From assembly GCA_902362805.1 (NCBI GenBank), contig CABIXY010000002.1, positions 496,001 through 560,000 of the forward strand: DNA of 64,000 nucleotides, written 5' to 3'. The translations under genes were made by a program, and so were the position numbers. Within the stretch, counting starts at the first letter, position 1; each line of letters opens with the position of its first letter. The DNA is from Eubacteriaceae bacterium (lineage in GTDB: Bacteria > Bacillota > Clostridia > Peptostreptococcales > Anaerovoracaceae). Positions 1 to 64,000 of this stretch are shown in pieces. Below the pieces are notes generated by a model that was not told the origin of the DNA, made no database searches, and worked only from the letters and a program-made list of their open reading frames with translations.

Positions 1-1
1 T

Positions 2-337
2 CTACAGCAAAGAGCGTGGTATGGAAACGTAAGGGAGCTGGAAAACGTGTTGTCCCGCGCCTTGATCAACATGGATGAAAATGAAGTCATTATGACAGCG
101 GAGGACATAGATGCTGCGTTACGTGGCGAAACTATCCGGCCGTTAAAAAATGCAGGGCAAGAGAAAGAAGTCAAGCCAAGGCTGCCTATGAATCTGAAAG
201 AGGCCGTAGAGCTTGCAGAAAGACAGTGCATAGAGGATGCGATTTCCCGCCATAACGGTGATAAGAACAAGGCTGCAGGCGATTTAGGCATTCCCTTGCG
301 CACTCTATATTACAGATGTAAAAAGCTCGGCATTTAG
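2..337 (+). CDS. Sigma-54-dependent Fis-family transcriptional regulator, C-terminal part
   Basis: The reading frame is open from base 2 and the gene begins outside the window. The first residues include WYGNVRELENV, the conserved C-terminal signature of the AAA+ domain of sigma-54 enhancer-binding proteins. The last ~40 residues form a Fis-type helix-turn-helix (AISRHNGDKNKAAGDLGI, then RTLYYR). Proteins of this family bind upstream enhancers and hydrolyse ATP to open sigma-54 promoters. A matching -24/-12 promoter and palindromic sites lie just downstream, so it probably activates the hydrolase gene at 517. The sensor domain is not visible, so the inducer is unknown. Confidence 0.93.
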   Translation, partial: LQQRAWYGNVRELENVLSRALINMDENEVIMTAEDIDAALRGETIRPLKNAGQEKEVKPRLPMNLKEAVELAERQCIEDAISRHNGDKNKAAGDLGIPLRTLYYRCKKLGI

Positions 338-349
338 GGTTGCAGGATT

Positions 350-372
350 TTGCAATAATGCAAATGTTTGCA
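350..372. promoter_or_regulatory. Putative enhancer (UAS) for the sigma-54 activator
   Basis: Two overlapping dyads occur here: TTGCA-ATAA-TGCAA (350-363) and the perfect 14-bp palindrome TGCAAATGTTTGCA (359-372). They sit about 70-90 bp upstream of the -24/-12 promoter, the usual place for an enhancer bound by a Fis-type activator. Binding by the adjacent regulator is inferred. Confidence 0.6.
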
Positions 373-436
373 GCAAAATCTTGCGTTATCGAAAAAGGAT
401 GCCTGCAAGCATCTTGAAATATACTTGTATTTTATT

Positions 437-452
437 TGGCACGGTATTTGCT
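437..452 (+). promoter_or_regulatory. Sigma-54 (-24/-12) promoter
   Basis: TGGCACG-N4-TTGCT matches the sigma-54 consensus TGGCACG-N4-TTGCW exactly. It lies 65 bp upstream of the isochorismatase-like gene and just after a sigma-54 activator gene. Confidence 0.85.
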
Positions 453-516
453 ATCCATTATATATATCTAATAATCGTGCTCTTTTCAAAAGACACGAAA
501 ATACAGGAGGATAGAA

Positions 517-1227
517 ATGGATCATAATAAAGCTTTAAATGAGTTTACCGCTCAGTATTATCAGCAACTGGCAGCAGGTGTCTACAATAAGCCTGTGGAA
601 ATAGGAGCGGAAGACACCGCTCTTGTGATTATCGATGCACAGAAATGTGTAACGAAAGAGTATTTTGTCGAAGGCTATAAAGCCATGGGTGTCGATGTAG
701 AGCCGTTGATGCCGGTTTTGAACCAACTAGAAGAAAATACGGGCAGATCTTTGAAAAACATAGAGAAAATTCTCACGAAGTGCAGAGAAAAGGGAATTCG
801 TCCGATTCACGTGCGGATTCAGTCTCTATTGCCCGACGGCAAAGATACTGGAAGACTCCATGCATCGGCTGGCATGTTTTATCCGCCAGGAGGTCTGGCT
901 TCCCAGTTCTGTGATGAGGCGAAACCCTTAGAGGGAGAAATCGTTTTGGACAAGACCTGTTCAGGTATCTGTACAGGCACACCGATTGACAGGGTTTTGC
1001 GAAATCTGCACATCAGAAAGACCATCGTTGTCGGTTTTTATACTGACCAATGTGTCAGCACTTCTATCCGGGACCTTTCAGATTTGGGATATGAAGTGGA
1101 TATGATTGAAGATGCCATGAATGCTATGAGCCAGGAACGCCATGAGAAAGCGCTGCAAGGCATCAAATTTATCTATGCGAATTGTGAAGACACGGAGAGT
1201 CTGCTGGCAAGATTAGAAATTATATAG
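517..1227 (+). CDS. Isochorismatase-family cysteine hydrolase
   Basis: This 236-aa protein has the isochorismatase-like hydrolase fold. The catalytic triad is visible as Asp40 (VIIDAQ), Lys146 (VLDKTC) and Cys179 (YTDQCVST). Family members hydrolyse C-N or ether bonds in small molecules such as N-carbamoylsarcosine, nicotinamide, ureido acids or isochorismate; the substrate cannot be read from sequence. An AGGAGG site ends about 8 bases before the ATG. It is the first gene behind the sigma-54 promoter and is followed after 87 bases by an M20 amidohydrolase, so the two probably act in sequence on one amide- or carbamoyl-containing nutrient. Confidence 0.88.
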   Translation: MDHNKALNEFTAQYYQQLAAGVYNKPVEIGAEDTALVIIDAQKCVTKEYFVEGYKAMGVDVEPLMPVLNQLEENTGRSLKNIEKILTKCREKGIRPIHVRIQSLLPDGKDTGRLHASAGMFYPPGGLASQFCDEAKPLEGEIVLDKTCSGICTGTPIDRVLRNLHIRKTIVVGFYTDQCVSTSIRDLSDLGYEVDMIEDAMNAMSQERHEKALQGIKFIYANCEDTESLLARLEII

Positions 1228-1314
1228 CCGAGGTAAAACGCGCATGAGATCACTTCGTACAATTGGTAATACGTCCTTTGGACGATTATATTATAAAAAG
1301 GAACGATTTATAAG

Positions 1315-2568
1315 ATGGATATGAGAGAAAAGACAAATGGAGTGGAAACATCAGCATCAAAAACTGCCCTTTTCCACGTCGTAGAAGCGCTGACAGAAGA
1401 GAATATGGAAAAGGTCGTCAGATGGAGAAGGCACCTTCACAGCCGCCCGGAACTGAGCTTTGAAGAGTTTGATACCGCAGATTTCATAGTGGAGAAACTG
1501 ACCGCTATGGGGTATACGGTAAAACGCAATGTTGGCGGTACCGGCGTGGTGGCGACTTTCGAAAGTGGAAAGGAGGGACCGGTCATCGCCTTCAGAGCGG
1601 ATATGGACGCTCTGCCGATTTTAGAAGAGACGGGGCTCCCCTTTGAGTCAGAAAGGGCAGGCCTCATGCATGCCTGCGGTCACGACGGCCATATGGCTAT
1701 CCTGCTGGGAACGGCACAGATTATTTCCCAGCTAAAGGAGGCTTTCTGCGGCACTATCAAATTCATCTTTCAGCCAGGGGAAGAGGCGAATGGTGGAGCA
1801 AAATGTGTCATTCATGACGGCGTGCTGAAGAACCCTGACGTAGAAGGCATCTTTGGTCTGCATATGATTCCCGAACTTCCTGTCGGAACGATAGGCATAA
1901 AAGCCGGTTATTTATCTGCCACGGATGACGAATTTGTCATCCGCGTACAGGGAAAAGGGGCCCATTCCTCAGAACCAGAAACAGGCGTTAATGCTATCGT
2001 GATTGCTTCTCATATCGTGACAGCGATGGACTCCATCTTGAGTCACAATATCAATCCATTTGACGTAGCAACTCTCTCCATCTGCCAAATCAATGGTGGC
2101 GATGCTATCAATGTGGTTCCCGACAGCGTAGAGATGAGAGGAATGCTGAGGTGTATCGAAAAGGCTGACAAAGAAAAAATTCGCAAAAAGATGGAAAACA
2201 TCGCAAGACATACGGCGCAGGCACTGGGAGGTGAAAGTGAAATCGAATTCATTCCCGGCTTCCCATCTGTCAACAATGATCCGGCACTGACCAAAATCAC
2301 GATGAAGGCTGCCAGCCAAGTATTAAACAGAGAAGAGGATCTCTTTCTGATTGAGCGTCCCCATATGGGTTCTGAGGATTTTGCCTATTACCAAGAGGAG
2401 GTGCCAGGAGTTATGTTCATGCTGGGCTGCAGCCAGGAAGAAGTGGATACGGGAACACTCCACAGTCCTACCTTAAATATAAATGAAAAATCTTTTTCTT
2501 ACGGTATCAAAATTTTTACAGCCATTGCACTGGAGGTTTGCGGACTGAATTCTGCAGAGGATAGATAG
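1315..2568 (+). CDS. M20-family amidohydrolase (hippurate / N-acyl-amino-acid hydrolase-like)
   Basis: This 417-aa M20D-type metallo-amidohydrolase carries the metal-ligand and catalytic motif HACGHDGH (residues 119-126, Cys121 as in this subfamily) and the catalytic pair QPGEE (Glu156-Glu157). A lid/dimerisation domain occupies roughly residues 200-320. Enzymes of the family release amino acids from N-acyl or N-carbamoyl conjugates. The gene follows the isochorismatase-like hydrolase in the same orientation and ends in a terminator, forming a two-gene catabolic unit. The exact substrate is unknown. Confidence 0.88.
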   Translation: MDMREKTNGVETSASKTALFHVVEALTEENMEKVVRWRRHLHSRPELSFEEFDTADFIVEKLTAMGYTVKRNVGGTGVVATFESGKEGPVIAFRADMDALPILEETGLPFESERAGLMHACGHDGHMAILLGTAQIISQLKEAFCGTIKFIFQPGEEANGGAKCVIHDGVLKNPDVEGIFGLHMIPELPVGTIGIKAGYLSATDDEFVIRVQGKGAHSSEPETGVNAIVIASHIVTAMDSILSHNINPFDVATLSICQINGGDAINVVPDSVEMRGMLRCIEKADKEKIRKKMENIARHTAQALGGESEIEFIPGFPSVNNDPALTKITMKAASQVLNREEDLFLIERPHMGSEDFAYYQEEVPGVMFMLGCSQEEVDTGTLHSPTLNINEKSFSYGIKIFTAIALEVCGLNSAEDR

Positions 2569-2576
2569 GAGTATGA

Positions 2577-2618
2577 TAAAAAAGCGGCACGCTTGTCAGA
2601 AAGCTGCCGTTTTTTTCA
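2577..2618 (+). terminator. Rho-independent terminator
   Basis: An imperfect GC stem (CGGCA / TGCCG extended by A-T pairs) is followed by a run of seven T, directly after the amidohydrolase stop codon. Confidence 0.7.
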
Positions 2619-2730
2619 TCTTCTAGTCAGAAAACCGCCGGTTTCCGCCTTGAGATCAAGAGGAAATATAGCTGCAATCAAAACTGTAGTGAAATTCTGA
2701 CTTTGATAAACAAATAACTATACAAAACAA

Positions 2731-2759
2731 TTGATTTTATTCACGAAAGTAAGTATAAT
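2731..2759 (+). promoter_or_regulatory. Sigma-A-type promoter of the NuoE/NuoF/GltD-fusion operon
   Basis: TTGATT, a 17-bp spacer and a perfect TATAAT lie 70 bp upstream of the first gene at 2829. Confidence 0.75.
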
Positions 2760-2828
2760 GGGAGGTAAGTTTCGGAGACGGAATGGTTTCTATGGAGTGA
2801 AAAATATAGCAAGCAGGAGGAAACATTA

Positions 2829-3338
2829 ATGAGTGAAAAATGTTGCTGTGGCGGATGCCAGAATGATCAGTTCAAAGAACTGCAGCCCGTTCTGGACAAG
2901 TACGCAAAAGTTCCTGGCAGTCTGATTACGATTTTACAGAAGGCGCAGGATATCTATGGATACCTATCTATAGACACAATCAACCACATTTCAGAAGCTA
3001 CAGGAATTAAACCAGCTAAGATTTACGGAGTGGCTACTTTCTATGCACAATTCAGATTGCAGCCGATCGGCAAGAATCTGATCATGCTTTGTCAGGGTAC
3101 TGCCTGTCACGTAAACGGGTCAGAGATGATTGAAGAGGCAGTCTGTGAATACCTCGGTATTCAGGATGGCGAGACGACAGAAGACGGCGTATTTACGCTG
3201 AATAACGTCGCTTGTCTTGGATGCTGTTCCCTTGCACCTGTCATGATGGTTCAGAGTGCTGATGGAGATGAGACCTACGGAAATCTAACAAAAGATAAAG
3301 TAGTGCAGATCCTGGCTGAAATCAGAGAAAGAGCTTAG
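2829..3338 (+). CDS. NuoE/HydC-like [2Fe-2S] subunit of an NAD(H)-dependent oxidoreductase
   Basis: This 169-aa protein is a thioredoxin-fold [2Fe-2S] subunit of the NuoE/HydC type. Family landmarks include GVATFYAQF and the cluster cysteines in LCQGTACHVNG and NVACLGCCSLAP. A Cys-rich N-terminal tag (CCCGGC) precedes the usual start of the family. It should pass electrons between the FMN subunit encoded next (11 bp downstream) and its partners in a soluble cytoplasmic complex. It is the first gene of a three-gene operon. Confidence 0.92.
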   Translation: MSEKCCCGGCQNDQFKELQPVLDKYAKVPGSLITILQKAQDIYGYLSIDTINHISEATGIKPAKIYGVATFYAQFRLQPIGKNLIMLCQGTACHVNGSEMIEEAVCEYLGIQDGETTEDGVFTLNNVACLGCCSLAPVMMVQSADGDETYGNLTKDKVVQILAEIRERA

Positions 3339-3349
3339 GAGGTGCGAAT

Positions 3350-5098
3350 ATGAAAGTAATTATAGGACAGGGAAGCTGTGGTATCGCTACTGGCGCAAAG
3401 AAGACCCAGGCCGCATTTGAAGAGCAGATTAAAAAACAAGCTGTGGACGTAAAAATCGATTTTACAGGTTGTGTTGGAACATGTTATCTGGAACCAATCG
3501 TTGATGTTTATGAAGACGATGGAAAAATGACAAGATATGTCAAGGTACAGCCAGATAAGGTTGAGAAAATTGTAGAAGAACACCTGAAGGGTGGAAAACC
3601 GGTTGAGGAATATGCAATTTCAGAAGAAGATAAACAATTTATCGGAAAGCAGCAGAGAGTCGTACTGAGACACTGCGGATTGATCAACCCGGAGAAAATT
3701 GAAGAATATCTGGCTGTAGGCGGATATGAAGCGACTAAAAAAGTTGTAACTTCTATGACGCAGGACGAAGTTATCGAAGAAATCAAGACTTCCGGCCTCA
3801 GAGGAAGAGGCGGTGCAGGATTCCCTACTTGGTTCAAATGGAATGCCGCTAAAGGAAATCCAGGGAAAAATAAATACATAGTATGTAATGCTGACGAAGG
3901 AGATCCGGGCGCTTTCATGGATCGTTCCGTCCTGGAAGGAGATCCGCATTCACTGATTGAGGGTATGATTATCGGCGGCTTTGCCATGGGTGCTACAGAA
4001 GGTATCATCTACTGCCGTGCTGAATATCCACTGGCAATCAAGAGGCTGGAAATCGCCATGGACCAGGCTAGAGAAAAAGGCTTCCTGGGCAAGAATATCT
4101 TTGGCAGCGGATACGACTTTGATCTGAGAATCAAAGCTGGTGCCGGTGCATTCGTATGTGGTGAAGAAACTGCGCTGATCGCTTCGTTAGAAGGCGAAAG
4201 AGGTATGCCGAGACTGAAACCTCCATTCCCAGCAGCAAAGGGATATTGGCAGCAGCCGACAAATATCAACAATGTAGAAACTTTCGCCAACGTTTCCTGG
4301 ATTATCGATAACGGCGGAGCAGCTTTTGGCGCTATGGGCACTGAACAGTCCAAAGGCACGAAAGTATTTGCTTTGGCAGGAAAGATCAAAAAGGGCGGTC
4401 TGGTAGAAGTACCGATGGGACTGCCTCTAAAAGACGTCATCTTCGGCATCGGCGGCGGTATCAAACAGGATAAAGAATTCAAAGCAGTACAGATGGGCGG
4501 ACCGTCCGGCGGATGTATTCCTGCTTCCCTGATTGACACTCCGGTAACATATGAAGATATCAACAAGACAGGCGCTATCGTCGGCTCCGGCGGTATGATT
4601 GTCATGGACGAAAATACCTGTATGGTAGATATGGCGAGATATTTCCTCGACTTTACGAAGAAAGAGTCCTGTGGAAAATGTAACTACTGCAGAATCGGTA
4701 CCAAGAGAATGCTGGAAATCTTAGAGAGAATCACTCGCGGTGAAGGCAGAGACGGTGATATCGAACTGCTGCAGGAATTAGCTGCAAAGATTAAAGACGG
4801 CGCTATGTGCGGTCTCGGTCAGACAGCTCCAAACCCTGTGTTGACAACAATCAAATACTTCAGAAACGAATATGAAGATCATATCTATCACCACAAATGT
4901 ACAGCAAAATCATGTAAGGCGCTGATCACTTACGAGATCACTGACGCATGTAAGGGATGTACACTCTGTGCGAAGAGATGTCCAGTTGAAGCCATTACTG
5001 GCGAAGTCAAGGGCAAGCACGTTATCGATCAGGACAAATGTATCAAGTGCGGCAAGTGTGCAGAGAACTGCAAATTTGGTGCTATTGAGATCAAGTAG
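3350..5098 (+). CDS. NuoF/HydB-like FMN- and NADH-binding subunit
   Basis: Domains of this 582-aa protein in order: an N-terminal thioredoxin-like [2Fe-2S] domain (about 1-90, FTGCVGTCY); the NuoF core with the NADH/FMN motif GRGGAGFPTWFKW and NADEGDPGAFMDR (about 145-190); an SLBB region; the [4Fe-4S] domain CGKCNYCRIGTKR (about 440); and a C-terminal 2x[4Fe-4S] ferredoxin domain (CKGCTLCAKRCP and CIKCGKCAENC). This is the architecture of HydB-type subunits of electron-bifurcating hydrogenases and of Stn-type transhydrogenases. The next gene lacks a hydrogenase H-cluster, so the partner here is the GltD fusion. Confidence 0.93.
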   Translation: MKVIIGQGSCGIATGAKKTQAAFEEQIKKQAVDVKIDFTGCVGTCYLEPIVDVYEDDGKMTRYVKVQPDKVEKIVEEHLKGGKPVEEYAISEEDKQFIGKQQRVVLRHCGLINPEKIEEYLAVGGYEATKKVVTSMTQDEVIEEIKTSGLRGRGGAGFPTWFKWNAAKGNPGKNKYIVCNADEGDPGAFMDRSVLEGDPHSLIEGMIIGGFAMGATEGIIYCRAEYPLAIKRLEIAMDQAREKGFLGKNIFGSGYDFDLRIKAGAGAFVCGEETALIASLEGERGMPRLKPPFPAAKGYWQQPTNINNVETFANVSWIIDNGGAAFGAMGTEQSKGTKVFALAGKIKKGGLVEVPMGLPLKDVIFGIGGGIKQDKEFKAVQMGGPSGGCIPASLIDTPVTYEDINKTGAIVGSGGMIVMDENTCMVDMARYFLDFTKKESCGKCNYCRIGTKRMLEILERITRGEGRDGDIELLQELAAKIKDGAMCGLGQTAPNPVLTTIKYFRNEYEDHIYHHKCTAKSCKALITYEITDACKGCTLCAKRCPVEAITGEVKGKHVIDQDKCIKCGKCAENCKFGAIEIK

Positions 5099-5113
5099 GG
5101 AGGAGGAAATACA

Positions 5114-8100
5114 ATGAATAAATTCAGAATGAATATAGACGGCAAAGAAGTATTCGGCCTTCCTGGACAGACGATCTTGGAAGTAGCGAGAGAAAATGAC
5201 ATTTTCATTCCTACTCTTTGCTTTGATGAGAGAACGACCATCTATGGCGCATGCGGTCTGTGCGTTGTGGAAGTAGAAGGCAACCCGAAACTCTGTAAGG
5301 CTTGTGCAACGACGATTTCCGATGGTATGGTTGTTATGACGAATACAGAACGCGTGATTGAATCCAGAAAGACCAATCTGGAGCTGTTAATTTCCAACCA
5401 CAATGGTGACTGCAAAGCGCCATGTTCTTTGAACTGTCCGGCAGGAACTGACTGCCAGGGTTATGTAGGCCTTATCGCCAACGGAGAATTCGAAGCAGCA
5501 CAGGAATTGATCAAGGACAAAATTCCACTTCCGGCTTCCATCGGAAGAGTCTGCCCGCACCCTTGCGAGGACAATTGCAGAAGAGCATTAATTGACGAAC
5601 CAATCAGCATTGCCTCTCTGAAGAGATTCGCAGCTGATTACGATATGATGGCAGAAGAAGCTTTTGTTCCGGAAATCGATGAGCCTACTGGAAAATCCGT
5701 GGCAATCATCGGAGGCGGTCCGATGGGACTTTCTGCAGCTTACTTCCTGAGACAGAAGGGACACGATGTTACCATTTTTGACGCAATGCCGAAACTGGGA
5801 GGCATGCTGAGATATGGCATCCCTGAGTACAGACTGCCAAAAGAAGTTCTCGATGACGAAATCGACATCATCGCTTCTATGGGCGTAGAGATCGTGCCAA
5901 ACACAAAGATCGGCGAAGATATGCCGTTTGAAACCATTCAGAATGACTTTGATGCGGTATTATTAGGTATCGGTGCCTGGGTTTCCACAGGCGTTGGCTG
6001 TCCTGGTGAAGACGCAGAAGGGGTTATCGGCGGTATCGACTTCCTGAGAAAGGTTGTCAGAAATGAGCATATCGACTTTGGCGAGAAGGTTGCCATTGTC
6101 GGCGGCGGAAATACAGCCATGGACGCCTGCAGAACTGCGGTCAGATTAGGCGCGAAAGAAGTCTACAACATCTACAGAAGAACCAAAGACGAGATGCCAG
6201 CAGATAGAATCGAAATTGAAGAAGGCGAAGAAGAAGGCGTAATCTTCAAGAACCTGACCAATCCGCTGGAAATCGTCAAGGACGAAAACGGTCATGTGAA
6301 ACAGGTGGTATTACAGGTTATGGAATTAGGTGAACCGGATGCTTCAGGCAGAAGAAGACCAGTTCCAGTAGAAGGCAAGACGGAGACCATCGATGTAGAC
6401 ACCATGATTCTGGCCATCGGTCAGGCTGTTGATGCGACTCCTTTTGAACTCGATAAGACGAGAAAAAATGCCATCGCATATGATCCGGATACCTTCATGA
6501 CCAGCATCCCAGGCGTATTTGCTGGCGGCGACTGCGGTAATGATAAGATTTCCATTGCGATCGAAGCCATTGCAGATGCTAACAAAGCAGCAATCGTCAT
6601 CGACTCCTACTTAAACGGTGAAGCGGTCAGCTATGAAAAACCGTTTGTCGTAGAGAGAGACGACGTAACAGAAAAAACTTTTGAAGATAGAGAAAGACTC
6701 TGCAGAGAGAAGGCAGACCAGCTGACTGCTGCAGAGAGAAAAGATAACTTCTCTGAAGTCGTGTATGATGGCTTGACTGAAGATCAGGCTGTTGCTGAAG
6801 CATCCAGATGTTTGGAATGCGGATGTCACGATTATTACGAATGTAAGCTGATTGACTTCGCTAATCAGTACGATGTAAAACCGGAGAGACTTGCTGGCGA
6901 TAAGAACATGATTGAATTTGAAGATGATCATCCGTTTATCGTCAGAGATCCAAACAAGTGTATCCTGTGCGGACTCTGCGTAAGAGTTTGTGACGAGGTT
7001 ATGGGCGTTGGTGCGCTGGGTCTTGTGAACAGAGGATTTGATACTGTTGTAAAACCAAACATGGAAAAATCACTCTGTGAGTCAGGCTGCGAATCTTGCG
7101 GACAGTGTGTAAGCGTTTGTCCGACTGGCGCTCTGCAGGAGAGACTGACGATACAGAAGGAAGTACCTCTTGAAACAGATATCACAGAGACGACTTGCTC
7201 CTACTGCTCCGTCGGCTGTACTTTGGATTTAGAATCTTATGGTGACATGCTGATCAAGGCAAATCCTTCCAAGGAAGGCGTAGTCAACGCCGGAATCTGC
7301 TGCGGCAAAGGGAAGTGGGGCTTCGATGCAGCACTCCTTGAGGGCAAAGAAGTAGATCCGATGATAAAAGACGGCGACGGCTTTAGAATGACAGATTATC
7401 ACGAAGCTATCGTCATGGCTGCAAAGAAGATGGAAGCTGTCAGAGTGAGACATGGAAATAGCGCTATCGCTGTTGCAATTTCTGACAGGTATACTAATGA
7501 AGAAGCCTACGCGATGAAGAAGTTCGCCCAGACGATCGGCGCTAAGACTTTCTGCTTTAATGCAAGGCACAATGCACTTTCCGATGTGCTGGGAGTAAAT
7601 GCATCACCGAATACGATTGACGAATTACTGCGTACAGATGTCATCATCGTACCGGGTTACATCAAGAATAGAAACGCTGTAGTATGGAATAAAATCAAAC
7701 AGGCTGCAGAAGCAGGGGTAAAGGTTGTTGCCATCAACACGCCGGAAGCACAGACTGCTTTTGAATTTGCTGAAAGAGTCATCGATACAGACAACAGCAC
7801 AGCATTCCTTGCGGGAATGGCTAAGGCTCTGATTGACATGGGCAAAACTTCAAATGTTGAAGGCTTCGATGCTTTCGCTGCCTCCGTTGCTGATGCCGAA
7901 GTCTGTGAGGAAATCAAGGCTGTCGCTGAACTCTATGCGGGAGCTAAGAAGGCGATGTTCGTATTCCAGCAGAACGTGGTATCCTGTGAAGCAGCGGCTC
8001 TGATTGCAGATATCGCCCTGCTGACTGGACACATCGGTAAGCCTAGAGACGGAATCTTAGAAGTAAAAGCAAAGAACAACTCTCAGGGTCTTGTGGACAT

Positions 8101-8623
8101 GGGCATTCACGCTGGAGCTGAAGCGCTTGAAGGCGTCAAAGGCCTGATGATCTTTGGTGAAGATCCGAAAGATGCCGATCTGTCAGGCTTAGAATTCTTG
8201 GCCGTTTCTGACATTTATTTGACAGAGACTGCAAAGAAAGCTGACGTGTTCCTGCCGGGTACTGGATTTGCAAGTACAGACGGTACTTATACCAATACAG
8301 AGAGAAGACTTCTTCCAGTTGAAGCTGTCATTTGCGAAGATGTTGACTTCAGCAACTGGGAACTTGCAGCAGAACTTGCTCACGTCTTTGAAGAGGAATT
8401 CGGTTTTGAAGATGAGGTGGACATTTCCTTCGAAATGGACGATACCCTGCCGCTTTATAAATACGCTGAAATCGGCGAGGTTCTCGGCGGTGTGCTGACA
8501 CCGGTTGAGCCGAAATTTGCAGCAGCAGAAGATGCAAAGATGGTAGATGAACTGCCTTGCACTGATGCACTGATGAACATGATGAGCGAAAGACTGCCGG
8601 GAGTCGTGCCTGCGACGCGCTAA
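5114..8623 (+). CDS. NuoG-like / GltD (NfnB)-like / molybdopterin-fold fusion oxidoreductase
   Basis: This 1169-aa fusion has an N-terminal [2Fe-2S] domain (about 1-90), a GltD-type iron-sulfur domain (about 95-185), FAD-binding GGGPMGLSAA (about 195) and NAD(P)-binding VGGGNTAMDA (about 325), then 2x[4Fe-4S] (about 612-680). A formate-dehydrogenase-like region starts with a [4Fe-4S] motif (CSYCSVGC, about 694). In that region the stretch that normally carries the catalytic Cys/Sec (CHSP-type) reads ARHNAL, and the domain is short, so it is probably a structural NuoG-like relic without molybdenum catalysis. Together with the two genes upstream it suggests an NADH/NADPH/ferredoxin transhydrogenase resembling the Stn complexes known from Sporomusa; a NADP-linked formate dehydrogenase is the less likely alternative. 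Confidence 0.85.
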   Translation: MNKFRMNIDGKEVFGLPGQTILEVARENDIFIPTLCFDERTTIYGACGLCVVEVEGNPKLCKACATTISDGMVVMTNTERVIESRKTNLELLISNHNGDCKAPCSLNCPAGTDCQGYVGLIANGEFEAAQELIKDKIPLPASIGRVCPHPCEDNCRRALIDEPISIASLKRFAADYDMMAEEAFVPEIDEPTGKSVAIIGGGPMGLSAAYFLRQKGHDVTIFDAMPKLGGMLRYGIPEYRLPKEVLDDEIDIIASMGVEIVPNTKIGEDMPFETIQNDFDAVLLGIGAWVSTGVGCPGEDAEGVIGGIDFLRKVVRNEHIDFGEKVAIVGGGNTAMDACRTAVRLGAKEVYNIYRRTKDEMPADRIEIEEGEEEGVIFKNLTNPLEIVKDENGHVKQVVLQVMELGEPDASGRRRPVPVEGKTETIDVDTMILAIGQAVDATPFELDKTRKNAIAYDPDTFMTSIPGVFAGGDCGNDKISIAIEAIADANKAAIVIDSYLNGEAVSYEKPFVVERDDVTEKTFEDRERLCREKADQLTAAERKDNFSEVVYDGLTEDQAVAEASRCLECGCHDYYECKLIDFANQYDVKPERLAGDKNMIEFEDDHPFIVRDPNKCILCGLCVRVCDEVMGVGALGLVNRGFDTVVKPNMEKSLCESGCESCGQCVSVCPTGALQERLTIQKEVPLETDITETTCSYCSVGCTLDLESYGDMLIKANPSKEGVVNAGICCGKGKWGFDAALLEGKEVDPMIKDGDGFRMTDYHEAIVMAAKKMEAVRVRHGNSAIAVAISDRYTNEEAYAMKKFAQTIGAKTFCFNARHNALSDVLGVNASPNTIDELLRTDVIIVPGYIKNRNAVVWNKIKQAAEAGVKVVAINTPEAQTAFEFAERVIDTDNSTAFLAGMAKALIDMGKTSNVEGFDAFAASVADAEVCEEIKAVAELYAGAKKAMFVFQQNVVSCEAAALIADIALLTGHIGKPRDGILEVKAKNNSQGLVDMGIHAGAEALEGVKGLMIFGEDPKDADLSGLEFLAVSDIYLTETAKKADVFLPGTGFASTDGTYTNTERRLLPVEAVICEDVDFSNWELAAELAHVFEEEFGFEDEVDISFEMDDTLPLYKYAEIGEVLGGVLTPVEPKFAAAEDAKMVDELPCTDALMNMMSERLPGVVPATR

Positions 8624-8924
8624 CTTCAGTTAGCAATGCGGCGCCGGACAGCGAAGGTCAACATTCCGATGGGGAATGTTGACCGGAGGAGTGAGCGAAA
8701 GCGAACGTTATCCCCAACTGCATAAGCAGTTGGTTGGAACGACCCCTGTCAGGAGTGCAGCGCTTTAGCGCGTGCCTTTTTGCCCCGGCTTTAGCCGGAG
8801 AGGCAAAACGGACAGCGCAGCGAATGAAATGAGCGGAGGAATGCCATGAAATGGCATGTTGGCACTCTACGGCGGAGTCGTGTCTGCGACGCGCTAATCG
8901 CAGATAACTGTTGAAAAACAGTTA
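8600..8924. repeat. Hairpin-rich intergenic element flanked by a 24-bp direct repeat
   Basis: The last 24 bp of the preceding gene including its stop codon (8600-8623) recur with one mismatch at 8874-8897. The ~250 bp between the repeats and just after hold a series of perfect or near-perfect hairpins: 8656-8684 (12-bp stem), 8714-8733 (8 bp), 8760-8771, 8778-8808 (7+5 bp) and 8841-8857 (7 bp), then 8905-8924 (8 bp). CGGACAGCG (8645, 8809) and CGGAGGA (8684, 8834) each occur twice. No convincing ORF covers it. It resembles a small non-autonomous mobile or REP/BIME-like element. Confidence 0.7.
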
Positions 8925-8942
8925 CAAGAATATGATATCAGC

Positions 8943-8973
8943 AAAAGACCACGCATTTTATGCGTGGTCTTTT
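8943..8973. terminator. Bidirectional terminator
   Basis: A 13-bp perfect stem AAAAGACCACGCA/TGCGTGGTCTTTT with a 5-nt loop lies between the oxidoreductase operon and the convergent XRE regulator gene. The A and T tracts allow termination in both directions. Confidence 0.8.
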
Positions 8974-9029
8974 CTTGGCGGCAAATGCTGCTATACCATA
9001 ACGATTCCTCTGAAAAGAGAACCCGAAAA

Positions 9030-9356
9030 TCATGATTCCATAATCGCTTCAATGAAGCTATCTATGATATCTTCTAAATGGCAGATCTTTTCCGGCGGCA
9101 GCTGGGATATTTTTTTCTCTAACAGAGTCACTGATGCTTCGGTTATTTTTCCCATCAACAGGTAATCGGTACTGATGTCCAAAGCCGTGGAGATGCGGAC
9201 GATATTTTCAGGCCGCAGTGCTTTTTTGCCCAGCTCTGCGGTAGAAATGGTCTGCGGCATGACACCAGCTTTTTCAGCTAATTCTTCCTGTGTCATTCTG
9301 AGCTGCTTTCTTCGTTTCAGGATACGTGATCCCATTTGGGCCAATAAATTGTCCAT
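9030..9356 (-). CDS. XRE-family helix-turn-helix regulator
   Basis: The 108-aa product has an N-terminal Cro/C1-type HTH (about residues 10-66: LRMTQEELAEKAGVMPQTIS, then ENIVRISTALDISTDYLL). The C-terminal ~40 residues are helical (EKKISQLPPEKICHLEDIIDSF), as in small phage-repressor-like regulators. A strong AGGAGG site precedes the ATG. The gene is divergent from the PAS-GGDEF gene. The shared promoter region carries four evenly spaced CTATRG boxes that may be its operator. Confidence 0.88.
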   Translation of the reverse strand: MDNLLAQMGSRILKRRKQLRMTQEELAEKAGVMPQTISTAELGKKALRPENIVRISTALDISTDYLLMGKITEASVTLLEKKISQLPPEKICHLEDIIDSFIEAIMES

Positions 9357-9373
9357 AAATTTTTTCCTCCATG

Positions 9374-9442
9374 CTATAGGAGTATTTTATCCGCTATGGC
9401 ACGAATTATTAAGCGTCTATGGTTGCTAAAATTCGTCTATAG
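9374..9442. promoter_or_regulatory. Array of four CTATRG boxes between divergent promoters
   Basis: CTATAG/CTATGG occurs at 9374, 9394, 9417 and 9437, with start-to-start spacings of 20, 23 and 20 bp (about two helical turns). The boxes cover the promoters of the XRE gene (TTAATA-N17-TAAAAT, minus strand) and the PAS-GGDEF gene. A role as an autoregulatory operator is inferred. Confidence 0.45.
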
Positions 9443-9451
9443 TAGTATAAT
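9423..9451 (+). promoter_or_regulatory. Promoter of the PAS-GGDEF gene
   Basis: TTGCTA, a 17-bp spacer and TATAAT lie 47 bp upstream of the start codon at 9499. The last CTATAG box falls inside the spacer. Confidence 0.6.
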
Positions 9452-9498
9452 AAAATTCGACAAACTGTGATATCAGCACTAGCCAATGAGGATATAAA

Positions 9499-10437
9499 AT
9501 GAAATATATACAAAATCGTAAACTGAATAAAGGAAGACAAAAAAGTAGCGGACAACGGTGTCGTTCAGCAGACTACAGCCTTCTTGCCTATTTTTCGGAT
9601 ACTTTTCTGTTTCAATATGATTGCAGGACTAACATGTTGACATTTACGCCAAACCTTGCAGATCGTTTTCAGGGTGGAGGAAAAAGAGGCTTTCGCGTTT
9701 TAGACCCGCGAGAACAGATGGATCTCATTCATCCTGATGATGCAGAACTGCTGCGAAGTATATTAAATGAAGCAGCAGAAAAGCCTGAATGCCAAAGTCA
9801 GAGCATCAACCTCCGCTTTGTGGACAATCGTGGAGTATATTGCTGGATGCGCTGCCAGGTACGGGTTTTGACAGATGTACGCGGAACTCCGGAGTTGATT
9901 GTTGGCAAACTCTCTGATATTCAGGAACAGAGACTGAAAGAGCAGCGGCTGATTGAAAAAGCCTCTGTTGATTCCATGACCGGTATTTTGAACCGAAAAG
10001 CAGCCGACCATCAGATTGCAAAGAGTCTTTCCACTAGTGAAAAGGGATTTTTATTTATGATTGATATAGACAATTTTAAATTGTTGAACGATACGTTAGG
10101 GCATGCAGCAGGTGATGAAGCCCTCATTCATTTTGTATCTGAAATCAAAGACAGTTTTCGCCAGGAAGACTTGATTGGACGAGTAGGCGGAGATGAATTT
10201 ATCGTATTTATGTCGAACACCGATCAAGAAGAGGCAGCCTGCATCAAAGCGGAACATCTGCTGCTGCGATTGGCGGAATGGGAAAAATATGCTCTGTCTG
10301 CCAGTATTGGGATTGCCAGCTATCCTCGGGACGGAAGATCTTACCATGAGTTATACAAAGCAGCAGATACAGCTATGTACCAGGTGAAAGAACGAGGTAA
10401 AAACGGTTACTATCTATTAAATAATAAGGGGCTATAG
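9499..10437 (+). CDS. PAS-GGDEF diguanylate cyclase
   Basis: The 312-aa soluble protein has a PAS fold of the PAS_3/PAC kind (about 35-150; YCWMRCQVRVLTD then VGKLSDIQEQR) and a GGDEF domain (about 155-310). The active-site motif RVGGDEF is intact, and an RxxD inhibitory site (RQED) sits five residues before it, so it should make cyclic di-GMP with product inhibition. No membrane segment is seen, so the PAS domain should sense a cytoplasmic ligand or redox state. Confidence 0.9.
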   Translation: MKYIQNRKLNKGRQKSSGQRCRSADYSLLAYFSDTFLFQYDCRTNMLTFTPNLADRFQGGGKRGFRVLDPREQMDLIHPDDAELLRSILNEAAEKPECQSQSINLRFVDNRGVYCWMRCQVRVLTDVRGTPELIVGKLSDIQEQRLKEQRLIEKASVDSMTGILNRKAADHQIAKSLSTSEKGFLFMIDIDNFKLLNDTLGHAAGDEALIHFVSEIKDSFRQEDLIGRVGGDEFIVFMSNTDQEEAACIKAEHLLLRLAEWEKYALSASIGIASYPRDGRSYHELYKAADTAMYQVKERGKNGYYLLNNKGL

Positions 10438-10467
10438 GAGAATTTTACTTTACTATAGCCATTTTTT
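10430..10467 (+). terminator. Terminator overlapping the GGDEF stop codon
   Basis: The 8-bp stem GGCTATAG (10430-10437, containing the TAG stop) pairs with CTATAGCC (10453-10460) and is followed by ATTTTTT. Confidence 0.7.
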
Positions 10468-10536
10468 ATGCGATAATTTAATAAATTGAATATTCTAATA
10501 ATTCCACATTGTACGTGAGAAGGGAGGATATTGACC

Positions 10537-11253
10537 ATGACGCCAAAAATGACAAGCGTTGCTTTCGAGGGTGTTAACAGGCTGTACACCTATTTTGACG
10601 ATAGACATGACTTAGTACCTGGAGACGTAGTATATGTCGAGGGTAAAATGTGGAGAAATCCAGGTCAGGTACAAGAAGTGACAGAAACAGATTTTCTCAA
10701 TGAGAATCAATACAATCGGGTTTTAGAGAAGGTTACAGTCGAAGTACATGGCACTTACTACAGTTACGGTCCTTATATGTTCTGCTTTGACGAAGACGCA
10801 ATTTCCTTTCAACAGTTTCAATCCTGGGTATTGCCGCCTCAAAGAAATGAGAACAACAGGGCTGCAGGCGGATTTACGCTGACCCTGGATGAGTTGGGAT
10901 ATTGCGATTTTGCATCAGAAAGTGCCTTAGAACTAGGAATGGGCTGTTTTGAGAAAGAACAAGTGGAGTTTCTATCACTGATTGATGGCAGGGGACAAGC
11001 CTTAGTAAAAGATGGAGCCTGGCATACTGTTAACTTTGCATATGACGGCAAGAATGTTCTAAACATTGTTTGCAAAAATGAGCCGGAAATATTTTGTGAA
11101 CACTGTATTGGCACCTGCTTGACACTTCGAACACTTTTGCAGATATTTCAAAATGAGTTTTCCGATCACTACGACGGCAAAGAATTTACGGCAGTAAATA
11201 GGAGCTTATTTTACAAAGTTGCGGCCTATAGCTTGAAAAAAATCACATTATGA
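10537..11253 (+). CDS. Hypothetical protein (238 aa)
   Basis: I do not recognise this protein. It is soluble and rich in aromatic and acidic residues, with no signal peptide or membrane segment. Scattered cysteines include CEHCIGTC near residue 190. The N-terminal part (YFDDRHDLVPGDVVYVEGKMW) resembles a small beta-barrel, but no family can be assigned. AGGGAGG at 10520-10526 favours the ATG at 10537 over an in-frame TTG at 10531. It is followed by a 520-bp non-coding region with DnaA boxes. Confidence 0.7.
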   Translation: MTPKMTSVAFEGVNRLYTYFDDRHDLVPGDVVYVEGKMWRNPGQVQEVTETDFLNENQYNRVLEKVTVEVHGTYYSYGPYMFCFDEDAISFQQFQSWVLPPQRNENNRAAGGFTLTLDELGYCDFASESALELGMGCFEKEQVEFLSLIDGRGQALVKDGAWHTVNFAYDGKNVLNIVCKNEPEIFCEHCIGTCLTLRTLLQIFQNEFSDHYDGKEFTAVNRSLFYKVAAYSLKKITL

Positions 11254-11774
11254 ACTTCTCTGGAAATACTTGAATAAAATTGTGGATAACTTCTATCTTG
11301 ACAAGCGTGAAAAAACGTGTAACCGTTGGTATTTCTTGATTGTACTGATTTTAATTATCCACATGTCATTGTGAAGAAAATTGTATACAATTTGGAAATA
11401 ATTGTGCATAAGATGTGGAAAACGCTAAATTTAGGGAAAGTTATCATGTGGAAAAAGGTGCGACAAACTTAGACAAAGAAACAAAAAATCGGTCAAATTA
11501 AAAAAAGAAATTTCAGAATTTGAACGGCAGATTGCATTACTGCGTGGTTACTCAGTAAGAAAAAAGTAAGAATTTAAATATTCTGAACTTTTTGGTACAA
11601 TAGACGTACTGATCTTGTGATATCGTCGCAAGGAGGGATTGTCATGGTATGATGGACTAAAAGTATACATTGTATTTTTGCCCAAACGTGTAAATTTTTG
11701 GTGAATTATGCTATACTGGAAAAATAGTTTTTATTGGCGGCAGAGAGCCGCTGTGATTGGAGGTTTATTAAAGA
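11254..11774. other. Non-coding AT-rich gap upstream of the hydrogenase genes
   Basis: This 521-bp stretch has no convincing gene. Its first 200 bp hold the DnaA-box cluster. A short lysine-rich open frame (about 11470-11568) has no start codon or ribosome site. An AAGGAGGG followed by ATG-GTA-stop occurs near 11630-11652. GGAGGT at 11759-11764 serves the gene at 11775. Confidence 0.5.
11281..11455. promoter_or_regulatory. Cluster of five DnaA boxes
   Basis: Two perfect DnaA boxes TTATCCACA occur at 11281-11289 (minus) and 11355-11363 (plus). Three more match TTWTNCACA: TTATGCACA at 11403-11411 (minus), and TTTTCCACA at 11414-11422 and 11447-11455 (both minus). The surroundings are AT-rich and non-coding. 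No dnaA or dnaN gene is nearby, so a DnaA-titrating or regulatory cluster is more likely than the origin itself. Confidence 0.65.
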
Positions 11775-13628
11775 ATGGAAAGACTGTACATGAAGTCGAA
11801 AGACAGTGCACAGATGGCAGTAGAGGGTCTGTACAGAGATCTGGAAAGAAGAATTATTTCCAGCCCTGCGGGTCAGTGTCCTGTGGACATGGCTTCGGCG
11901 TTTCTCAGAATGTGCCATGCACAAAGTTGTGGTAAATGTGTTCCATGCAGAGTAGGTTTAGGACAGCTTCAGATTATGATTGAAGATATTTTGTCCATGG
12001 ACACCAATACTGATCTAAAAATATTAAAGAAATTAGAAAAAACGGCAAAGGCAATTCAGGTTTCATCTGACTGTGCCATCGGCGTAGAAGCTGCAACCAT
12101 GGTCCTGAAAGGGCTCGCAGGATTCCGTGAAGATTATGAATCGCACATTCTCAACCATTGCTGTGCTGACAATGTCATTAATCAGAGGCAGTCAGTACCT
12201 TGCGTAGGCGCCTGTCCAGCTGGCGTAGACGTGCCGGGATACATTTCGCTAGTCCATGCTGGCAGATATGATGATGCAATCAGGCTGATCAGAAAGGACA
12301 ATCCGTTCCCGACAGTCTGCGCACTGATTTGTGAACATCCGTGTGAGGAAAAATGCAGAAGAAATATCATCGATGCGCCGCTGAACATCAGAGGCGTCAA
12401 AAGGTATGCAGTTGATAATTGTTCACAAAAGGTTTTAGTTCCAGAGAAAATGGACGACACAGGTAAGAGAATTGCAGTCATCGGAGGCGGCCCTTCCGGA
12501 CTTTCTGCCGCCTATTTCCTGTCCATTATGGGACATCATGTGACAGTATATGAAAAGAGAACGCAGTTAGGCGGTATGCTTCGATATGGTATTCCAAGCT
12601 ACAGGTTGCCGAGAGAAAGACTGCAGTGGGATATCGATGCCATTGCGGCGACGGGCGTCGAATTTAAAACTGACTATGATGTGCAGTCGGAAGAATCAAT
12701 TCAGAAGATCAAAGAGAACTACGATGCAATCTACATATCCATCGGTTCCCATAACCATAAAGATATCGGCATTCCAGGTGAATATGCGAAGGGTGTCGTT
12801 CCGGCAGTAGAGATGCTTCGTGGTATCGGCGATGACGCAATGCCTAACTTCAACGGAAGATCTGTTGCGGTCATCGGCGGGGGAAATGTAGCAATGGACG
12901 TAGCCAGAACAGCAAAACGTCTGGGTGCATCAGAAGTCTGTATCGTATATAGAAGAAGACGCGATGATATGACAGCGCTGCCAGATGAAATAAACGGTGC
13001 AATTGCAGAAGGATGCCAGCTGTTCCAGCTGAAGGCGCCTTCAGAAATTATAGTGGATAAAAACGGCAAGGTGAAAGGTCTCTATGTGCAGCCTCAGATT
13101 GCAGGAGAAGCTGATAAGTCAGGCAGACCGAGGCCAGTGGACGCAGACCAGCCGAGAGAAAAAATCCTCTGTGATATCGTCATTTCGGCAATCGGCCAGG
13201 CGACTGATCTTGAATTCTTTGAAAACTATGGAATTCCAGTATTCAGAGGGAATATCAAGACCGAAAAAAGCAATGTGGTCGACAAGGTACAAGGCATCTA
13301 TGCAGGAGGAGACTGCGTAACGGGTCCTTCTACTGTCATCAATGCCGTTGCTGCCGGTAAGGTAGCGGCAGCAAATATAGATGCTTACCTGGGATATAAT
13401 CATCAGATTGAAGTGGATGTAGAGATTCCGGCACCTCTGACCGAAGATAAGAAAGCGAGAGGCAGAATTGAACTGAAGGAACGTTATGCTTCAGAACGAG
13501 GCGGAGACTTTGGAGAAGTTGAACTTCCGATGACGAGAGAGGAGTCATTGACAGAGTGCGCAAGATGTCTCAGATGTGACACCTGCGGCTATGGATCATT
13601 TAGAGGAGGCAGAGAGCAGAAATGGTAA
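11775..13628 (+). CDS. GltD/NfnB-like NAD(P)H oxidoreductase subunit with NuoF-type N-terminal [4Fe-4S] domain
   Basis: Domains of this 617-aa protein: an N-terminal [4Fe-4S] segment like the C-terminus of NuoF (CGKCVPCRVGLGQLQ, about 55-70); a GltD-type iron-sulfur domain (about 135-215: CVGACPAGVDVPGY and CEHPCEEKCRR); FAD-binding IGGGPSGLSAAYFL (about 235); NADP-type IGGGNVAMDVARTAKRLGA (about 372) followed by YRRRRDDM; and the second FAD motif YAGGDCVTGPS. The C-terminal tail has CARCLRCDTCG. It overlaps the hydrogenase gene by 7 bp. The pair matches the glutamate-synthase-linked (group A2-like) [FeFe] hydrogenase arrangement and probably couples NADPH to H2. Confidence 0.9.
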   Translation: MERLYMKSKDSAQMAVEGLYRDLERRIISSPAGQCPVDMASAFLRMCHAQSCGKCVPCRVGLGQLQIMIEDILSMDTNTDLKILKKLEKTAKAIQVSSDCAIGVEAATMVLKGLAGFREDYESHILNHCCADNVINQRQSVPCVGACPAGVDVPGYISLVHAGRYDDAIRLIRKDNPFPTVCALICEHPCEEKCRRNIIDAPLNIRGVKRYAVDNCSQKVLVPEKMDDTGKRIAVIGGGPSGLSAAYFLSIMGHHVTVYEKRTQLGGMLRYGIPSYRLPRERLQWDIDAIAATGVEFKTDYDVQSEESIQKIKENYDAIYISIGSHNHKDIGIPGEYAKGVVPAVEMLRGIGDDAMPNFNGRSVAVIGGGNVAMDVARTAKRLGASEVCIVYRRRRDDMTALPDEINGAIAEGCQLFQLKAPSEIIVDKNGKVKGLYVQPQIAGEADKSGRPRPVDADQPREKILCDIVISAIGQATDLEFFENYGIPVFRGNIKTEKSNVVDKVQGIYAGGDCVTGPSTVINAVAAGKVAAANIDAYLGYNHQIEVDVEIPAPLTEDKKARGRIELKERYASERGGDFGEVELPMTREESLTECARCLRCDTCGYGSFRGGREQKW

Positions 13629-15358
13629 ATTTAAAAATAGACGGACAGAAGCTATCTGTTCCTGCCGGAACAACGATTCTGGAGGCGGCAGAAAAAGTAG
13701 GAATTAAAATTCCGCATCTCTGCTATTTAAAGGATATCAACGAAATAGCGGCGTGCAGAGTATGTCTCGTAGAAAAAGTTGGTATGGACAAATTGGTTAC
13801 GGCTTGCAACACAGAAGTCGAGGAGGGGGTGGAAATTCTCACCAACAGCCCGAGAGTAAGAGAAGTGAGAAGAATCAACGTAGAACTGATTCTTTCTGAT
13901 CACGACTGCAAATGTGTACAGTGTGTTAAGAGCGGCAACTGCACCTTGCAGAGAATTTCCAACGACCTGGGTATCATTGAACAGCCGTACAAGAATATTC
14001 ACGAAGTAAATCGCTGGGATTTTGATCTGCCGATTATCCGAGAGGCATCCAAATGCGTAAAATGTTTGCGCTGCGTTCAAATTTGTGACAAAATTCAGAG
14101 CCTCAATGTATGGGATATTACAGGTTCTGGTTACAGGGCATCTGTAGGCGTTGGCAACAACAGAAAAATTACGAATGCTGACTGTGCTCTTTGCGGACAG
14201 TGCATTACACATTGCCCTGTAGGTGCGCTTCGGGAGAGAGACGATATCGGTATCCTGCGCGACGCCCTGGCTGATCCGGACAAGATCACTATGGTACAGA
14301 TTGCGCCGGCTATCAGGACTGCCTGGGCAGAGGGCATTGGCATGTCAAAGACGGAAGCGACTACAGGCAAGCTGGTCAGCGCTCTCAGGAGAATCGGCTT
14401 TGACTATATCTTCGATACGACTTACACTGCGGACTTAACCATTATGGAAGAGGGCAGTGAATTCATCGAGCGGTTTACCCATAAAGAAGATTACAGCTGG
14501 CCGATGTTTACCTCCTGCTGCCCAGGCTGGGTCAGATTTGCAAAGACACAGTATCCGGATTACGTGAAGAATTTATCGACGGCAAAATCACCGCAGCAGA
14601 TGTTCGGTGCCATGGCAAAGACCTTTATCGCACAAAAACTGGGCATTGATCCCGACAAGATTTTTTCTGTTTCTATCATGCCTTGCTTGTCAAAAAAGTA
14701 TGAACACAACGTGGATCAAGTGGACGATGCGGGACACGGAAAAGACGTAGATCTGGTACTCACGACGAGAGAGTTGGACCGCTTGATCAGAGCGGATAAC
14801 ATTCAGCCGGATGATTTGAAAGAAGAAACCTTTGATCCGATTTTTGGCGAGGGATCTGGTGCAGGCGTTATCTTCGGAGCCACAGGCGGAGTGATGGAAG
14901 CTGCTCTGCGCAGTGCATATTTCTTGATTACCGGAGAAAATCCGGAGCCCGACAGCTTTAAAAGCGTGCGCGGCATGAAGGGCTGGAAAGAAGCGACCTT
15001 TGAAATCAAGGGACTTCAGGTCCGAGTTGCTGTCGCAAGTGGTCTCGGCAATACCAGAAGGCTCATGGAAGCCATCAGAAAAGGCGAGGTTCATTACGAT
15101 TTTGTTGAAATCATGGCATGTCCTGGCGGATGTGTGGGCGGAGGCGGCCAGCCTGTTCACGACGGCTGCGAATATGCTGCGCCAAGAGGCGAAATCCTCT
15201 ACGGCTTGGACAAATTCTCCGGCCTCCGCTTCTCTCACGAGAACTCAGCGGTACAGCTGACCTATGAGGAGTATCTGGAAAAACCAAACTCACATAGAGC
15301 ACATGAGCTCTTACATACGGATTTGGAGAACTGGGATTTGGATATGAAGTTTGAATAG
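13622..15358 (+). CDS. hydA: [FeFe] hydrogenase, catalytic subunit
   Basis: This 578-aa subunit has an N-terminal [2Fe-2S] domain, a His-Cys [4Fe-4S] motif (HDCKCVQCVKSGNC), a 2x[4Fe-4S] ferredoxin domain (CVKCLRCVQIC and CALCGQCITHCP), the H-cluster large domain and the small-subunit domain. All three H-cluster signatures are intact: L1 TSCCPGW (about 298), L2 MPCLSKKYE (about 353) and L3 ACPGGCVGGGG (about 499). It should catalyse reversible proton reduction in the cytoplasm. Its start overlaps the end of the GltD-like gene, so the two are co-translated. No HydEFG maturation genes are present in the window. Confidence 0.96.
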   Translation: MVNLKIDGQKLSVPAGTTILEAAEKVGIKIPHLCYLKDINEIAACRVCLVEKVGMDKLVTACNTEVEEGVEILTNSPRVREVRRINVELILSDHDCKCVQCVKSGNCTLQRISNDLGIIEQPYKNIHEVNRWDFDLPIIREASKCVKCLRCVQICDKIQSLNVWDITGSGYRASVGVGNNRKITNADCALCGQCITHCPVGALRERDDIGILRDALADPDKITMVQIAPAIRTAWAEGIGMSKTEATTGKLVSALRRIGFDYIFDTTYTADLTIMEEGSEFIERFTHKEDYSWPMFTSCCPGWVRFAKTQYPDYVKNLSTAKSPQQMFGAMAKTFIAQKLGIDPDKIFSVSIMPCLSKKYEHNVDQVDDAGHGKDVDLVLTTRELDRLIRADNIQPDDLKEETFDPIFGEGSGAGVIFGATGGVMEAALRSAYFLITGENPEPDSFKSVRGMKGWKEATFEIKGLQVRVAVASGLGNTRRLMEAIRKGEVHYDFVEIMACPGGCVGGGGQPVHDGCEYAAPRGEILYGLDKFSGLRFSHENSAVQLTYEEYLEKPNSHRAHELLHTDLENWDLDMKFE

Positions 15359-15374
15359 AACAACAATCATGCGG

Positions 15375-15407
15375 AAAAGAAGATATCACAGCGATATCTT
15401 CTTTTTT
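15375..15407 (+). terminator. Terminator after the hydrogenase gene
   Basis: The 13-bp stem AAAAGAAGATATC/GATATCTTCTTTT with a 5-nt loop ends in a T-run, 16 bp after the stop codon. Confidence 0.8.
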
Positions 15408-15538
15408 GTCAGCAGCTATAAAGAGAGTTGGATGAAAAGAAATCGATTCAATAATTGGTAAATCGGAATCAAGCCAATTTCCCTTGATTTTTCGACGAGA
15501 ATCTGATACATTCATAAAAAAGACAGGAGGAGAGGATT

Positions 15539-16363
15539 ATGCCGGAATTGCCAGAGGTAGAAACCGTAAAGCGTCTGATTGAGCCGCAAATTGTGGGGCG
15601 GCATATTTTACAGGGAATCGCACTGCATCCACAAGTGATTGCGCATCCGGGAGCTGATGTATTTTGCAATGCGCTGAGAGGGCAGAGGGTGCAAGGGACC
15701 GATAGAAAAGGAAAATTCCTGCTCATAAATCTGGAAAGTGGAGATGATATTGTCGTGCATTTGCGGATGACAGGCAGCCTCTATGCAGCACCGACAGATT
15801 TTCCTCTGGAAAAACACACCCATGTGATTTTAAAGCTGGAAGGTGATAGGGAATTACGCTTTGTGGACATGCGCCGCTTTGGTCGCTTGTGGCTATTGCG
15901 CCGGGATGAAGAGGACTCTTTTTCCGGAATCACGAAGCTGGGACCAGAGCCATTTGCCGCAGAATTCAACGGAGGCTATCTACAGGATGCCTTGACCAAT
16001 AAGAAGCGGGCGATCAAAGATTGCCTGCTCGACCAGCATATTGTCACAGGCATCGGCAATATCTACGGCGATGAGATATTGTTCGCAGCAAAAATCCATC
16101 CCCAGAGACCCGCTTCGAGCCTGTCAGCTGAAGAGTGCCAGCGATTGTCTGAATTAATACCGCAGGTGTTGCTGCGGGCTATTGAGCAAAATAGCATATC
16201 GCCAGAAGAATATTTGAAAGAGAAAGGCCGGGGGTATCGAAGCACACCTTATTTTAAAGTCTATGGCAAAAGAGGACAGCCTTGTCCTACCTGCGGTGAA
16301 CCTCTTTGTCGTGTAATTGTGGCTGGCCGCAGCAGTATATATTGCCCCAGCTGTCAGAAATAG
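15539..16363 (+). CDS. mutM: Formamidopyrimidine-DNA glycosylase
   Basis: The 274-aa product begins MPELPEVETV, which supplies the catalytic Pro2 and Glu3. It has the beta-hairpin lysine (DRKGKF, about 58), an H2TH region (TGIGNIYGDEILF) and a C-terminal zinc finger (CPTCGE, then YCPSCQ). It excises oxidised purines such as 8-oxoguanine and nicks the strand. Length and all landmarks are normal. It stands alone between a terminator and a TetR gene. Confidence 0.96.
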   Translation: MPELPEVETVKRLIEPQIVGRHILQGIALHPQVIAHPGADVFCNALRGQRVQGTDRKGKFLLINLESGDDIVVHLRMTGSLYAAPTDFPLEKHTHVILKLEGDRELRFVDMRRFGRLWLLRRDEEDSFSGITKLGPEPFAAEFNGGYLQDALTNKKRAIKDCLLDQHIVTGIGNIYGDEILFAAKIHPQRPASSLSAEECQRLSELIPQVLLRAIEQNSISPEEYLKEKGRGYRSTPYFKVYGKRGQPCPTCGEPLCRVIVAGRSSIYCPSCQK

Positions 16364-16402
16364 TTTAAACTTCGAGGAGTGGCGAAACTGTGGCAGCCTT
16401 GA

Positions 16403-16431
16403 TTGACAAAAATCTTTTGAAATGCTATAAT
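16403..16431 (+). promoter_or_regulatory. Consensus sigma-A promoter of the TetR gene
   Basis: A perfect TTGACA, a 17-bp spacer and a perfect TATAAT. The predicted transcription start (about 16437-16438) coincides with the first in-frame ATG of the TetR frame and lies inside a palindromic operator. Confidence 0.85.
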
Positions 16432-16445
16432 GAACAATGTTCATT
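16429..16445. promoter_or_regulatory. TetR operator O1
   Basis: AATGAAC-AAT-GTTCATT is a 17-bp inverted repeat overlapping the -10 end and the start point. The same TGAAC-N3-GTTCA core recurs at 17058-17070 before the neighbouring operon. Confidence 0.65.
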
Positions 16446-17015
16446 TTGGAGGTGATTTCCGTTAACAATGTAGTGACTTCTAAGGAGGCCATTTTGCAGG
16501 CCTGTAGAAAAATGGTGTCAGAGGAAGGTCTCCAGGCAATCAACATGCGTGGGGTAGCGAGACGGTGTGACGTGGCTCTCGGTTCATTATATAACTATTT
16601 CCCGTCTAAAGAAGATCTGGTCACGTCGACCATTGAAAGCGTGTGGCGGGATATTTTTCACACAGGGAGCAAATGCAAGACGGACATGCCTTTTCCTGAC
16701 TATGTGAATTGGATCTTTGAAAATGTTAAAAAGGGGGCTGAGCAATATCCTAACTTTTTTACAGCCCATTCGATCAGTTTTGCCAGCAATGCTGTAAGCC
16801 GCGCAAGAAAAACGATGGAACAGTATTTTTCTCATATGAGGGAGGGACTGCTTCAAGTCTTGAAGGCCGATCAGCATGTTCGACAAGATGCATTTTCTGA
16901 CACTTTCACACAGCCAGCCTTTGTTGACTTTGTACTGAGGAGTTTATTATCAGCTCTCGCAGAGGAGGAGAACTGCTCTGTGTTGAGCGAGATGATTCGC
17001 CGAAGCATATACTAA
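16437..17015 (+). CDS. TetR/AcrR-family transcriptional regulator
   Basis: The 192-aa frame has an N-terminal TetR helix-turn-helix (about 15-62: KEAILQACRKMVSEEGLQAINMRGVARRCDVALGSLYNYF in the usual positions) and a helical ligand-binding C-terminus. The start is uncertain. The ATG at 16437 sits at the predicted +1, which would give a leaderless mRNA. A good GGAGGTG (16448-16454) lies inside the frame, but no standard in-frame start follows at the right distance; the next is GTG at 16473. Matching palindromes before this gene and before the 17095 operon suggest it represses both. Confidence 0.88.
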   Translation: MFILEVISVNNVVTSKEAILQACRKMVSEEGLQAINMRGVARRCDVALGSLYNYFPSKEDLVTSTIESVWRDIFHTGSKCKTDMPFPDYVNWIFENVKKGAEQYPNFFTAHSISFASNAVSRARKTMEQYFSHMREGLLQVLKADQHVRQDAFSDTFTQPAFVDFVLRSLLSALAEEENCSVLSEMIRRSIY

Positions 17016-17022
17016 AATAAAT

Positions 17023-17044
17023 GCCCGCCGCCAGGCGGGCTTTC
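17023..17044 (+). terminator. Weak hairpin after the TetR gene
   Basis: The 7-bp GC stem GCCCGCC/GGCGGGC with a 4-nt loop is followed by only three T. It may attenuate read-through into the next operon. Confidence 0.5.
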
Positions 17045-17057
17045 AAAGAACTCAATA

Positions 17058-17070
17058 TGAACTTTGTTCA
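17058..17070. promoter_or_regulatory. TetR operator O2
   Basis: TGAAC-TTT-GTTCA shares its arms and spacing with O1 (16431-16443). It lies 25 bp before the start of the DUF2871 gene. Confidence 0.6.
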
Positions 17071-17094
17071 CATTGATGGAAAGGAAGTAATAAG

Positions 17095-17508
17095 ATGAAG
17101 AAATATTTGAATCTATCGCTGATTTATGCCATTGCAGCCATGGCGGGAGGCGTTTTTTACAGAGAATTTACCAAGTGGAATGGATACACTGGAGTTACAG
17201 CTTTGGGAAAGGTCCATACACATTTATTTCTGCTGGGTATGGTGCTCTTTTTAATTGTAGCGTTGTTTGCGGCTCATACCGACCTGAAAGAAGAGAAGCT
17301 GTTTCGCATCTTTCTCAAAGTGTACAATATCGGTGTGCCGTTGACTGCGGTGATGCTGGCGGTTCGGGGCATCACGCAGGTCCTTGAAACGACACTATCT
17401 ACAGGGGCCAGTGCCGCTATATCAGGGATTGCGGGAATCGGCCATATTCTCACAGGAGTGGGTTTGATTTTGTTTATCCTGTCTCTCAAGAAAATAGCGA
17501 AGAATTAG
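17095..17508 (+). CDS. DUF2871 family membrane protein
   Basis: The 137-aa protein has about four hydrophobic helices (residues 5-22, 40-62, 75-95, 110-132) and conserved family features such as GVFYREFTKWNG and the KVHTHLFLLGM motif, whose histidines might bind metal or haem. The function of DUF2871 proteins is not established. It is preceded by the TetR operator and followed after 9 bp by another membrane protein. Confidence 0.8.
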   Translation: MKKYLNLSLIYAIAAMAGGVFYREFTKWNGYTGVTALGKVHTHLFLLGMVLFLIVALFAAHTDLKEEKLFRIFLKVYNIGVPLTAVMLAVRGITQVLETTLSTGASAAISGIAGIGHILTGVGLILFILSLKKIAKN

Positions 17509-17517
17509 GAGGCAGTC

Positions 17518-17955
17518 ATGGAAGAACATACCTTATTTCACGTTAAAAAGAGAACACTGCTGTGTATTGCGGGATGCGTCTGGCTGGCAGCTGGAATCAA
17601 TGTGGCCAGACTGGGCATTTTGTCTTATATGGAGTATCGGATCACCTGGATTCATATCTTGCTGTCCCTTGCGGTATTCTGTATCTTTGGCTTGATGTTT
17701 TATGGAATGTCGGTCAAGCATTCCAGGCGAATTCTCGGTTATGAACAGGAGAAACGGCCCTTCTGGCATTTTTTTGACATAAAGTCTTACTGCATCATGT
17801 GTTTTATGATGGGCGGGGGTATCTGGCTTCGTTCATCTGGTCTGGCACCGGGATTGTTCATCGGCTTTTTTTACACTGGACTTGGCTGTGCGTTGGCATT
17901 GGCGGGAATTTTGTTCTGGATAAATTTTTTCAGGCTGAAGCCAGGAACGTGTTAG
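17518..17955 (+). CDS. Hypothetical membrane protein
   Basis: The 145-aa product has four predicted membrane helices (about 15-35, 42-62, 88-105, 112-138). I recognise no family. It begins 9 bp after the DUF2871 gene with an AGGAGG-like site, so the two probably form one TetR-controlled unit. HWHFFDIKSYCIMC-type aromatic and cysteine residues near residues 80-95 are the only distinctive feature. Confidence 0.72.
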   Translation: MEEHTLFHVKKRTLLCIAGCVWLAAGINVARLGILSYMEYRITWIHILLSLAVFCIFGLMFYGMSVKHSRRILGYEQEKRPFWHFFDIKSYCIMCFMMGGGIWLRSSGLAPGLFIGFFYTGLGCALALAGILFWINFFRLKPGTC

Positions 17956-17966
17956 CATAAATTTAA

Positions 17967-18008
17967 AATTCTCATACTCCTCCAAGGAAAGGGTATGAGA
18001 ATTTTTTG
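17967..18008. terminator. Terminator between convergent genes
   Basis: The stem AAATTCTCATAC/GTATGAGAATTT, with loop and trailing T-run, separates the membrane-protein operon from recN on the minus strand. Confidence 0.75.
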
Positions 18009-18029
18009 ATTGTACTAGATGTGGTGTAT

Positions 18030-19667
18030 TTACTTAGCAGCTCCCTTTTTTAAGGCGGAGGCGATCAACTCCCGTGCACTGGCTCGCGTGGTTTCTGTGA
18101 TATTTTCTCCACCTAAAAGTCTGGCGATTTCATCGACGACTTCTGCTTCAGGCAGCCTGTCTACATGAGTATAAGTGCTGTTTTCATCGGATTCTTTCTG
18201 AATGCGGTAATTGGCATCTCCGTTGGCTGCAATCTGGGGCAGATGGGTGATGCAGATAATCTGATGATTTTGGGAAATCTCCCGCAGCTTGCGTCCGACG
18301 ATGCTGGCTGTAATGCCACTGATTCCGGCATCGATTTCGTCAAAGATCATAGTAGGGATGTTATCGTAGGTTCCCGTGATGTTTTTGATTGCCAGCATGA
18401 TCCTGGATATCTCACCGCCAGAAGCGATTTTGACAAGTGGTTTTAACGGCTCGCCTTTGTTGGTGGTAATCAAAATTTCCACAATATCGTTGCCGTCGGG
18501 GCTGATTTCGCCGGGGCTTTTAAAATCTATGGACAACCTCGCTTCTCCAAAGTTGAGGTCGTGGAGTTCTTTTTCAATAGACTTTTCCAGCATAGAGGCG
18601 CTCAAACGTCTTGCCTTAGTCAGCAGATCAGCTTGCTTCTTCAGACTCTCATAACATCTAGCCGTTTCTTTTTCGAGAGAAGCTTTTACTTCGTCAAAGT
18701 TCTCAATTTGATTCAATTCCTCACTGATGCGATCCCGATAAGCCAAAATCTCCTCTACATTGCTGCCGTATTTCTTTTTTAGGTTTTCAATTAAATCCAA
18801 CCGGGAGATGGCCTGATCCAGTTCCTCTGGCGTGAAGGTGATTTTTTCTCTGATATCACGTAGAGCGGAAGAGATGTCTTCCATCCGATAATACATGTCG
18901 GCAAATTCTTCCGTGAGAGCGGAAACCTCTTTGGAATACTCGCAAATCCCCTGCAAAGCGCGTAAGCTGCCGCCTAATGCTGACATAGCGCTGGCCTCGC
19001 CTTCGTTGAGCAGACCATAGGCGGTTTCAATACCGGCGAAGATTTTTTCACTGTTTTGCAGCAGGGAAATTCGTTCTGCCAGTTCCTCGTCCTCGCCGGG
19101 CTTCAAGTCGGCCTTGTCGATTTCGCTCTTCTCAAAACGATAGAAGTCCATTTTCTTTAAATTATCAGCTTCCATGTTCAGCAGTTTGTTCAGCTTTGAC
19201 TTTACTTCGTGATACTTTTGGTAAGCGGTGTCAAAAGCGCTGCGAAGAGGTGAAATCTTATCTGCGTGATAGCTGTCTACCAGACGGATGTGATTTTCTG
19301 CATTGAGGAGAGATTGGTTATCATATTGTCCATGGATATCGGCCAGCTTGCGGCAGGTCTCCGATAATTCGCCCAGAGTCACCAGCTGTCCGTTGAGTTT
19401 GCAAAGGTTCTTGCCTGCGGCGGAGACTTCCCGAGTAATGACGATTTCCTCTCCGTTCAGTTCGCCTGCCAGTTGCACAACCGCTTTGCCGGCACCGTGA
19501 CGGACAAAAGCAGAATCAGCCCTGCTCCCCAGAGCAAGGCTAATAGCTTCGATCACTATGGATTTTCCGCTTCCGGTTTCACCAGTGATGATATTCAGAC
19601 CCTCTTCAAAATCGATTTCTGTATTCTCAATAATAGCAAAATTGTTAATACTGATGTGATTGATCAT
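18030..19667 (-). CDS. recN: DNA repair protein RecN
   Basis: This 545-aa SMC-like ATPase is close to the usual length. It has the N-terminal Walker A GETGSGKS (about 31-38), long coiled coils (about 150-350) and a C-terminal ABC signature region (LVKIASGGEISRIMLAIK) with Walker B MIFDEIDAGISG, then CITHLPQIAA. RecN acts early in double-strand-break repair. Its start overlaps the end of argR by 4 bp, a common argR-recN arrangement in Firmicutes. Confidence 0.96.
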   Translation of the reverse strand: MINHISINNFAIIENTEIDFEEGLNIITGETGSGKSIVIEAISLALGSRADSAFVRHGAGKAVVQLAGELNGEEIVITREVSAAGKNLCKLNGQLVTLGELSETCRKLADIHGQYDNQSLLNAENHIRLVDSYHADKISPLRSAFDTAYQKYHEVKSKLNKLLNMEADNLKKMDFYRFEKSEIDKADLKPGEDEELAERISLLQNSEKIFAGIETAYGLLNEGEASAMSALGGSLRALQGICEYSKEVSALTEEFADMYYRMEDISSALRDIREKITFTPEELDQAISRLDLIENLKKKYGSNVEEILAYRDRISEELNQIENFDEVKASLEKETARCYESLKKQADLLTKARRLSASMLEKSIEKELHDLNFGEARLSIDFKSPGEISPDGNDIVEILITTNKGEPLKPLVKIASGGEISRIMLAIKNITGTYDNIPTMIFDEIDAGISGITASIVGRKLREISQNHQIICITHLPQIAANGDANYRIQKESDENSTYTHVDRLPEAEVVDEIARLLGGENITETTRASARELIASALKKGAAK

Positions 19668-20131
19668 TGTCCTTTTGACCTCATGATTAACATATCGTTA
19701 AAAATAGCCATAATTTCTTCTACGTGTTCCTCTTTGTCGATGATGAGGAGCAGTGTATTATCTCCTGCCACAGAACCTACCACGTGGGGCAGTCCGATAC
19801 AATCGACTGCCTCGCCTGCAGCTGGTCCGCAGCCGGACAATGTTTTGATTACAATTAAATTCTGAGCGGATGCAAAGGACGTAATCGTCTCTCTGAAAAT
19901 CTTGACGAATCTGTCAGAAATCGGTGCATCCTGTCTGGCGCTGACTGCATACTTGTATTTGCCTGTAGAGGACAATACCTTGATCAGCTGTAATTCCTTG
20001 ATATCTCTGGAAATGGTTGCCTGGGTAACTTCGAATCCTTCAGCCTTCAGCATGGCAGCCAGTTTGTCCTGTGTTTCTATCTCATTGTTTGCTATAAGTT
20101 CCAATATCTTGTTTTGTCTTGAATAGCGCAT
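19664..20131 (-). CDS. argR: Arginine repressor ArgR
   Basis: A 155-aa protein from the preferred start (MRYSRQNKIL), chosen because AAGGAG lies 7 bp upstream of it; a longer frame begins at 20158. The N-terminal winged HTH (about 5-65) is followed by the C-terminal oligomerisation/arginine-binding domain (GCGPAAGEAVDCIG, then GDNTLLLIID). ArgR represses arginine biosynthesis and activates catabolism with arginine as co-repressor. It is co-transcribed with recN. Confidence 0.94.
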   Translation of the reverse strand: MRYSRQNKILELIANNEIETQDKLAAMLKAEGFEVTQATISRDIKELQLIKVLSSTGKYKYAVSARQDAPISDRFVKIFRETITSFASAQNLIVIKTLSGCGPAAGEAVDCIGLPHVVGSVAGDNTLLLIIDKEEHVEEIMAIFNDMLIMRSKGQ

Positions 20132-20450
20132 GATGTTCTCCTTTAACCGTATAATCAAATCCTAAATTCATGTATGATTATACCATGGTATACATCAAAA
20201 AGAAAGAATAAATATTATTTGAGAGAGACAAAAAAGCCGAGGATTTAGGCGCATAGCTGTTTTTTGCCTTATTTTTTAACGGTTGCCGTTGTCACTGTAT
20301 ATGATGCATAATTGTTTGTAAAATATTACCAAAATATCTTTAAGACATGCCTTTTGTGGACAAACGTACGTTCTTGTGGTATACTATAATTTAATTTCAT
20401 TAAGTCTATTAGAGTTAATGGTAAGTCGAAAAGAGAAGCAGGTGAATGAT

Positions 20451-21239
20451 ATGACAGAACGATATGAGCCACCCTTTTCCATGACAGAGAGTATTATGAA
20501 CATGGTGATTGAGATTGGTGAACTGACAGGACAGATTACCGCACATGATCAGTTGTCAACCAATCCGAGGCTGCGTCGCGAAAATAGAATCAAGACGATC
20601 CATTCATCTTTGGCAATTGAGAACAACACGCTGTCCTTAGGGCAGGTTACAGCTGTCATAGAAGGAAAAAAAGTGTTAGCACCACCGCAGGATATACGGG
20701 AAGTAAAAAATGCTTATGAAGCTTATGAAAGATTGCAGAACCTGAATCCGTACTCTTTAGAAGATTTGTTAGAAGCCCATCGTTATATGATGAGCGGGTT
20801 AATAAAGGAAGCAGGTGTATTCAGGAGCAAAAATGCAGGCGTATATAGCGGGACAGAGCTGATTCACGCAGGATCACCGGCAAACTATGTCCCGGAGTTA
20901 ATGTATAATCTCTTTACTTGGATGAGGAATTCACAAATACACCTTTTGATAAAGTCCTGTATTTTTCATTATGAATTTGAATTTATCCATCCTTTTGCCG
21001 ATGGTAACGGACGGACAGGAAGACTTTGGCATTCATTGCTATTACAAAAATGGCAGTCTTTTTTCGCTTGGCTTCCAGTAGAAACGATGATTCACGAACA
21101 TCAGGAAGCATATTATGAAGCCATCAATGCTTCCAATACGGCTTGCGAATGTACCATATTTGTAGAGTTCATGCTCGGGATGATTAAGTCTACATTGGAA
21201 GAAATTGTAGACAGCCAAGGTGTATATCAGGACAATTGA
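20451..21239 (+). CDS. Fic-family protein, class II (auto-inhibited)
   Basis: The Fic core motif HPFADGNGRTGR (about residue 180) is fully canonical, so AMP (or other NMP) transfer is expected. The N-terminal inhibitory helix has the S/T-x-x-x-E-G/N motif as SLAIEN (about residue 47), which places it in class II, where the protein blocks its own ATP site. The 262-aa start at 20451 (MTERYEPPF) is preferred; the longer GTG frame from 20376 would begin inside a TATAAT promoter box. It is a single gene between argR and the ruv operon. Confidence 0.9.
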   Translation: MTERYEPPFSMTESIMNMVIEIGELTGQITAHDQLSTNPRLRRENRIKTIHSSLAIENNTLSLGQVTAVIEGKKVLAPPQDIREVKNAYEAYERLQNLNPYSLEDLLEAHRYMMSGLIKEAGVFRSKNAGVYSGTELIHAGSPANYVPELMYNLFTWMRNSQIHLLIKSCIFHYEFEFIHPFADGNGRTGRLWHSLLLQKWQSFFAWLPVETMIHEHQEAYYEAINASNTACECTIFVEFMLGMIKSTLEEIVDSQGVYQDN

Positions 21240-21290
21240 GTATAAGGGAAATAGAGTGAGAAAGTCACCTTATAATTAGAAAGGATCAGA

Positions 21291-21791
21291 ATGCGTATAT
21301 TAGGAATTGACCCGGGATACGCCATTTTAGGATGGGGTATTTTGGACATGAAGGGAAATCATTTTTCTGTTGTCGATTACGGAGCCGTCACCACCGATGC
21401 CAAGATGGAGATGCCCCAGAGACTGCAGCATCTATATACAGAACTTACCGCCATTATCGAACAGTATCGACCGGAAGAGGCTTCTATAGAAGAACTCTTT
21501 TTTAACAACAATGCCAAGACGGCCATTATGGTGGGACAAGCCAGAGGCGTTGCTGTTTTAGCCTGTGTCAACGGAGGACTTGAAATCAGCGAATACACGC
21601 CCCTGCAGATCAAACAGGCTTTGGTAGGATACGGACGGGCCGACAAAAAACAGGTACAGGCCATGGTAAAAGCAGTCCTCAACCTGAGCGAAGTGCCAAA
21701 GCCGGATGATACGGCGGATGCAGTGGCGGCAGCCATCTGTCACGGCCATTCCGCGGGTAATCGAGTGAGAAAGTTATTGAAAGTCAAGTAA
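21291..21791 (+). CDS. ruvC: Holliday junction endonuclease RuvC
   Basis: This 166-aa RNase H-fold resolvase has the N-terminal motif [16 protein letters not shown] with the first catalytic Asp7. The further acidic residues (IEELFF about 67, and [14 protein letters not shown] about 140-150) are in place. It is the first gene of a ruvC-ruvA-ruvB-queA run with short gaps. Confidence 0.96.
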
Positions 21792-21809
21792 TAGATTAAG
21801 AGGAAACAT

Positions 21810-22403
21810 ATGATTAGATTTATCAAAGGTATTTTTCATCCGGGGCTTTCAGGTTCCGTAATCATAGAAACAGCGTCTGGAATGGGGTTCGAGGTGAACA
21901 TTCCCGCTAATTCCAGTCTTTACAAGAATCTGGAAGGGGAAGAGGTCAAAGTGTACACTTCTATGATTGTGCGGGAAGACGACGTCAGCCTCTACGGCTT
22001 TTCCGACAAAGAGAATCTGGAACTATTCGAACTGCTGATCACGGTCAACGGTATCGGTGCGAAGGCGGGCATGTCCATCATGAGCGCCCTTCCTCCGTCA
22101 GAGCTGAAGCGTGCCATTGCTATGGGAGACGTCAAAGCCATTTCTGCAGCCAACGGCGTGGGCAAAAAGACGGCAGAGCGGGTTATACTGGAACTGAAAG
22201 ATAAAGTGGGAACCTTTGACGATGATGTTCTGGCGGAGAGTGACGTATTTGTCCCTGCCAGCGATGAACGAAGCGAAGCCGTTGCAGCGCTCATCGCTTT
22301 GGGATACACCAAGAACGAGGCTGCCGATGCAGTGGGAAAAGTCAAGAAAGAAGACCTGACCTGCGAAGAATACATTAAAAACGCACTGAAAAACTTATTT
22401 TAG
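21810..22403 (+). CDS. ruvA: Holliday junction branch migration subunit RuvA
   Basis: The 197-aa protein has the N-terminal OB fold, tandem helix-hairpin-helix motifs (LLITVNGIGAKAGMSI and ISAANGVGKKTAERVILELKDK) and a C-terminal UBA-like RuvB-contact domain (EAVAALIALGYTKNEA). It forms the tetramer that holds the junction for RuvB. Its ATG follows ruvC by 18 bp. Confidence 0.97.
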   Translation: MIRFIKGIFHPGLSGSVIIETASGMGFEVNIPANSSLYKNLEGEEVKVYTSMIVREDDVSLYGFSDKENLELFELLITVNGIGAKAGMSIMSALPPSELKRAIAMGDVKAISAANGVGKKTAERVILELKDKVGTFDDDVLAESDVFVPASDERSEAVAALIALGYTKNEAADAVGKVKKEDLTCEEYIKNALKNLF

Positions 22404-22413
22404 GGGATAGAAT

Positions 22414-23466
22414 ATGAGTGAAGAGAGAATTACACAGTCCAGTGCCGCGCCTATGGAGGAGAAACAGGAGACGACCCTAAGACCGCAGCATTTGGAGGAC
22501 TTTATCGGACAGAAGACCGCCAAAGAGAATCTGAGGATCTTCATAGAGGCGGCGAAACTGCGAGGGGAACCGCTGGATCACGTCCTTTTTTACGGACCGC
22601 CCGGTCTGGGCAAGACGACTCTGGCAGGAATCATCGCTAACGAGTTAGGCGTCGATATCAAAATCACTTCTGGACCTGCTATCGAAAGAGCAGGGGATCT
22701 GGCTGCGATCCTGACCAATCTCAACGAAAATGACGTGCTCTTTATCGACGAGATTCACAGGCTGAACCGTTCCGTAGAAGAGGTGCTATATTCTGCCATG
22801 GAGGATTTTGCCCTGGACATCATCATCGGCAAAGGACCTTCTGCCAGATCCATCCGTCTCGATATCGCCAAGTTCACTTTGATCGGGGCGACCACAAGAG
22901 CAGGAAGTCTGTCAGCGCCGCTGCGCGACCGTTTTGGCGTGATCAGCAAATTTGAACTGTATGACACAGAGGAACTGGCAGAAATCATCAGACGTTCTGC
23001 CAGCCTTTTGAATATCGAGACTGATACCGATTCCCTCTGCGAGATGGCAAAATGCTCTCGCGGGACGCCTCGTGTAGCCAACAGGCTGCTGAAACGAATG
23101 CGAGACTTTTCGCAAGTTCGCGGAAGTGGCGTCATAGACGCTGAAATTACGAGAAAAGGACTGGCGGCTCTGGGTGTAGACGAGCTGGGCTTGGAACGGC
23201 TCGACCGGGAGATTTTGACCACGATTATTGAACGATTCAACGGCGGTCCCGTGGGAATCGATACGATTGCGGCCTCTATCGGAGAGGAACGGGTCACCAT
23301 CGAAGACGCTTACGAGCCTTACCTGATTCAATCGGGACTTTTGTACCGCACCCAGAAGGGGAGGATGGTATCCCAGCTGGGTTACAGACACATGGGCCTT
23401 GACTTTCCTGGGACAGAAGACGAAGCTGAACCGGAAGAAGAGGCTGTACAAGAAAAATTATTTTGA
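22414..23466 (+). CDS. ruvB: Holliday junction ATPase RuvB
   Basis: This 350-aa AAA+ motor has Walker [13 protein letters not shown] (about 66), Walker [10 protein letters not shown] (about 110), sensor 1 ([17 protein letters not shown]) and a C-terminal winged helix ([14 protein letters not shown]). It drives branch migration with RuvA. It begins 10 bp after ruvA; an acidic tail follows the conserved domain. Confidence 0.97.
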
Positions 23467-23487
23467 TAGCAGAACGGAGCATATACG

Positions 23488-24531
23488 ATGAAAATAGACG
23501 AATTTGATTACGAACTGCCCAAAGAACTGATCGCGCAGAAACCGTCAGAGAAGCGGGATGTCTGCCGCATGATGGTTCTGGACAGGCAGAAGGGCACCAT
23601 TACACATCAACATTTTTTTGATGTCATCGACTATCTCAACGCAGGAGACTGTTTGGTGCTGAACAATTCCAAAGTACTTCCGGCCAGACTCTTCGGAGAG
23701 AAAGAAGGCACTGGGGCAAAAATAGAGTTTTTGCTGATTAAGAGAATAGAAGGGGATAGATGGGAGACCATGGTCAAGCCGGGTAAACGTCTGAAACCGG
23801 GGGATTCCGTTACTTTCAGCGACCATTTCCGGGCGGATATTTTGGACTATGGTCCTGACGGCACCAGGATTGCAGAGTTCCGGTATGACGGCATCTTCAT
23901 GGAACGTCTGGAGGAACTGGGCAAAATGCCTCTGCCTCCATATATCGAACGGGAAAGCACCTTAGAAGATAAGGATATGTACCAGACAGTTTACTGCAAA
24001 GAGGAAGGTTCCGTGGCGGCGCCGACGGCGGGGCTCCACTTTACAGAAGAACTGCTGCAAAAAGCCCAGGACAAGGGGGTGCGACTGGCTTATGTGACGC
24101 TCCACGTGGGCATCGGGACCTTCCGTCCGGTCAAATGTGAGAATGTGGAAGACCATCACATGCACTTTGAGGAATACTTTGTCGATGAAGAAACAGCAAA
24201 GATCATCAACGAGACGATCCTTGCGGGGGGCAGAATCATCTCCGTGGGGACAACATCCACTAGAACCTTAGAAAGTGCGGCTTATCACGACGAGGGCTCC
24301 GGCAAGAATCTGATTCGGGCGGGAGAGGGAAGCACAGGTATCTTCATCTACCCCGGCTATGAGTACAAGGTAGTGGATGCGCTGATCACTAACTTCCATC
24401 TTCCAAAATCTACCTTGCTGATGCTGATTTCTGCATTATACGACCGGGAAAAAATCCTGGAAGCCTATCAGGCTGCCGTGGAGGAGAAGTACCGGTTTTT
24501 CAGCTATGGCGACGCCATGCTGATTCAGTAA
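23488..24531 (+). CDS. queA: S-adenosylmethionine:tRNA ribosyltransferase-isomerase
   Basis: The 347-aa protein is full length, with family landmarks [14 protein letters not shown] at the N-terminus, [13 protein letters not shown] (about 178), [10 protein letters not shown] and [10 protein letters not shown]. It transfers the ribosyl group of SAM to preQ1 at tRNA position 34 to make epoxyqueuosine. It is the last gene of the ruv operon, a common arrangement. The tgt gene of the same pathway lies at 50887. Confidence 0.97.
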
Positions 24532-24576
24532 GTGAGAATTAGAGTGCAGATACAAGCAAAGACTATGTACTGGAGG

Positions 24577-24610
24577 GTTATCATGTCAACTTAGCAAGAT
24601 GAGATAACCT
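24577..24610. repeat. Inverted repeat at the left edge of the accessory island
   Basis: GGTTATC and GATAACC face each other across about 20 bp, just after queA and before the structured element. It has no T-run, so it is not an obvious terminator. Confidence 0.4.
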
Positions 24611-24628
24611 ACAAAAAAGAATAAGCGA

Positions 24629-24747
24629 TTGATTTGAGGTTATAATATGATATAATACACGCATCAATCCTACGACCTTGTCGCAAGGAAGCGTTCATTG
24701 AATCATGAATTTCGATTGTATTTCCAAAGGAATATTCATGATATAAT
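24629..24747 (+). repeat. Structured intergenic element, copy 1
   Basis: A promoter-like TTGATT-N16-TATAAT (24629-24656) is followed by an 85-nt segment and a second TATAAT (24742-24747). Predicted stems: ACGC 24659-24662 with GCGT 24691-24694; CGAC 24673-24676 with GTCG 24680-24683; and ATCATGAAT 24702-24710 with ATTCATGAT 24734-24742. A second copy at 54392-54489 keeps each pairing with different bases. It directly precedes the antitoxin/Fic pair. Confidence 0.7.
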
Positions 24748-24774
24748 AAAAGGTAAAAGCGAGGCATGATTTTT

Positions 24775-25299
24775 ATGGATTATATGGTTTTATCGGAATA
24801 TAAAAATTTGCTTGAACGCAAATTAAAGTTGGAGACAGAGCTACAGTCCCTTGTGCGTGGCTACATTTCAAAAAAGACGATTAAGGGAAACACTTACTGC
24901 TATCTGCAGAATAGGGCTGACGGAAAACTGACAAGTCAATATTTAAAGAACGAGGACGTTGGTACGGTCACAGAACAGATTGCACGTCGCAAACAATATG
25001 AGGCAGAATTACCAAAGCTAAAAGCTCGTCTCAGTGAACTGGAACAAGCTGCGGAGTTACTTGGGAAAAATATCAGTCGGCAACTCATGCTTTTGAAGCT
25101 TAGTACAGGGATGGATAGTTTGACAGCGGATCAAAAGAAGCAAAGTACGTCCTTTGCCAGTGCTATGAACGCTGTCGAGGGAATCTCAGTCAGCGAACAA
25201 ACAGCGCAGGATATTGCAGCCTGGCAAAACGGAAGCAAACCTTTCCTTTCGATTTTTGAAGCGACGCTCAAGAGGTATGGTTTCTCTGCGGAGGTGTGA
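24775..25299 (+). CDS. Putative antitoxin with VbhA-like C-terminal motif, partner of the Fic protein
   Basis: The N-terminal ~115 residues form charged helices with coiled-coil character (LERKLKLETELQSL; YEAELPKLKARLSELEQA). The C-terminal ~55 residues resemble the small Fic antitoxin VbhA: an inhibitory-helix-like AMNAVEGI followed by a helical region ending in IFEATLKRYG. The conserved Ser/Thr of the S/T-x-x-x-E-G motif is Met here. The stop is one base before the Fic start, which supports a cognate pair. GAGG at 24761 favours the ATG at 24775 over 24766. The identification rests on motif and context. Confidence 0.6.
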   Translation: MDYMVLSEYKNLLERKLKLETELQSLVRGYISKKTIKGNTYCYLQNRADGKLTSQYLKNEDVGTVTEQIARRKQYEAELPKLKARLSELEQAAELLGKNISRQLMLLKLSTGMDSLTADQKKQSTSFASAMNAVEGISVSEQTAQDIAAWQNGSKPFLSIFEATLKRYGFSAEV

Positions 25300-25300
25300 A

Positions 25301-26041
25301 ATGCGAGCCCCCTATTTATATGATGACGCAGACGTACTAATAAATCTCGCGGACATCAAAGATTCGGAACTGTTGCGCAAGGCTGAGGCGGACATTACCA
25401 ATCTGGCGATGACAGGCATCTATAATCGGCAGTATGAGAAATTCAACACGGATACACTCAAAGATATCCACCGCACTATCTTTGGCCAGATTTATGATTG
25501 GGCGGGAGAGTTTCGCACCATCCAGATGATCAAGTCAGAAGACATTTTGGGCGGTGATACGGTGCGCTATGCATATCCCAAGGAGATTAAAAGGCAATTG
25601 GCAGTGTCGATGAAAGAAATTGCCAAACTGAAGCGAAACGGTCAGAATGACAAAGACGTTGTATTTCGCCTGGTCAGAATCATCGCCCAGATTTGGCAGA
25701 CGCACCCCTTTCGGGAAGGTAATACCCGCAGTGTTATCGTCTTTGCGGTATTGCTTGCCAAGTGGCTCGGGTTCGAGGTGGATCACGAACTATTTAAAGG
25801 GCATTCTGCTTATGTCCGCAGCGCCCTGGTTTGGGCATCGCAAGGAATGTACGCAAAGTATGAATATTTGGAACGTATTTTCTTTGATGCGATTCTCCAT
25901 GTCGAGATAACTTCTGATGAAAAGGATGTACCTGCCGCTGGGAAATATGAGAAGGTCGGCGACTACCTGGTACGGGATTACAAAGAGCGACCGCACGAAT
26001 ATCAGGATCATGAAAAATCCCAAAATAGGAGCAAGAAATGA
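25301..26041 (+). CDS. Fic/DOC-family toxin-like protein
   Basis: The 246-aa protein has a Fic domain with motif HPFREGNTRSV (about 147-157). The catalytic His and acidic metal ligand are present, while the second Gly of canonical GNGR is Thr, as in many clostridial Fic toxins. The flap region (GQIYDWAGEFRT) is intact. No inhibitory helix is seen in the protein itself, so it would be class I with its antitoxin encoded upstream. GGAGGTG ends 5 bp before this ATG. A basic tail (ENYKERPHEYQDHEKSQNRSKK-like) follows the domain. Confidence 0.82.
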   Translation: MRAPYLYDDADVLINLADIKDSELLRKAEADITNLAMTGIYNRQYEKFNTDTLKDIHRTIFGQIYDWAGEFRTIQMIKSEDILGGDTVRYAYPKEIKRQLAVSMKEIAKLKRNGQNDKDVVFRLVRIIAQIWQTHPFREGNTRSVIVFAVLLAKWLGFEVDHELFKGHSAYVRSALVWASQGMYAKYEYLERIFFDAILHVEITSDEKDVPAAGKYEKVGDYLVRDYKERPHEYQDHEKSQNRSKK

Positions 26042-26126
26042 TGAACGGGCAAAATAGATTTGATGGGATTCCAATAACATCTATGAATTTACTTACAGAT
26101 AGGGAAAATAGCAAGGGATGATAGAA

Positions 26127-26384
26127 ATGGATAAACAGACTTTCGCTTCCATAATCTAGAAGTATTGGTTTTTGGTAGAGTTTTTGGGTCAGTCCGATTT
26201 TCCTGTACAAAATCGGGAGGGACAGTGGTGGAAAACATATGCGGGGGAGTTAGAAGCATTCCGTAAGCTGCACAATACCTGCTGTCATTCCGAACCGCTG
26301 AAATGGTAACAAGAGAACGAATTAATACGTATCCTTTTTGATCTTCGGGCGTTTATGAAAACGCTGGTTGGCAACGTCTTATAA
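26127..26384 (+). pseudogene. Decayed ORF with two in-frame stops
   Basis: From an ATG with GGGATGATAG-type context the frame reads as protein-like sequence (KYWFLVEFLGQSDFP; QWWKTYAGELEAFRKLH; NELIRILFDLRAFMKTL), interrupted by TAG at 26157 and TAA at 26307. The aromatic and amphipathic pattern is gene-like rather than random. I cannot name the family. The rest of the 26042-26405 gap holds nothing else that I can see. Confidence 0.5.
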
Positions 26385-26405
26385 GGAAAGAAGAAATAAA
26401 GTAAT

Positions 26406-26843
26406 ATGTGTACGGAATGTTATGCTAATGAAAATAGAATAACTCCATTATTAAATCCGGTTGATTGCTTGGAAAATCATACCCAGTATATATGCGGAAC
26501 CTGTGGGCGGTGTATTTGTATTGAACACGACCCTAAACGAGGATTACAGCGCTGGAATTTTCCTTTTAAGTCACTGGAAATTGCAAAATTATATTTGCGT
26601 ACTGCTGATTACAGCGTGAAAAAGCCGTGTGGTATTTATGAGATAAGAAGTGACAATGGCAGACTTTCATATAAAATCTTTGCGGACAGTGAGGAATTAC
26701 AGTTATATCTGAAAAAGAATAAAGGAAAAACGTGTGAAAATATGGTCCCTGTTTTCGCTGTCAAAGAATACAAAGAATATGAAAATACGCAGATACGGAA
26801 ACTGACTCCAGATGAAATACAAAAATATATGTCAGAACGATAA
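26406..26843 (+). CDS. Cysteine-rich zinc-ribbon-like hypothetical protein
   Basis: The 145-aa protein has an N-terminal cluster of cysteines (CTECYANE, then ICGTCGRCICIEHD) that could bind zinc, followed by a small alpha/beta segment (LSYKIFADSEELQLYLKKNKGKTC). No known function is recognised. It lies in the accessory island, 48 bp before the first DUF3795 gene. Confidence 0.7.
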   Translation: MCTECYANENRITPLLNPVDCLENHTQYICGTCGRCICIEHDPKRGLQRWNFPFKSLEIAKLYLRTADYSVKKPCGIYEIRSDNGRLSYKIFADSEELQLYLKKNKGKTCENMVPVFAVKEYKEYENTQIRKLTPDEIQKYMSER

Positions 26844-26890
26844 AACATCGTTTGGTTTGGGCGTTTAAAGTTGGAAAGGGGCAATGGTTT

Positions 26891-27322
26891 ATGAAAATGC
26901 CAGCAGAAAATATTGATACGATCATGTTCGCCCCTTGCGGAATGAATTGCAAGGTCTGCTATAAACATTGCTATCACAAAAAGCCATGTGCCGGGTGCCT
27001 GAACAGCGATATGGGAAAGCCGGAACATTGCCGTAAATGCAAGATCAAAGACTGCATCAAAGACAAAGGATTATCCTATTGCTTCGATTGTTCCGACTAT
27101 CCGTGTAAGATGACAAAGAATCTTGAAAAAAGCTATAACAAGAGGTACCAGGCAAGCCTGATGGAAAATAGCGAGTCTGTTCGTCAGTATGGGTTGGAAG
27201 CATTTATGAGGCAGCAGAAAGAAAAATATACCTGTTCAAAATGCGGCGGCATTATTTCCATTCACGACAGGGAATGCAGCGAGTGTCAGGAAAAGATGGA
27301 TGATGAAACGTCTGGTTTGTAG
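26891..27322 (+). CDS. DUF3795 family cysteine-rich protein, copy 1
   Basis: The 143-aa protein has the DUF3795 pattern: MFAPCGMNCKVCYKHC, CAGCLN, HCRKCKIKDC and CFDCSDYPC, followed by a helical stretch and a C-terminal zinc-ribbon pair (CSKCGG, CSECQ). The 14+ cysteines suggest metal binding; function is unknown. The start MKMPAEN is taken from the second copy at 32490. The two products differ at only about eight of the first 136 positions, so the duplication is recent. Confidence 0.85.
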   Translation: MKMPAENIDTIMFAPCGMNCKVCYKHCYHKKPCAGCLNSDMGKPEHCRKCKIKDCIKDKGLSYCFDCSDYPCKMTKNLEKSYNKRYQASLMENSESVRQYGLEAFMRQQKEKYTCSKCGGIISIHDRECSECQEKMDDETSGL

Positions 27323-27346
27323 GATTTGAAGTTGTGAGGAAGAACT

Positions 27347-27886
27347 ATGAAAAGATATATTGCTTTATTAAGAGGTATCAATATAAGTGGGAGAAACAAA
27401 ATTCCTATGGCAGAATTGAAATCAGGTTTTATAGAACTTGGCTACATAGATGTTTTCACATATCTTAATAGTGGAAATGTTATTTTTTCGGCTGTCGAAC
27501 AAAGTGAATTTGTTCTTGCAGATAAAATCAAAACAATGATACAAGAACGGTTTGAATTAGATATTCCCGTCTTTGTCATTACACAAGAAGAACTGAATGG
27601 TTTATTAAGTGAAGCCCCTGTTTGGTGGGGAACTGAAAACAAAGAAATATATGACAATCTGATTTTTGTCATGCCACCTGCTATCGCTGGAATAATAGCT
27701 GAGAAAATAGGTGAGCCAACAAAAGAACTGGAACGGACATGTATCTGTAAGAATGCTATTTTCTGGTCTTTTGATAGAAAGAATTATGCGAAAGCAAATT
27801 GGTGGAAAAAAACAGCAAGTGCGAGAATTGGCGAAATGATTACAATTAGAACAGCCAATACTCTCAAAAAAATAGTTGGGATGTAG
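27347..27886 (+). CDS. DUF1697 family protein
   Basis: The 179-aa protein begins MKRYIALLRGINISGRNKIPM and has the family pattern YLNSGNVIFS, then the C-terminal TIRTANTLKKI. DUF1697 proteins are small cytoplasmic alpha/beta proteins of unknown function. A paralogue with the same layout lies in the second accessory island at 56024. It starts 24 bp after the DUF3795 gene. Confidence 0.9.
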   Translation: MKRYIALLRGINISGRNKIPMAELKSGFIELGYIDVFTYLNSGNVIFSAVEQSEFVLADKIKTMIQERFELDIPVFVITQEELNGLLSEAPVWWGTENKEIYDNLIFVMPPAIAGIIAEKIGEPTKELERTCICKNAIFWSFDRKNYAKANWWKKTASARIGEMITIRTANTLKKIVGM

Positions 27887-27985
27887 ATTTGTAACAAATT
27901 GGAATTTATCATACAGGAAGCGTTTAATGGAGCATAGGCCTTGTTTTACAGTTTGATGTAAGTATTTTAGGGGGAAGTAATCGCT

Positions 27986-28801
27986 ATGAAAAAGAAAACG
28001 ATATTTATCATCATATTAATATCATTAATGCTAATAATTGGAATACCTCTTGCTATTGATTGGCTGATTATCGGGAACGGATTTCCAAGCAATATAGGAA
28101 ACTCTGACTGGGTTGTTTTTTTAGGTGGATACATAGGTGCTCTCATCGGTGCAATTATTTCTCTTGTTGGTATTATTATTACGATTCTGTATACGAACGA
28201 ACAAAATAAAAAAGATCGTGAATTGCAAGTTAGACCTTATTGTGTAATACGCTATGTTCATGACGATAAGTTAGTTGGAACAAATAAAATTATTGCGGAA
28301 TTACCGATTGGCTGTGAACCAAGGGAAAACAATGGCTCAAAATATACAGGTATTATTTATATAAAAAACATTGGTTTGGGTTCAGCAGTTGAATTTGATA
28401 TTGCTGTGGACGAGATTGATGACGGACGAGAACATTATCTTATTCTCATGCAACGAAATGCCGACACATCAAATCGTTCAGTTAATTTATTGCAACCTGG
28501 TGAGGAAGCTGCGTTTCCTATATATATTTATTTTAATTTTGATAAAATCAAAGAAGCTGATTTTATTGATTTGGGTGAATCCGAAATGTTCAGATATACT
28601 GTAAAGAATGAAGTAATGCAAAAATATAAGAATTTTGATATTGTAATACACATAAAGTATCATGATCTGTTTATGAATACATATTATCAGAAAATAACAC
28701 TGTCATCTAACATGCACGTTGGTGGAAAAATAGATGAGAAGCAAGCTGATTATCTATGTGATATAAACTTGAAAGAGATAACTACACCGATCAAAGTATA
28801 A
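27986..28801 (+). CDS. Hypothetical two-helix membrane protein
   Basis: The 271-aa protein has two N-terminal membrane helices (about 4-26 and 46-70) and a ~200-residue soluble domain rich in beta-strand-like stretches (GIIYIKNIGLGSAVEFDIAV; FDIVIHIKYHDLFMNTYYQKITLSS). I recognise no family. The coding sequence is more AT-rich than the flanking core genes, as expected for acquired DNA. Confidence 0.7.
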   Translation: MKKKTIFIIILISLMLIIGIPLAIDWLIIGNGFPSNIGNSDWVVFLGGYIGALIGAIISLVGIIITILYTNEQNKKDRELQVRPYCVIRYVHDDKLVGTNKIIAELPIGCEPRENNGSKYTGIIYIKNIGLGSAVEFDIAVDEIDDGREHYLILMQRNADTSNRSVNLLQPGEEAAFPIYIYFNFDKIKEADFIDLGESEMFRYTVKNEVMQKYKNFDIVIHIKYHDLFMNTYYQKITLSSNMHVGGKIDEKQADYLCDINLKEITTPIKV

Positions 28802-28894
28802 AAAACAAATACAGAAGTTTAACTGATCTAAACTGCACTCTGATTCACAAGAAAATAAGTTATAAGAGAATGTGACAACTTCCAGTTTGTCAAG

Positions 28895-28990
28895 ATGACC
28901 TGTTCAAAATGCGGTGGAATTATTTCCATTCACAATAGGGAATGCTGCGAGTGCCAGGAAAAGATGAAGGATGAAACATCTGGTTTGTAG
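28895..28990 (+). pseudogene. 3' fragment of a third DUF3795 gene
   Basis: These 96 bp encode TCSKCGGIISIHNRECCECQEKMKDETSGL, the last ~30 residues of the DUF3795 copies at 26891 and 32490, with the rest missing. A 17-bp repeat (TGACAACTTCCAGTTTG, 28873-28889) lies just before the junction. Confidence 0.85.
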
Positions 28991-29053
28991 GACTTGAAAA
29001 ATTAAAGTAGTGCTTTTTTAATGAATGAAGCAAACGATAAAGAGGAATATATC

Positions 29054-29617
29054 ATGAGTGAAATAATGGAATTTATTAGCAGAGAAGAATTTCGTGAATG
29101 GCTCGGCGAGCATTGTCTATCAAATGATGGGATTTGGCTTTTGTTCGGTAAGGCTGGTGGGCCAAAAACGATAAAAGCAGGAGAAGCCTTGGAAGAAGCG
29201 CTATGTTTTGGCTGGATTGACGGACAGATGGAAAAGATAGACGATAAGACGTATAAGCAGTATTTTTCTCAGCGCAGAAAGAATAGCAAATGGTCAGAGA
29301 AGAATAAGACATTGGTAAAAAATTTTGAAGAACGAGGGTTTATGACTGGTTTTGGCAGGAAGAAGATAGATGAAGCCAAGAAAAACGGTCAGTGGGACGC
29401 TTCAAATCCTCTGTCAATCATTACAGCGGAGCAGATTGCCCGCCTGTCCGCGCTGCTGGAAGGGTACGAACCCGCTTATACAAATTTCCAAACCATGTCT
29501 TTGTCCGTAAAGAAGACCTATACGAGGGCATATCTTGATGCAAAGACAGATGCTGGACGGGACAAGCGGATCGCCTGGATGGTGGATAGGCTCAATAAAA
29601 ATCTAAAGCCTATGTAA
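29054..29617 (+). CDS. YdeI/OmpD-associated family protein
   Basis: The 187-aa protein (start at MSEIMEF, with AAGAGG 7-8 bp upstream; a longer frame starts at 29021) has the family pattern REEFREWLGEHCLSNDGIWLLF, EALCFGWIDGQ and FSQRRKNSKWSEKN. Members are soluble and some are linked to peptide resistance, but no biochemical role is firm. It is a single gene in the accessory island. Confidence 0.85.
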   Translation: MSEIMEFISREEFREWLGEHCLSNDGIWLLFGKAGGPKTIKAGEALEEALCFGWIDGQMEKIDDKTYKQYFSQRRKNSKWSEKNKTLVKNFEERGFMTGFGRKKIDEAKKNGQWDASNPLSIITAEQIARLSALLEGYEPAYTNFQTMSLSVKKTYTRAYLDAKTDAGRDKRIAWMVDRLNKNLKPM

Positions 29618-29698
29618 CTGGTATCTATGCCTAAATCAGTATGGGAGATAGTTAAACATCTAACTTGCTAAAATGAAGATGATGAATTGGAGACTATT

Positions 29699-30754
29699 AT
29701 GTCCAAAAAGAAAAAAGAGGAAATAACGATACACAGCTCGGCGGCTGAATATTTGACCTATGTTGCGGCAGTTGGAGATCGTTCTGACAGTATGGAAATG
29801 CGCTACGAAGATGAAAATATATGGCTGACACAAAAGATGATGGCGCAACTTTATGATGTGAGCCTTCCAACGGTTAATGAACACATCAAGAAAATATATG
29901 ATGATGGTGAGCTGGCGGAAAAGGCAACTATTCGGAAATTCCGAATAGTTCAAACTGAAGGTTCAAGACAGGTGAATCGTGAAGTCATCCATTATAATCT
30001 CCAGATGATTATTGCAGTTGGCTTCAAGGTCAACAATGACCGTGCGGTTCGTTTCCGTAAGTGGTCAGGGCAAATCGTCAAAGATTACACCGTTCAAGGT
30101 TGGACGATGGACAAGGAGCGGCTGAAGAAGGGTCATATGTTCACAGATGAATATTTTGAGCGCCAGCTGCAGAATATCCGTGAAATTCGTCTTTCTGAGC
30201 GTAAATTTTATCAAAAAATCACAGACCTCTATGCTACAGCCTTTGATTACGATAAGGATGCGAAGACAACGAGGCAGTTTTTCCAGACAGTGCAGAACAA
30301 AATGCACTGGGCGGTTCACAGGCATACAGCAGCAGAGTTGATTGTGGCGCGTGCCGATGCCGAGAAAAAACATATGGGGTTGACTACTTGGGAGGCGGCT
30401 CCAGATGGGAAAATTGTCAAGACAGATGTGTCAATTGCGAAGAACTATCTGAGTGATAAGGAAATGTCCTATATGGAAAGAATTGTATCCTTGTACCTTG
30501 ATTATGCGGAGTTACAGGCTGAACGACAGATTCCCATGAGTATGGAAGACTGGGCAAAACGACTGGACGGTTTCCTTGAATTTAATGGTAACGAGATACT
30601 GACAGATGCAGGTAAGATCAGTGCAGAGCAGGCAAAACTTCATGCAGAAACTGAGTTCGAAAAGTATCGTATTGTACAAGACCGATTATTCATGTCTGAT
30701 TATGATAAATTTTTGCTGGAGTTGGAAGAACAGGCAAAAAATAAACCTGAATGA
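29699..30754 (+). CDS. RhuM-family protein
   Basis: The 351-aa protein matches the RhuM family: an N-terminal HTH-like region (IWLTQKMMAQLYDVSLPTVNEHIKKIYDDGEL) followed by FRIVQTEGSRQVNREVIHYNLQMIIAVGF and the conserved helical middle (RQFFQTVQNKMHWAVHRHTAAELI). Members occur in pathogenicity and phage-defence-type islands; the molecular role is unknown. GGAG at 29686 supports this start. The C-terminus is charged and helical. Confidence 0.88.
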   Translation: MSKKKKEEITIHSSAAEYLTYVAAVGDRSDSMEMRYEDENIWLTQKMMAQLYDVSLPTVNEHIKKIYDDGELAEKATIRKFRIVQTEGSRQVNREVIHYNLQMIIAVGFKVNNDRAVRFRKWSGQIVKDYTVQGWTMDKERLKKGHMFTDEYFERQLQNIREIRLSERKFYQKITDLYATAFDYDKDAKTTRQFFQTVQNKMHWAVHRHTAAELIVARADAEKKHMGLTTWEAAPDGKIVKTDVSIAKNYLSDKEMSYMERIVSLYLDYAELQAERQIPMSMEDWAKRLDGFLEFNGNEILTDAGKISAEQAKLHAETEFEKYRIVQDRLFMSDYDKFLLELEEQAKNKPE

Positions 30755-30781
30755 TACGAAACTTATTGTTGCTGTAAAGCG

Positions 30782-31430
30782 ATGAAATTAGGAGGGTACC
30801 GTAGTGGACAGCTATGGATAAATGATGATTTTATTGCCGACATTATGGACGAAACATGGGACGTATTGGAATTGAAAGCCCGCATGCGGCGCATTACAAT
30901 CAATTTGGGAGAATATCTGCCGTCTGATTACGAACATGCCCTCGGTATTCTGGACAAAACTATTGCTGAATACCCTGTTGGATGTGTGGATTCCGGTCTG
31001 CTATACTTTCCTGATTTTGTTGAAATGTATGGTCAAGATGAGTGCCATTGGGATTTATCAATGGCAGCGTTAGAACGGTATACCCAGTATTCAACGGCTG
31101 AATTTGCCGTAAGACCATTTATGCATTGGGGAGAATTTGCTCTTTACCTTTCAGATTGAGGCGAGAAAGGAAACTAAGGTACGGCTGGAATATGGAGTTG
31201 ATTATGTGAAAGCAAACGGCACGCGTTCTCGTAAGATATTCAAAATATCCGAGCCTTCGTTAAAGGAACACCAAAAAAAGTCTTATAGCAAAAAACATTC
31301 CTTTGCAGAAGCCAGTTCAATGAAGCATTATCCTGGCATTCATTCGGTTACGCTGGTTGTGAACGGCGTCGAGAGGGGTACACTGAATTTTGAAGTATCT
31401 GAACAAAAATTGGAAGTTAAGAGGAAATAA
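30782..31430 (+). pseudogene. DNA alkylation repair (AlkD-like) gene with internal deletion
   Basis: The frame at 30782-31159 encodes the N-terminal HEAT-repeat part of the AlkD-like family (ALELKARMRRI-type start, YLPSDYEHALGIL, LYFPDFVEMYGQ, AALERYTQYSTAEFAVRPF) and stops soon after. A second, overlapping frame (to 31430) encodes the usual C-terminus (LEYGVDYVKANG, RKIFKISE, KHYPGIHSVTLVVNG). The ~100-residue middle is missing and the N-terminus is also short, so it should not make an active glycosylase. Confidence 0.75.
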
Positions 31431-31433
31431 AAC

Positions 31434-31829
31434 ATGTGGACATGCCCAAAATGTGGAAGAGAGTTTAAAAGAACAAATCAGGGACATTATTGCGGAAAAG
31501 CACCCGAAACGGTATTAGAGTACATAGATTCGCAACCATTAGAAACACATTCCCATTTAACAGAAATGATGATTACATTGCAAAATAGTGTTCCATGTAT
31601 CAATGAACGTATACTATGGAGTATGCCGTATTATGAAAAAGAAGGAAAATCCATCTCTTTTTCTGCTTGTAAAAAGCATATTAGTTTTTATGCAGGGGTT
31701 GAAGCTATTGAAGAATTTGCCTCAGAGTTAAGCGAATTTGTCACAAAGAAAAATGCAATCTATTTTCCTTATAATAAAGCGTTGCCGACAAAACTGATTA
31801 CAGATATTGTAAAATGGTGTTTAAGCTGA
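31434..31829 (+). CDS. DUF1801 family protein with N-terminal zinc ribbon
   Basis: The 131-aa protein opens with a zinc-ribbon-like WTCPKCGREFKRTNQGHYC and continues as a DUF1801 (frataxin/YdhG-like) fold: ERILWSMPYYEKEGKSISF, then HISFYAGVEAIEEF and a C-terminal IVKWCLS. Role unknown. It is complete and immediately downstream of the broken AlkD gene. Confidence 0.82.
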   Translation: MWTCPKCGREFKRTNQGHYCGKAPETVLEYIDSQPLETHSHLTEMMITLQNSVPCINERILWSMPYYEKEGKSISFSACKKHISFYAGVEAIEEFASELSEFVTKKNAIYFPYNKALPTKLITDIVKWCLS

Positions 31830-31830
31830 T

Positions 31831-31848
31831 TTGACAACTTCCAGTTTG
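31831..31848. repeat. Short repeat shared with 28873-28889
   Basis: TGACAACTTCCAGTTTG occurs here and at 28873. A degenerate relative appears near 32443, just before the second DUF3795 gene. All lie at junctions between accessory genes. Confidence 0.5.
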
Positions 31849-31906
31849 CAGTATTGATTAAAAATTAAATTTTGTATTAGAATTTTTTAGAGGAGGGATA
31901 AATTTG

Positions 31907-32425
31907 ATGAATGATTTATTAAGAAGCGAAGAATACGATTTCGTTAATTCTAAGGATAAGCAGTTTATAGTGGCTTTCGATTCTGAAATGTTAAAGTTAG
32001 GCTATACTTGTAACCAAACAATAGGAGAGGGATATTGTTGGGGAAGGAAAATGATTATTTACACAAAAGCAGGCGTAAAAAGCAAAAAATCATATGCTCG
32101 AATTTATATACGTGATAATGACCTGATTCTCCGTATGTATTTCAGCAATGTAGATCAACATAAGCAGGCAATTGAACAAGCTCCTGACTATATTCAGCAG
32201 GCATTTACTGGTGAGTATGGAGCTTGTAAGCATTGCCATAATATGAAAGAGAATGGGACATGCAATCATAGAAAAAGCTATACGGTTCACAATCAACAGT
32301 ATGAATTCTGTGACGGTTTTGCTTTTTGGTTCTTTTCTCCTGACCTTGCAAGAATACCGGATTACATCAAGTTGTTTCTAGACTTTTATCCTGATAAAAA
32401 GCGAAAAGTAAAAGTTATGTCATAA
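31907..32425 (+). CDS. Hypothetical protein
   Basis: This 172-aa soluble protein belongs to no family I recognise. It has an N-terminal domain with alternating strands (KKSYARIYIRDNDLILRMYFSN) and a Cys/His cluster in the second half (CKHCHNMKENGTCNHRKSY) that could bind zinc, then CDGFAFWFF. A GAGGAGG at 31888 precedes both ATG 31907 and TTG 31904. It is part of the accessory island. Confidence 0.7.
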   Translation: MNDLLRSEEYDFVNSKDKQFIVAFDSEMLKLGYTCNQTIGEGYCWGRKMIIYTKAGVKSKKSYARIYIRDNDLILRMYFSNVDQHKQAIEQAPDYIQQAFTGEYGACKHCHNMKENGTCNHRKSYTVHNQQYEFCDGFAFWFFSPDLARIPDYIKLFLDFYPDKKRKVKVMS

Positions 32426-32489
32426 TGACCAAGGGGATTTACTAAATTTCAGTTTATCGGAGAGTTAAATAGCGGAGGGATAATCGTCT

Positions 32490-32927
32490 ATGAAAATGCC
32501 AGCAGAAAATATCGATACGGTCATGTTCGCTCCTTGTGGAATGAATTGCAAGGTATGTTATAAGCATTGCGATCACAGAAAACCATGTGCCGGGTGCCTG
32601 AACAGCGATGTGGGAAAGCCGGAGCATTGCCGTAAATGCAAGATCAAAGACTGCATCAAAGACAAAAGCTTGTCTTATTGCTTCGAGTGTTCCGACTATC
32701 CGTGTAAGATGATAAAGAATCTTGAAAAAAGCTATAACAAGAGGTACCAGGCGAGCCTTATGGAAAATATCGAGTCTGTTCGTCAGTATGGGTTGGAAGC
32801 ATTTATGAGGCAGCAGAAAGAAAAATATACCTGTTCAAAATGCGGCGGCATTATTTCCATTCACGATAGAGAATGCAGCGAGTGCCAGGAAAAGATGAAA
32901 AATGAAGCGTCTGGCTCAAAAGGTTAG
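32490..32927 (+). CDS. DUF3795 family cysteine-rich protein, copy 2
   Basis: The 145-aa protein is nearly identical to the product of the gene at 26891 and has the same cysteine clusters. GGAGGG stands about 13 bp before the ATG. The tail diverges (EASGSKG). It is the last clear gene of the first accessory island. With the fragment at 28895, it shows repeated duplication of this gene within 6 kb. Confidence 0.85.
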   Translation: MKMPAENIDTVMFAPCGMNCKVCYKHCDHRKPCAGCLNSDVGKPEHCRKCKIKDCIKDKSLSYCFECSDYPCKMIKNLEKSYNKRYQASLMENIESVRQYGLEAFMRQQKEKYTCSKCGGIISIHDRECSECQEKMKNEASGSKG

Positions 32928-33434
32928 AATATAAGGAAGTGAAAGGGACTTTCACATAATCGTACCAATATTTTTGTCTATCACTGCAAGGGAAACGCCC
33001 TCAAAAGCACATCGGATTGTCGCAACGAAAACAACCAGGGTAAACGCATGAAATAACTGTGATCTGCTATACTGCGCGCCTTCATTCTTGATTTTTTTGA
33101 ATTTGCTTGCGCTACTCCCTTTGCAAAAATGGTAAAAACAAGAAGATTTATCTCTTTTATTGATTTTCAGCGCTATTTTGAAAACAGCATATCCCATATA
33201 TGGAAAATAAAGAGAAAATATTCCGGCTAAATCGCTGAAACGCGCAAGAAATCAACAATTATCAGTAAATGAAGGCGCGTTGGTTTACAATAATCAAAAA
33301 ATCCGCCAGAAATAAGCAAAAAAATGTAAATGAAGGCGCACGGTTTGTTTCTTGCCTTTGCCGTGCTAAAACAATTTCTGATACTTGACATACGACAAGC
33401 AAAGCAGGTGTAATCCTATAGAGGTGGAAGTGCT
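32928..33434. other. Gene-poor right end of the accessory island
   Basis: There is no convincing large gene. An 81-codon open frame on the minus strand (32952-33197) has no clear family. AATGAAGGCGC occurs three times: inverted at 33076-33086, direct at 33268-33278 and 33329-33339, the last two inside a 14-bp repeat (GTAAATGAAGGCGC) 61 bp apart. TTGACA-N18-TGTAAT (33385-33414) is a likely promoter for the small ORF at 33435. Confidence 0.5.
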
Positions 33435-33539
33435 ATGAAGATTTTTGCAAGTAAGGATGAGCTTGATCCGCAAAGTGTGGATCAAGCTCATCTCGTTTAC
33501 TATGAAGGTGAAAAACGCTTGATTATTTCTCTTGGCTGA
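33435..33539 (+). CDS. Small ORF (34 aa) containing a 14-bp inverted repeat
   Basis: MKIFASKDELDPQSVDQAHL starts 7 bp after GAGGTGG, and a TTGACA-N18-TGTAAT promoter stands just upstream, so expression is plausible. The codons for residues 8-19 form a perfect 14-bp inverted repeat (33456-33469 with 33479-33492, 9-nt loop). Either a small peptide is encoded or the hairpin itself is the functional part. The LuxR-type gene converges on it from the other side. Confidence 0.45.
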   Translation: MKIFASKDELDPQSVDQAHLVYYEGEKRLIISLG

Positions 33540-33574
33540 CAAATTAAAATGAACTCCCTGCGTTAGATCAACCG

Positions 33575-36121
33575 TTAGATCAACTCTAGCTCCCGTGCTT
33601 TTAGAACCGCATCCATAGCATTGTTCACGCCCAGCTTTTTATAGGCCATGGATATATGCGTTTTTACAGTCGTCAGTTTGAGACCTGTCATATCACAGAT
33701 TTCCGCATTTTTGTATCCCTGGGCCAGAAGTTCGATCATTCGCTGCTGCTGCGCCGATAACTTTATAGGCTTACTGTTCAGGGACAGATGGAAGGCGATG
33801 CCTTTTTGATGTTTGGCAGTTTCATAGGCAGCCAGCAACGTATCATGGACAAAGGCCCGCTGTAATGCTCCATGGTAATCCTCATGGCTGATCTTGGTGA
33901 GGATTTTTTTCAGGACAGCCACAATCGAAGCGCCTTCGTCCGAAATCAGCATGATAAAACCATAAGGCTGCAGTATTAATAGCGCTTCCTCCAATTCTGT
34001 TACCGCTTCCTTTTTCTTTCCTATGGCCCAGTAGATCGATGACAACAAAACACAGGCTTCGGCCAGATCCAGAGGTCTGCGGACATTCTTGCCAAAATCC
34101 TTTAGCATTGTGCAATACTTCAAGGCCATCTGGGTATTTTCCAGTACAATGTAGGCTCTTGCAGTAGTAAAATGCTGAAAGGAGCGGAATAATTCAATAT
34201 GCTGCGTATCAATGACAAAATATTGATCCAGCCAGGCAGAGGCTGCGCTCTTACTGCCATCCCAGAGCTTCAGTCTGGTCTGATAGGCTTCCAGGTTAGG
34301 AATAAAAAATTGTGCGCGGGACTGGGTAACATCTGAGAGACGATCCAGTACATGGCGGGCTTGTATATATCTGCGCTGCCGCCATAAAATGCTGTGATGA
34401 AGAATCAACATGCAGATCAGTCCTTCTTCCTTATTCTCGTCACCAAAGGCTTTCAAGGCACAGTCATTTTCGGCAAGGGCAGTGTCCAGCTGACCCCTTT
34501 CATAGGAAAAGCAGGCGGGAAGGCCATATTTAATATAGTTCCACTCCGCTCCCAAAAGTACAGCAAAGGTCTTATCCAGCTTTTCAACACTTTCCGGGTC
34601 CAGGGCCAGATCCGTATAATCCAAGTTGCTTCGATGCATGTAAGGCATATTGTGACTAAAGGAAGCGATGTTCGTCGCCAGTCCGCCTGCAGTAAACTTT
34701 TTTACATAACGACCAAAGCGCTTGAACTGGCGAATCTTAGTCAGCATACTGGTGCGGTGATCCACACTGTAGGCCAGGATCGCATATTCTACAAACTTGG
34801 AATCTCCCAGTGCGATGCGGGGAAGCATTTTGTAGACTGCATCCATGTGTTCCTCGAACTCCTGATGATGGCTGGTAAGGTAGTAATACCAGGCACTCAG
34901 GATGTGGAGGGCGGGCACTTGCCTGAAGGCCTCCTTGGGAAAATCATGGGCAAAGAATGTCCGCAGAAAATCTGCGTAATCTGCAATAATGCCCTTGTTA
35001 TTTTCGAAAAGAAATAAATAGAGATAAGTATCAATGCCTTTATAATCGCCGCTGTCCAGCCAGAAGCGCAAAGCCCTGGAATAATCTTTGTTTTCTCTAT
35101 AATAGACAGCGGCCTTTTTGTAGAGAGCGCTATTCTTATCGTGACCGTTTTGCAGCAATTGTTCTCGGAGAAAGTCCAGAAATAAGTGGTGATAACGGTA
35201 TGTATCGCCATGGAGGCGGCTGAGAAAGGAATTGGTCTGGCTCAGATGCTCCATGACCGCCCCTGCGTCCTCGCGGCCCGTTAACAGCGAGGCCAGAGAA
35301 ATATCGAATTCGTCGGCAATGGCGGTCGCCAGACAGAACTCCCTAAGCGGCATCTCCCATGTATCCCACACCTGCGTTTTAAAATACTGATCAAAAATAT
35401 ACCCGCTCCGCAGATCGATCTCGCCGCTCTGGGCCATTGTATTGACACCCATAGCCCAGCCTTCAGTGGCCTGATAGGCAAAACGGGATTCCTCCGGAGT
35501 CAGGAACCGTCCCAGGCTGCTGAAGTATTGACGGATTTCATCTTCTGAAAAACGAAGCTGCTGCGCTGTGATGATCTGCAGATTTCTGTCATGGATCAGA
35601 GGCATAAACTCTTCGGGTGCTTCATGACGAGATAGAATCAAAAGAGTAAAAGAGTGGGGCAGCCTTCGGATGACTGCAGGGAGAGACTTGCGAATCTCGC
35701 CGCTTGTGATGGTGTGCATATCATCAAGAACCAGCGCATAGCGTCTGTCTTCTGGTACCATATCTGCCAGCAGCTGTACCATGTGTTCTACCGGGGTCGC
35801 TGAAAAAGCAGGATCCGTCAAAACCTGTTTCATAGCTTCATTATCCGGCTGCGTCGAAAAAATGCCGGTAGCCAGTTGTTTGTAAAAGACAGAAGGGGAG
35901 TTATCATAGGCATCGAGTCCGATCCAGACAGGCTTTCTGCCGCTGCGGGCAAGCCAGAGAAGCGCAGAAACCGTCTTGCCACTTCCGGCCGGCGCGCAGA
36001 CATAGACAGTGGAATACCTGGCGGCGCGGTCAAATACAGATAACAGCGTTTGACGCGGTGCGTAAATTTCGGGTAGATTATTGGGAGCGAATTTTTCGCT
36101 GAGAAAATTCAATTCTGACAT
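33575..36121 (-). CDS. LuxR-family (LAL/MalT-like) ATP-binding transcriptional regulator
   Basis: The 848-aa protein has an N-terminal STAND-type NTPase with Walker A APAGSGKT (residues 43-50) and Walker B ALVLDDMH (about 128), a long helical-repeat middle, and a C-terminal LuxR HTH (about 785-848: LSAQQQRMIELLAQGYKNAEI, LKLTTVKTHISMAYKKL). Such regulators are ATP- and ligand-dependent activators. It is divergent from the four-helix-bundle and GLUG surface-protein genes, with two identical 15-bp repeats between them, so these are its likely targets. Confidence 0.92.
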   Translation of the reverse strand: MSELNFLSEKFAPNNLPEIYAPRQTLLSVFDRAARYSTVYVCAPAGSGKTVSALLWLARSGRKPVWIGLDAYDNSPSVFYKQLATGIFSTQPDNEAMKQVLTDPAFSATPVEHMVQLLADMVPEDRRYALVLDDMHTITSGEIRKSLPAVIRRLPHSFTLLILSRHEAPEEFMPLIHDRNLQIITAQQLRFSEDEIRQYFSSLGRFLTPEESRFAYQATEGWAMGVNTMAQSGEIDLRSGYIFDQYFKTQVWDTWEMPLREFCLATAIADEFDISLASLLTGREDAGAVMEHLSQTNSFLSRLHGDTYRYHHLFLDFLREQLLQNGHDKNSALYKKAAVYYRENKDYSRALRFWLDSGDYKGIDTYLYLFLFENNKGIIADYADFLRTFFAHDFPKEAFRQVPALHILSAWYYYLTSHHQEFEEHMDAVYKMLPRIALGDSKFVEYAILAYSVDHRTSMLTKIRQFKRFGRYVKKFTAGGLATNIASFSHNMPYMHRSNLDYTDLALDPESVEKLDKTFAVLLGAEWNYIKYGLPACFSYERGQLDTALAENDCALKAFGDENKEEGLICMLILHHSILWRQRRYIQARHVLDRLSDVTQSRAQFFIPNLEAYQTRLKLWDGSKSAASAWLDQYFVIDTQHIELFRSFQHFTTARAYIVLENTQMALKYCTMLKDFGKNVRRPLDLAEACVLLSSIYWAIGKKKEAVTELEEALLILQPYGFIMLISDEGASIVAVLKKILTKISHEDYHGALQRAFVHDTLLAAYETAKHQKGIAFHLSLNSKPIKLSAQQQRMIELLAQGYKNAEICDMTGLKLTTVKTHISMAYKKLGVNNAMDAVLKARELELI

Positions 36122-36234
36122 TTCTTTTCTCCTTAGCTAACGATTTATGTAATACGTATTATGCGTTCTCATGTAAGTGATTGATTTCTTACATTAGTAT
36201 ACGACAAAATTCACACGCTGACAATCCTCAAGGC

Positions 36235-36291
36235 AAAAACCTCATACTGTTATTTTATTAACAATATATTTTATCTAAAAACCTCATACTG
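36235..36291. promoter_or_regulatory. Direct 15-bp repeats, candidate binding sites of the LAL regulator
   Basis: AAAAACCTCATACTG occurs at 36235-36249 and 36277-36291, 42 bp (four helical turns) apart. A TATAAT at 36320-36325 follows without a good -35 box, as expected for an activator-dependent promoter. Confidence 0.55.
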
Positions 36292-36370
36292 GTTGAATGG
36301 CCTGTCACTGTATACATTGTATAATACTAATAAATTAGTGGCTTCAGTTTTTTTGATTGGAGGTCTGGTC

Positions 36371-36694
36371 ATGAAAAGCCATACGATAATAAACAAGGGG
36401 TTTCAATATTCAATACGGACCGCAGAGCTGGTTCGCTACTTGCAGGAACAGAAAAAAGGATTTCCCCTTTCAGAGAAGCTCCTTTCCTGCGGCCTTGAGG
36501 CAGGAATGCACTGCCGGCAAGGAGAGGGAGAAAAAGATTTGCATAAGCTTGCGGCAGAAAATATCAAAAAAGCGGACTTCATCATTGAGATGGCGGTATA
36601 CGCAGGATACCTTACAGAGAAGCAGAGCCTTCCGATAAGAGAAGAAGGCAGCGCTTTGCTGGAGCTCTTGCAGCAAACTGAGAAATCAACTTAG
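36371..36694 (+). CDS. Four-helix-bundle protein
   Basis: The 107-aa protein has the four-helix-bundle (rRNA intervening-sequence-protein-like) pattern: KGFQYSIRTAELVRYLQEQKKGFPLSEKLLSCGLEAGMHC, then a second helical pair (AAENIKKADFIIEMAVYAGYL). The start follows GGAGGT by 7 bp; a longer frame from 36293 overlaps the regulatory repeats. Function unknown. It is the first gene opposite the LAL regulator and may be co-transcribed with the surface protein. Confidence 0.78.
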   Translation: MKSHTIINKGFQYSIRTAELVRYLQEQKKGFPLSEKLLSCGLEAGMHCRQGEGEKDLHKLAAENIKKADFIIEMAVYAGYLTEKQSLPIREEGSALLELLQQTEKST

Positions 36695-36776
36695 TGATGG
36701 CAGCAGATGCCGCCCCAATTGCTGCATCTATCATTTTGATCGTTAGAAAACAAGGGAAAGAGAAAGGAATCGCACA

Positions 36777-39700
36777 ATGTATAAAGAGAGACAGACTATG
36801 AAAGTGATTGCGCAGGCACTGTGCCTGTGCCTGCTTCTGGGGACCTTTGCCTTTGGAAACCCCCAGGAAGCCTATGGGTGGACGCCGTCGGAGATGGAGA
36901 AAAATAAGACTCTAATGGAAATCATTAGCGATGCTGAGGTAAAATCATCGTGGGACCAGGATGGGAATTATGACGAGTCCTTCTATGAGAAAATAAAAGA
37001 GAACTATGCATCGTCTTATAATCGTGCGGACGATCCATTGAAGATTGAGACTGCAGCGGAGTTGGCAGCCTTTGCAAAGGTTGTTAACGAAACGGGATCA
37101 CAAAGTTATGACTTCCGAGGCAAATATGTTGAACTAGCAGGGGATATTGATCTTGGAGGAAGCAAACTTACTATAGGTAGCTACAATAACTATACCTCAG
37201 AGTATTCGATAAAAATAGAGGGGAGCTGTGATAATGTCTGGCAGCCGATTGGAATTGATCCCGATCATCCATTCCGAGGCACGTTTGACGGAAAGAATCA
37301 CGAGATTGAGGGTATGGTGGTCTTAAATGAGCTTACTGAAGCTAACGTGTATTCCGGTTTTTTTGGGGTTCTTGCTCAAGGTGGAACGATTCAAAACCTG
37401 CGTATTTCCGATGGGAATGTACTATCTGCTGTTAACTACAGTACTGGGTATCAGATAGATGGTTTTTCTGCCTATGCAGGGGGCCTGGTGGGACAGAATA
37501 ACGGAAGTATAACGAATAGTGATAGCACGGGGGACGTAGCGTCTATTACTAAGAGAGCTATAAATACCCTTGTTCCTCTTACTTCTGCTTATGCAGGGGG
37601 CCTGGTGGGATGGAATGGAAAAACGGGCAGTATAACGGGAAGTCATGGTATGGGAACTGCAATGTCTTATTCTTTTAGTAGGAATAGCCAGTACTCAAAT
37701 ACAGGGGGCCTGGTGGGATGGAATGAAGGGAAGATAACGGCAAGCTATAGTAAGGGATACGTATTAACTTGTGGTGACGCCCCGAGCTATGCAGGCGGCT
37801 TAGTGGGGAAAAACGACAAGGGGGCGGAGATAGAGACGAGTTACAGTACGGGAGCCATGATCGCTTCTTATAATCGATCGCAATTTGTATCAAGTGCAGG
37901 AGGCCTGGTGGGATGGAATAATGGGAGGATAACGGCAAGCTATAGTACGGGAGACGTGAAGTCTGCTGCCAAAAATAATTTTTCCTTTGCAGGGGGCCTG
38001 GTGGGATTGAATGGAGAGAATGGCAGTATAGCGGAAAGTTGGAGCACGGGAGCCACGACGTCTGTTGGTACGTCCCCCAGGCGCTTGAATCCGGTGTATG
38101 CAGGGGGTCTGGCAGGATGGAATGAAGGGGTGATAACGGCAAGCTATAGTACGGGAAAGGTGGAGTCTTCTGCTACGCAGAGTTCTGCCTATGCAGGGGG
38201 TCTGGTGGGAAAGAATGGAGAGAATGGCAGTATAACGGCAAGTTATACTGCAGGAGTCGCGAGGTCTTCTGTTGATAAGAGTGCTTCCGTACCGGTGTTT
38301 GCAGGAGGCCTGGTGGGAGAGAATGACCGGAACGCAGGGACGGTAGAGGATAACTACTGGGACAACACCGAAAAACCTACCGCTGAGTGGGGGAGCGAGC
38401 CAAAGATAGACAATACGGGAACTGCCCTGGACCGAAGGAAAATGACCGGCAGGGGTCCGGGAAGGGCGGAGACAACGATGGACGGCTTTGACGGGGGCAC
38501 ATGGGAATTTGAAGCGGACAGCGAGATAACCGGAAACGCTGGAGAGCAGAATTTCCGCCAGACATGGTACTACCCGAGGTTAAAAGCAATAACCTATACG
38601 GATGACAGCCAAAAACCAAAATATATCAAAACAGGCCCTCGTCTGTCCGACCACACCAGCATGGAAATCACAGGGACGCCAGAGGTAGGGGAGACATTGA
38701 CCGCCGAGACTGAGGGAGGATCTAGTGGCGAGCTTCGATATCAATGGTATGTAGAAGGCGTCGGTAACAAAGGAACTGAAAAAACCTATCAAGTAGAAGA
38801 AAAGGATGCGGGAAAAGAGGTCATAGCCACCGCGTACAAAGAAGATTACGTTGGAACGCTGGAGGCCAGTGTGAAAATCCCATGTTCCGTAGAGATCAAA
38901 AATCCGCAGGAGAGCCACATCCGATGGATTTCCGGGGAAGCGTCACAAAGGGGCATCACAGGAGCCATGGGGGATGTGGTGTTTGAAGCGGAATCGGGCT
39001 ACTACTTCCCAGAGTATTACAGTGTAGGCGCGTTAAATGGGATTCAGGTCAAAAGGGATAGTTATACGCAGATCACCGTATCCGGAACGCCGACTGCGAA
39101 CACGAACCTTACGCTACAACCGGCGACAAAGAAAGCGAATCAGAGTCGGCCGTTCACCATCAGCGATGGTGTGAAGAAGATCAGTGGTACGGATAAGAAC
39201 ATGGAGTATGCGGCTTCTTTGGACGCTGCGAACTGGATCACCTGCGATGAAGGCACAACGACCGTCGAGCCGGGCACCTGGTACGTGCGCTATAAGGAAA
39301 CAGACACGAAGAATGCCAGTGCTGCTTACAAACTGGTGGTGACATCCGGCTCATCGGTTCCATCCGTTCCATCTACCCCATCCGTTTCCTATACGGTGAC
39401 TATTGTTAACCCGACGGACGGTCACATGACTCGCAGCGTAGATGCGGGCAACGGATCTGATAAGCAGAACGTGTATTACACAAAGTCTATGAAGCCGGTA
39501 GTGTACGAGGCGGAAAAAGGCTACTATTTCCCAGAGGATTATACCGTGGATGCGGTGAACGGGATTCAAGTGAAAAGGGACAGCTATACGCAGATCACCG
39601 TCTCCGGTATGCCAACCGCAAACGTCTCTGTGCTGTTAAAACCTGCTGTGGAGAAAGCGGCCCAGAATGCGCCGTCCAAACTGAAGAACGGCGAGAGCCG

Positions 39701-40406
39701 CATTTTGGGAACGACAGACTCCATGGAATACGCAGCTTCTGCCAATGCGGAAAAATGGAGCGCCTGTAAAAACGGAAGTACAGCTGTGAAAACAGGGACC
39801 TGGTTTGTAAGATACAAAGAGACTGCGACGAAAAAAGCAGGGGCAGCTGCAAAGATTACCATAGCGCCAAAGATCAAGGTGACTACCACCTATAACAGTG
39901 CCAGAATTTCCTGGAAGAAAGTCAGCGGCGCCGCCGGCTATCAGGTCTATCGGGCGAGCAGCCAGAACGGCAGATACAAAAAGGTAAGGACGACGGCAAA
40001 GACCAGCTGGACAAATGAAAAACTGACGACCGGAAAAGTCTATTATTATAAAGTGCGGGCTTACAAAAAATCAGGAAGTAAGACGGTCTACGGCAGCTTC
40101 TCAATTAAGACAAAAGCCGTGCCAAGGACCAAAGCGCCGACTTTCAAACTGACCGCAGGAAATCATAAGATACAGGTTTCCTGGAATAAGGTGAGGGGTG
40201 CGGACGGATACCGCATCTACCGGGCCCAGAGCAAAAATGGCAGCTACAAGATGATCAAGGATTCCCGCAGCAGCCTGCGGCGCTACACTAGCGTCCGCCT
40301 GAAAAGCAACCACAAATATTACTACAAGATGCGTTCTTATCGGGTTGTCAAAGGGAAGAAAGTCTATAGCGAATATTCCGGGATCAAGAGCAAGAAGACC
40401 GAATAA
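36777..40406 (+). CDS. Secreted GLUG-repeat surface protein with Ig-like and fibronectin-like C-terminal repeats
   Basis: This 1209-aa protein has an N-terminal signal peptide (VIAQALCLCLLLGTFAFG; mature part from about residue 30). Residues ~190-550 hold about eight GLUG repeats built on GGLVG-W/K-N and SYSTG, typical of adhesins and IgA-protease-like surface proteins. Next come Ig-like/MBG-like units, including two near-identical ~90-residue modules with GIQVKRDSYTQITVSG (about 760 and 935). Two fibronectin-III-like repeats end the protein (SWKKVSGAAGYQVYRA, SWNKVRGADGYRIYRA). No LPXTG or SLH anchor is seen. The repeats make this gene prone to recombination. Confidence 0.88.
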   Translation: MYKERQTMKVIAQALCLCLLLGTFAFGNPQEAYGWTPSEMEKNKTLMEIISDAEVKSSWDQDGNYDESFYEKIKENYASSYNRADDPLKIETAAELAAFAKVVNETGSQSYDFRGKYVELAGDIDLGGSKLTIGSYNNYTSEYSIKIEGSCDNVWQPIGIDPDHPFRGTFDGKNHEIEGMVVLNELTEANVYSGFFGVLAQGGTIQNLRISDGNVLSAVNYSTGYQIDGFSAYAGGLVGQNNGSITNSDSTGDVASITKRAINTLVPLTSAYAGGLVGWNGKTGSITGSHGMGTAMSYSFSRNSQYSNTGGLVGWNEGKITASYSKGYVLTCGDAPSYAGGLVGKNDKGAEIETSYSTGAMIASYNRSQFVSSAGGLVGWNNGRITASYSTGDVKSAAKNNFSFAGGLVGLNGENGSIAESWSTGATTSVGTSPRRLNPVYAGGLAGWNEGVITASYSTGKVESSATQSSAYAGGLVGKNGENGSITASYTAGVARSSVDKSASVPVFAGGLVGENDRNAGTVEDNYWDNTEKPTAEWGSEPKIDNTGTALDRRKMTGRGPGRAETTMDGFDGGTWEFEADSEITGNAGEQNFRQTWYYPRLKAITYTDDSQKPKYIKTGPRLSDHTSMEITGTPEVGETLTAETEGGSSGELRYQWYVEGVGNKGTEKTYQVEEKDAGKEVIATAYKEDYVGTLEASVKIPCSVEIKNPQESHIRWISGEASQRGITGAMGDVVFEAESGYYFPEYYSVGALNGIQVKRDSYTQITVSGTPTANTNLTLQPATKKANQSRPFTISDGVKKISGTDKNMEYAASLDAANWITCDEGTTTVEPGTWYVRYKETDTKNASAAYKLVVTSGSSVPSVPSTPSVSYTVTIVNPTDGHMTRSVDAGNGSDKQNVYYTKSMKPVVYEAEKGYYFPEDYTVDAVNGIQVKRDSYTQITVSGMPTANVSVLLKPAVEKAAQNAPSKLKNGESRILGTTDSMEYAASANAEKWSACKNGSTAVKTGTWFVRYKETATKKAGAAAKITIAPKIKVTTTYNSARISWKKVSGAAGYQVYRASSQNGRYKKVRTTAKTSWTNEKLTTGKVYYYKVRAYKKSGSKTVYGSFSIKTKAVPRTKAPTFKLTAGNHKIQVSWNKVRGADGYRIYRAQSKNGSYKMIKDSRSSLRRYTSVRLKSNHKYYYKMRSYRVVKGKKVYSEYSGIKSKKTE

Positions 40407-40434
40407 GTAAATCGAAAGAAGTCATGGATGACGC

Positions 40435-40466
40435 AAAAATGACAGACAACTTAGTCTGTCATTTTT
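40435..40466. terminator. Bidirectional terminator
   Basis: The 13-bp stem AAAAATGACAGAC/GTCTGTCATTTTT with a 6-nt loop lies between the surface-protein gene and the convergent beta-lactamase-fold gene. Confidence 0.85.
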
Positions 40467-40497
40467 GTCGTTTAGGAGGCATCGAAGTTTTCTTTCT

Positions 40498-42021
40498 TTA
40501 ATACACACTTCCGGCAGTCTGTACCAGTCTTTCCATGAGTTTCTCCATTTTGAATACAGCCGGGTGCTGCGCCAAACCGTAGTCTGCAGCCATGGCCGCA
40601 ATCCGAGGGAATGCCAGCCAGGTGCTGCCAGCTTCATCTTCCCACACGGAGATTCTAAGTGGCAGCTCCAGGGAGATGCTTTGATCTGTCTGCATCAATG
40701 CTGTTCCCACCTTTGGTGAACCGAATACCAATACCGTCGTCGGTCTCAATGTGAGCCCTGCCTCTGCTGCGTTCTGTGCATGGTCGAATTTGGCGAATAA
40801 CGGGATTTCTCGTTCCTCCAACTCTCGTTCCAGATTCTTTACCGTGTCGCTGACGGAGAGCTGGCCTTCCATCAGATACAGCTTGTTGTCATCGTAGTTG
40901 GTTGAAAGAAGATCCCCGAAGGCACCGGCAATGCGGCGGCCCAGGTTGGTAAAATCTACGCCCTCCTTATTGGCCATCAGTGTGACACAGACCAGTTCTT
41001 CAGAATCGGTGAAACGGCTGAGAAACATCGAATAGCCAGGAATGGAGCCTTTGATGTCCATCAGCCCGCGATGCTTGTAAAACTGCCAGCCAGCGACTGC
41101 CGGGACTTCTCGTCCATCAGGCAGCTGCCACGGCGCATAGACCAGGGCGCGGTTTACAGGGTCGTGAATTAGTACGGAACCTGCAAGTCCGATATCCCAG
41201 GTGGAGATATCCTGTGCGGATGCCCAGATGTCAGAAAACCCCCGCAGCGCCGACGATGGAATCCGAGGTACGGGCGCGTCCTGCTCATCATAGCTGGCAG
41301 CTGGTTCGGTCGGATCGATGTACTTTCCATCTTTTTTAAATAACTGATGGACGTAGTCCGTCAAAGACACGTCTTCATAAACAAAATCCCCAAGATCTTC
41401 GGCAAAGCCTGTGTGACGGAGACCGAGATATTCTATTTGACGTTCCGTGACAAAATCGTGATAGGATTTTCCACTGACGATTTCCACAACTTCCGTCAAA
41501 AGCAGAAAGTTGGTGGCACTCTGCTTTACCTCAGAGCCTGGCACGAATTGCAACGGCTCTTCTGAAATCAAGTTGATCAGATCTTGAAAGGACCACTGGC
41601 TGAAAAGGTTAAATTTGTCAGCCTCTCTGTAGTCTGCAATACCCGATGCATGGCGCAGCAGCTGCAGGATTGTAACGTCTTGCCAAGGTTCAGGTAATTG
41701 AGGAATCAATCGAGAGGCTTTGTCGTCCATCTGCAATTTTCCGTCTTCATACAGCTGCATGACGGCAACTGCGGCAAAAGCTTGGGAAATTGGACCGGCA
41801 GACCATAACGTATTGGCCGAAGCCAATCTTTTTTGCTTTGCGTCTGAAAGGCCGTAGCCTACGACTCTTGGAATATAAGGTGCCTGGACGATGGCTAGGG
41901 TCAGGCCTGGGATTTCCTCTTGCTCCATAAATTCCCAAATCATTTCATCGACAGTGTGCCCCAAGTAAGATACATCAGCGCTGCCTCTCATTTTCATCAT
42001 TTCATGTTCTCTTGTATTCAT
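40498..42021 (-). CDS. Beta-lactamase-fold (class C-like) protein with lost catalytic residues, fused to DUF302
   Basis: Residues 1-~375 of this 507-aa protein form a PF00144-type serine beta-lactamase/esterase fold (AVMQLYEDGKLQMDD, LLRHASGIADY). The nucleophile motif S-x-x-K aligns to GPISQAF, giving Pro77 and Gln80 instead of Ser and Lys. The Y-x-N motif aligns to QSATNF (Gln167, Ala169). Hydrolase activity is therefore unlikely. The last ~120 residues are a DUF302 domain (FAKFDHAQNAAEAGLTLRPTTVLVFGSPKVGT). No signal peptide is visible. It overlaps by one base the start of the rhodanese lipoprotein gene region upstream in the same operon. Confidence 0.85.
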   Translation of the reverse strand: MNTREHEMMKMRGSADVSYLGHTVDEMIWEFMEQEEIPGLTLAIVQAPYIPRVVGYGLSDAKQKRLASANTLWSAGPISQAFAAVAVMQLYEDGKLQMDDKASRLIPQLPEPWQDVTILQLLRHASGIADYREADKFNLFSQWSFQDLINLISEEPLQFVPGSEVKQSATNFLLLTEVVEIVSGKSYHDFVTERQIEYLGLRHTGFAEDLGDFVYEDVSLTDYVHQLFKKDGKYIDPTEPAASYDEQDAPVPRIPSSALRGFSDIWASAQDISTWDIGLAGSVLIHDPVNRALVYAPWQLPDGREVPAVAGWQFYKHRGLMDIKGSIPGYSMFLSRFTDSEELVCVTLMANKEGVDFTNLGRRIAGAFGDLLSTNYDDNKLYLMEGQLSVSDTVKNLERELEEREIPLFAKFDHAQNAAEAGLTLRPTTVLVFGSPKVGTALMQTDQSISLELPLRISVWEDEAGSTWLAFPRIAAMAADYGLAQHPAVFKMEKLMERLVQTAGSVY

Positions 42022-42464
42022 TACGCTTTCTCACTTTCTGTTTCATAAGGCCAGTCTGCAATACCGCCGAAATCGTAGACGTTCTTATATCCGAGAGCTA
42101 CTAATTTGTCTGACGCTTCCTTGCTCCGAACCCCTGTACGACAATGAAGAAGGAGTACAGCCTCCTTGTCAGGCAGTTCTTTCGGCGGATCGTTTCCAAT
42201 TGACTCGTTCGGCACGAGAATTGCGCCAGGAATATGTTTTTCGGCATATTCTTCTTCTGTACGGACGTCGACGATTGTGACATCTCCTTTATCCATCATT
42301 TCTTTTGCCTCTTCAGCAGTAATCTTGTGATAGGCGCTGCTGGTCTCTTGCTTTTCCATTTTTTGCGAGTTTCTGCGTTCCATAGGGCAGGTACCGTTGC
42401 CGCAGGCTGACAACAGCAGGATGCAGGCGAGCACCAAAGCCAATACCAGTGATAATCGTTTCAT
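42021..42464 (-). CDS. Rhodanese-domain lipoprotein
   Basis: The 147-aa protein has a type II signal peptide with lipobox LLSAC (Cys21) and a single rhodanese domain (about 45-143). The catalytic cysteine is present in LLHCRTGVRS, so thiosulfate or persulfide sulfurtransferase activity at the outer membrane face of the cell is plausible. The operon partner is the DUF302 fusion. Imperfect palindromes of ACAGT/ACTGT type precede the promoter region. Confidence 0.9.
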   Translation of the reverse strand: MKRLSLVLALVLACILLLSACGNGTCPMERRNSQKMEKQETSSAYHKITAEEAKEMMDKGDVTIVDVRTEEEYAEKHIPGAILVPNESIGNDPPKELPDKEAVLLLHCRTGVRSKEASDKLVALGYKNVYDFGGIADWPYETESEKA

Positions 42465-42528
42465 TTTTTCCTCCTCTGTGTAAAATCTCCGCTCAAGAGA
42501 GATACCACAACTGACAATCTGTAATTAA

Positions 42529-42572
42529 TTTAGTAACAGTTTATACTGTAATTATAGAAGTTACAGTTAGGG
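42529..42572. promoter_or_regulatory. Putative operator between the rhodanese and cfa genes
   Basis: Within 42529-42572 the dyads ACAGT-TTAT-ACTGT and TGTAA-N9-TTACA overlap in AT-rich sequence between the two divergent genes. The regulator is unknown. Confidence 0.4.
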
Positions 42573-42696
42573 ATGTCAAGTATTATTTGAATATTTTAAA
42601 AAATAATTTGACAAAGACGTTTATCACTTCTTTTTCATCGGGTTTATAATCAGCCTTCAATGGTCATAATACTGATAAATAATGGAGGTGTAACAG

Positions 42697-43890
42697 ATGA
42701 ATGTTATAAATGCAGTGAAGAGCGCTGTATCAGAAGAGAACATGCTGATTTCTTTTTTGAGAAAGTTTGATGAGAATCCTTTTTCTGTCAAGATAAGGGA
42801 CAGGGTATATGAAATAGGTGAAGGAGAACCGGCGTTTACGGTAAAACTGTCAAAAACGATACCTTTTTCAGATTTGATTACCAGTACATCTTTGGCACTG
42901 GGAGAAGCCTATATGGACGGCGTTTTGGAAATTGAAGGAGATCTTTATTACGCGCTGGACCACTTTCTAGGACAGATGGGAAAGTTTTCTACGGATCAGG
43001 GAGCCTTGAAAAAACTGATCTTTACTGCTGCTACCAAGAAAAATCAGCAGAAAGAAGTACGCAGTCACTACGACATAGGCAACGATTTCTACAAGTTGTG
43101 GCTGGACGAAACGATGAGTTATTCCTGTGGGTATTTCAAACGAGAAGATAATACTCTCTATGAGGCACAGAAAAACAAGGTGGATTATATCTTGGAAAAG
43201 CTCAATTTGAAAGAGGGAATGTCTCTGCTGGATATCGGATGCGGCTGGGGGTTTCTTTTAATTGAAGCGGCGAAAAAGTATCGGATTCACGGTCTTGGAA
43301 TTACTCTGAGCCAGGAGCAGCACAAGGAGTTTGAAAGACGAATTGCAGAAGAAGGATTAGAGGACTTGCTCAAGGTAGAACTGATGGATTATCGCGATCT
43401 TCCCAAGTGCGGCTTGCACTTTGACAGAGTTGTCAGCGTAGGCATGGTGGAACACGTCGGAAGGGATAACTATGCCCTATTCGTAGACTGTGTGGACAAA
43501 GTCATGAAACCGGGAGGCTTATTCCTTCTTCACTTTATCAGTGCGCTGAGAGAAAATGCCGGCGATCCGTGGATCAAAAAATATATCTTTCCTGGCGGCG
43601 TAGTACCCAGCCTGCGAGAGATGATCGCTTATTCGACTGAACAGGGATTTCACATACAAGACGTGGAAAACCTGAGACCACATTATAATCGTACACTGCT
43701 CTGTTGGCAGAAAAATTACAGACAGCACATCGATCTGGTACGGCAGATGTTCGATGAGAGTTTTGTACGCATGTGGGATCTGTACTTGGCATCTTGTGCA
43801 GCGACATTTCACAATGGGGTCATAGATATCCACCAGATTTTGATGACCAAAGGTATTAATAATGACTTACCATTGGTAAGATGGTACTGA
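42697..43890 (+). CDS. cfa: Cyclopropane-fatty-acyl-phospholipid synthase
   Basis: The 397-aa SAM-dependent enzyme has an N-terminal lipid-binding part (about 1-110) and the class I methyltransferase core: VRSHYDIGNDFYKLWLDETMSYSCGYF (about 117), motif I LDIGCGWGFLLIEAA (about 176) and VGMVEHVGRDNY. It transfers methylene to unsaturated phospholipid acyl chains, a membrane-stress response. GGAGGTG stands before the ATG. It is a single gene. Confidence 0.94.
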   Translation: MNVINAVKSAVSEENMLISFLRKFDENPFSVKIRDRVYEIGEGEPAFTVKLSKTIPFSDLITSTSLALGEAYMDGVLEIEGDLYYALDHFLGQMGKFSTDQGALKKLIFTAATKKNQQKEVRSHYDIGNDFYKLWLDETMSYSCGYFKREDNTLYEAQKNKVDYILEKLNLKEGMSLLDIGCGWGFLLIEAAKKYRIHGLGITLSQEQHKEFERRIAEEGLEDLLKVELMDYRDLPKCGLHFDRVVSVGMVEHVGRDNYALFVDCVDKVMKPGGLFLLHFISALRENAGDPWIKKYIFPGGVVPSLREMIAYSTEQGFHIQDVENLRPHYNRTLLCWQKNYRQHIDLVRQMFDESFVRMWDLYLASCAATFHNGVIDIHQILMTKGINNDLPLVRWY

Positions 43891-43910
43891 TAAGGGAAAT
43901 CAATCGTAAG

Positions 43911-43963
43911 AAGCTTTTGCAGGCAAACAGGTATGCCAGCATCAGCTTCTATTTTAATTGATC
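43911..43963 (+). terminator. Possible terminator after cfa
   Basis: AGAAGCT and AGCTTCT pair across about 30 nt and are followed by ATTTTAATT. The stem is short with a large loop, so this is tentative. Confidence 0.35.
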
Positions 43964-44074
43964 TTATAACCATGTATAAAGGATTTTTCCATCAAAATTG
44001 CTGCATGTAAAAGGTTTTTGATAGACATTCTGCTTGTAACATGACAAAATAACAGTGAAAGGAGAAACAGCCAA

Positions 44075-44482
44075 ATGGAAATAGGGAAGAAACTAAAGGA
44101 TGCTCGTATAAAAGCTGAACTTACACAGGAGAATGTGGCAGAAAAAATCAGCGTATCAAGGCAAACGATATCAAACTGGGAAAATGAAAAATTTTACCCG
44201 GATATTATAAGTGTCATAAAACTAAGCGACCTCTATGCGATCAGCCTTGACGAGTTGCTGAAAGGAGATAGCAGAATGATAGAACACTTGGAAGAGAGCA
44301 CAAATATTGTAAAGAGCAATCAAAGATTGATTGGTGCGATTATAATTAATATTTTACTGGTTGTTCTGTTGGTCGTATTAAATATGTTCATCCCGAATAA
44401 CTATTTTTTTCTGATTGGAGTATTTTGTCTGACGATTATCAGTTCAGCAGTCTTGCTTTATCAAATTATAAGGAAATTTTAA
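44075..44482 (+). CDS. XRE-family regulator with C-terminal membrane helices
   Basis: The 135-aa protein has an N-terminal HTH (about 5-60: AELTQENVAEKISVSRQTISNWENEKFYPD, LSDLYAISLDELL) followed by two hydrophobic helices (about 88-107 and 110-130). This HTH-plus-membrane layout is common in clostridia, where such proteins often control a neighbouring membrane protein. The next gene, 10 bp downstream, encodes a small membrane protein. Confidence 0.85.
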   Translation: MEIGKKLKDARIKAELTQENVAEKISVSRQTISNWENEKFYPDIISVIKLSDLYAISLDELLKGDSRMIEHLEESTNIVKSNQRLIGAIIINILLVVLLVVLNMFIPNNYFFLIGVFCLTIISSAVLLYQIIRKF

Positions 44483-44492
44483 GGAGGAATCT

Positions 44493-44828
44493 ATGATGGA
44501 AATGAAAATAATCATATTTTTGGTGGCATTTGCTGCTGTAACACTCGTAGGCGCTTTTGCATGCAGCTATCAGATTTATCATATGACCAGAATAGATGCA
44601 GAAGCACGAGGTTTAAAACACCCTAAATTTTGGGGTCTGTTTGCAATGAATGGTAATAATTCGGGCGGTTTGGTCATGTATCTGATCGGCAGAAGAAAAT
44701 ACCCCGTCATAAATATGTCCGCAGAGGACAGCAAAGAAATAGAGAGACGGAAAAAATCAGCAGGAGCAGGATTGATTTTTCTGACCATCGGTGCAATGGG
44801 ACTGGTTATCTGCATTATCTTTCAATAA
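44493..44828 (+). CDS. Small membrane protein
   Basis: The 111-aa protein has two clear membrane helices (about 5-25 and 90-110) and a cytosolic loop with GLKHPKFWGLFAMNGNNSGGLVMYLIGRRKYP, a pattern seen in other small clostridial membrane proteins of unknown role. It is translationally close to the XRE gene and preceded by AAGGAGG. Confidence 0.75.
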   Translation: MMEMKIIIFLVAFAAVTLVGAFACSYQIYHMTRIDAEARGLKHPKFWGLFAMNGNNSGGLVMYLIGRRKYPVINMSAEDSKEIERRKKSAGAGLIFLTIGAMGLVICIIFQ

Positions 44829-44854
44829 GGTCAACAATCGTATTTTTAATCAAG

Positions 44855-44900
44855 GAAAAGAAGGCCTTCCATCCTGTTTTAATGATGTGAGACCTTCTTT
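44855..44900. terminator. Possible bidirectional terminator
   Basis: AAAGAAGG and CCTTCTTT flank about 30 nt between the small membrane protein gene and the convergent DUF305 gene. The long loop makes the call weak. Confidence 0.35.
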
Positions 44901-44907
44901 GATTCAT

Positions 44908-45477
44908 TTAGCACCCGAGACAGCGGAGCAGCTGCTGCATCTCCTTGATTCCTTTCTGCTGCGAAGTGATAATCGCATCCAATATGGGTTTTAGCTGGGG
45001 ACAGATATCGAACCCCAGGGCGTTCTTTGACATCTCCACGGCGCCTCTGTGGTGGGGAATCATTTCCCACATAAAATCGCAGTTGATTCTATTGTCTGCG
45101 CGGGCATCGCTCATAGCTGTAAACATGGTCTGTAGGATTTGGTTTACCCTGCGCTGATACAGTTCTATGTCACGGTCGCAGTTTTTGTGTTCACTGCAGG
45201 CTCCCTGAATCTGACGCATGTTCTGAATACTCTCTGTTTGGGATGTAATAATATTTGAGGCAATTTCCTGTAAAGGGATATTGGTCGTATATTTTAAGAT
45301 GTTGTGGGACATTTCTATGGCTGCCATGTGGTGAGGAATCATCTGCACGATAAAATTTGCGGAAATACTGCTGGTTAATTCCGCCTGGGTCATTCCCTTG
45401 ATCATATCATCCAAAATACAGTAATAGGCAGAGAGATAGTTCTTCGCTACGTCGCTTAGTTGATTTGAATATTTCAT
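44908..45477 (-). CDS. DUF305 family protein with duplicated MIPHH motif
   Basis: The 189-aa helical protein contains the ferritin-like DUF305 signature twice: MIPHHMAAIEMSHNIL (about 46) and MIPHHRGAVEMSKNAL (about 138). Each His-rich motif probably binds metal such as copper. There is no signal peptide, unlike many DUF305 proteins, so it would act in the cytoplasm. AAGGAGG precedes the start. The C-terminus ends in CLGC. Confidence 0.85.
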   Translation of the reverse strand: MKYSNQLSDVAKNYLSAYYCILDDMIKGMTQAELTSSISANFIVQMIPHHMAAIEMSHNILKYTTNIPLQEIASNIITSQTESIQNMRQIQGACSEHKNCDRDIELYQRRVNQILQTMFTAMSDARADNRINCDFMWEMIPHHRGAVEMSKNALGFDICPQLKPILDAIITSQQKGIKEMQQLLRCLGC

Positions 45478-45542
45478 AATTCACCTCCTTTTCTTTTTAT
45501 TATATGCAGGGGCACCTGCTGCGTTGAATCTGTCGCAATTGA

Positions 45543-46913
<1,371 letters not shown>

Positions 46914-47015
46914 ATTTTTTGGCTGTGAATCATTTTGAAATTGCCCAAAAACCTTGAAAGAAGCGGAAAATTTAGAACTCCGCATATGTAAATTCTTCCT
47001 TCTCTTGAACATGTA

Positions 47016-47044
47016 TTGACAAACAGGGTGCAAAAAAATATAAT
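47016..47044 (+). promoter_or_regulatory. Consensus promoter of the ahpC operon
   Basis: Perfect TTGACA and TATAAT are separated by 17 bp, 65 bp before the ahpC start. Confidence 0.85.
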
Positions 47045-47054
47045 AAAATACATG

Positions 47055-47072
47055 AGTTAGGGAATACTAACT
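47055..47072. promoter_or_regulatory. Inverted repeat at the start of the ahpC transcript
   Basis: AGTTAG-N6-CTAACT lies just downstream of the predicted start point. It does not match the PerR box consensus; it could be an operator or a 5'-UTR hairpin. Confidence 0.45.
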
Positions 47073-47108
47073 TTTGATTATTTTTAAATTGAAAAGGGGA
47101 TTCGTTTT

Positions 47109-47672
47109 ATGTCTATGATTAATAAAGAAATAAATGATTTCGCCGTACAGGCGTTTCAAGATGGTGATTTCAGAACAGTAACAAAGGAAGAGCTTCTAGG
47201 AAAATGGAGCGTGTTTTTCTTCTATCCGGCAGATTTCACTTTTGTCTGCCCGACAGAATTAGAGGATTTAGCAGATAAGTATGAAGAGTTTCAGAAAATC
47301 GGCTGTGAAATTTATGGGGTATCCTGTGATACGCATTTTGTCCACAAAGCGTGGCACGATGTTTCTGAAAAGATTAAAAAAATCCAATATCCGATGTTGG
47401 CAGACCCGACTCACGCCATATCCAAAGATTTTGAAGTATACATTGAAGGGGGCGGTGTAGCGGAAAGAGGCAGCTTCATCATCAATCCGGAGGGTAAAAT
47501 CGTCGCTTACGAAGTCATCGCAGGTAACGTAGGCCGTAATGCCGACGAGCTGCTGCGCAGAGTGCAGGCCAGCCAGTTTGTTCATGAACATGGAGATGAG
47601 GTGTGCCCGGCGAAGTGGCAGCCAGGTGCGGAAACCTTAAAGCCGAGCCTGGATTTGGTAGGACAGCTATAA
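47109..47672 (+). CDS. ahpC: Alkyl hydroperoxide reductase subunit C (2-Cys peroxiredoxin)
   Basis: This 187-aa typical 2-Cys peroxiredoxin has the peroxidatic cysteine in DFTFVCPTELEDL (about 47) and the resolving cysteine in DEVCPAKWQPG (about 167). It reduces H2O2 and organic peroxides and is recharged by the AhpF-like enzyme encoded 4 bp downstream. It has a strong consensus promoter. Confidence 0.96.
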   Translation: MSMINKEINDFAVQAFQDGDFRTVTKEELLGKWSVFFFYPADFTFVCPTELEDLADKYEEFQKIGCEIYGVSCDTHFVHKAWHDVSEKIKKIQYPMLADPTHAISKDFEVYIEGGGVAERGSFIINPEGKIVAYEVIAGNVGRNADELLRRVQASQFVHEHGDEVCPAKWQPGAETLKPSLDLVGQL

Positions 47673-47676
47673 GCTT

Positions 47677-49317
47677 ATGAAGGAACAAAGGAACGACCAG
47701 ATCTATGACGTGGTTATCATCGGCGGAGGTCCTGCGGGACTTACCGCCGCCCTTTATTTAGCGAGAGCCCGTCACAGAGTCGTCATCGTAGAAAAAGAAC
47801 AATTTGGCGGACAGATTGCGACGACTTTAGACGTCGTCAATTATCCAGGTGTAGAAAAGACCAGCGGACCGGAATTGACAGAGACTATGCGTCTGCAGGC
47901 AGAGAACTTTGGCGTTGAATTTTTAATGGCGGAGGCTGAAGAACTATCACTTTCCGGCGATATAAAGACTGTGAAGACCAGCAGAGGAGAGTTGTCCTGT
48001 TTCGGCGTGCTTCTGGCGGCCGGCGCAAATCCGCGGCTGGCTGGATTTTCAGGCGAAGAGACATTTCGCGGACATGGTGTCGCCTACTGTGCCACCTGCG
48101 ACGGCGAATTCTTTACTGGCAAGGAGGTCTTCGTCATCGGCGGAGGGTTTGCAGCTGCCGAGGAAAGCGTCTTTCTGGCTAAGTATGCAAGTCAGGTGAC
48201 CATACTCATGCGAAGTGATGATTTCACTTGTGCAAAGGCGACTGCAGACATGGCCCGCAGTCACGAAAAGATTTTGATACTGCCAAATGTGGAAGTAGAA
48301 GAGGTCAGAGGAGATTCGGTGCTTCGCTATCTGCGATATCGAAACCTAAAAACCGGCGAAGTGACAGAATACAGGGCGCCTGCTGGGGAGACCTTTGGAT
48401 TGTTCGTCTTTGCCGGCTATGAACCCGCAACCGAACTGGTGCGCGGCATCGCAGAGCTTGACGACCAGGGTTATGTGTTGACAGACGAGCGCCAGAAAAC
48501 GAATGTGGAAGGACTATACGCAGCTGGAGATATCTGTGTAAAAAGTCTGCGCCAGGTGGTGACGGCAGTTGGCGAAGGCGCCCTTGCTGCTACGGAACTG
48601 GAGCATTACGCAGCGGCCATGCAGAGAAAAACGGGTATACAGCCACGACCGCAAGGCCCCAAGCTGCCAGAAGAACGTGATTCTGAAGAAGTACATTTAT
48701 CTGATGGGGAAAGCTTATTTACTGCGGACATGCTAAAGCAGCTCAATGCCGTCTTTGAAAAGATGCAGCGATCTTTGATTTTGAAGCTGCATCTGGACAA
48801 CCGGCCAATTTCTGCAGAGCTGCGCAACTATATGGAGGTTCTGGCTGCGCTGACAGAGAAGCTTTCTGTCGAAGTCGCAGAAGAGGGAACAGATTCATCC
48901 TATCCTTGTGTGAAAATCTGTTCAGAGGATGGAACTGAAACCGGCCTCGCCTTCCATGGTGTACCGGGCGGTCACGAATTCACTTCCTTCATACTGGGTC
49001 TGTATAATGCGGCAGGACCGGGACAGGCGGTAGAGCAAGAAGTGAGAGAAATGATACAGACCATTAAAAAACCTGTGGAGATGAAAATCATGATTTCACT
49101 GTCCTGCACCATGTGTCCGGAACTGGTAACCGCTGCTCAGAGAATCGCGGCAGAAAGTGAATTTGTCAGAGCGGAAGTTTATGACCTGAATCATTTTCCA
49201 GATTTAAAGGACCGATATCAGGTTATGAGCGTACCCTGTATGGTTATCAATGACGGGGAACCGGTGTTCGGTAAGAAAAACATCCGCCAATTGCTGGACA
49301 TGATAGGCGGGTTATAG
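47677..49317 (+). CDS. AhpF-like FAD-dependent disulfide reductase with permuted domains
   Basis: The 546-aa protein starts with the thioredoxin-reductase module: FAD motif IIGGGPAGLTAALYLARA (about 12), redox pair CATCDGEFF (about 145) and NAD(P)H motif VFVIGGGFAAAEESVFLA. A linker (about 310-345) leads to two thioredoxin-like folds that in classical AhpF are N-terminal; the second has the CxxC in SCTMCPELV (about 480). It should pass electrons from NAD(P)H to AhpC. The order is the reverse of enterobacterial AhpF; such permuted forms are known from clostridia. Confidence 0.9.
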   Translation: MKEQRNDQIYDVVIIGGGPAGLTAALYLARARHRVVIVEKEQFGGQIATTLDVVNYPGVEKTSGPELTETMRLQAENFGVEFLMAEAEELSLSGDIKTVKTSRGELSCFGVLLAAGANPRLAGFSGEETFRGHGVAYCATCDGEFFTGKEVFVIGGGFAAAEESVFLAKYASQVTILMRSDDFTCAKATADMARSHEKILILPNVEVEEVRGDSVLRYLRYRNLKTGEVTEYRAPAGETFGLFVFAGYEPATELVRGIAELDDQGYVLTDERQKTNVEGLYAAGDICVKSLRQVVTAVGEGALAATELEHYAAAMQRKTGIQPRPQGPKLPEERDSEEVHLSDGESLFTADMLKQLNAVFEKMQRSLILKLHLDNRPISAELRNYMEVLAALTEKLSVEVAEEGTDSSYPCVKICSEDGTETGLAFHGVPGGHEFTSFILGLYNAAGPGQAVEQEVREMIQTIKKPVEMKIMISLSCTMCPELVTAAQRIAAESEFVRAEVYDLNHFPDLKDRYQVMSVPCMVINDGEPVFGKKNIRQLLDMIGGL

Positions 49318-49348
49318 ATATTGCGTTTGAATTGGCATGAAAATTGAC

Positions 49349-49380
49349 AGCATCTGCCAGAAGACAGGTGCTGTTTTTTC
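49349..49380 (+). terminator. Terminator of the ahpC operon
   Basis: The stem ACAGCATCTG / CAGGTGCTGT (one G-T pair) is followed by six T, about 30 bp after the reductase stop codon. Confidence 0.75.
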
Positions 49381-49518
49381 ATGCATAGGAAATATAATCG
49401 GAGGAAGGTATTTCCATCGGTTTAAAGAGCTACATGAATAGAAGAGATTTCTGTTTACTTAGTGAGTCTTACATGGTAGAATATGTCTAAATCATAGATA
49501 GAGAGGGCATAAAATAAG

Positions 49519-50775
49519 ATGACTTCAGTGGTAAATAGCAATAATATCAGTGGACTGATACAGAGAACGTTGAACCATGTCGATCCGAGACTGGTAGACC
49601 ATGGAAAAAGGGTTGCCTACCTGGTCTCTCGTATGCTGGAAACCTCAGGGGAATACTCCGAGAAGGAGAAACAGGATATTTTCTTTCTCGCACTGCTCCA
49701 CGATGTCGGTGCATACAAGACAGAAGAAATCAACGAAATGGCAAAATTTGAGACTGTGGATATTTGGGAGCATTCCATCTACGGATATCTCTTCCTCTAT
49801 CATCTATCACCTTTGAGGGAATGGGCTGATGTCATTCTCTATCATCACATTTCTGCAGATCACCTTGACGGTGTGGCGGAGCGAATCGCAAAAGTCGCTC
49901 AAGTTGTGAATCTGGCTGACAGAGTAGATATGTTTTGGCTGCATCATCCCCATCGGGAGGCGTTGAACCAGTATTTAAACAGAAGCCGTGGCAGCCGTTT
50001 TCGCAGTGAAATTGTGGATCTTTTTATGGAAACCCAGCAGAACTATCATGTGATAGAGGATTTAAACGCTGCGGCAGATTTGAAAAAGGTCATGCCTGAT
50101 GTAGTTCTCAGTGCTGAAGAATGCGAAGACTATCTAAAAATGATGATCTTTGCCATCGACTTTAGAAGCCAGCATACAGTGACCCATACGATTACCACCA
50201 CCAGTATCAGCAGCAGTACAGCACACTTGATGGGGATGAATGAAAAACAGGTACGTCATATTTATTATGGCGCTTTACTTCACGATTTGGGGAAAATCGG
50301 TATTCCTGTGGAAATCTTAGAGTTTCCAGGAAAATTAAGTCCTCAGGCGATGAAAATCATGCGCACCCATGTCAATATAACAGAAGAAATTCTCGCTGGT
50401 ACGATTACTCCGGACATTACAAAAATCGCAATTCGCCATCACGAAAAACTGGATGGCAGTGGTTATCCCAGAGGTATGCGCGGAGACGAAATGTCGATGG
50501 AAGAGCAGGTGGTCGCTGTAGCTGATATCGTCAGTGCACTTTTAGGCACGCGCAGTTATAAAGAAGCTTACTCCAAAGAAAAGACGTTGTCTATTTTGGA
50601 GGAACAGGCGTCCAATGGAAAGATCAATTCTCAGATTGTCTCTATCATCAGAGAGAACTTTGATGATATTCTTGCGGAGGTCAAAGACAAGTGTACGCCG
50701 ATTCTAAGGACCTATTACGGCTTACAGAAAGAATATGAAGTTTTACTCGAAAAGCACCGCGGTATAACAGGTTGA
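49519..50775 (+). CDS. Dual-HD protein with C-terminal HD-GYP domain
   Basis: The 418-aa protein has an N-terminal HD domain (about 20-170; LLHDVGAYKTEE) and a C-terminal HD-GYP domain (about 210-385) with HDLGKIGIP, HHEKLDGSGYPRG and the extended metal-binding residues (VADIVSAL). HD-GYP proteins degrade cyclic di-GMP; together with the GGDEF proteins at 9499 and 53198 the window holds both making and breaking activities. No membrane segment is seen. Its stop codon overlaps the tgt promoter. Confidence 0.9.
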   Translation: MTSVVNSNNISGLIQRTLNHVDPRLVDHGKRVAYLVSRMLETSGEYSEKEKQDIFFLALLHDVGAYKTEEINEMAKFETVDIWEHSIYGYLFLYHLSPLREWADVILYHHISADHLDGVAERIAKVAQVVNLADRVDMFWLHHPHREALNQYLNRSRGSRFRSEIVDLFMETQQNYHVIEDLNAAADLKKVMPDVVLSAEECEDYLKMMIFAIDFRSQHTVTHTITTTSISSSTAHLMGMNEKQVRHIYYGALLHDLGKIGIPVEILEFPGKLSPQAMKIMRTHVNITEEILAGTITPDITKIAIRHHEKLDGSGYPRGMRGDEMSMEEQVVAVADIVSALLGTRSYKEAYSKEKTLSILEEQASNGKINSQIVSIIRENFDDILAEVKDKCTPILRTYYGLQKEYEVLLEKHRGITG

Positions 50776-50800
50776 CTTTGGTGCCCTAAAATTGTATAAT
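50772..50800 (+). promoter_or_regulatory. Promoter of tgt
   Basis: TTGACT, a 17-bp spacer and TATAAT; the -35 box overlaps the HD-GYP stop codon. Confidence 0.7.
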
Positions 50801-50813
50801 TTATGACAGATAT

Positions 50814-50843
50814 ACGGTACGTCAGACTAGAGATGACGTACCG
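50814..50843 (+). promoter_or_regulatory. Hairpin in the tgt leader
   Basis: A perfect 11-bp stem ACGGTACGTCA/TGACGTACCGT with an 8-nt loop lies about 7 nt after the predicted start point. It has no T-run, so it could stabilise or regulate the transcript, or serve as a weak terminator for the upstream gene. Confidence 0.55.
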
Positions 50844-50874
50844 TTAATTATTGCAGAAATATATTTTTGAATAG

Positions 50875-53170
<2,296 letters not shown>

Positions 53171-53197
53171 AAAGGATCTGATAGTTACAAATTGGGT

Positions 53198-54301
53198 ATG
53201 AACAAAGTGTTATGTGTGTTGAGAGAAAATAAGGAAATCAGGGAAAAATATTTTTCGACTGCAAAGGAGGAAATTTCAGATACAAATTTACATTTAATGA
53301 TATGGATTGGCATTTTTACCATTGTCATAGAGATGATATTATTGTGTTTTGCTAAAATGCTCTTACCGGCATGGGTGCTGAAACAAGAGCATTTGCAGAT
53401 GGCCATGATCAATTTAGGCTTTATATTTTTAGCTGCGAAGCTGAAATCGATACACTACAAAAACGACAAAGTGGTGGCAACCCTCTGTATGGTATATATG
53501 CTGCTGATTGCAACATGTATCATCAAAATTGACGTATTCTACGAGCCAGAAACTTTGAGCTCTTTTATTCCGCTCTTGTTTGTAGTGACGCCGGCGGCTT
53601 TCGTATTGAGTCTTTTCAGAATCTATTTGACGATGATACTGGTAGAAATTGAATATATTATCGCGTTGTTCATGGTAAAAGACGCCATACTTGTTTACGC
53701 GGATATTTTCTATTCACTGGCAGGGCTTTCTTTTGGCATGCTGGTGACTGCCATCATTCTCAGATTGAGGAGCAAAGATAATTACGATAAACTGACGTAC
53801 AGGCATCTATCCATGACGGATTCTTTGACAGGCGTGCTGAACAAATCCACTGCCCTCAGTCAAATCGGCCGCTACCTGCTGACTAGGATTGACAATACCA
53901 ATTGCGCGCTTCTTATCATCGATTTGGACAATTTTAAGAAAGTCAATGATAAATATGGTCATCAAGTTGGAGACCGGTTGTTAAATCAGGTGGGCGAGAT
54001 TTTGCATGAAGCCTTCAGAGGCAATGATATTGTAGGCCGTTTTGGCGGCGATGAGTTTGTCGTCCTAATGAAAAATATCTTTGACGATGAAATCATTGAG
54101 AGAAAGTGTGAGGAAATTTTAAGTCTGCTTGAAAGTTTGACGTTAGATGAGGAAAACTTTAAGATATCCTGCAGCATGGGCGCAGTCATCGCGAAAAAGA
54201 AAAATGAAAGTTTGGAGCGGCTATTTAAGATTGCAGACGATGCGCTTTATGAAGCGAAGGCAATGGGGAAAAACGGCCTGGTTAAAAAGATAGATAAATA
54301 A
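53198..54301 (+). CDS. Membrane-bound GGDEF diguanylate cyclase
   Basis: The 367-aa protein has about six N-terminal membrane helices (about 28-185) and a C-terminal GGDEF domain (about 205-365) with intact RFGGDEFVV and an RxxD site (RGND) five residues upstream. It should make cyclic di-GMP in response to a membrane signal. The start at ATG 53198 is preferred over TTG 53192; no strong ribosome site is visible. Confidence 0.88.
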   Translation: MNKVLCVLRENKEIREKYFSTAKEEISDTNLHLMIWIGIFTIVIEMILLCFAKMLLPAWVLKQEHLQMAMINLGFIFLAAKLKSIHYKNDKVVATLCMVYMLLIATCIIKIDVFYEPETLSSFIPLLFVVTPAAFVLSLFRIYLTMILVEIEYIIALFMVKDAILVYADIFYSLAGLSFGMLVTAIILRLRSKDNYDKLTYRHLSMTDSLTGVLNKSTALSQIGRYLLTRIDNTNCALLIIDLDNFKKVNDKYGHQVGDRLLNQVGEILHEAFRGNDIVGRFGGDEFVVLMKNIFDDEIIERKCEEILSLLESLTLDEENFKISCSMGAVIAKKKNESLERLFKIADDALYEAKAMGKNGLVKKIDK

Positions 54302-54330
54302 TATGGATCATTTATAAATGAAGCAAAGGC

Positions 54331-54358
54331 ACTCTGCGGAAAGCGGGGTGTTTTTTCT
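54331..54358 (+). terminator. Terminator after the GGDEF gene
   Basis: CACTCTGC pairs with GCGGGGTG (two G-T pairs) and is followed by TTTTTT. Confidence 0.65.
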
Positions 54359-54391
54359 CTGGAATGAATTGAAAGAGAGGTGAAAGCACGG

Positions 54392-54489
54392 TATAATGAA
54401 CGCAAACGATCTTACAGCGTTGCTGCAAGGAAGCGTTCATTGAATCATGTGCTACGACTATATTCTCAAAGGAATGCACATGGTATAAT
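54392..54489 (+). repeat. Structured intergenic element, copy 2
   Basis: TATAAT (54392-54397), an 86-nt segment and TATAAT (54484-54489), with the same plan as 24651-24747. Stems: AACGC 54399-54403 with GCGTT 54433-54437; CAGC 54415-54418 with GCTG 54422-54425; CATGTGC 54446-54452 with GCACATG 54476-54482. The sequence GCAAGGAAGCGTTCATTGAA between stems is identical in both copies. It heads the second accessory island. Confidence 0.7.
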
Positions 54490-54545
54490 GTTTTCACGAC
54501 CTAACGACATTGCCGCTTTTGAATATGAAGAGGAGGGACTGATAT

Positions 54546-55007
54546 ATGCAAAACTTTATCAAAGCATTGACAAGCGAAAGAAAAAATACAGAGCTGCCTG
54601 AAGAATGCAACTATTTCGGGAAACTGATCGGGAGCTGGAAAATCGACTATATCGACAACAGCACTTTTCGCGTGCGAAAAGGCGAATGGCATTTTTCATG
54701 GGTGCTTGAAGGAATGGCGATACAGGATGTGATTATCCTGCCCGGTTTTGAATACGGAACCACACTTCGCGTTTTCAACCCTGACACACGGGGCTGGGAT
54801 GTGGCATATTGCTTTACAGGCAAAATTATGCGGTTTGAGGCAAGACAGCAGGGTGATAGAATCGTCCTTACGAATACGGAGGACGATAGAAGAAAATGGG
54901 TCTTTGCCAAAATCGAGGACAAGCATTTTCATTGGCAGGACGTTATGGTTGAAGATGACGGCAAGTGGCATGTTAATTTTGATTTATATGCCGAGCGCAT
55001 GAAATAA
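54546..55007 (+). CDS. Hypothetical DUF1579-like protein
   Basis: The 153-aa soluble protein is rich in beta strands and aromatic residues (GSWKIDYIDNSTFRVRKGEWHFSWVLEGMAIQDVIILP; GWDVAYCFTGKIMRFEARQQGD; KWVFAKIEDKHFHWQDVMVEDDGKW). The pattern resembles lipocalin-like DUF1579 proteins, but the family call is tentative. GAGGAGG precedes the ATG, and the structured element lies 57 bp upstream. Confidence 0.7.
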   Translation: MQNFIKALTSERKNTELPEECNYFGKLIGSWKIDYIDNSTFRVRKGEWHFSWVLEGMAIQDVIILPGFEYGTTLRVFNPDTRGWDVAYCFTGKIMRFEARQQGDRIVLTNTEDDRRKWVFAKIEDKHFHWQDVMVEDDGKWHVNFDLYAERMK

Positions 55008-55040
55008 GCATTCTATGTATGATGAAACAGGAGGTTCAAG

Positions 55041-55910
55041 ATGAAAACCATCAGACTATTGTATCCGGATCACGTCAGCGGAGGACTGGAGACTTATTAC
55101 TTTGGAGCAAATCTGCTGCAGCATATATTGCCGGAGAATAAAAACCAACCGCTTATCAAGGTGGCAATTACACCTCCAGACGGTAAAGAAAAGGCTGCCA
55201 GCAACGGTATTTTGGCGGAGGATGAAGTGCTTGCAGGAATCAGGGATGCGCAGGCAAAGATAAAGAAAGAGAAACCAGACAAAATTATTACGATCGGCGG
55301 CAACTGCCTAGTGTCACTTGCACCCTTTGATTATCTCCATGGTTTATATGAAAATATGGGAATAATCTGGATTGATGCCCATCCGGATGTCTCCACGACA
55401 GAGGATGGCTATCCCAACGCTCATGCGATGGTGCTCGGTTCCCTTTTGGGGTATGGAGCATCACAGCTTTCTGAACAGATGGAGAACAAAAGGTTTAAAG
55501 CCAATGAAGTGATGTATGTCGGCCTGCAGCCGCTGCATGAGTACCAGGAGAACTTTTTAAAAGGCATAGGCGTAGACTACAAAGTGCAGGACAAAGGATT
55601 TGTGACCGATGAGGAAATCAGATTGTTCATGAGCCACTTTGATCACATATTGGTTCATTTTGATATTGATGCCCTAGATGAACATCTCTTTCACTCGACT
55701 TACTTTGCCAACCCAGAACTGGTCGGCGATGGTTCCGGTGGCGGGAAGATGGCAATGGAACATGTAGCCAGGGTGCTGAAAGTCGTTACAGAGGAATCTG
55801 ACGTGGTCGGCTTTACTATTGCAGAGTACCTGCCTTTTGATGAACATAAGCTGTATAAGATGTTCTCTGAAATAAAACTGTTTACGGAATACGGGGAGGT
55901 GTTCGGATGA
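55041..55910 (+). CDS. Arginase/agmatinase-family protein
   Basis: The 289-aa ureohydrolase-fold protein has the metal-binding motifs IWIDAHPDVS (DAHxD, about 110) and HFDIDALDE (DxDxxD, about 209). The first-metal motif is TIGGNCLV instead of the usual GGDHS, so the aspartate/histidine site is altered (His replaced by Cys), and activity on arginine or agmatine is uncertain. AGGAGG precedes the ATG. Its stop overlaps the start of a 28-aa membrane peptide gene. Confidence 0.85.
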   Translation: MKTIRLLYPDHVSGGLETYYFGANLLQHILPENKNQPLIKVAITPPDGKEKAASNGILAEDEVLAGIRDAQAKIKKEKPDKIITIGGNCLVSLAPFDYLHGLYENMGIIWIDAHPDVSTTEDGYPNAHAMVLGSLLGYGASQLSEQMENKRFKANEVMYVGLQPLHEYQENFLKGIGVDYKVQDKGFVTDEEIRLFMSHFDHILVHFDIDALDEHLFHSTYFANPELVGDGSGGGKMAMEHVARVLKVVTEESDVVGFTIAEYLPFDEHKLYKMFSEIKLFTEYGEVFG

Positions 55911-55993
55911 ACTTTGCATTGTGGATAGCAATAGGCGCGGCGATCATATGTGCCACCGTTGCAATATATTACGGACATAAAAGAAAAAAATAG
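55907..55993 (+). CDS. Small membrane peptide (28 aa)
   Basis: The ORF overlaps the arginase-like stop codon (ATGA) and follows GGAGGT by about 6 bp. It encodes MNFALWIAIGAAIICATVAI, then YYGHKRKKK-type basic residues: one membrane helix with a positively charged C-terminus. The overlap and ribosome site give good support for translation. Function unknown. Confidence 0.65.
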   Translation: MNFALWIAIGAAIICATVAIYYGHKRKK

Positions 55994-56023
55994 GTTCAGA
56001 AGTTGAAAGAGGTGCTTGCGGAT

Positions 56024-56563
56024 ATGAAAAGATACGTTGCCTTGTTAAGAGGGATTAATGTCGGCGGAAGAAATAAAATCTCAATGGCGGCGTTAAAAAA
56101 GGAATTTGAAAAACTTGGTTTTGAAGAGGTTCAGACATATCTGAACAGCGGCAATGTGATCTTTTCAATTGATAAAGAGGACATAGAAAAGCTGACAAAA
56201 CAGATTGAAACCATGATAAAAGAACAGTTTGGTTTTGAAATTCCCGTATTTGTTATCCCTCAGAAAAGACTGGAGGAGATTCTGCTCAATGCCCCGGAGT
56301 GGTGGGGAGATGACAATAAAGAAATCTATGATAATCTGATTTTTATGATACCGCCGGCCACATTTTCTGATGTATTTCATGAAATCGGTGAGCCAAAGGA
56401 AGGATTGGAAAAGATACAGAATTACAAAGAAACGATATTCTGGTCTTTTCGTCTGAAAGAGTATCAAAAAACCAATTGGTGGCCTAAGACGGCAAGTACA
56501 GCGATCAGCGACAAGCTGACGATCAGAACTGCCAACACCACTAGAAAAATCGTTAATATGTAA
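56024..56563 (+). CDS. DUF1697 family protein
   Basis: The 179-aa paralogue of the gene at 27347 begins MKRYVALLRGINVGGRNKISM, with YLNSGNVIFS and TIRTANTTRKI conserved. The start at 56024 matches its paralogue and has AGAGGTG about 10 bp upstream; a longer frame begins at 56003. Function unknown. It is the second example of this family in an accessory island of the window. Confidence 0.9.
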   Translation: MKRYVALLRGINVGGRNKISMAALKKEFEKLGFEEVQTYLNSGNVIFSIDKEDIEKLTKQIETMIKEQFGFEIPVFVIPQKRLEEILLNAPEWWGDDNKEIYDNLIFMIPPATFSDVFHEIGEPKEGLEKIQNYKETIFWSFRLKEYQKTNWWPKTASTAISDKLTIRTANTTRKIVNM

Positions 56564-56571
56564 TTGCGATT

Positions 56572-56585
56572 CAAATTCGAATTTG
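56572..56585. promoter_or_regulatory. 14-bp perfect palindrome before the GNAT gene
   Basis: CAAATTC-GAATTTG lies 13 bp upstream of the GNAT start, a position suited to an operator or to a recombination site between accessory genes. Confidence 0.4.
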
Positions 56586-56598
56586 TAGGGGTGCTGAA

Positions 56599-57147
56599 AT
56601 GATAAATATTATGGAAACAGAACGTTTGTTTCTCCGTCCGCTTACACTTGAAGATGCAGATATCGCTTATTATGGGTGGACGGGCGATGCGGAAGTAGCA
56701 GAATATGTAAGTTGGCTTCCTCACCGTTCGATTGATGATACAATTGAATGGCTGAAGGAAATCGAGTGGAAACAGGATGATATAGGAAATATTTTAGAAA
56801 ATGACAATTACATTTGGGGATTTGTATTGAAAGAAACAGGGCGGCTTTTTGGTTCTGGTGGGTTAATTTGGGAAGAACGATGGCAACAATTTCAAATCGG
56901 ATATAACATCATGAAAACGCATTGGAATCACGGATATACCACCGAAGCGATGCAGGCAATACTCAGTTTTGCCGCCGCCAATTTGAGAATAAAACGAATT
57001 GCTGGCAGTCATGCAAAGGAAAACCTTGCTTCTGCAAAGGTGCTTGAAAAGCTTGGCTTCGTTTATGAAAGAGATGGTATTGTTTCCCATGTTGATGGTG
57101 TTCGTCATTTTGATAACCGAGAATATTTTTTAGAGTTGAGCAGATAA
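56599..57147 (+). CDS. GNAT-family N-acetyltransferase
   Basis: The 182-aa RimJ/RimL-like protein begins METERLFLRPLTLEDADIAY and has the acetyl-CoA motif A region (QIGYNIMKTHWNHGYTTEAMQAILSFA) and motif B ASAKVLEKLGFVYERDG. It acetylates an amino group of a protein or small molecule; the substrate is not evident. AGGGGTG precedes the ATG. Confidence 0.9.
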   Translation: MINIMETERLFLRPLTLEDADIAYYGWTGDAEVAEYVSWLPHRSIDDTIEWLKEIEWKQDDIGNILENDNYIWGFVLKETGRLFGSGGLIWEERWQQFQIGYNIMKTHWNHGYTTEAMQAILSFAAANLRIKRIAGSHAKENLASAKVLEKLGFVYERDGIVSHVDGVRHFDNREYFLELSR

Positions 57148-57190
57148 AATGCAGTTTAGGGTACTATGAAAAATATGAATTTGTCGGATC

Positions 57191-57753
57191 TTGGGTTATT
57201 CAGAAATAGAAATTGAGGTGAAGGTATTGAGAGCGATACATCATGCAGTTTTAAATGAAATTAGTTGTTCATCGACAATTTCGCAAACTATTTTAGATAT
57301 TGGCTGCGGAGATGGGGCGTTTACGCAAGCGGTTTCTGCGGCATTTCCGCATAGCGATATTACTGCTGTTGACACTTCTGTTCCCAAGTCTTTTTCATCT
57401 GACAATATAACATTTGTGAAAGGAAGTGTTGAACAACTGCCCTTTGTTTCAGAATCGTTTGACTTGGTTATTACCGTACTGTCGTTACATCACTGGAAAG
57501 AAAAAAACAAAGGAATCAGTGAAATATATCGAGTTCTTAAAAAAGACGGCAGAATTATCATCGGTGATCCGTTACTTGAAGATTGGATGAGCAATCGTAT
57601 TCTTGGATTGTTAATGCAGAAATTAGATGGCGGCATCTTTACAGATAAAAAAGAGTAAGCGGATATTTAAACACGGCAGGATTTGAGGATATAAGTATAG
57701 GGCTTATCCCCAATACGATGAAGTCGCTATATCTTATTACGGCAAAAAAGTAA
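57191..57753 (+). pseudogene. Class I SAM methyltransferase with a frameshift
   Basis: The first frame (57191-57658) has motif I TILDIGCGDGAFTQAV, the acidic loop ITAVDTS and post-motif region VITVLSLHHWKE, and ends at TAA after DGGIFTDKKE. The -1 frame continues with SGYLNTAGFEDISIGLIPNT and YLITAKK to a stop at 57751-57753, the expected C-terminus. The shift falls in a run of six A (57646-57651 area). It is either a 1-base loss, a sequencing error, or slippage. The ~40 bp before it look like the end of another lost gene. Confidence 0.7.
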
Positions 57754-57867
57754 TATAATTTCCAGGTTATCGGGCAGAACAACATTTCATCAAAGAATCA
57801 TAAGTAAAGGTGCAGAATCAATAAAGAGGATTTAGGATTTAACAATCCTATCATATTACTTATAAAT

Positions 57868-57909
57868 AAAAAGTACATTGCTTCTCAAATGAGATGCAGT
57901 GTACTTTTT
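57868..57909. terminator. Bidirectional terminator
   Basis: AAAAAGTACA pairs with TGTACTTTTT, with further pairing inside (TGC/GCA). It separates the second accessory island from the convergent SDR gene. Confidence 0.75.
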
Positions 57910-57927
57910 CCATCTTAGGGAAATGTC

Positions 57928-58671
57928 CTACACCATGGCAGCTCCATCGACGGATAGGATTTCTCCGTTCACATAAGTGGCGAGGTCGCTGGCGAGGAAG
58001 AGAAAGGCGTTGGCGATATCCTGAGGCTCGCCCAGACGTTTTAGCGGAATGCCTTCTGTAACGCTTTTTCGCAGCTCTTCTGGCAGGGATTTGAACATGT
58101 CGGTTTCGATGATGCCCGGCGCTACGGCATTGACGCGGATGTTATCTTTGCCCAATTCCCTGGCAAGAGACTTGGTCAGGCCGTTGACGGCAAACTTTGA
58201 CGTCGGGTATCCGACACCGGCAGCCTGTCCGTAGATGCTGACCATGGAGCTGGTGTTCAGAATGACGCCGCCTCCCTGGGTTTTCATGATAGGTGCGGCT
58301 GCTTTGGCACAGTTGAATACCGCCTTCACATTGAGGTTGATGATTTTTTCGAAGGACTCTGACGTATATTCATAGAAGGACTCTTTTGACGAAATGCCCG
58401 CATTATTGATCAAAATGTCAATCCTGCCGGCCTTTTCTTTCACTTCTTTTATCGCTTTCTGCACCTGATCAAAATTTGTGATATCGGGATGCATTCCCTC
58501 GGCATCAGCGTTTGGAATCTCCTTTTTTAGCTGTTCAAGAGCTTTTTCCACCGTTTCCTTTCTCGTCCCAAAGATAAAAACCTTTGCGCCGTTTTTGAGG
58601 AACGTCTTTGCAGTCTGATAGCCGATGCCCCTTGTTCCGCCTGTAATGACTGCGACTTTATTTTCTAACAT
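57928..58671 (-). CDS. SDR-family NAD(P)-dependent oxidoreductase (FabG-like)
   Basis: This 247-aa classical short-chain dehydrogenase has the cofactor motif TGGTRGIG (residues 10-17), NNAG (about 90) and the catalytic Ser-Tyr-Lys (NTSSMVSIYGQAAGVGYPTSK). The PG motif AVAPGIIETDM follows. It reduces or oxidises a carbonyl/alcohol; 3-oxoacyl-ACP reductase is the nearest generic label but it is not in a fatty-acid cluster. Single gene. Confidence 0.9.
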   Translation of the reverse strand: MLENKVAVITGGTRGIGYQTAKTFLKNGAKVFIFGTRKETVEKALEQLKKEIPNADAEGMHPDITNFDQVQKAIKEVKEKAGRIDILINNAGISSKESFYEYTSESFEKIINLNVKAVFNCAKAAAPIMKTQGGGVILNTSSMVSIYGQAAGVGYPTSKFAVNGLTKSLARELGKDNIRVNAVAPGIIETDMFKSLPEELRKSVTEGIPLKRLGEPQDIANAFLFLASDLATYVNGEILSVDGAAMV

Positions 58672-58814
58672 ATTCTAACCTCCAAATTTGTAATGTTGAT
58701 TTGTGCTTAGTTATACCCCAAAACGTAGAAATTCATGCTATTGTGACTTTGTTACAGAACTTCGGGCCAAAACAAGGTAAAATAAAGTTACATTGATAAC
58801 GAGGAGGATTTATC

Positions 58815-61262
58815 ATGAGCAAAACAGTCATTATCGGAGGCGTAGCTGGAGGCGCTACAGCCGCAGCAAGACTTCGCAGATTAGATGAGAATATGGAAAT
58901 TATCATGATGGAGAGAGGAAAGTATATTTCCTATGCCAACTGCGGTCTGCCGTACTACATTGGCGATGTCATTAAAAGTAGAGATTCTCTTCTAGTACAG
59001 ACGCCGCAAGCGATGAAATCGAAATTTAACATAGATGTAAGGGTTGAAAATGAAGTAGTGAAAATCAACAGAGAGGAACGAACTGTTGATGTAAAAAATA
59101 GCGACGGAATACTTTATAAAGAAAGTTATGATAACCTGATTATTGCTACAGGCTCTTCGCCGCTGAAACCGCCAATTCCCGGCATTGACGGTGAAGGAAT
59201 CTATACACTGTGGAATGTCGATGATACCGATCGAATTCGAAAATTGGTCGATACGCAGCATCCGAGGACGGCAGCTGTCATCGGCGGCGGTTTTATCGGT
59301 TTGGAAATGGCGGAAAATCTTCATAAACGGGGAATTCACGTCTCTATCATCGAGGCGCAGAATCAGGTCATGGCACCGATAGATTTCGAAATGGCGCAGA
59401 TGCTCCACGAAAATATAGACCTGAACGGCGTAGAGCTTTGTCTGGGCGACGGAGTCAGTTCTTTTGAGAGAAAAGAAAATGGAACCCTGATCAACCTGTC
59501 CAGTGGAAAATCCATAGCGGCGAATATGGTTCTGCTTTCCATCGGTGTCAGACCAAACAGCCAGCTGGCAAAGGAGGCAGGACTTCCCCTTAACGAAAAG
59601 GGAGGCATCAAAACCGACAAGACACTGAGAACAGAAGACCCGTACATCTGGGCAGTCGGTGATGTCATCGAGGTAGAAAACTTGGTAACAGGCAAAAATG
59701 TCATGATTCCTCTGGCTGGTCCTGCCAACAAACAGGGCAGAATCGCAGCGAATAATATCTGCAGGCTGGATGATCAGATAGAGGAATATGAAGGCTCTTT
59801 AGGTACTTCCGTGGCGCAGGTCTTCGACTTGACAGCCGCTGCAACAGGTGTCAACGAAAAGACACTGCAGAGTTTGGGTATGACAAAAGGAAAAGATTAC
59901 GAAGTGGCGCTGATCAATCAGAAGTCTCACGCTGGTTACTATCCTATGGCGATTCCGCTGACATTGAAACTGCTCTTTGGTCTAGACGGAAAAATCTTTG
60001 GCGCCCAAATCGTTGGCCAGGATGGTGTTGACAAGCGAATTGATACCATTGCGACGACCATGAGAGTAGGCGGCACGATCAGAGACTTGGCAAAATTGGA
60101 GCTGGCTTATGCACCTCCTTATTCTTCGGCAAAAGATCCAGTAAATATGGCAGGATTCGTAGCTGATAATATCATCAAAGGTTTGGTTCGTTTCGTGATG
60201 CCGGAGGAAATTTCTGATGACATGGTGGTATTGGATGTGTCAGAAGATGTGGAACGATCCGTTTGGCAGATGCCAGGCTCCATCCACATCCCTCTCGGAC
60301 AGCTGAGAGAGAGGATGGGTGAACTTCCGAAAGAGAAAACCATTGTAACCTACTGTGCGATCGGTGTCAGATCCTATAATGGGGCGCGAATACTGATGCA
60401 GAACGGTTTTCATGACGTGAGGGTTTTAGCAGGCGGTTCAGGGTTCTATAAGACCTTTTATAGTAAACCAGAGAGAAAAGGCTTTGAGCAAATAAAAGAA
60501 GAGGTGAGGGAAGTGTCAGATAAAGAGATCAAAATTCTGGATTGCTGTGGTCTGCAGTGTCCCGGTCCGATCATGAAAGTCAATGCGGCATTAAATGGTA
60601 TGGAAGAGGGAGAATGTATCAAAGTGTCCGCTACAGACATGGGTTTTGCAAAGGACGTAGAGAGTTGGTGCGAGCGGACTGGCAACACCTTTGAAGGAAG
60701 AGAACGCAAAGGAAAAGAGAACATCGTAACCATCAGAAAGGGAAGTCAGGTGACCATGGCGCAGCAGTCCTGCCAGGCAGCCGCAGAGCTGCCGCAGGGA
60801 AAAACAATGGTCGTCTTTGATGGAGATTTGGATAAGGTGCTGGCATCCTTTATCATCGCCAACGGGGCTGCAGCCATGGGGCGGCCTGTAACGATGTTCT
60901 TTACCTTCTGGGGGCTCAATGCGCTGCGGAAATCGACGTATGTGAAAGTAAAGAAGTCCTTTATCGAGAAAATGTTCGGCAGGATGATGCCGAGAGGAAC
61001 GTCAAAGCTGAAGCTTTCAAATATGAACATGCTGGGTATGGGGACAAAAATGATGAAGAGCGTCATGAAGAAAAAGAACGTATCTTCTCTGGAAGAACTG
61101 ATGGAGCAGGCGAAGAAGAATGGTGTTAAGCTGGTAGCCTGCACGATGTCCATGGATGTCATGGGAATCAGACCGGAGGAATTGATAGACGGCGTGGAGC
61201 TGGCTGGCGTTGCCAGCTATCTGGGCGATGCGGAGAAATCAAATGTCAATTTGTTTATCTAG
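58815..61262 (+). CDS. CoA-disulfide-reductase-like FAD protein fused to rhodanese, TusA and DsrE domains
   Basis: The 815-aa protein has four parts. Residues 1-~450 are a CoADR/NADH-oxidase-like flavoprotein with FAD motif IIGGVAGGATAAARLRRL and active Cys43 (SYANCGLPYYIG). A rhodanese domain (~465-560) has Cys in TYCAIGVRS. A TusA/SirA domain (~570-640) has CCGLQCPGPI. A DsrE/DsrF-like domain (~650-815) has CTMSMDVMGI. All redox cysteines are intact. Such fusions are thought to reduce per- or polysulfide and relay sulfane sulfur; the protein is cytoplasmic. AGGAGG precedes the ATG. Confidence 0.93.
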   Translation: MSKTVIIGGVAGGATAAARLRRLDENMEIIMMERGKYISYANCGLPYYIGDVIKSRDSLLVQTPQAMKSKFNIDVRVENEVVKINREERTVDVKNSDGILYKESYDNLIIATGSSPLKPPIPGIDGEGIYTLWNVDDTDRIRKLVDTQHPRTAAVIGGGFIGLEMAENLHKRGIHVSIIEAQNQVMAPIDFEMAQMLHENIDLNGVELCLGDGVSSFERKENGTLINLSSGKSIAANMVLLSIGVRPNSQLAKEAGLPLNEKGGIKTDKTLRTEDPYIWAVGDVIEVENLVTGKNVMIPLAGPANKQGRIAANNICRLDDQIEEYEGSLGTSVAQVFDLTAAATGVNEKTLQSLGMTKGKDYEVALINQKSHAGYYPMAIPLTLKLLFGLDGKIFGAQIVGQDGVDKRIDTIATTMRVGGTIRDLAKLELAYAPPYSSAKDPVNMAGFVADNIIKGLVRFVMPEEISDDMVVLDVSEDVERSVWQMPGSIHIPLGQLRERMGELPKEKTIVTYCAIGVRSYNGARILMQNGFHDVRVLAGGSGFYKTFYSKPERKGFEQIKEEVREVSDKEIKILDCCGLQCPGPIMKVNAALNGMEEGECIKVSATDMGFAKDVESWCERTGNTFEGRERKGKENIVTIRKGSQVTMAQQSCQAAAELPQGKTMVVFDGDLDKVLASFIIANGAAAMGRPVTMFFTFWGLNALRKSTYVKVKKSFIEKMFGRMMPRGTSKLKLSNMNMLGMGTKMMKSVMKKKNVSSLEELMEQAKKNGVKLVACTMSMDVMGIRPEELIDGVELAGVASYLGDAEKSNVNLFI

Positions 61263-61281
61263 TTCCATAAATTAGAAAAAT

Positions 61282-61325
61282 AAAAAGCGCAGGGAATCAG
61301 TTTATTCATAATTCTCTGCGCTTTT
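61282..61325. terminator. Bidirectional terminator
   Basis: AAAAGCGCAG-(G)-GAAT pairs with ATTC-(T)-CTGCGCTTTT between the convergent flavoprotein and htpG genes. Confidence 0.8.
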
Positions 61326-61335
61326 GTTTTCAATA

Positions 61336-63270
61336 TTATTTTACTATCAGCTTGCAAATATCCTCACTGAATTTAACAGGGTCGTCTACGGTCAGCCCAC
61401 AGATGAGAAGGGACTGATTATATAGCAGACTTGCGTAAGTCTTTACTTTTTCTTTTCCTTCCTCTCCAGCAGCATAGGCTTCTTGCAGTGTTTTCATCAC
61501 TTCGTGATCTGGGTTGATTTCCAGAATCCGTTCTGCTTTGATCTGCTGATCAGTCGGCATGGCGTTTAAGACCTTTTCCATTTCCAGGGAAATACCGCCC
61601 TTGGTAGTCAGGCAGACTGGAGAATTTTTCAGTCGTGGAGACAGCTTTACTTCCGTTACTTTATCTCCCAGAGAATCTTTGATAAAATCAAGAAGTTCTT
61701 TGTTTTCCTCTTCTGCTTTTTTGATGGTTTCCTGCTGTTCGCTGGAACCTTCTTCTGCCAGGTCTTCCGCCGAAACGGACTTGAATTCCTTTTCTTTGTA
61801 ATCGCGCATCATCTGTAGGACGAATTCATCAATTTCGTCGGTCAGATAGAGGATTTCATAGCCTTTGTCTTTGATAAACTCGGTCTGCGGCAGCATATCG
61901 ATTTTTTCTACAGATTCGCCGGCTGCGTAATAAATGTATTTCTGGTCATCACCCATCTTGGCGATATATTCGTCAAAGGTAATCCGTTTCTTTTCCATAG
62001 AAGAGTAGAAGAGAACCAGATCAGCCAGCACTTCTTTGTGCATACCGAAGTCGTCATACAGCCCGTATTTAATCTGTCTGCCAAAGTTATCGAAGAACTT
62101 TTCGTAACCTTCACGGTTTTCCTTGAGAAAGTCGAGAAGTTCTTTTTTTATTTTCTTCTCTAAATTTTTGGCGATATTCTTCAGCTGTCTGTCGTGCTGC
62201 AGGGTTTCACGGGAGATGTTCAGAGACAAATCCTGAGAATCGACGAGACCTTTGACGAAGTTGAAGTAATCCGGCAGCAGTTCTTTGCACTTTTCCATAA
62301 TCATGACACCGGAAGAATAGAGCTGCAAGCCTTTTTCGTAGTCCTTTGTGTAATAATCATATGGCGTGTGACCAGGGATAAAGAGAAGAGCTGTGTAGCT
62401 GGAAACACCTTCCACACTCGTTCTGATGACCTTGACGGGATCCTCGTAGTCACCGAATTTGCTCTTATAATATTCGTTATAGTCCTCTGGTTTTACTTTG
62501 CTCTTTTGACGTTTCCAAATCGGCTCCATAGTATTGAGGGTTTCAAGTTCCATGTAGCTTTCCATCTCAGGCGCTTTTCCTTCTTCAGGTTCTGCCCCTT
62601 CTTTTGGACGGTGTTTTTCCACCATCATCTGAATCGGATATCTGATGTAGTCAGAATATCTCTTGATCAGGTCTCGAATGGTGTATTCTTCTAAGAATTT
62701 GCTGTAATTTTCGCCTTCTGTGTCTTCTTTGATGTGAAGGACGATTTCTGTGCCGTAATTGGATTTTTCGGCCTCTTCTACAGTATAACCGTCTGCACCT
62801 TTGGACTGCCATCTGTAAGCCTGTTGGCTGCCATAGGCTTTTGAGGTAACGATCACTTCGTCAGCAACCATAAAGGCTGAGTAAAAACCAACGCCGAACT
62901 GACCGATGATGTCGATGGCTTTTTTCTCTTTGCTGTCCTTGTCTTCCTCTGCATGTTCTTCTTTAAAGGTCAAGCTGCCGCTTTTAGCAATGGTTCCTAA
63001 ATTCGCTTCTAATTCTTCTTTTGACATGCCGATGCCGTTATCACTGATGGTCAGGGTGCGAGCGTCTTTATCTGCTGACACGTTGATCTGAAAATCAGAA
63101 CGTTTGATACCGGTATCGCCGGACTGCAGACTCTGATAATACAGCTTATCCAGCGCATCGCTGGCGTTGCTGATCAGTTCTCTTAAGAAAATCTCCTTAT
63201 GAGTATAGATAGAATGAATCATCAGGTCTAATAACCTCTTTGACTCTGCCTTAAATTGTTTCTTTGCCAT
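61336..63270 (-). CDS. htpG: Molecular chaperone HtpG (Hsp90)
   Basis: The 644-aa bacterial Hsp90 has the N-terminal GHKL ATPase domain ([42 protein letters not shown]), a middle domain ([13 protein letters not shown]) and a C-terminal dimerisation domain. Length is normal. A CIRCE element upstream indicates HrcA control. GGAGGCG lies before the ATG. Confidence 0.97.
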
Positions 63271-63314
63271 AATCTCGCCTCCGTATATATTGATTTTTTA
63301 AAGATCGGATATTG

Positions 63315-63341
63315 TTAGCACTCTGAAATAATGAGTGCTAA
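63315..63341. promoter_or_regulatory. CIRCE element (HrcA operator)
   Basis: TTAGCACTC-N9-GAGTGCTAA is an exact CIRCE inverted repeat, 45 bp upstream of the htpG start codon on the minus strand. AT-rich sequence just beyond it (63342-63380) contains TATATT and TTGACT boxes that can form the promoter. Confidence 0.93.
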
Positions 63342-63527
63342 AACTATAATATAATTTATCACTTTTAACAAAAAAGTCAAGAGGAGAAAGCATTTTTTTT
63401 TGCGGGACGAGAGGAATGGATTGCCCATAGATTGAGAATATAGTAAAATAAAGCGAAAGAACCTCAGTGTGATGGAGTCATAAACAAGCGAATATCTGAC
63501 TAAAATGTTGTATGGAGGTATTTGCAA

Positions 63528-64000
63528 TTGAAAATCAAAATTTATCGCGGCACCCATCAGATTGGAGGCTGCATTACAGAAATAACCACAGAGAAAACCA
63601 GAATTATCATAGATTTGGGAACTGTATTGCCCTATAGAAACGGCAAGATGCCAAAAGAAAATCTAGTGATTGAAGGGGTGACCTATATAGGACATCAGAA
63701 GTGCGATGCCATCTTGTTTACGCACTATCACAATGATCATACAGGACTACTCGGAAAAGCGATTGAAGGAATTCCCCTGTATATGGGTGAGGGTGCAAAG
63801 AAAATTTTTCTTCTTTCGCAGAAGCATAAAGACAGTGGCCTCATATCGCGTATAGAACAGATGAACAGCTACAGAGACGGAGAAACTTTTACAGTAGGAG
63901 ATATAAAAATTACACCAATTCTGACAGATCACTCTGCCTTTGATGCGTATATGCTGCTCATTGAAGCTGACGGTAAACGAGTTCTTCATACAGGTGACTT
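63528..64000 (+). CDS. MBL-fold metallohydrolase (RNase J-like), N-terminal part
   Basis: A TTG start 8 bp after GGAGGT opens a frame that runs off the window end. The visible ~157 residues begin KIKIYRGTHQIGGCITEI and include the metallo-beta-lactamase motif THYHNDHTG (HxHxDH, about 62-67) and later LTDHSAFDAYML and LHTGD, the pattern of beta-CASP/RNase-J-like hydrolases. Whether a beta-CASP domain follows cannot be seen. Confidence 0.85.
   Translation, partial: MKIKIYRGTHQIGGCITEITTEKTRIIIDLGTVLPYRNGKMPKENLVIEGVTYIGHQKCDAILFTHYHNDHTGLLGKAIEGIPLYMGEGAKKIFLLSQKHKDSGLISRIEQMNSYRDGETFTVGDIKITPILTDHSAFDAYMLLIEADGKRVLHTGD

Follow-up and report, generated by a model that had tools for sequence, protein, structure and literature searches.

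A repeat family of Emergencia and its relatives that probably inserts at a single position within sigma-A-type promoters

The small repeats known from bacteria mostly have no strict position within intergenic space. BOX/RUP-type repeats differ in sequence and structure from the family described here, the Emergencia repeat, and we know of no -10 targeting among them. What the two share is that they are small, modular, intergenic and free of genes (compare PMC3049150 for Streptococcus). REP sequences are defined by a tetranucleotide, GTAG or a near variant, directly 5' of a palindrome, and the guide concept formulated for IS200/IS605 and REP elements places a guide sequence 5' of a hairpin (PMC8266576). 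REP/BIME repeats with their TnpA_REP (RAYT) transposases resemble the Emergencia repeat in being short, palindromic and intergenic, with many copies per genome and often in tandem, and in having pairing stems and a conserved motif directly 5' of the hairpin, in the place of the guide (PMC8266576). Unlike them, the Emergencia repeat has ATTGAANC instead of GTAG, contains three stems in fixed order and sits exactly at the promoter -10, and the genome with most copies shows no detectable Y1 transposase. Its likeness to non-autonomous IS200/IS605 derivatives lies in subterminal hairpins without terminal inverted repeats, in insertion beside a short fixed sequence and perhaps in a guide-like sequence 5' of the right hairpin that is complementary to the site after the hairpin. 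Unlike in those derivatives, the target would be the host -10 hexamer within a promoter, and the Y1 transposases that some carriers have show no linkage to the repeats, other carriers having yielded none.

The unit, which measures about 80-120 bp, runs TATAAT, stem 1, stem 2, ATTGAANC, stem 3 and then the next TATAAT; in alignment, its full order is TATAAT, a hexamer, A, a variable loop, stem 2, (C)AAGGAAG, the complementary hexamer, ATTGAANC, stem 3 and CATGN. In stem 1, GNTATAAT plus the hexamer pairs with the complementary hexamer plus ATTGAANC, with one A-A and one T-G position inside, and the arms vary between copies (GAACGC/GCGTTC, GATTCC/GGAATC, GGTTCC/GGAACC and others). ATTGAANC also complements the GNTATAAT on its right, and with this complementarity on both sides it can be claimed by either of two competing hairpins. 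Where tandem units meet, they have a single hexamer in common. In a 47-copy alignment, the stem 3 palindrome is preceded by ATTGAA and two bases, mostly TC; elsewhere AC is found as well. Inspection by eye of aligned units revealed no terminal inverted repeats, the inverted repeats being the internal stems.

Two copies lie in the window, the stretch of 64,000 nucleotides from a Eubacteriaceae bacterium that was analyzed, and a 23-mer common to both occurs twice there and in none of 100 shuffles. Copy 1 (24649..24747, + strand; match to covariance model R1 at 24649-24704, 61.6 bits) is a single unit extending from GATATAAT to GATATAAT. A putative host-promoter -35, TTGATT (24629..24634, +), for which the sequence and the family-wide -35 enrichment in left flanks argue, lies 16 bases 5' of its TATAAT. 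The left TATAAT and the hexamer ACACGC form the 5' arm of stem 1 in the pairing scheme (24651..24662, +), followed by stem 2, CGAC/GTCG, backed by pair counts (24673..24683, +), by the 3' arm of stem 1 with the conserved ATTGAATC, which complements the GNTATAAT of either flank (24691..24704, +), and by stem 3 with the right GATATAAT (24705..24747, +). Stem 3 is assigned from its pairing in the family, and the behavior of right hexamers discussed below suggests that this right GATATAAT probably belongs to the host promoter as its -10. With AATACACGC as its left arm, stem 1 of this copy has two broken pairs. Copy 2 (54390..54489, +; R1 match 54390-54446, 76.6 bits) is a single unit with a perfect stem 1 hexamer. 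On the same grounds as in copy 1, TTGAAA at 54369..54374 (+), 17 bases 5' of its TATAAT, is a putative -35; stem 2, CAGC/GCTG, supported by pair counts, lies at 54415..54425 (+), the 3' arm of stem 1 with ATTGAATC at 54433..54446 (+), and stem 3, assigned from the sequence and the family pairing, with the right GGTATAAT at 54447..54489 (+). Both copies match the promoter pattern of the family (TTGATT-16-TATAAT and TTGAAA-17-TATAAT), copy 2 without TRTG.

The positions of these two copies, the change of stem 2 between them and that of stem 3 (AAT/ATT in one, TGC/GCA in the other) are as described in a previous sequence-only reading. That reading also saw an unchanged single-stranded stretch, which has to be revised: GCGTTCATT forms the 3' arm of that stem 1 in which AATGAACGC, at the left TATAAT, is its partner. 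A third trace that it suspected near 27916 (27916-27930) has no adjoining left TATAAT and gave no covariance-model match at E up to 5; it may be chance. A decayed third copy, GGTACAAT ... GGTATGAT, lies on the + strand at about 11594..11653; it was missed by the model and emerged from pairwise alignment with E. timonensis, in which it is syntenic with a two-unit array. Being a decayed copy, the pair at 11594 was rejected as an empty site. Copy 2 was discarded as an empty-site test, since E. timonensis carries other DNA there and the upstream DNA of G020 is unalignable. At the locus of copy 1, the E. timonensis region 3' of queA differs. Downstream of copy 1, at 24766-26041 of the window, a 177-aa ORF without Pfam match overlaps a Fic-family gene, and E. 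timonensis has different DNA at the corresponding site.

Outside the window, an exact 20-mer shared by the copies was found in 49 stretches (51 sites) of genome contigs, nearly all from Emergencia timonensis, Clostridium aminobutyricum, Sinanaerobacter, Anaerovorax and MAGs; a single match in Anoxybacillus stands without the other parts of the element and looks like chance. Viral contigs gave no match to the exact 20-mer or to one variant pattern, nor did plasmids and phages by blastn at E 1e-5. By model R1, which spans 58 positions and 17 pairs, copies number at least 127 in E. timonensis (G001), at least 75 in G007, at least 38 in G003, at least 30 each in G002 and G005, and at least 4-16 each in seven other genomes, all of which are lower bounds with 150 candidates scored per genome. 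In a family sample, 17 of 148 genomes had R1 matches (E up to 1e-6), six carriers having been known beforehand, while a class sample gave matches in 2 of 391 genomes, one of them E. timonensis. The 208 copies in 1.46 Mb, consisting mostly of loci chosen for holding copies and including only 400 kb of E. timonensis taken regardless of the repeat, fall into 98 arrays; in 42 of them the model sees one unit, next to which a partial one sometimes stands, the largest array has 9 units, and unit periods are 78-90 bp. These copies are what was carried forward from 210 model matches, two weak opposite-strand matches (L208 and L220) having been dropped. Rfam gave no match in the window at the gathering score, and at relaxed score the sole match to copy 2 had an E of 8.7 on the opposite strand. 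No such repeat and no -10-targeted insertion is named among the papers listed by an open-licence literature search. The repeat family of Emergencia and relatives is real and unlisted.

The covariance-model search of related genomes that the sequence-only reading had proposed brought many further copies, and the covariation it had suspected was confirmed on many copies. In a first test, 9 of 17 pairs were changed on both sides (51 distinct rows) compared to 0-2 when the partner was slid by 1-3 columns. Because these first alignments (A1 and A2) were mostly made of copies preselected for at most one stem 1 mismatch, the test was repeated with copies anchored on the right half. Of the 160 such copies that have the left TATAAT, 120 pair perfectly over the stem 1 hexamer and 156, these included, show no more than two mismatches there; the four with more than two were dropped from cell counts and shuffles, and a further 26 candidates have no left TATAAT. 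The hexamer types are many, including GAACGC, GATTCC, GGTTCC, GGTTCT, AGTTCC, GAACAC and GATTTC. Over the 156 copies, the 936 stem 1 cells comprise 888 Watson-Crick pairs, 37 mismatches and, rarer still, 11 G-T pairs. Pairing in stem 1 is above all 200 shuffles at each of the six positions, and pairing in stem 3 (139 copies) is likewise above every one of 200. Stems 1 and 3 covary strongly.

By the statistics of their left flanks, the arrays coincide precisely with the -10 hexamer in promoters of the sigma-A type. In 91 left flanks, from the 98 arrays minus duplicates, short flanks and flanks with a preceding unit, a TRTGN motif adjoins the TATAAT (T 79%, R 92%, T 89%, G 90%), and a TTGACA-like -35 box (at least 4/6) occurs with a spacer of 17 in 17 flanks and of 18 in 14, versus a mean of 4.4 at the 24 other spacers compared (8-15 and 20-35). 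Without eight remnant-like flanks (n=83), the figures are T 83, R 92, T 89 and G 89% for the motif, and 16 and 13 versus 3.9 for the box. A same-strand ORF lies downstream, at a median distance of 36 bp, in 80 of 92 arrays compared to 53% expected; these counts use plain, uncurated ORFs and omit five arrays at locus edges and one inside a predicted ORF. The downstream genes that could be identified have no common function. The unselected 400 kb of E. timonensis contain 15 arrays and two free TRTGN-TATAAT sites outside predicted ORFs, a count made with a generous ORF mask that hides much intergenic DNA. With this placement, the left arm of stem 1 spans promoter positions -12 to -1, upstream of the expected start site.

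The hexamers on the two sides of an array are not equally constant. TATAAT is found in 94 of 98 left-most and 65 of 67 internal positions, and in 39 of 65 right-most ones, where the remaining 26 comprise 14 near variants (TATAGT, TATATT, TATGAT, TATACT, etc.) and 12 sequences that are not hexamer-like. This asymmetry has a p of 7e-8 over all 65 and of 2e-4 without the 12 non-hexamers (39/53), in a set from which 72 of 204 distinct copies were omitted for showing no stem 3 by a simple 4-base rule. Since the right hexamer varies, and equals the host's TATACT at the HD-domain site described below, the comparison suggests that the unit brings its own TATAAT and probably enters with TRTGN on its left and the host -10 hexamer immediately on its right. 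It is mainly the HD-domain site together with these statistics that points to this polarity, and part of the asymmetry may have other reasons, namely a bias of R1 to the left TATAAT or selection on a working -10. The complementarity of ATTGAANC to GNTATAAT is interrupted by one A-A and one T-G, and N and N' are associated. In line with the guide role considered below, GT precedes TATAAT in first copies in 10 of 15 cases with guide ATTGAAAC and in 3 of 59 with guide ATTGAATC. This association is in part confounded with genome, as guide A follows T in 2 of 5 cases in G001 itself.

Where orthologous promoters are compared, an array occupies the -10 in some genomes and is missing from the counterparts in others; the host -35, spacer and extended -10 are kept 5' of a TATAAT, and a second TATAAT-like hexamer follows on the right. 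At the promoter of a gene identified by Pfam as RuvC, a full single unit is present in G008, one of 11 sequences compared. In G158, TGTGCTATAAT is directly joined to the shared downstream DNA with no unit; TRTGN-TATACT without a unit is found in E. timonensis, G012, G160, G156, G155, G157 and the window, and G159 has no unit either, while G161 may have a remnant. In the window, about 860 bp with an extra ORF (20377-21239), absent from E. timonensis, separate the ruvC promoter from ruvC. An HD-domain gene is preceded by a three-unit array in E. timonensis and by TGTGATATACT without a unit in G008, G158 and G156, where the junctions are clean and the matches to both flanks overlap by 7 bases. 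The left hexamer of the E. timonensis array is TATAAT and the right one TATACT, which is also the host's TATACT. G160, G012 and G155 align less closely at this site and lack the array by length, and for G157 and G159 just one of the two flanks aligns. For a PfkB-like gene with a four-unit array, the promoter stands alone in G012 (TATACT), G156 (TATAAT) and G008 (TATACT), and G159, G160, G157 and G155 are unalignable across it. A MutS gene with one unit has eight orthologs, none with a unit and six with a -10-like box nearby, the upstream flank being unalignable. An R1 search of relatives' loci covering these four sites found a unit only in G008 at RuvC, and one weak match elsewhere, in L119 (E 1.1).

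A fifth comparison was withdrawn as a clean empty site. Upstream of an iron alcohol-dehydrogenase-like gene, G081 has a unit and a partial second one (L183), and G570 has TATGTTATAAT and no unit with both flanks aligned; however, the same promoter carries a full unit in G571 and a truncated one in G002 (units at L264:1195-1254 and L274:2680-2737). The stem 1 hexamers are GATTCC in G081, GAATGC in G571 and GAACGC in G002. Both a loss in G570 and repeated hits on this promoter are possible. With three species holding differing hexamers and G570 none, the promoter is a possible insertion hot spot. A second G081 copy, before a thioesterase-like gene, corresponds to an element-free promoter in G570 without a clean junction and to a possible remnant in G571. 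Taken over the three clean sites, the weaker MutS site and the flank statistics, mobility and targeting of the promoter -10 are well supported by sequence comparison.

We therefore consider it likely that the Emergencia repeat is a non-autonomous mobile repeat that enters sigma-A-type promoters at a single position, with the extended -10 (TRTGN) on one side and the -10 hexamer on the other, along the direction of transcription. The left TATAAT would be the unit's and the right hexamer the host -10, the host promoter keeping or gaining a consensus -10, and the downstream hexamer would receive the "TG" of an extended -10 from the CATGN of stem 3. With a consensus -10 kept and this TG supplied, insertion would be nearly harmless, and the promoter seems to be still working afterwards. 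The mobile form may be a folded single DNA strand, by analogy with IS200/IS605 or REP elements; it is favored because the left arm of stem 1 should lie outside the RNA, wobble pairs are rare and terminal inverted repeats are lacking, and the case for a single-strand mechanism is one of geometry. In such a mechanism, ATTGAANC, 5' of the stem 3 hairpin, could guide the choice of cleavage or target site, and a candidate enzyme would be supplied in trans. We also offer, tentatively and as a possibility that we would not favor, that base pairing of the guide ATTGAANC with GNTATAAT lets a single-stranded hairpin element invade the transcription bubble. The putative insertion point between -13 and -12 would coincide with the upstream boundary of the region that RNA polymerase melts, so that the open promoter itself might be the single-stranded target, and each insertion might rebuild a consensus -10. 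We know of no other mobile-element family aimed at promoter open complexes; if true, a bubble-invading element would be the first.

Three other explanations account for part of these observations. Taken by itself, the covariation would also be compatible with a novel structured cis-regulatory RNA, similar to a leader or riboswitch, that is transcribed from the left TATAAT and controls the downstream gene, and such an RNA would agree with same-strand genes at a median of 36 bp to the ORF and with stems that are also predicted in RNA from the expected start. Yet the left arm of stem 1 takes up the stretch from the -10 to the expected start and would be missing from an RNA made by that promoter; 42 of 98 arrays comprise one unit by the model, a partial neighbor standing beside some. 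The excess of mismatches over G-T pairs (37 versus 11 of 936 cells), up to nine tandem units, functionally unalike downstream genes, presence or absence at orthologous promoters of unrelated genes and the silence of Rfam are further arguments against an RNA, which we regard as highly improbable. The sequence-only reading had left the choice between a regulatory RNA and a hairpin mobile element; copy number, tandem arrays and empty sites speak for the mobile element and RNA is disfavored.

A classical MITE, for which a DDE transposase would have duplicated a TATAAT target on insertion, would likewise be small and non-coding and have an AT-rich hexamer on both sides. Its inverted repeats would not be expected to be internal with none terminal, as they are here, and duplicated hexamers would start identical, whereas left and right ones differ in constancy; orientation is moreover fixed relative to the promoter, and we judge this origin unlikely. 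Ancient promoter modules, inherited vertically, lost in some lineages and locally amplified by replication slippage, would explain tandem periods of 78-90 bp, the common descent of one window copy and an E. timonensis array, and the units of G571 and G002 at the G081 site with none in G570, although the different hexamers there (GATTCC, GAATGC, GAACGC) fit separate insertions too. Against inheritance stand patchy bursts, with at least 127 copies in one genome and 4-9 in others, a full unit at the RuvC promoter in one of 11 sequences compared, the HD, PfkB and MutS sites without a unit in any relative's locus searched, and exact rejoining at the -10 in clean empty orthologs, so that vertical inheritance of modules has little chance of being the explanation. 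A mobile repeat directed to the promoter -10 is the reading that we retain.

Assignment to a described class of mobile element was attempted through enzymes and motifs. No Y1 transposase (PF01797) was detected in E. timonensis, with its at least 127 copies, or in G003, G004, G007, G009 and G011. Six of 12 carrier genomes do have PF01797 matches, and the seven loci around these contain no repeat match; one of them, L051, read as ORFs, encodes a 150-aa protein, which is the size of an IS200-type TnpA. Within 5 kb, the loci examined contain no gene-bearing copy that could be autonomous. IS91-like Y2 transposases (PF04986) were found in none of eight genomes, control genomes being equally silent. 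A REP/RAYT assignment was rejected by motif, the 47-copy alignment having ATTGAA and two bases instead of GTAG, and by gene, since genomes with REP sequences have a TnpA_REP gene that the repeats usually flank, whereas no such gene was found in E. timonensis and the PF01797 loci of other carriers are without repeats. Where the sequence-only reading had offered a REP/IS200-like mobile element as an option, mobility is supported and membership in REP or IS200 is not, with GTAG lacking and a Y1 transposase undetected in E. timonensis. Subterminal hairpins without terminal inverted repeats, seen in the consensus structure and stem 3 pairing, are as in IS200/IS605 derivatives, which a Y1 transposase moves by way of a single-stranded circle; no Y1 transposase linked to the Emergencia repeat was found. 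Integron attC sites have R boxes (RYYYAAC and GTTRRRY) at their hairpin ends, which the stem 1 arms do not match by eye; a DDE-type MITE is disfavored by the lack of terminal inverted repeats by eye and by left and right hexamers that differ at several sites, and a riboswitch or known RNA was rejected for want of an Rfam match.

The Emergencia repeat lands on a single defined promoter step, and some genomes contain dozens of such insertions. It lends itself to studying how promoters are located by a mobile element, whether single-strand transposition uses transcription bubbles as targets, and how insertions, including those at ruvC and mutS, retune gene expression in gut bacteria.

Length variants occur within the family. 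Six long copies have 119-131 bp between arms, and at least five of them carry a nested mini-repeat in the stem 2 loop. This nested family reads GTTGCC|TTTTTGCC...GGCAAAACGGACAGC.GGAGCG...GTTGC, flanked on either side by GTTGCC-like sequence, and was seen at L035 (about 2400-2490), L031 (about 1190-1255), L002 (reverse complement, 6380-6508), L171, L172, L178 and L213; in C. aminobutyricum, two nested mini-repeats stand in tandem. Another subfamily, from MAG ABMPRH_132_0 (G005; L014, L015, L016, L020, L025, L043 and L046), is distinguished by some 25 additional bases that separate stem 1 from stem 2 and, by eye, resemble a hairpin.
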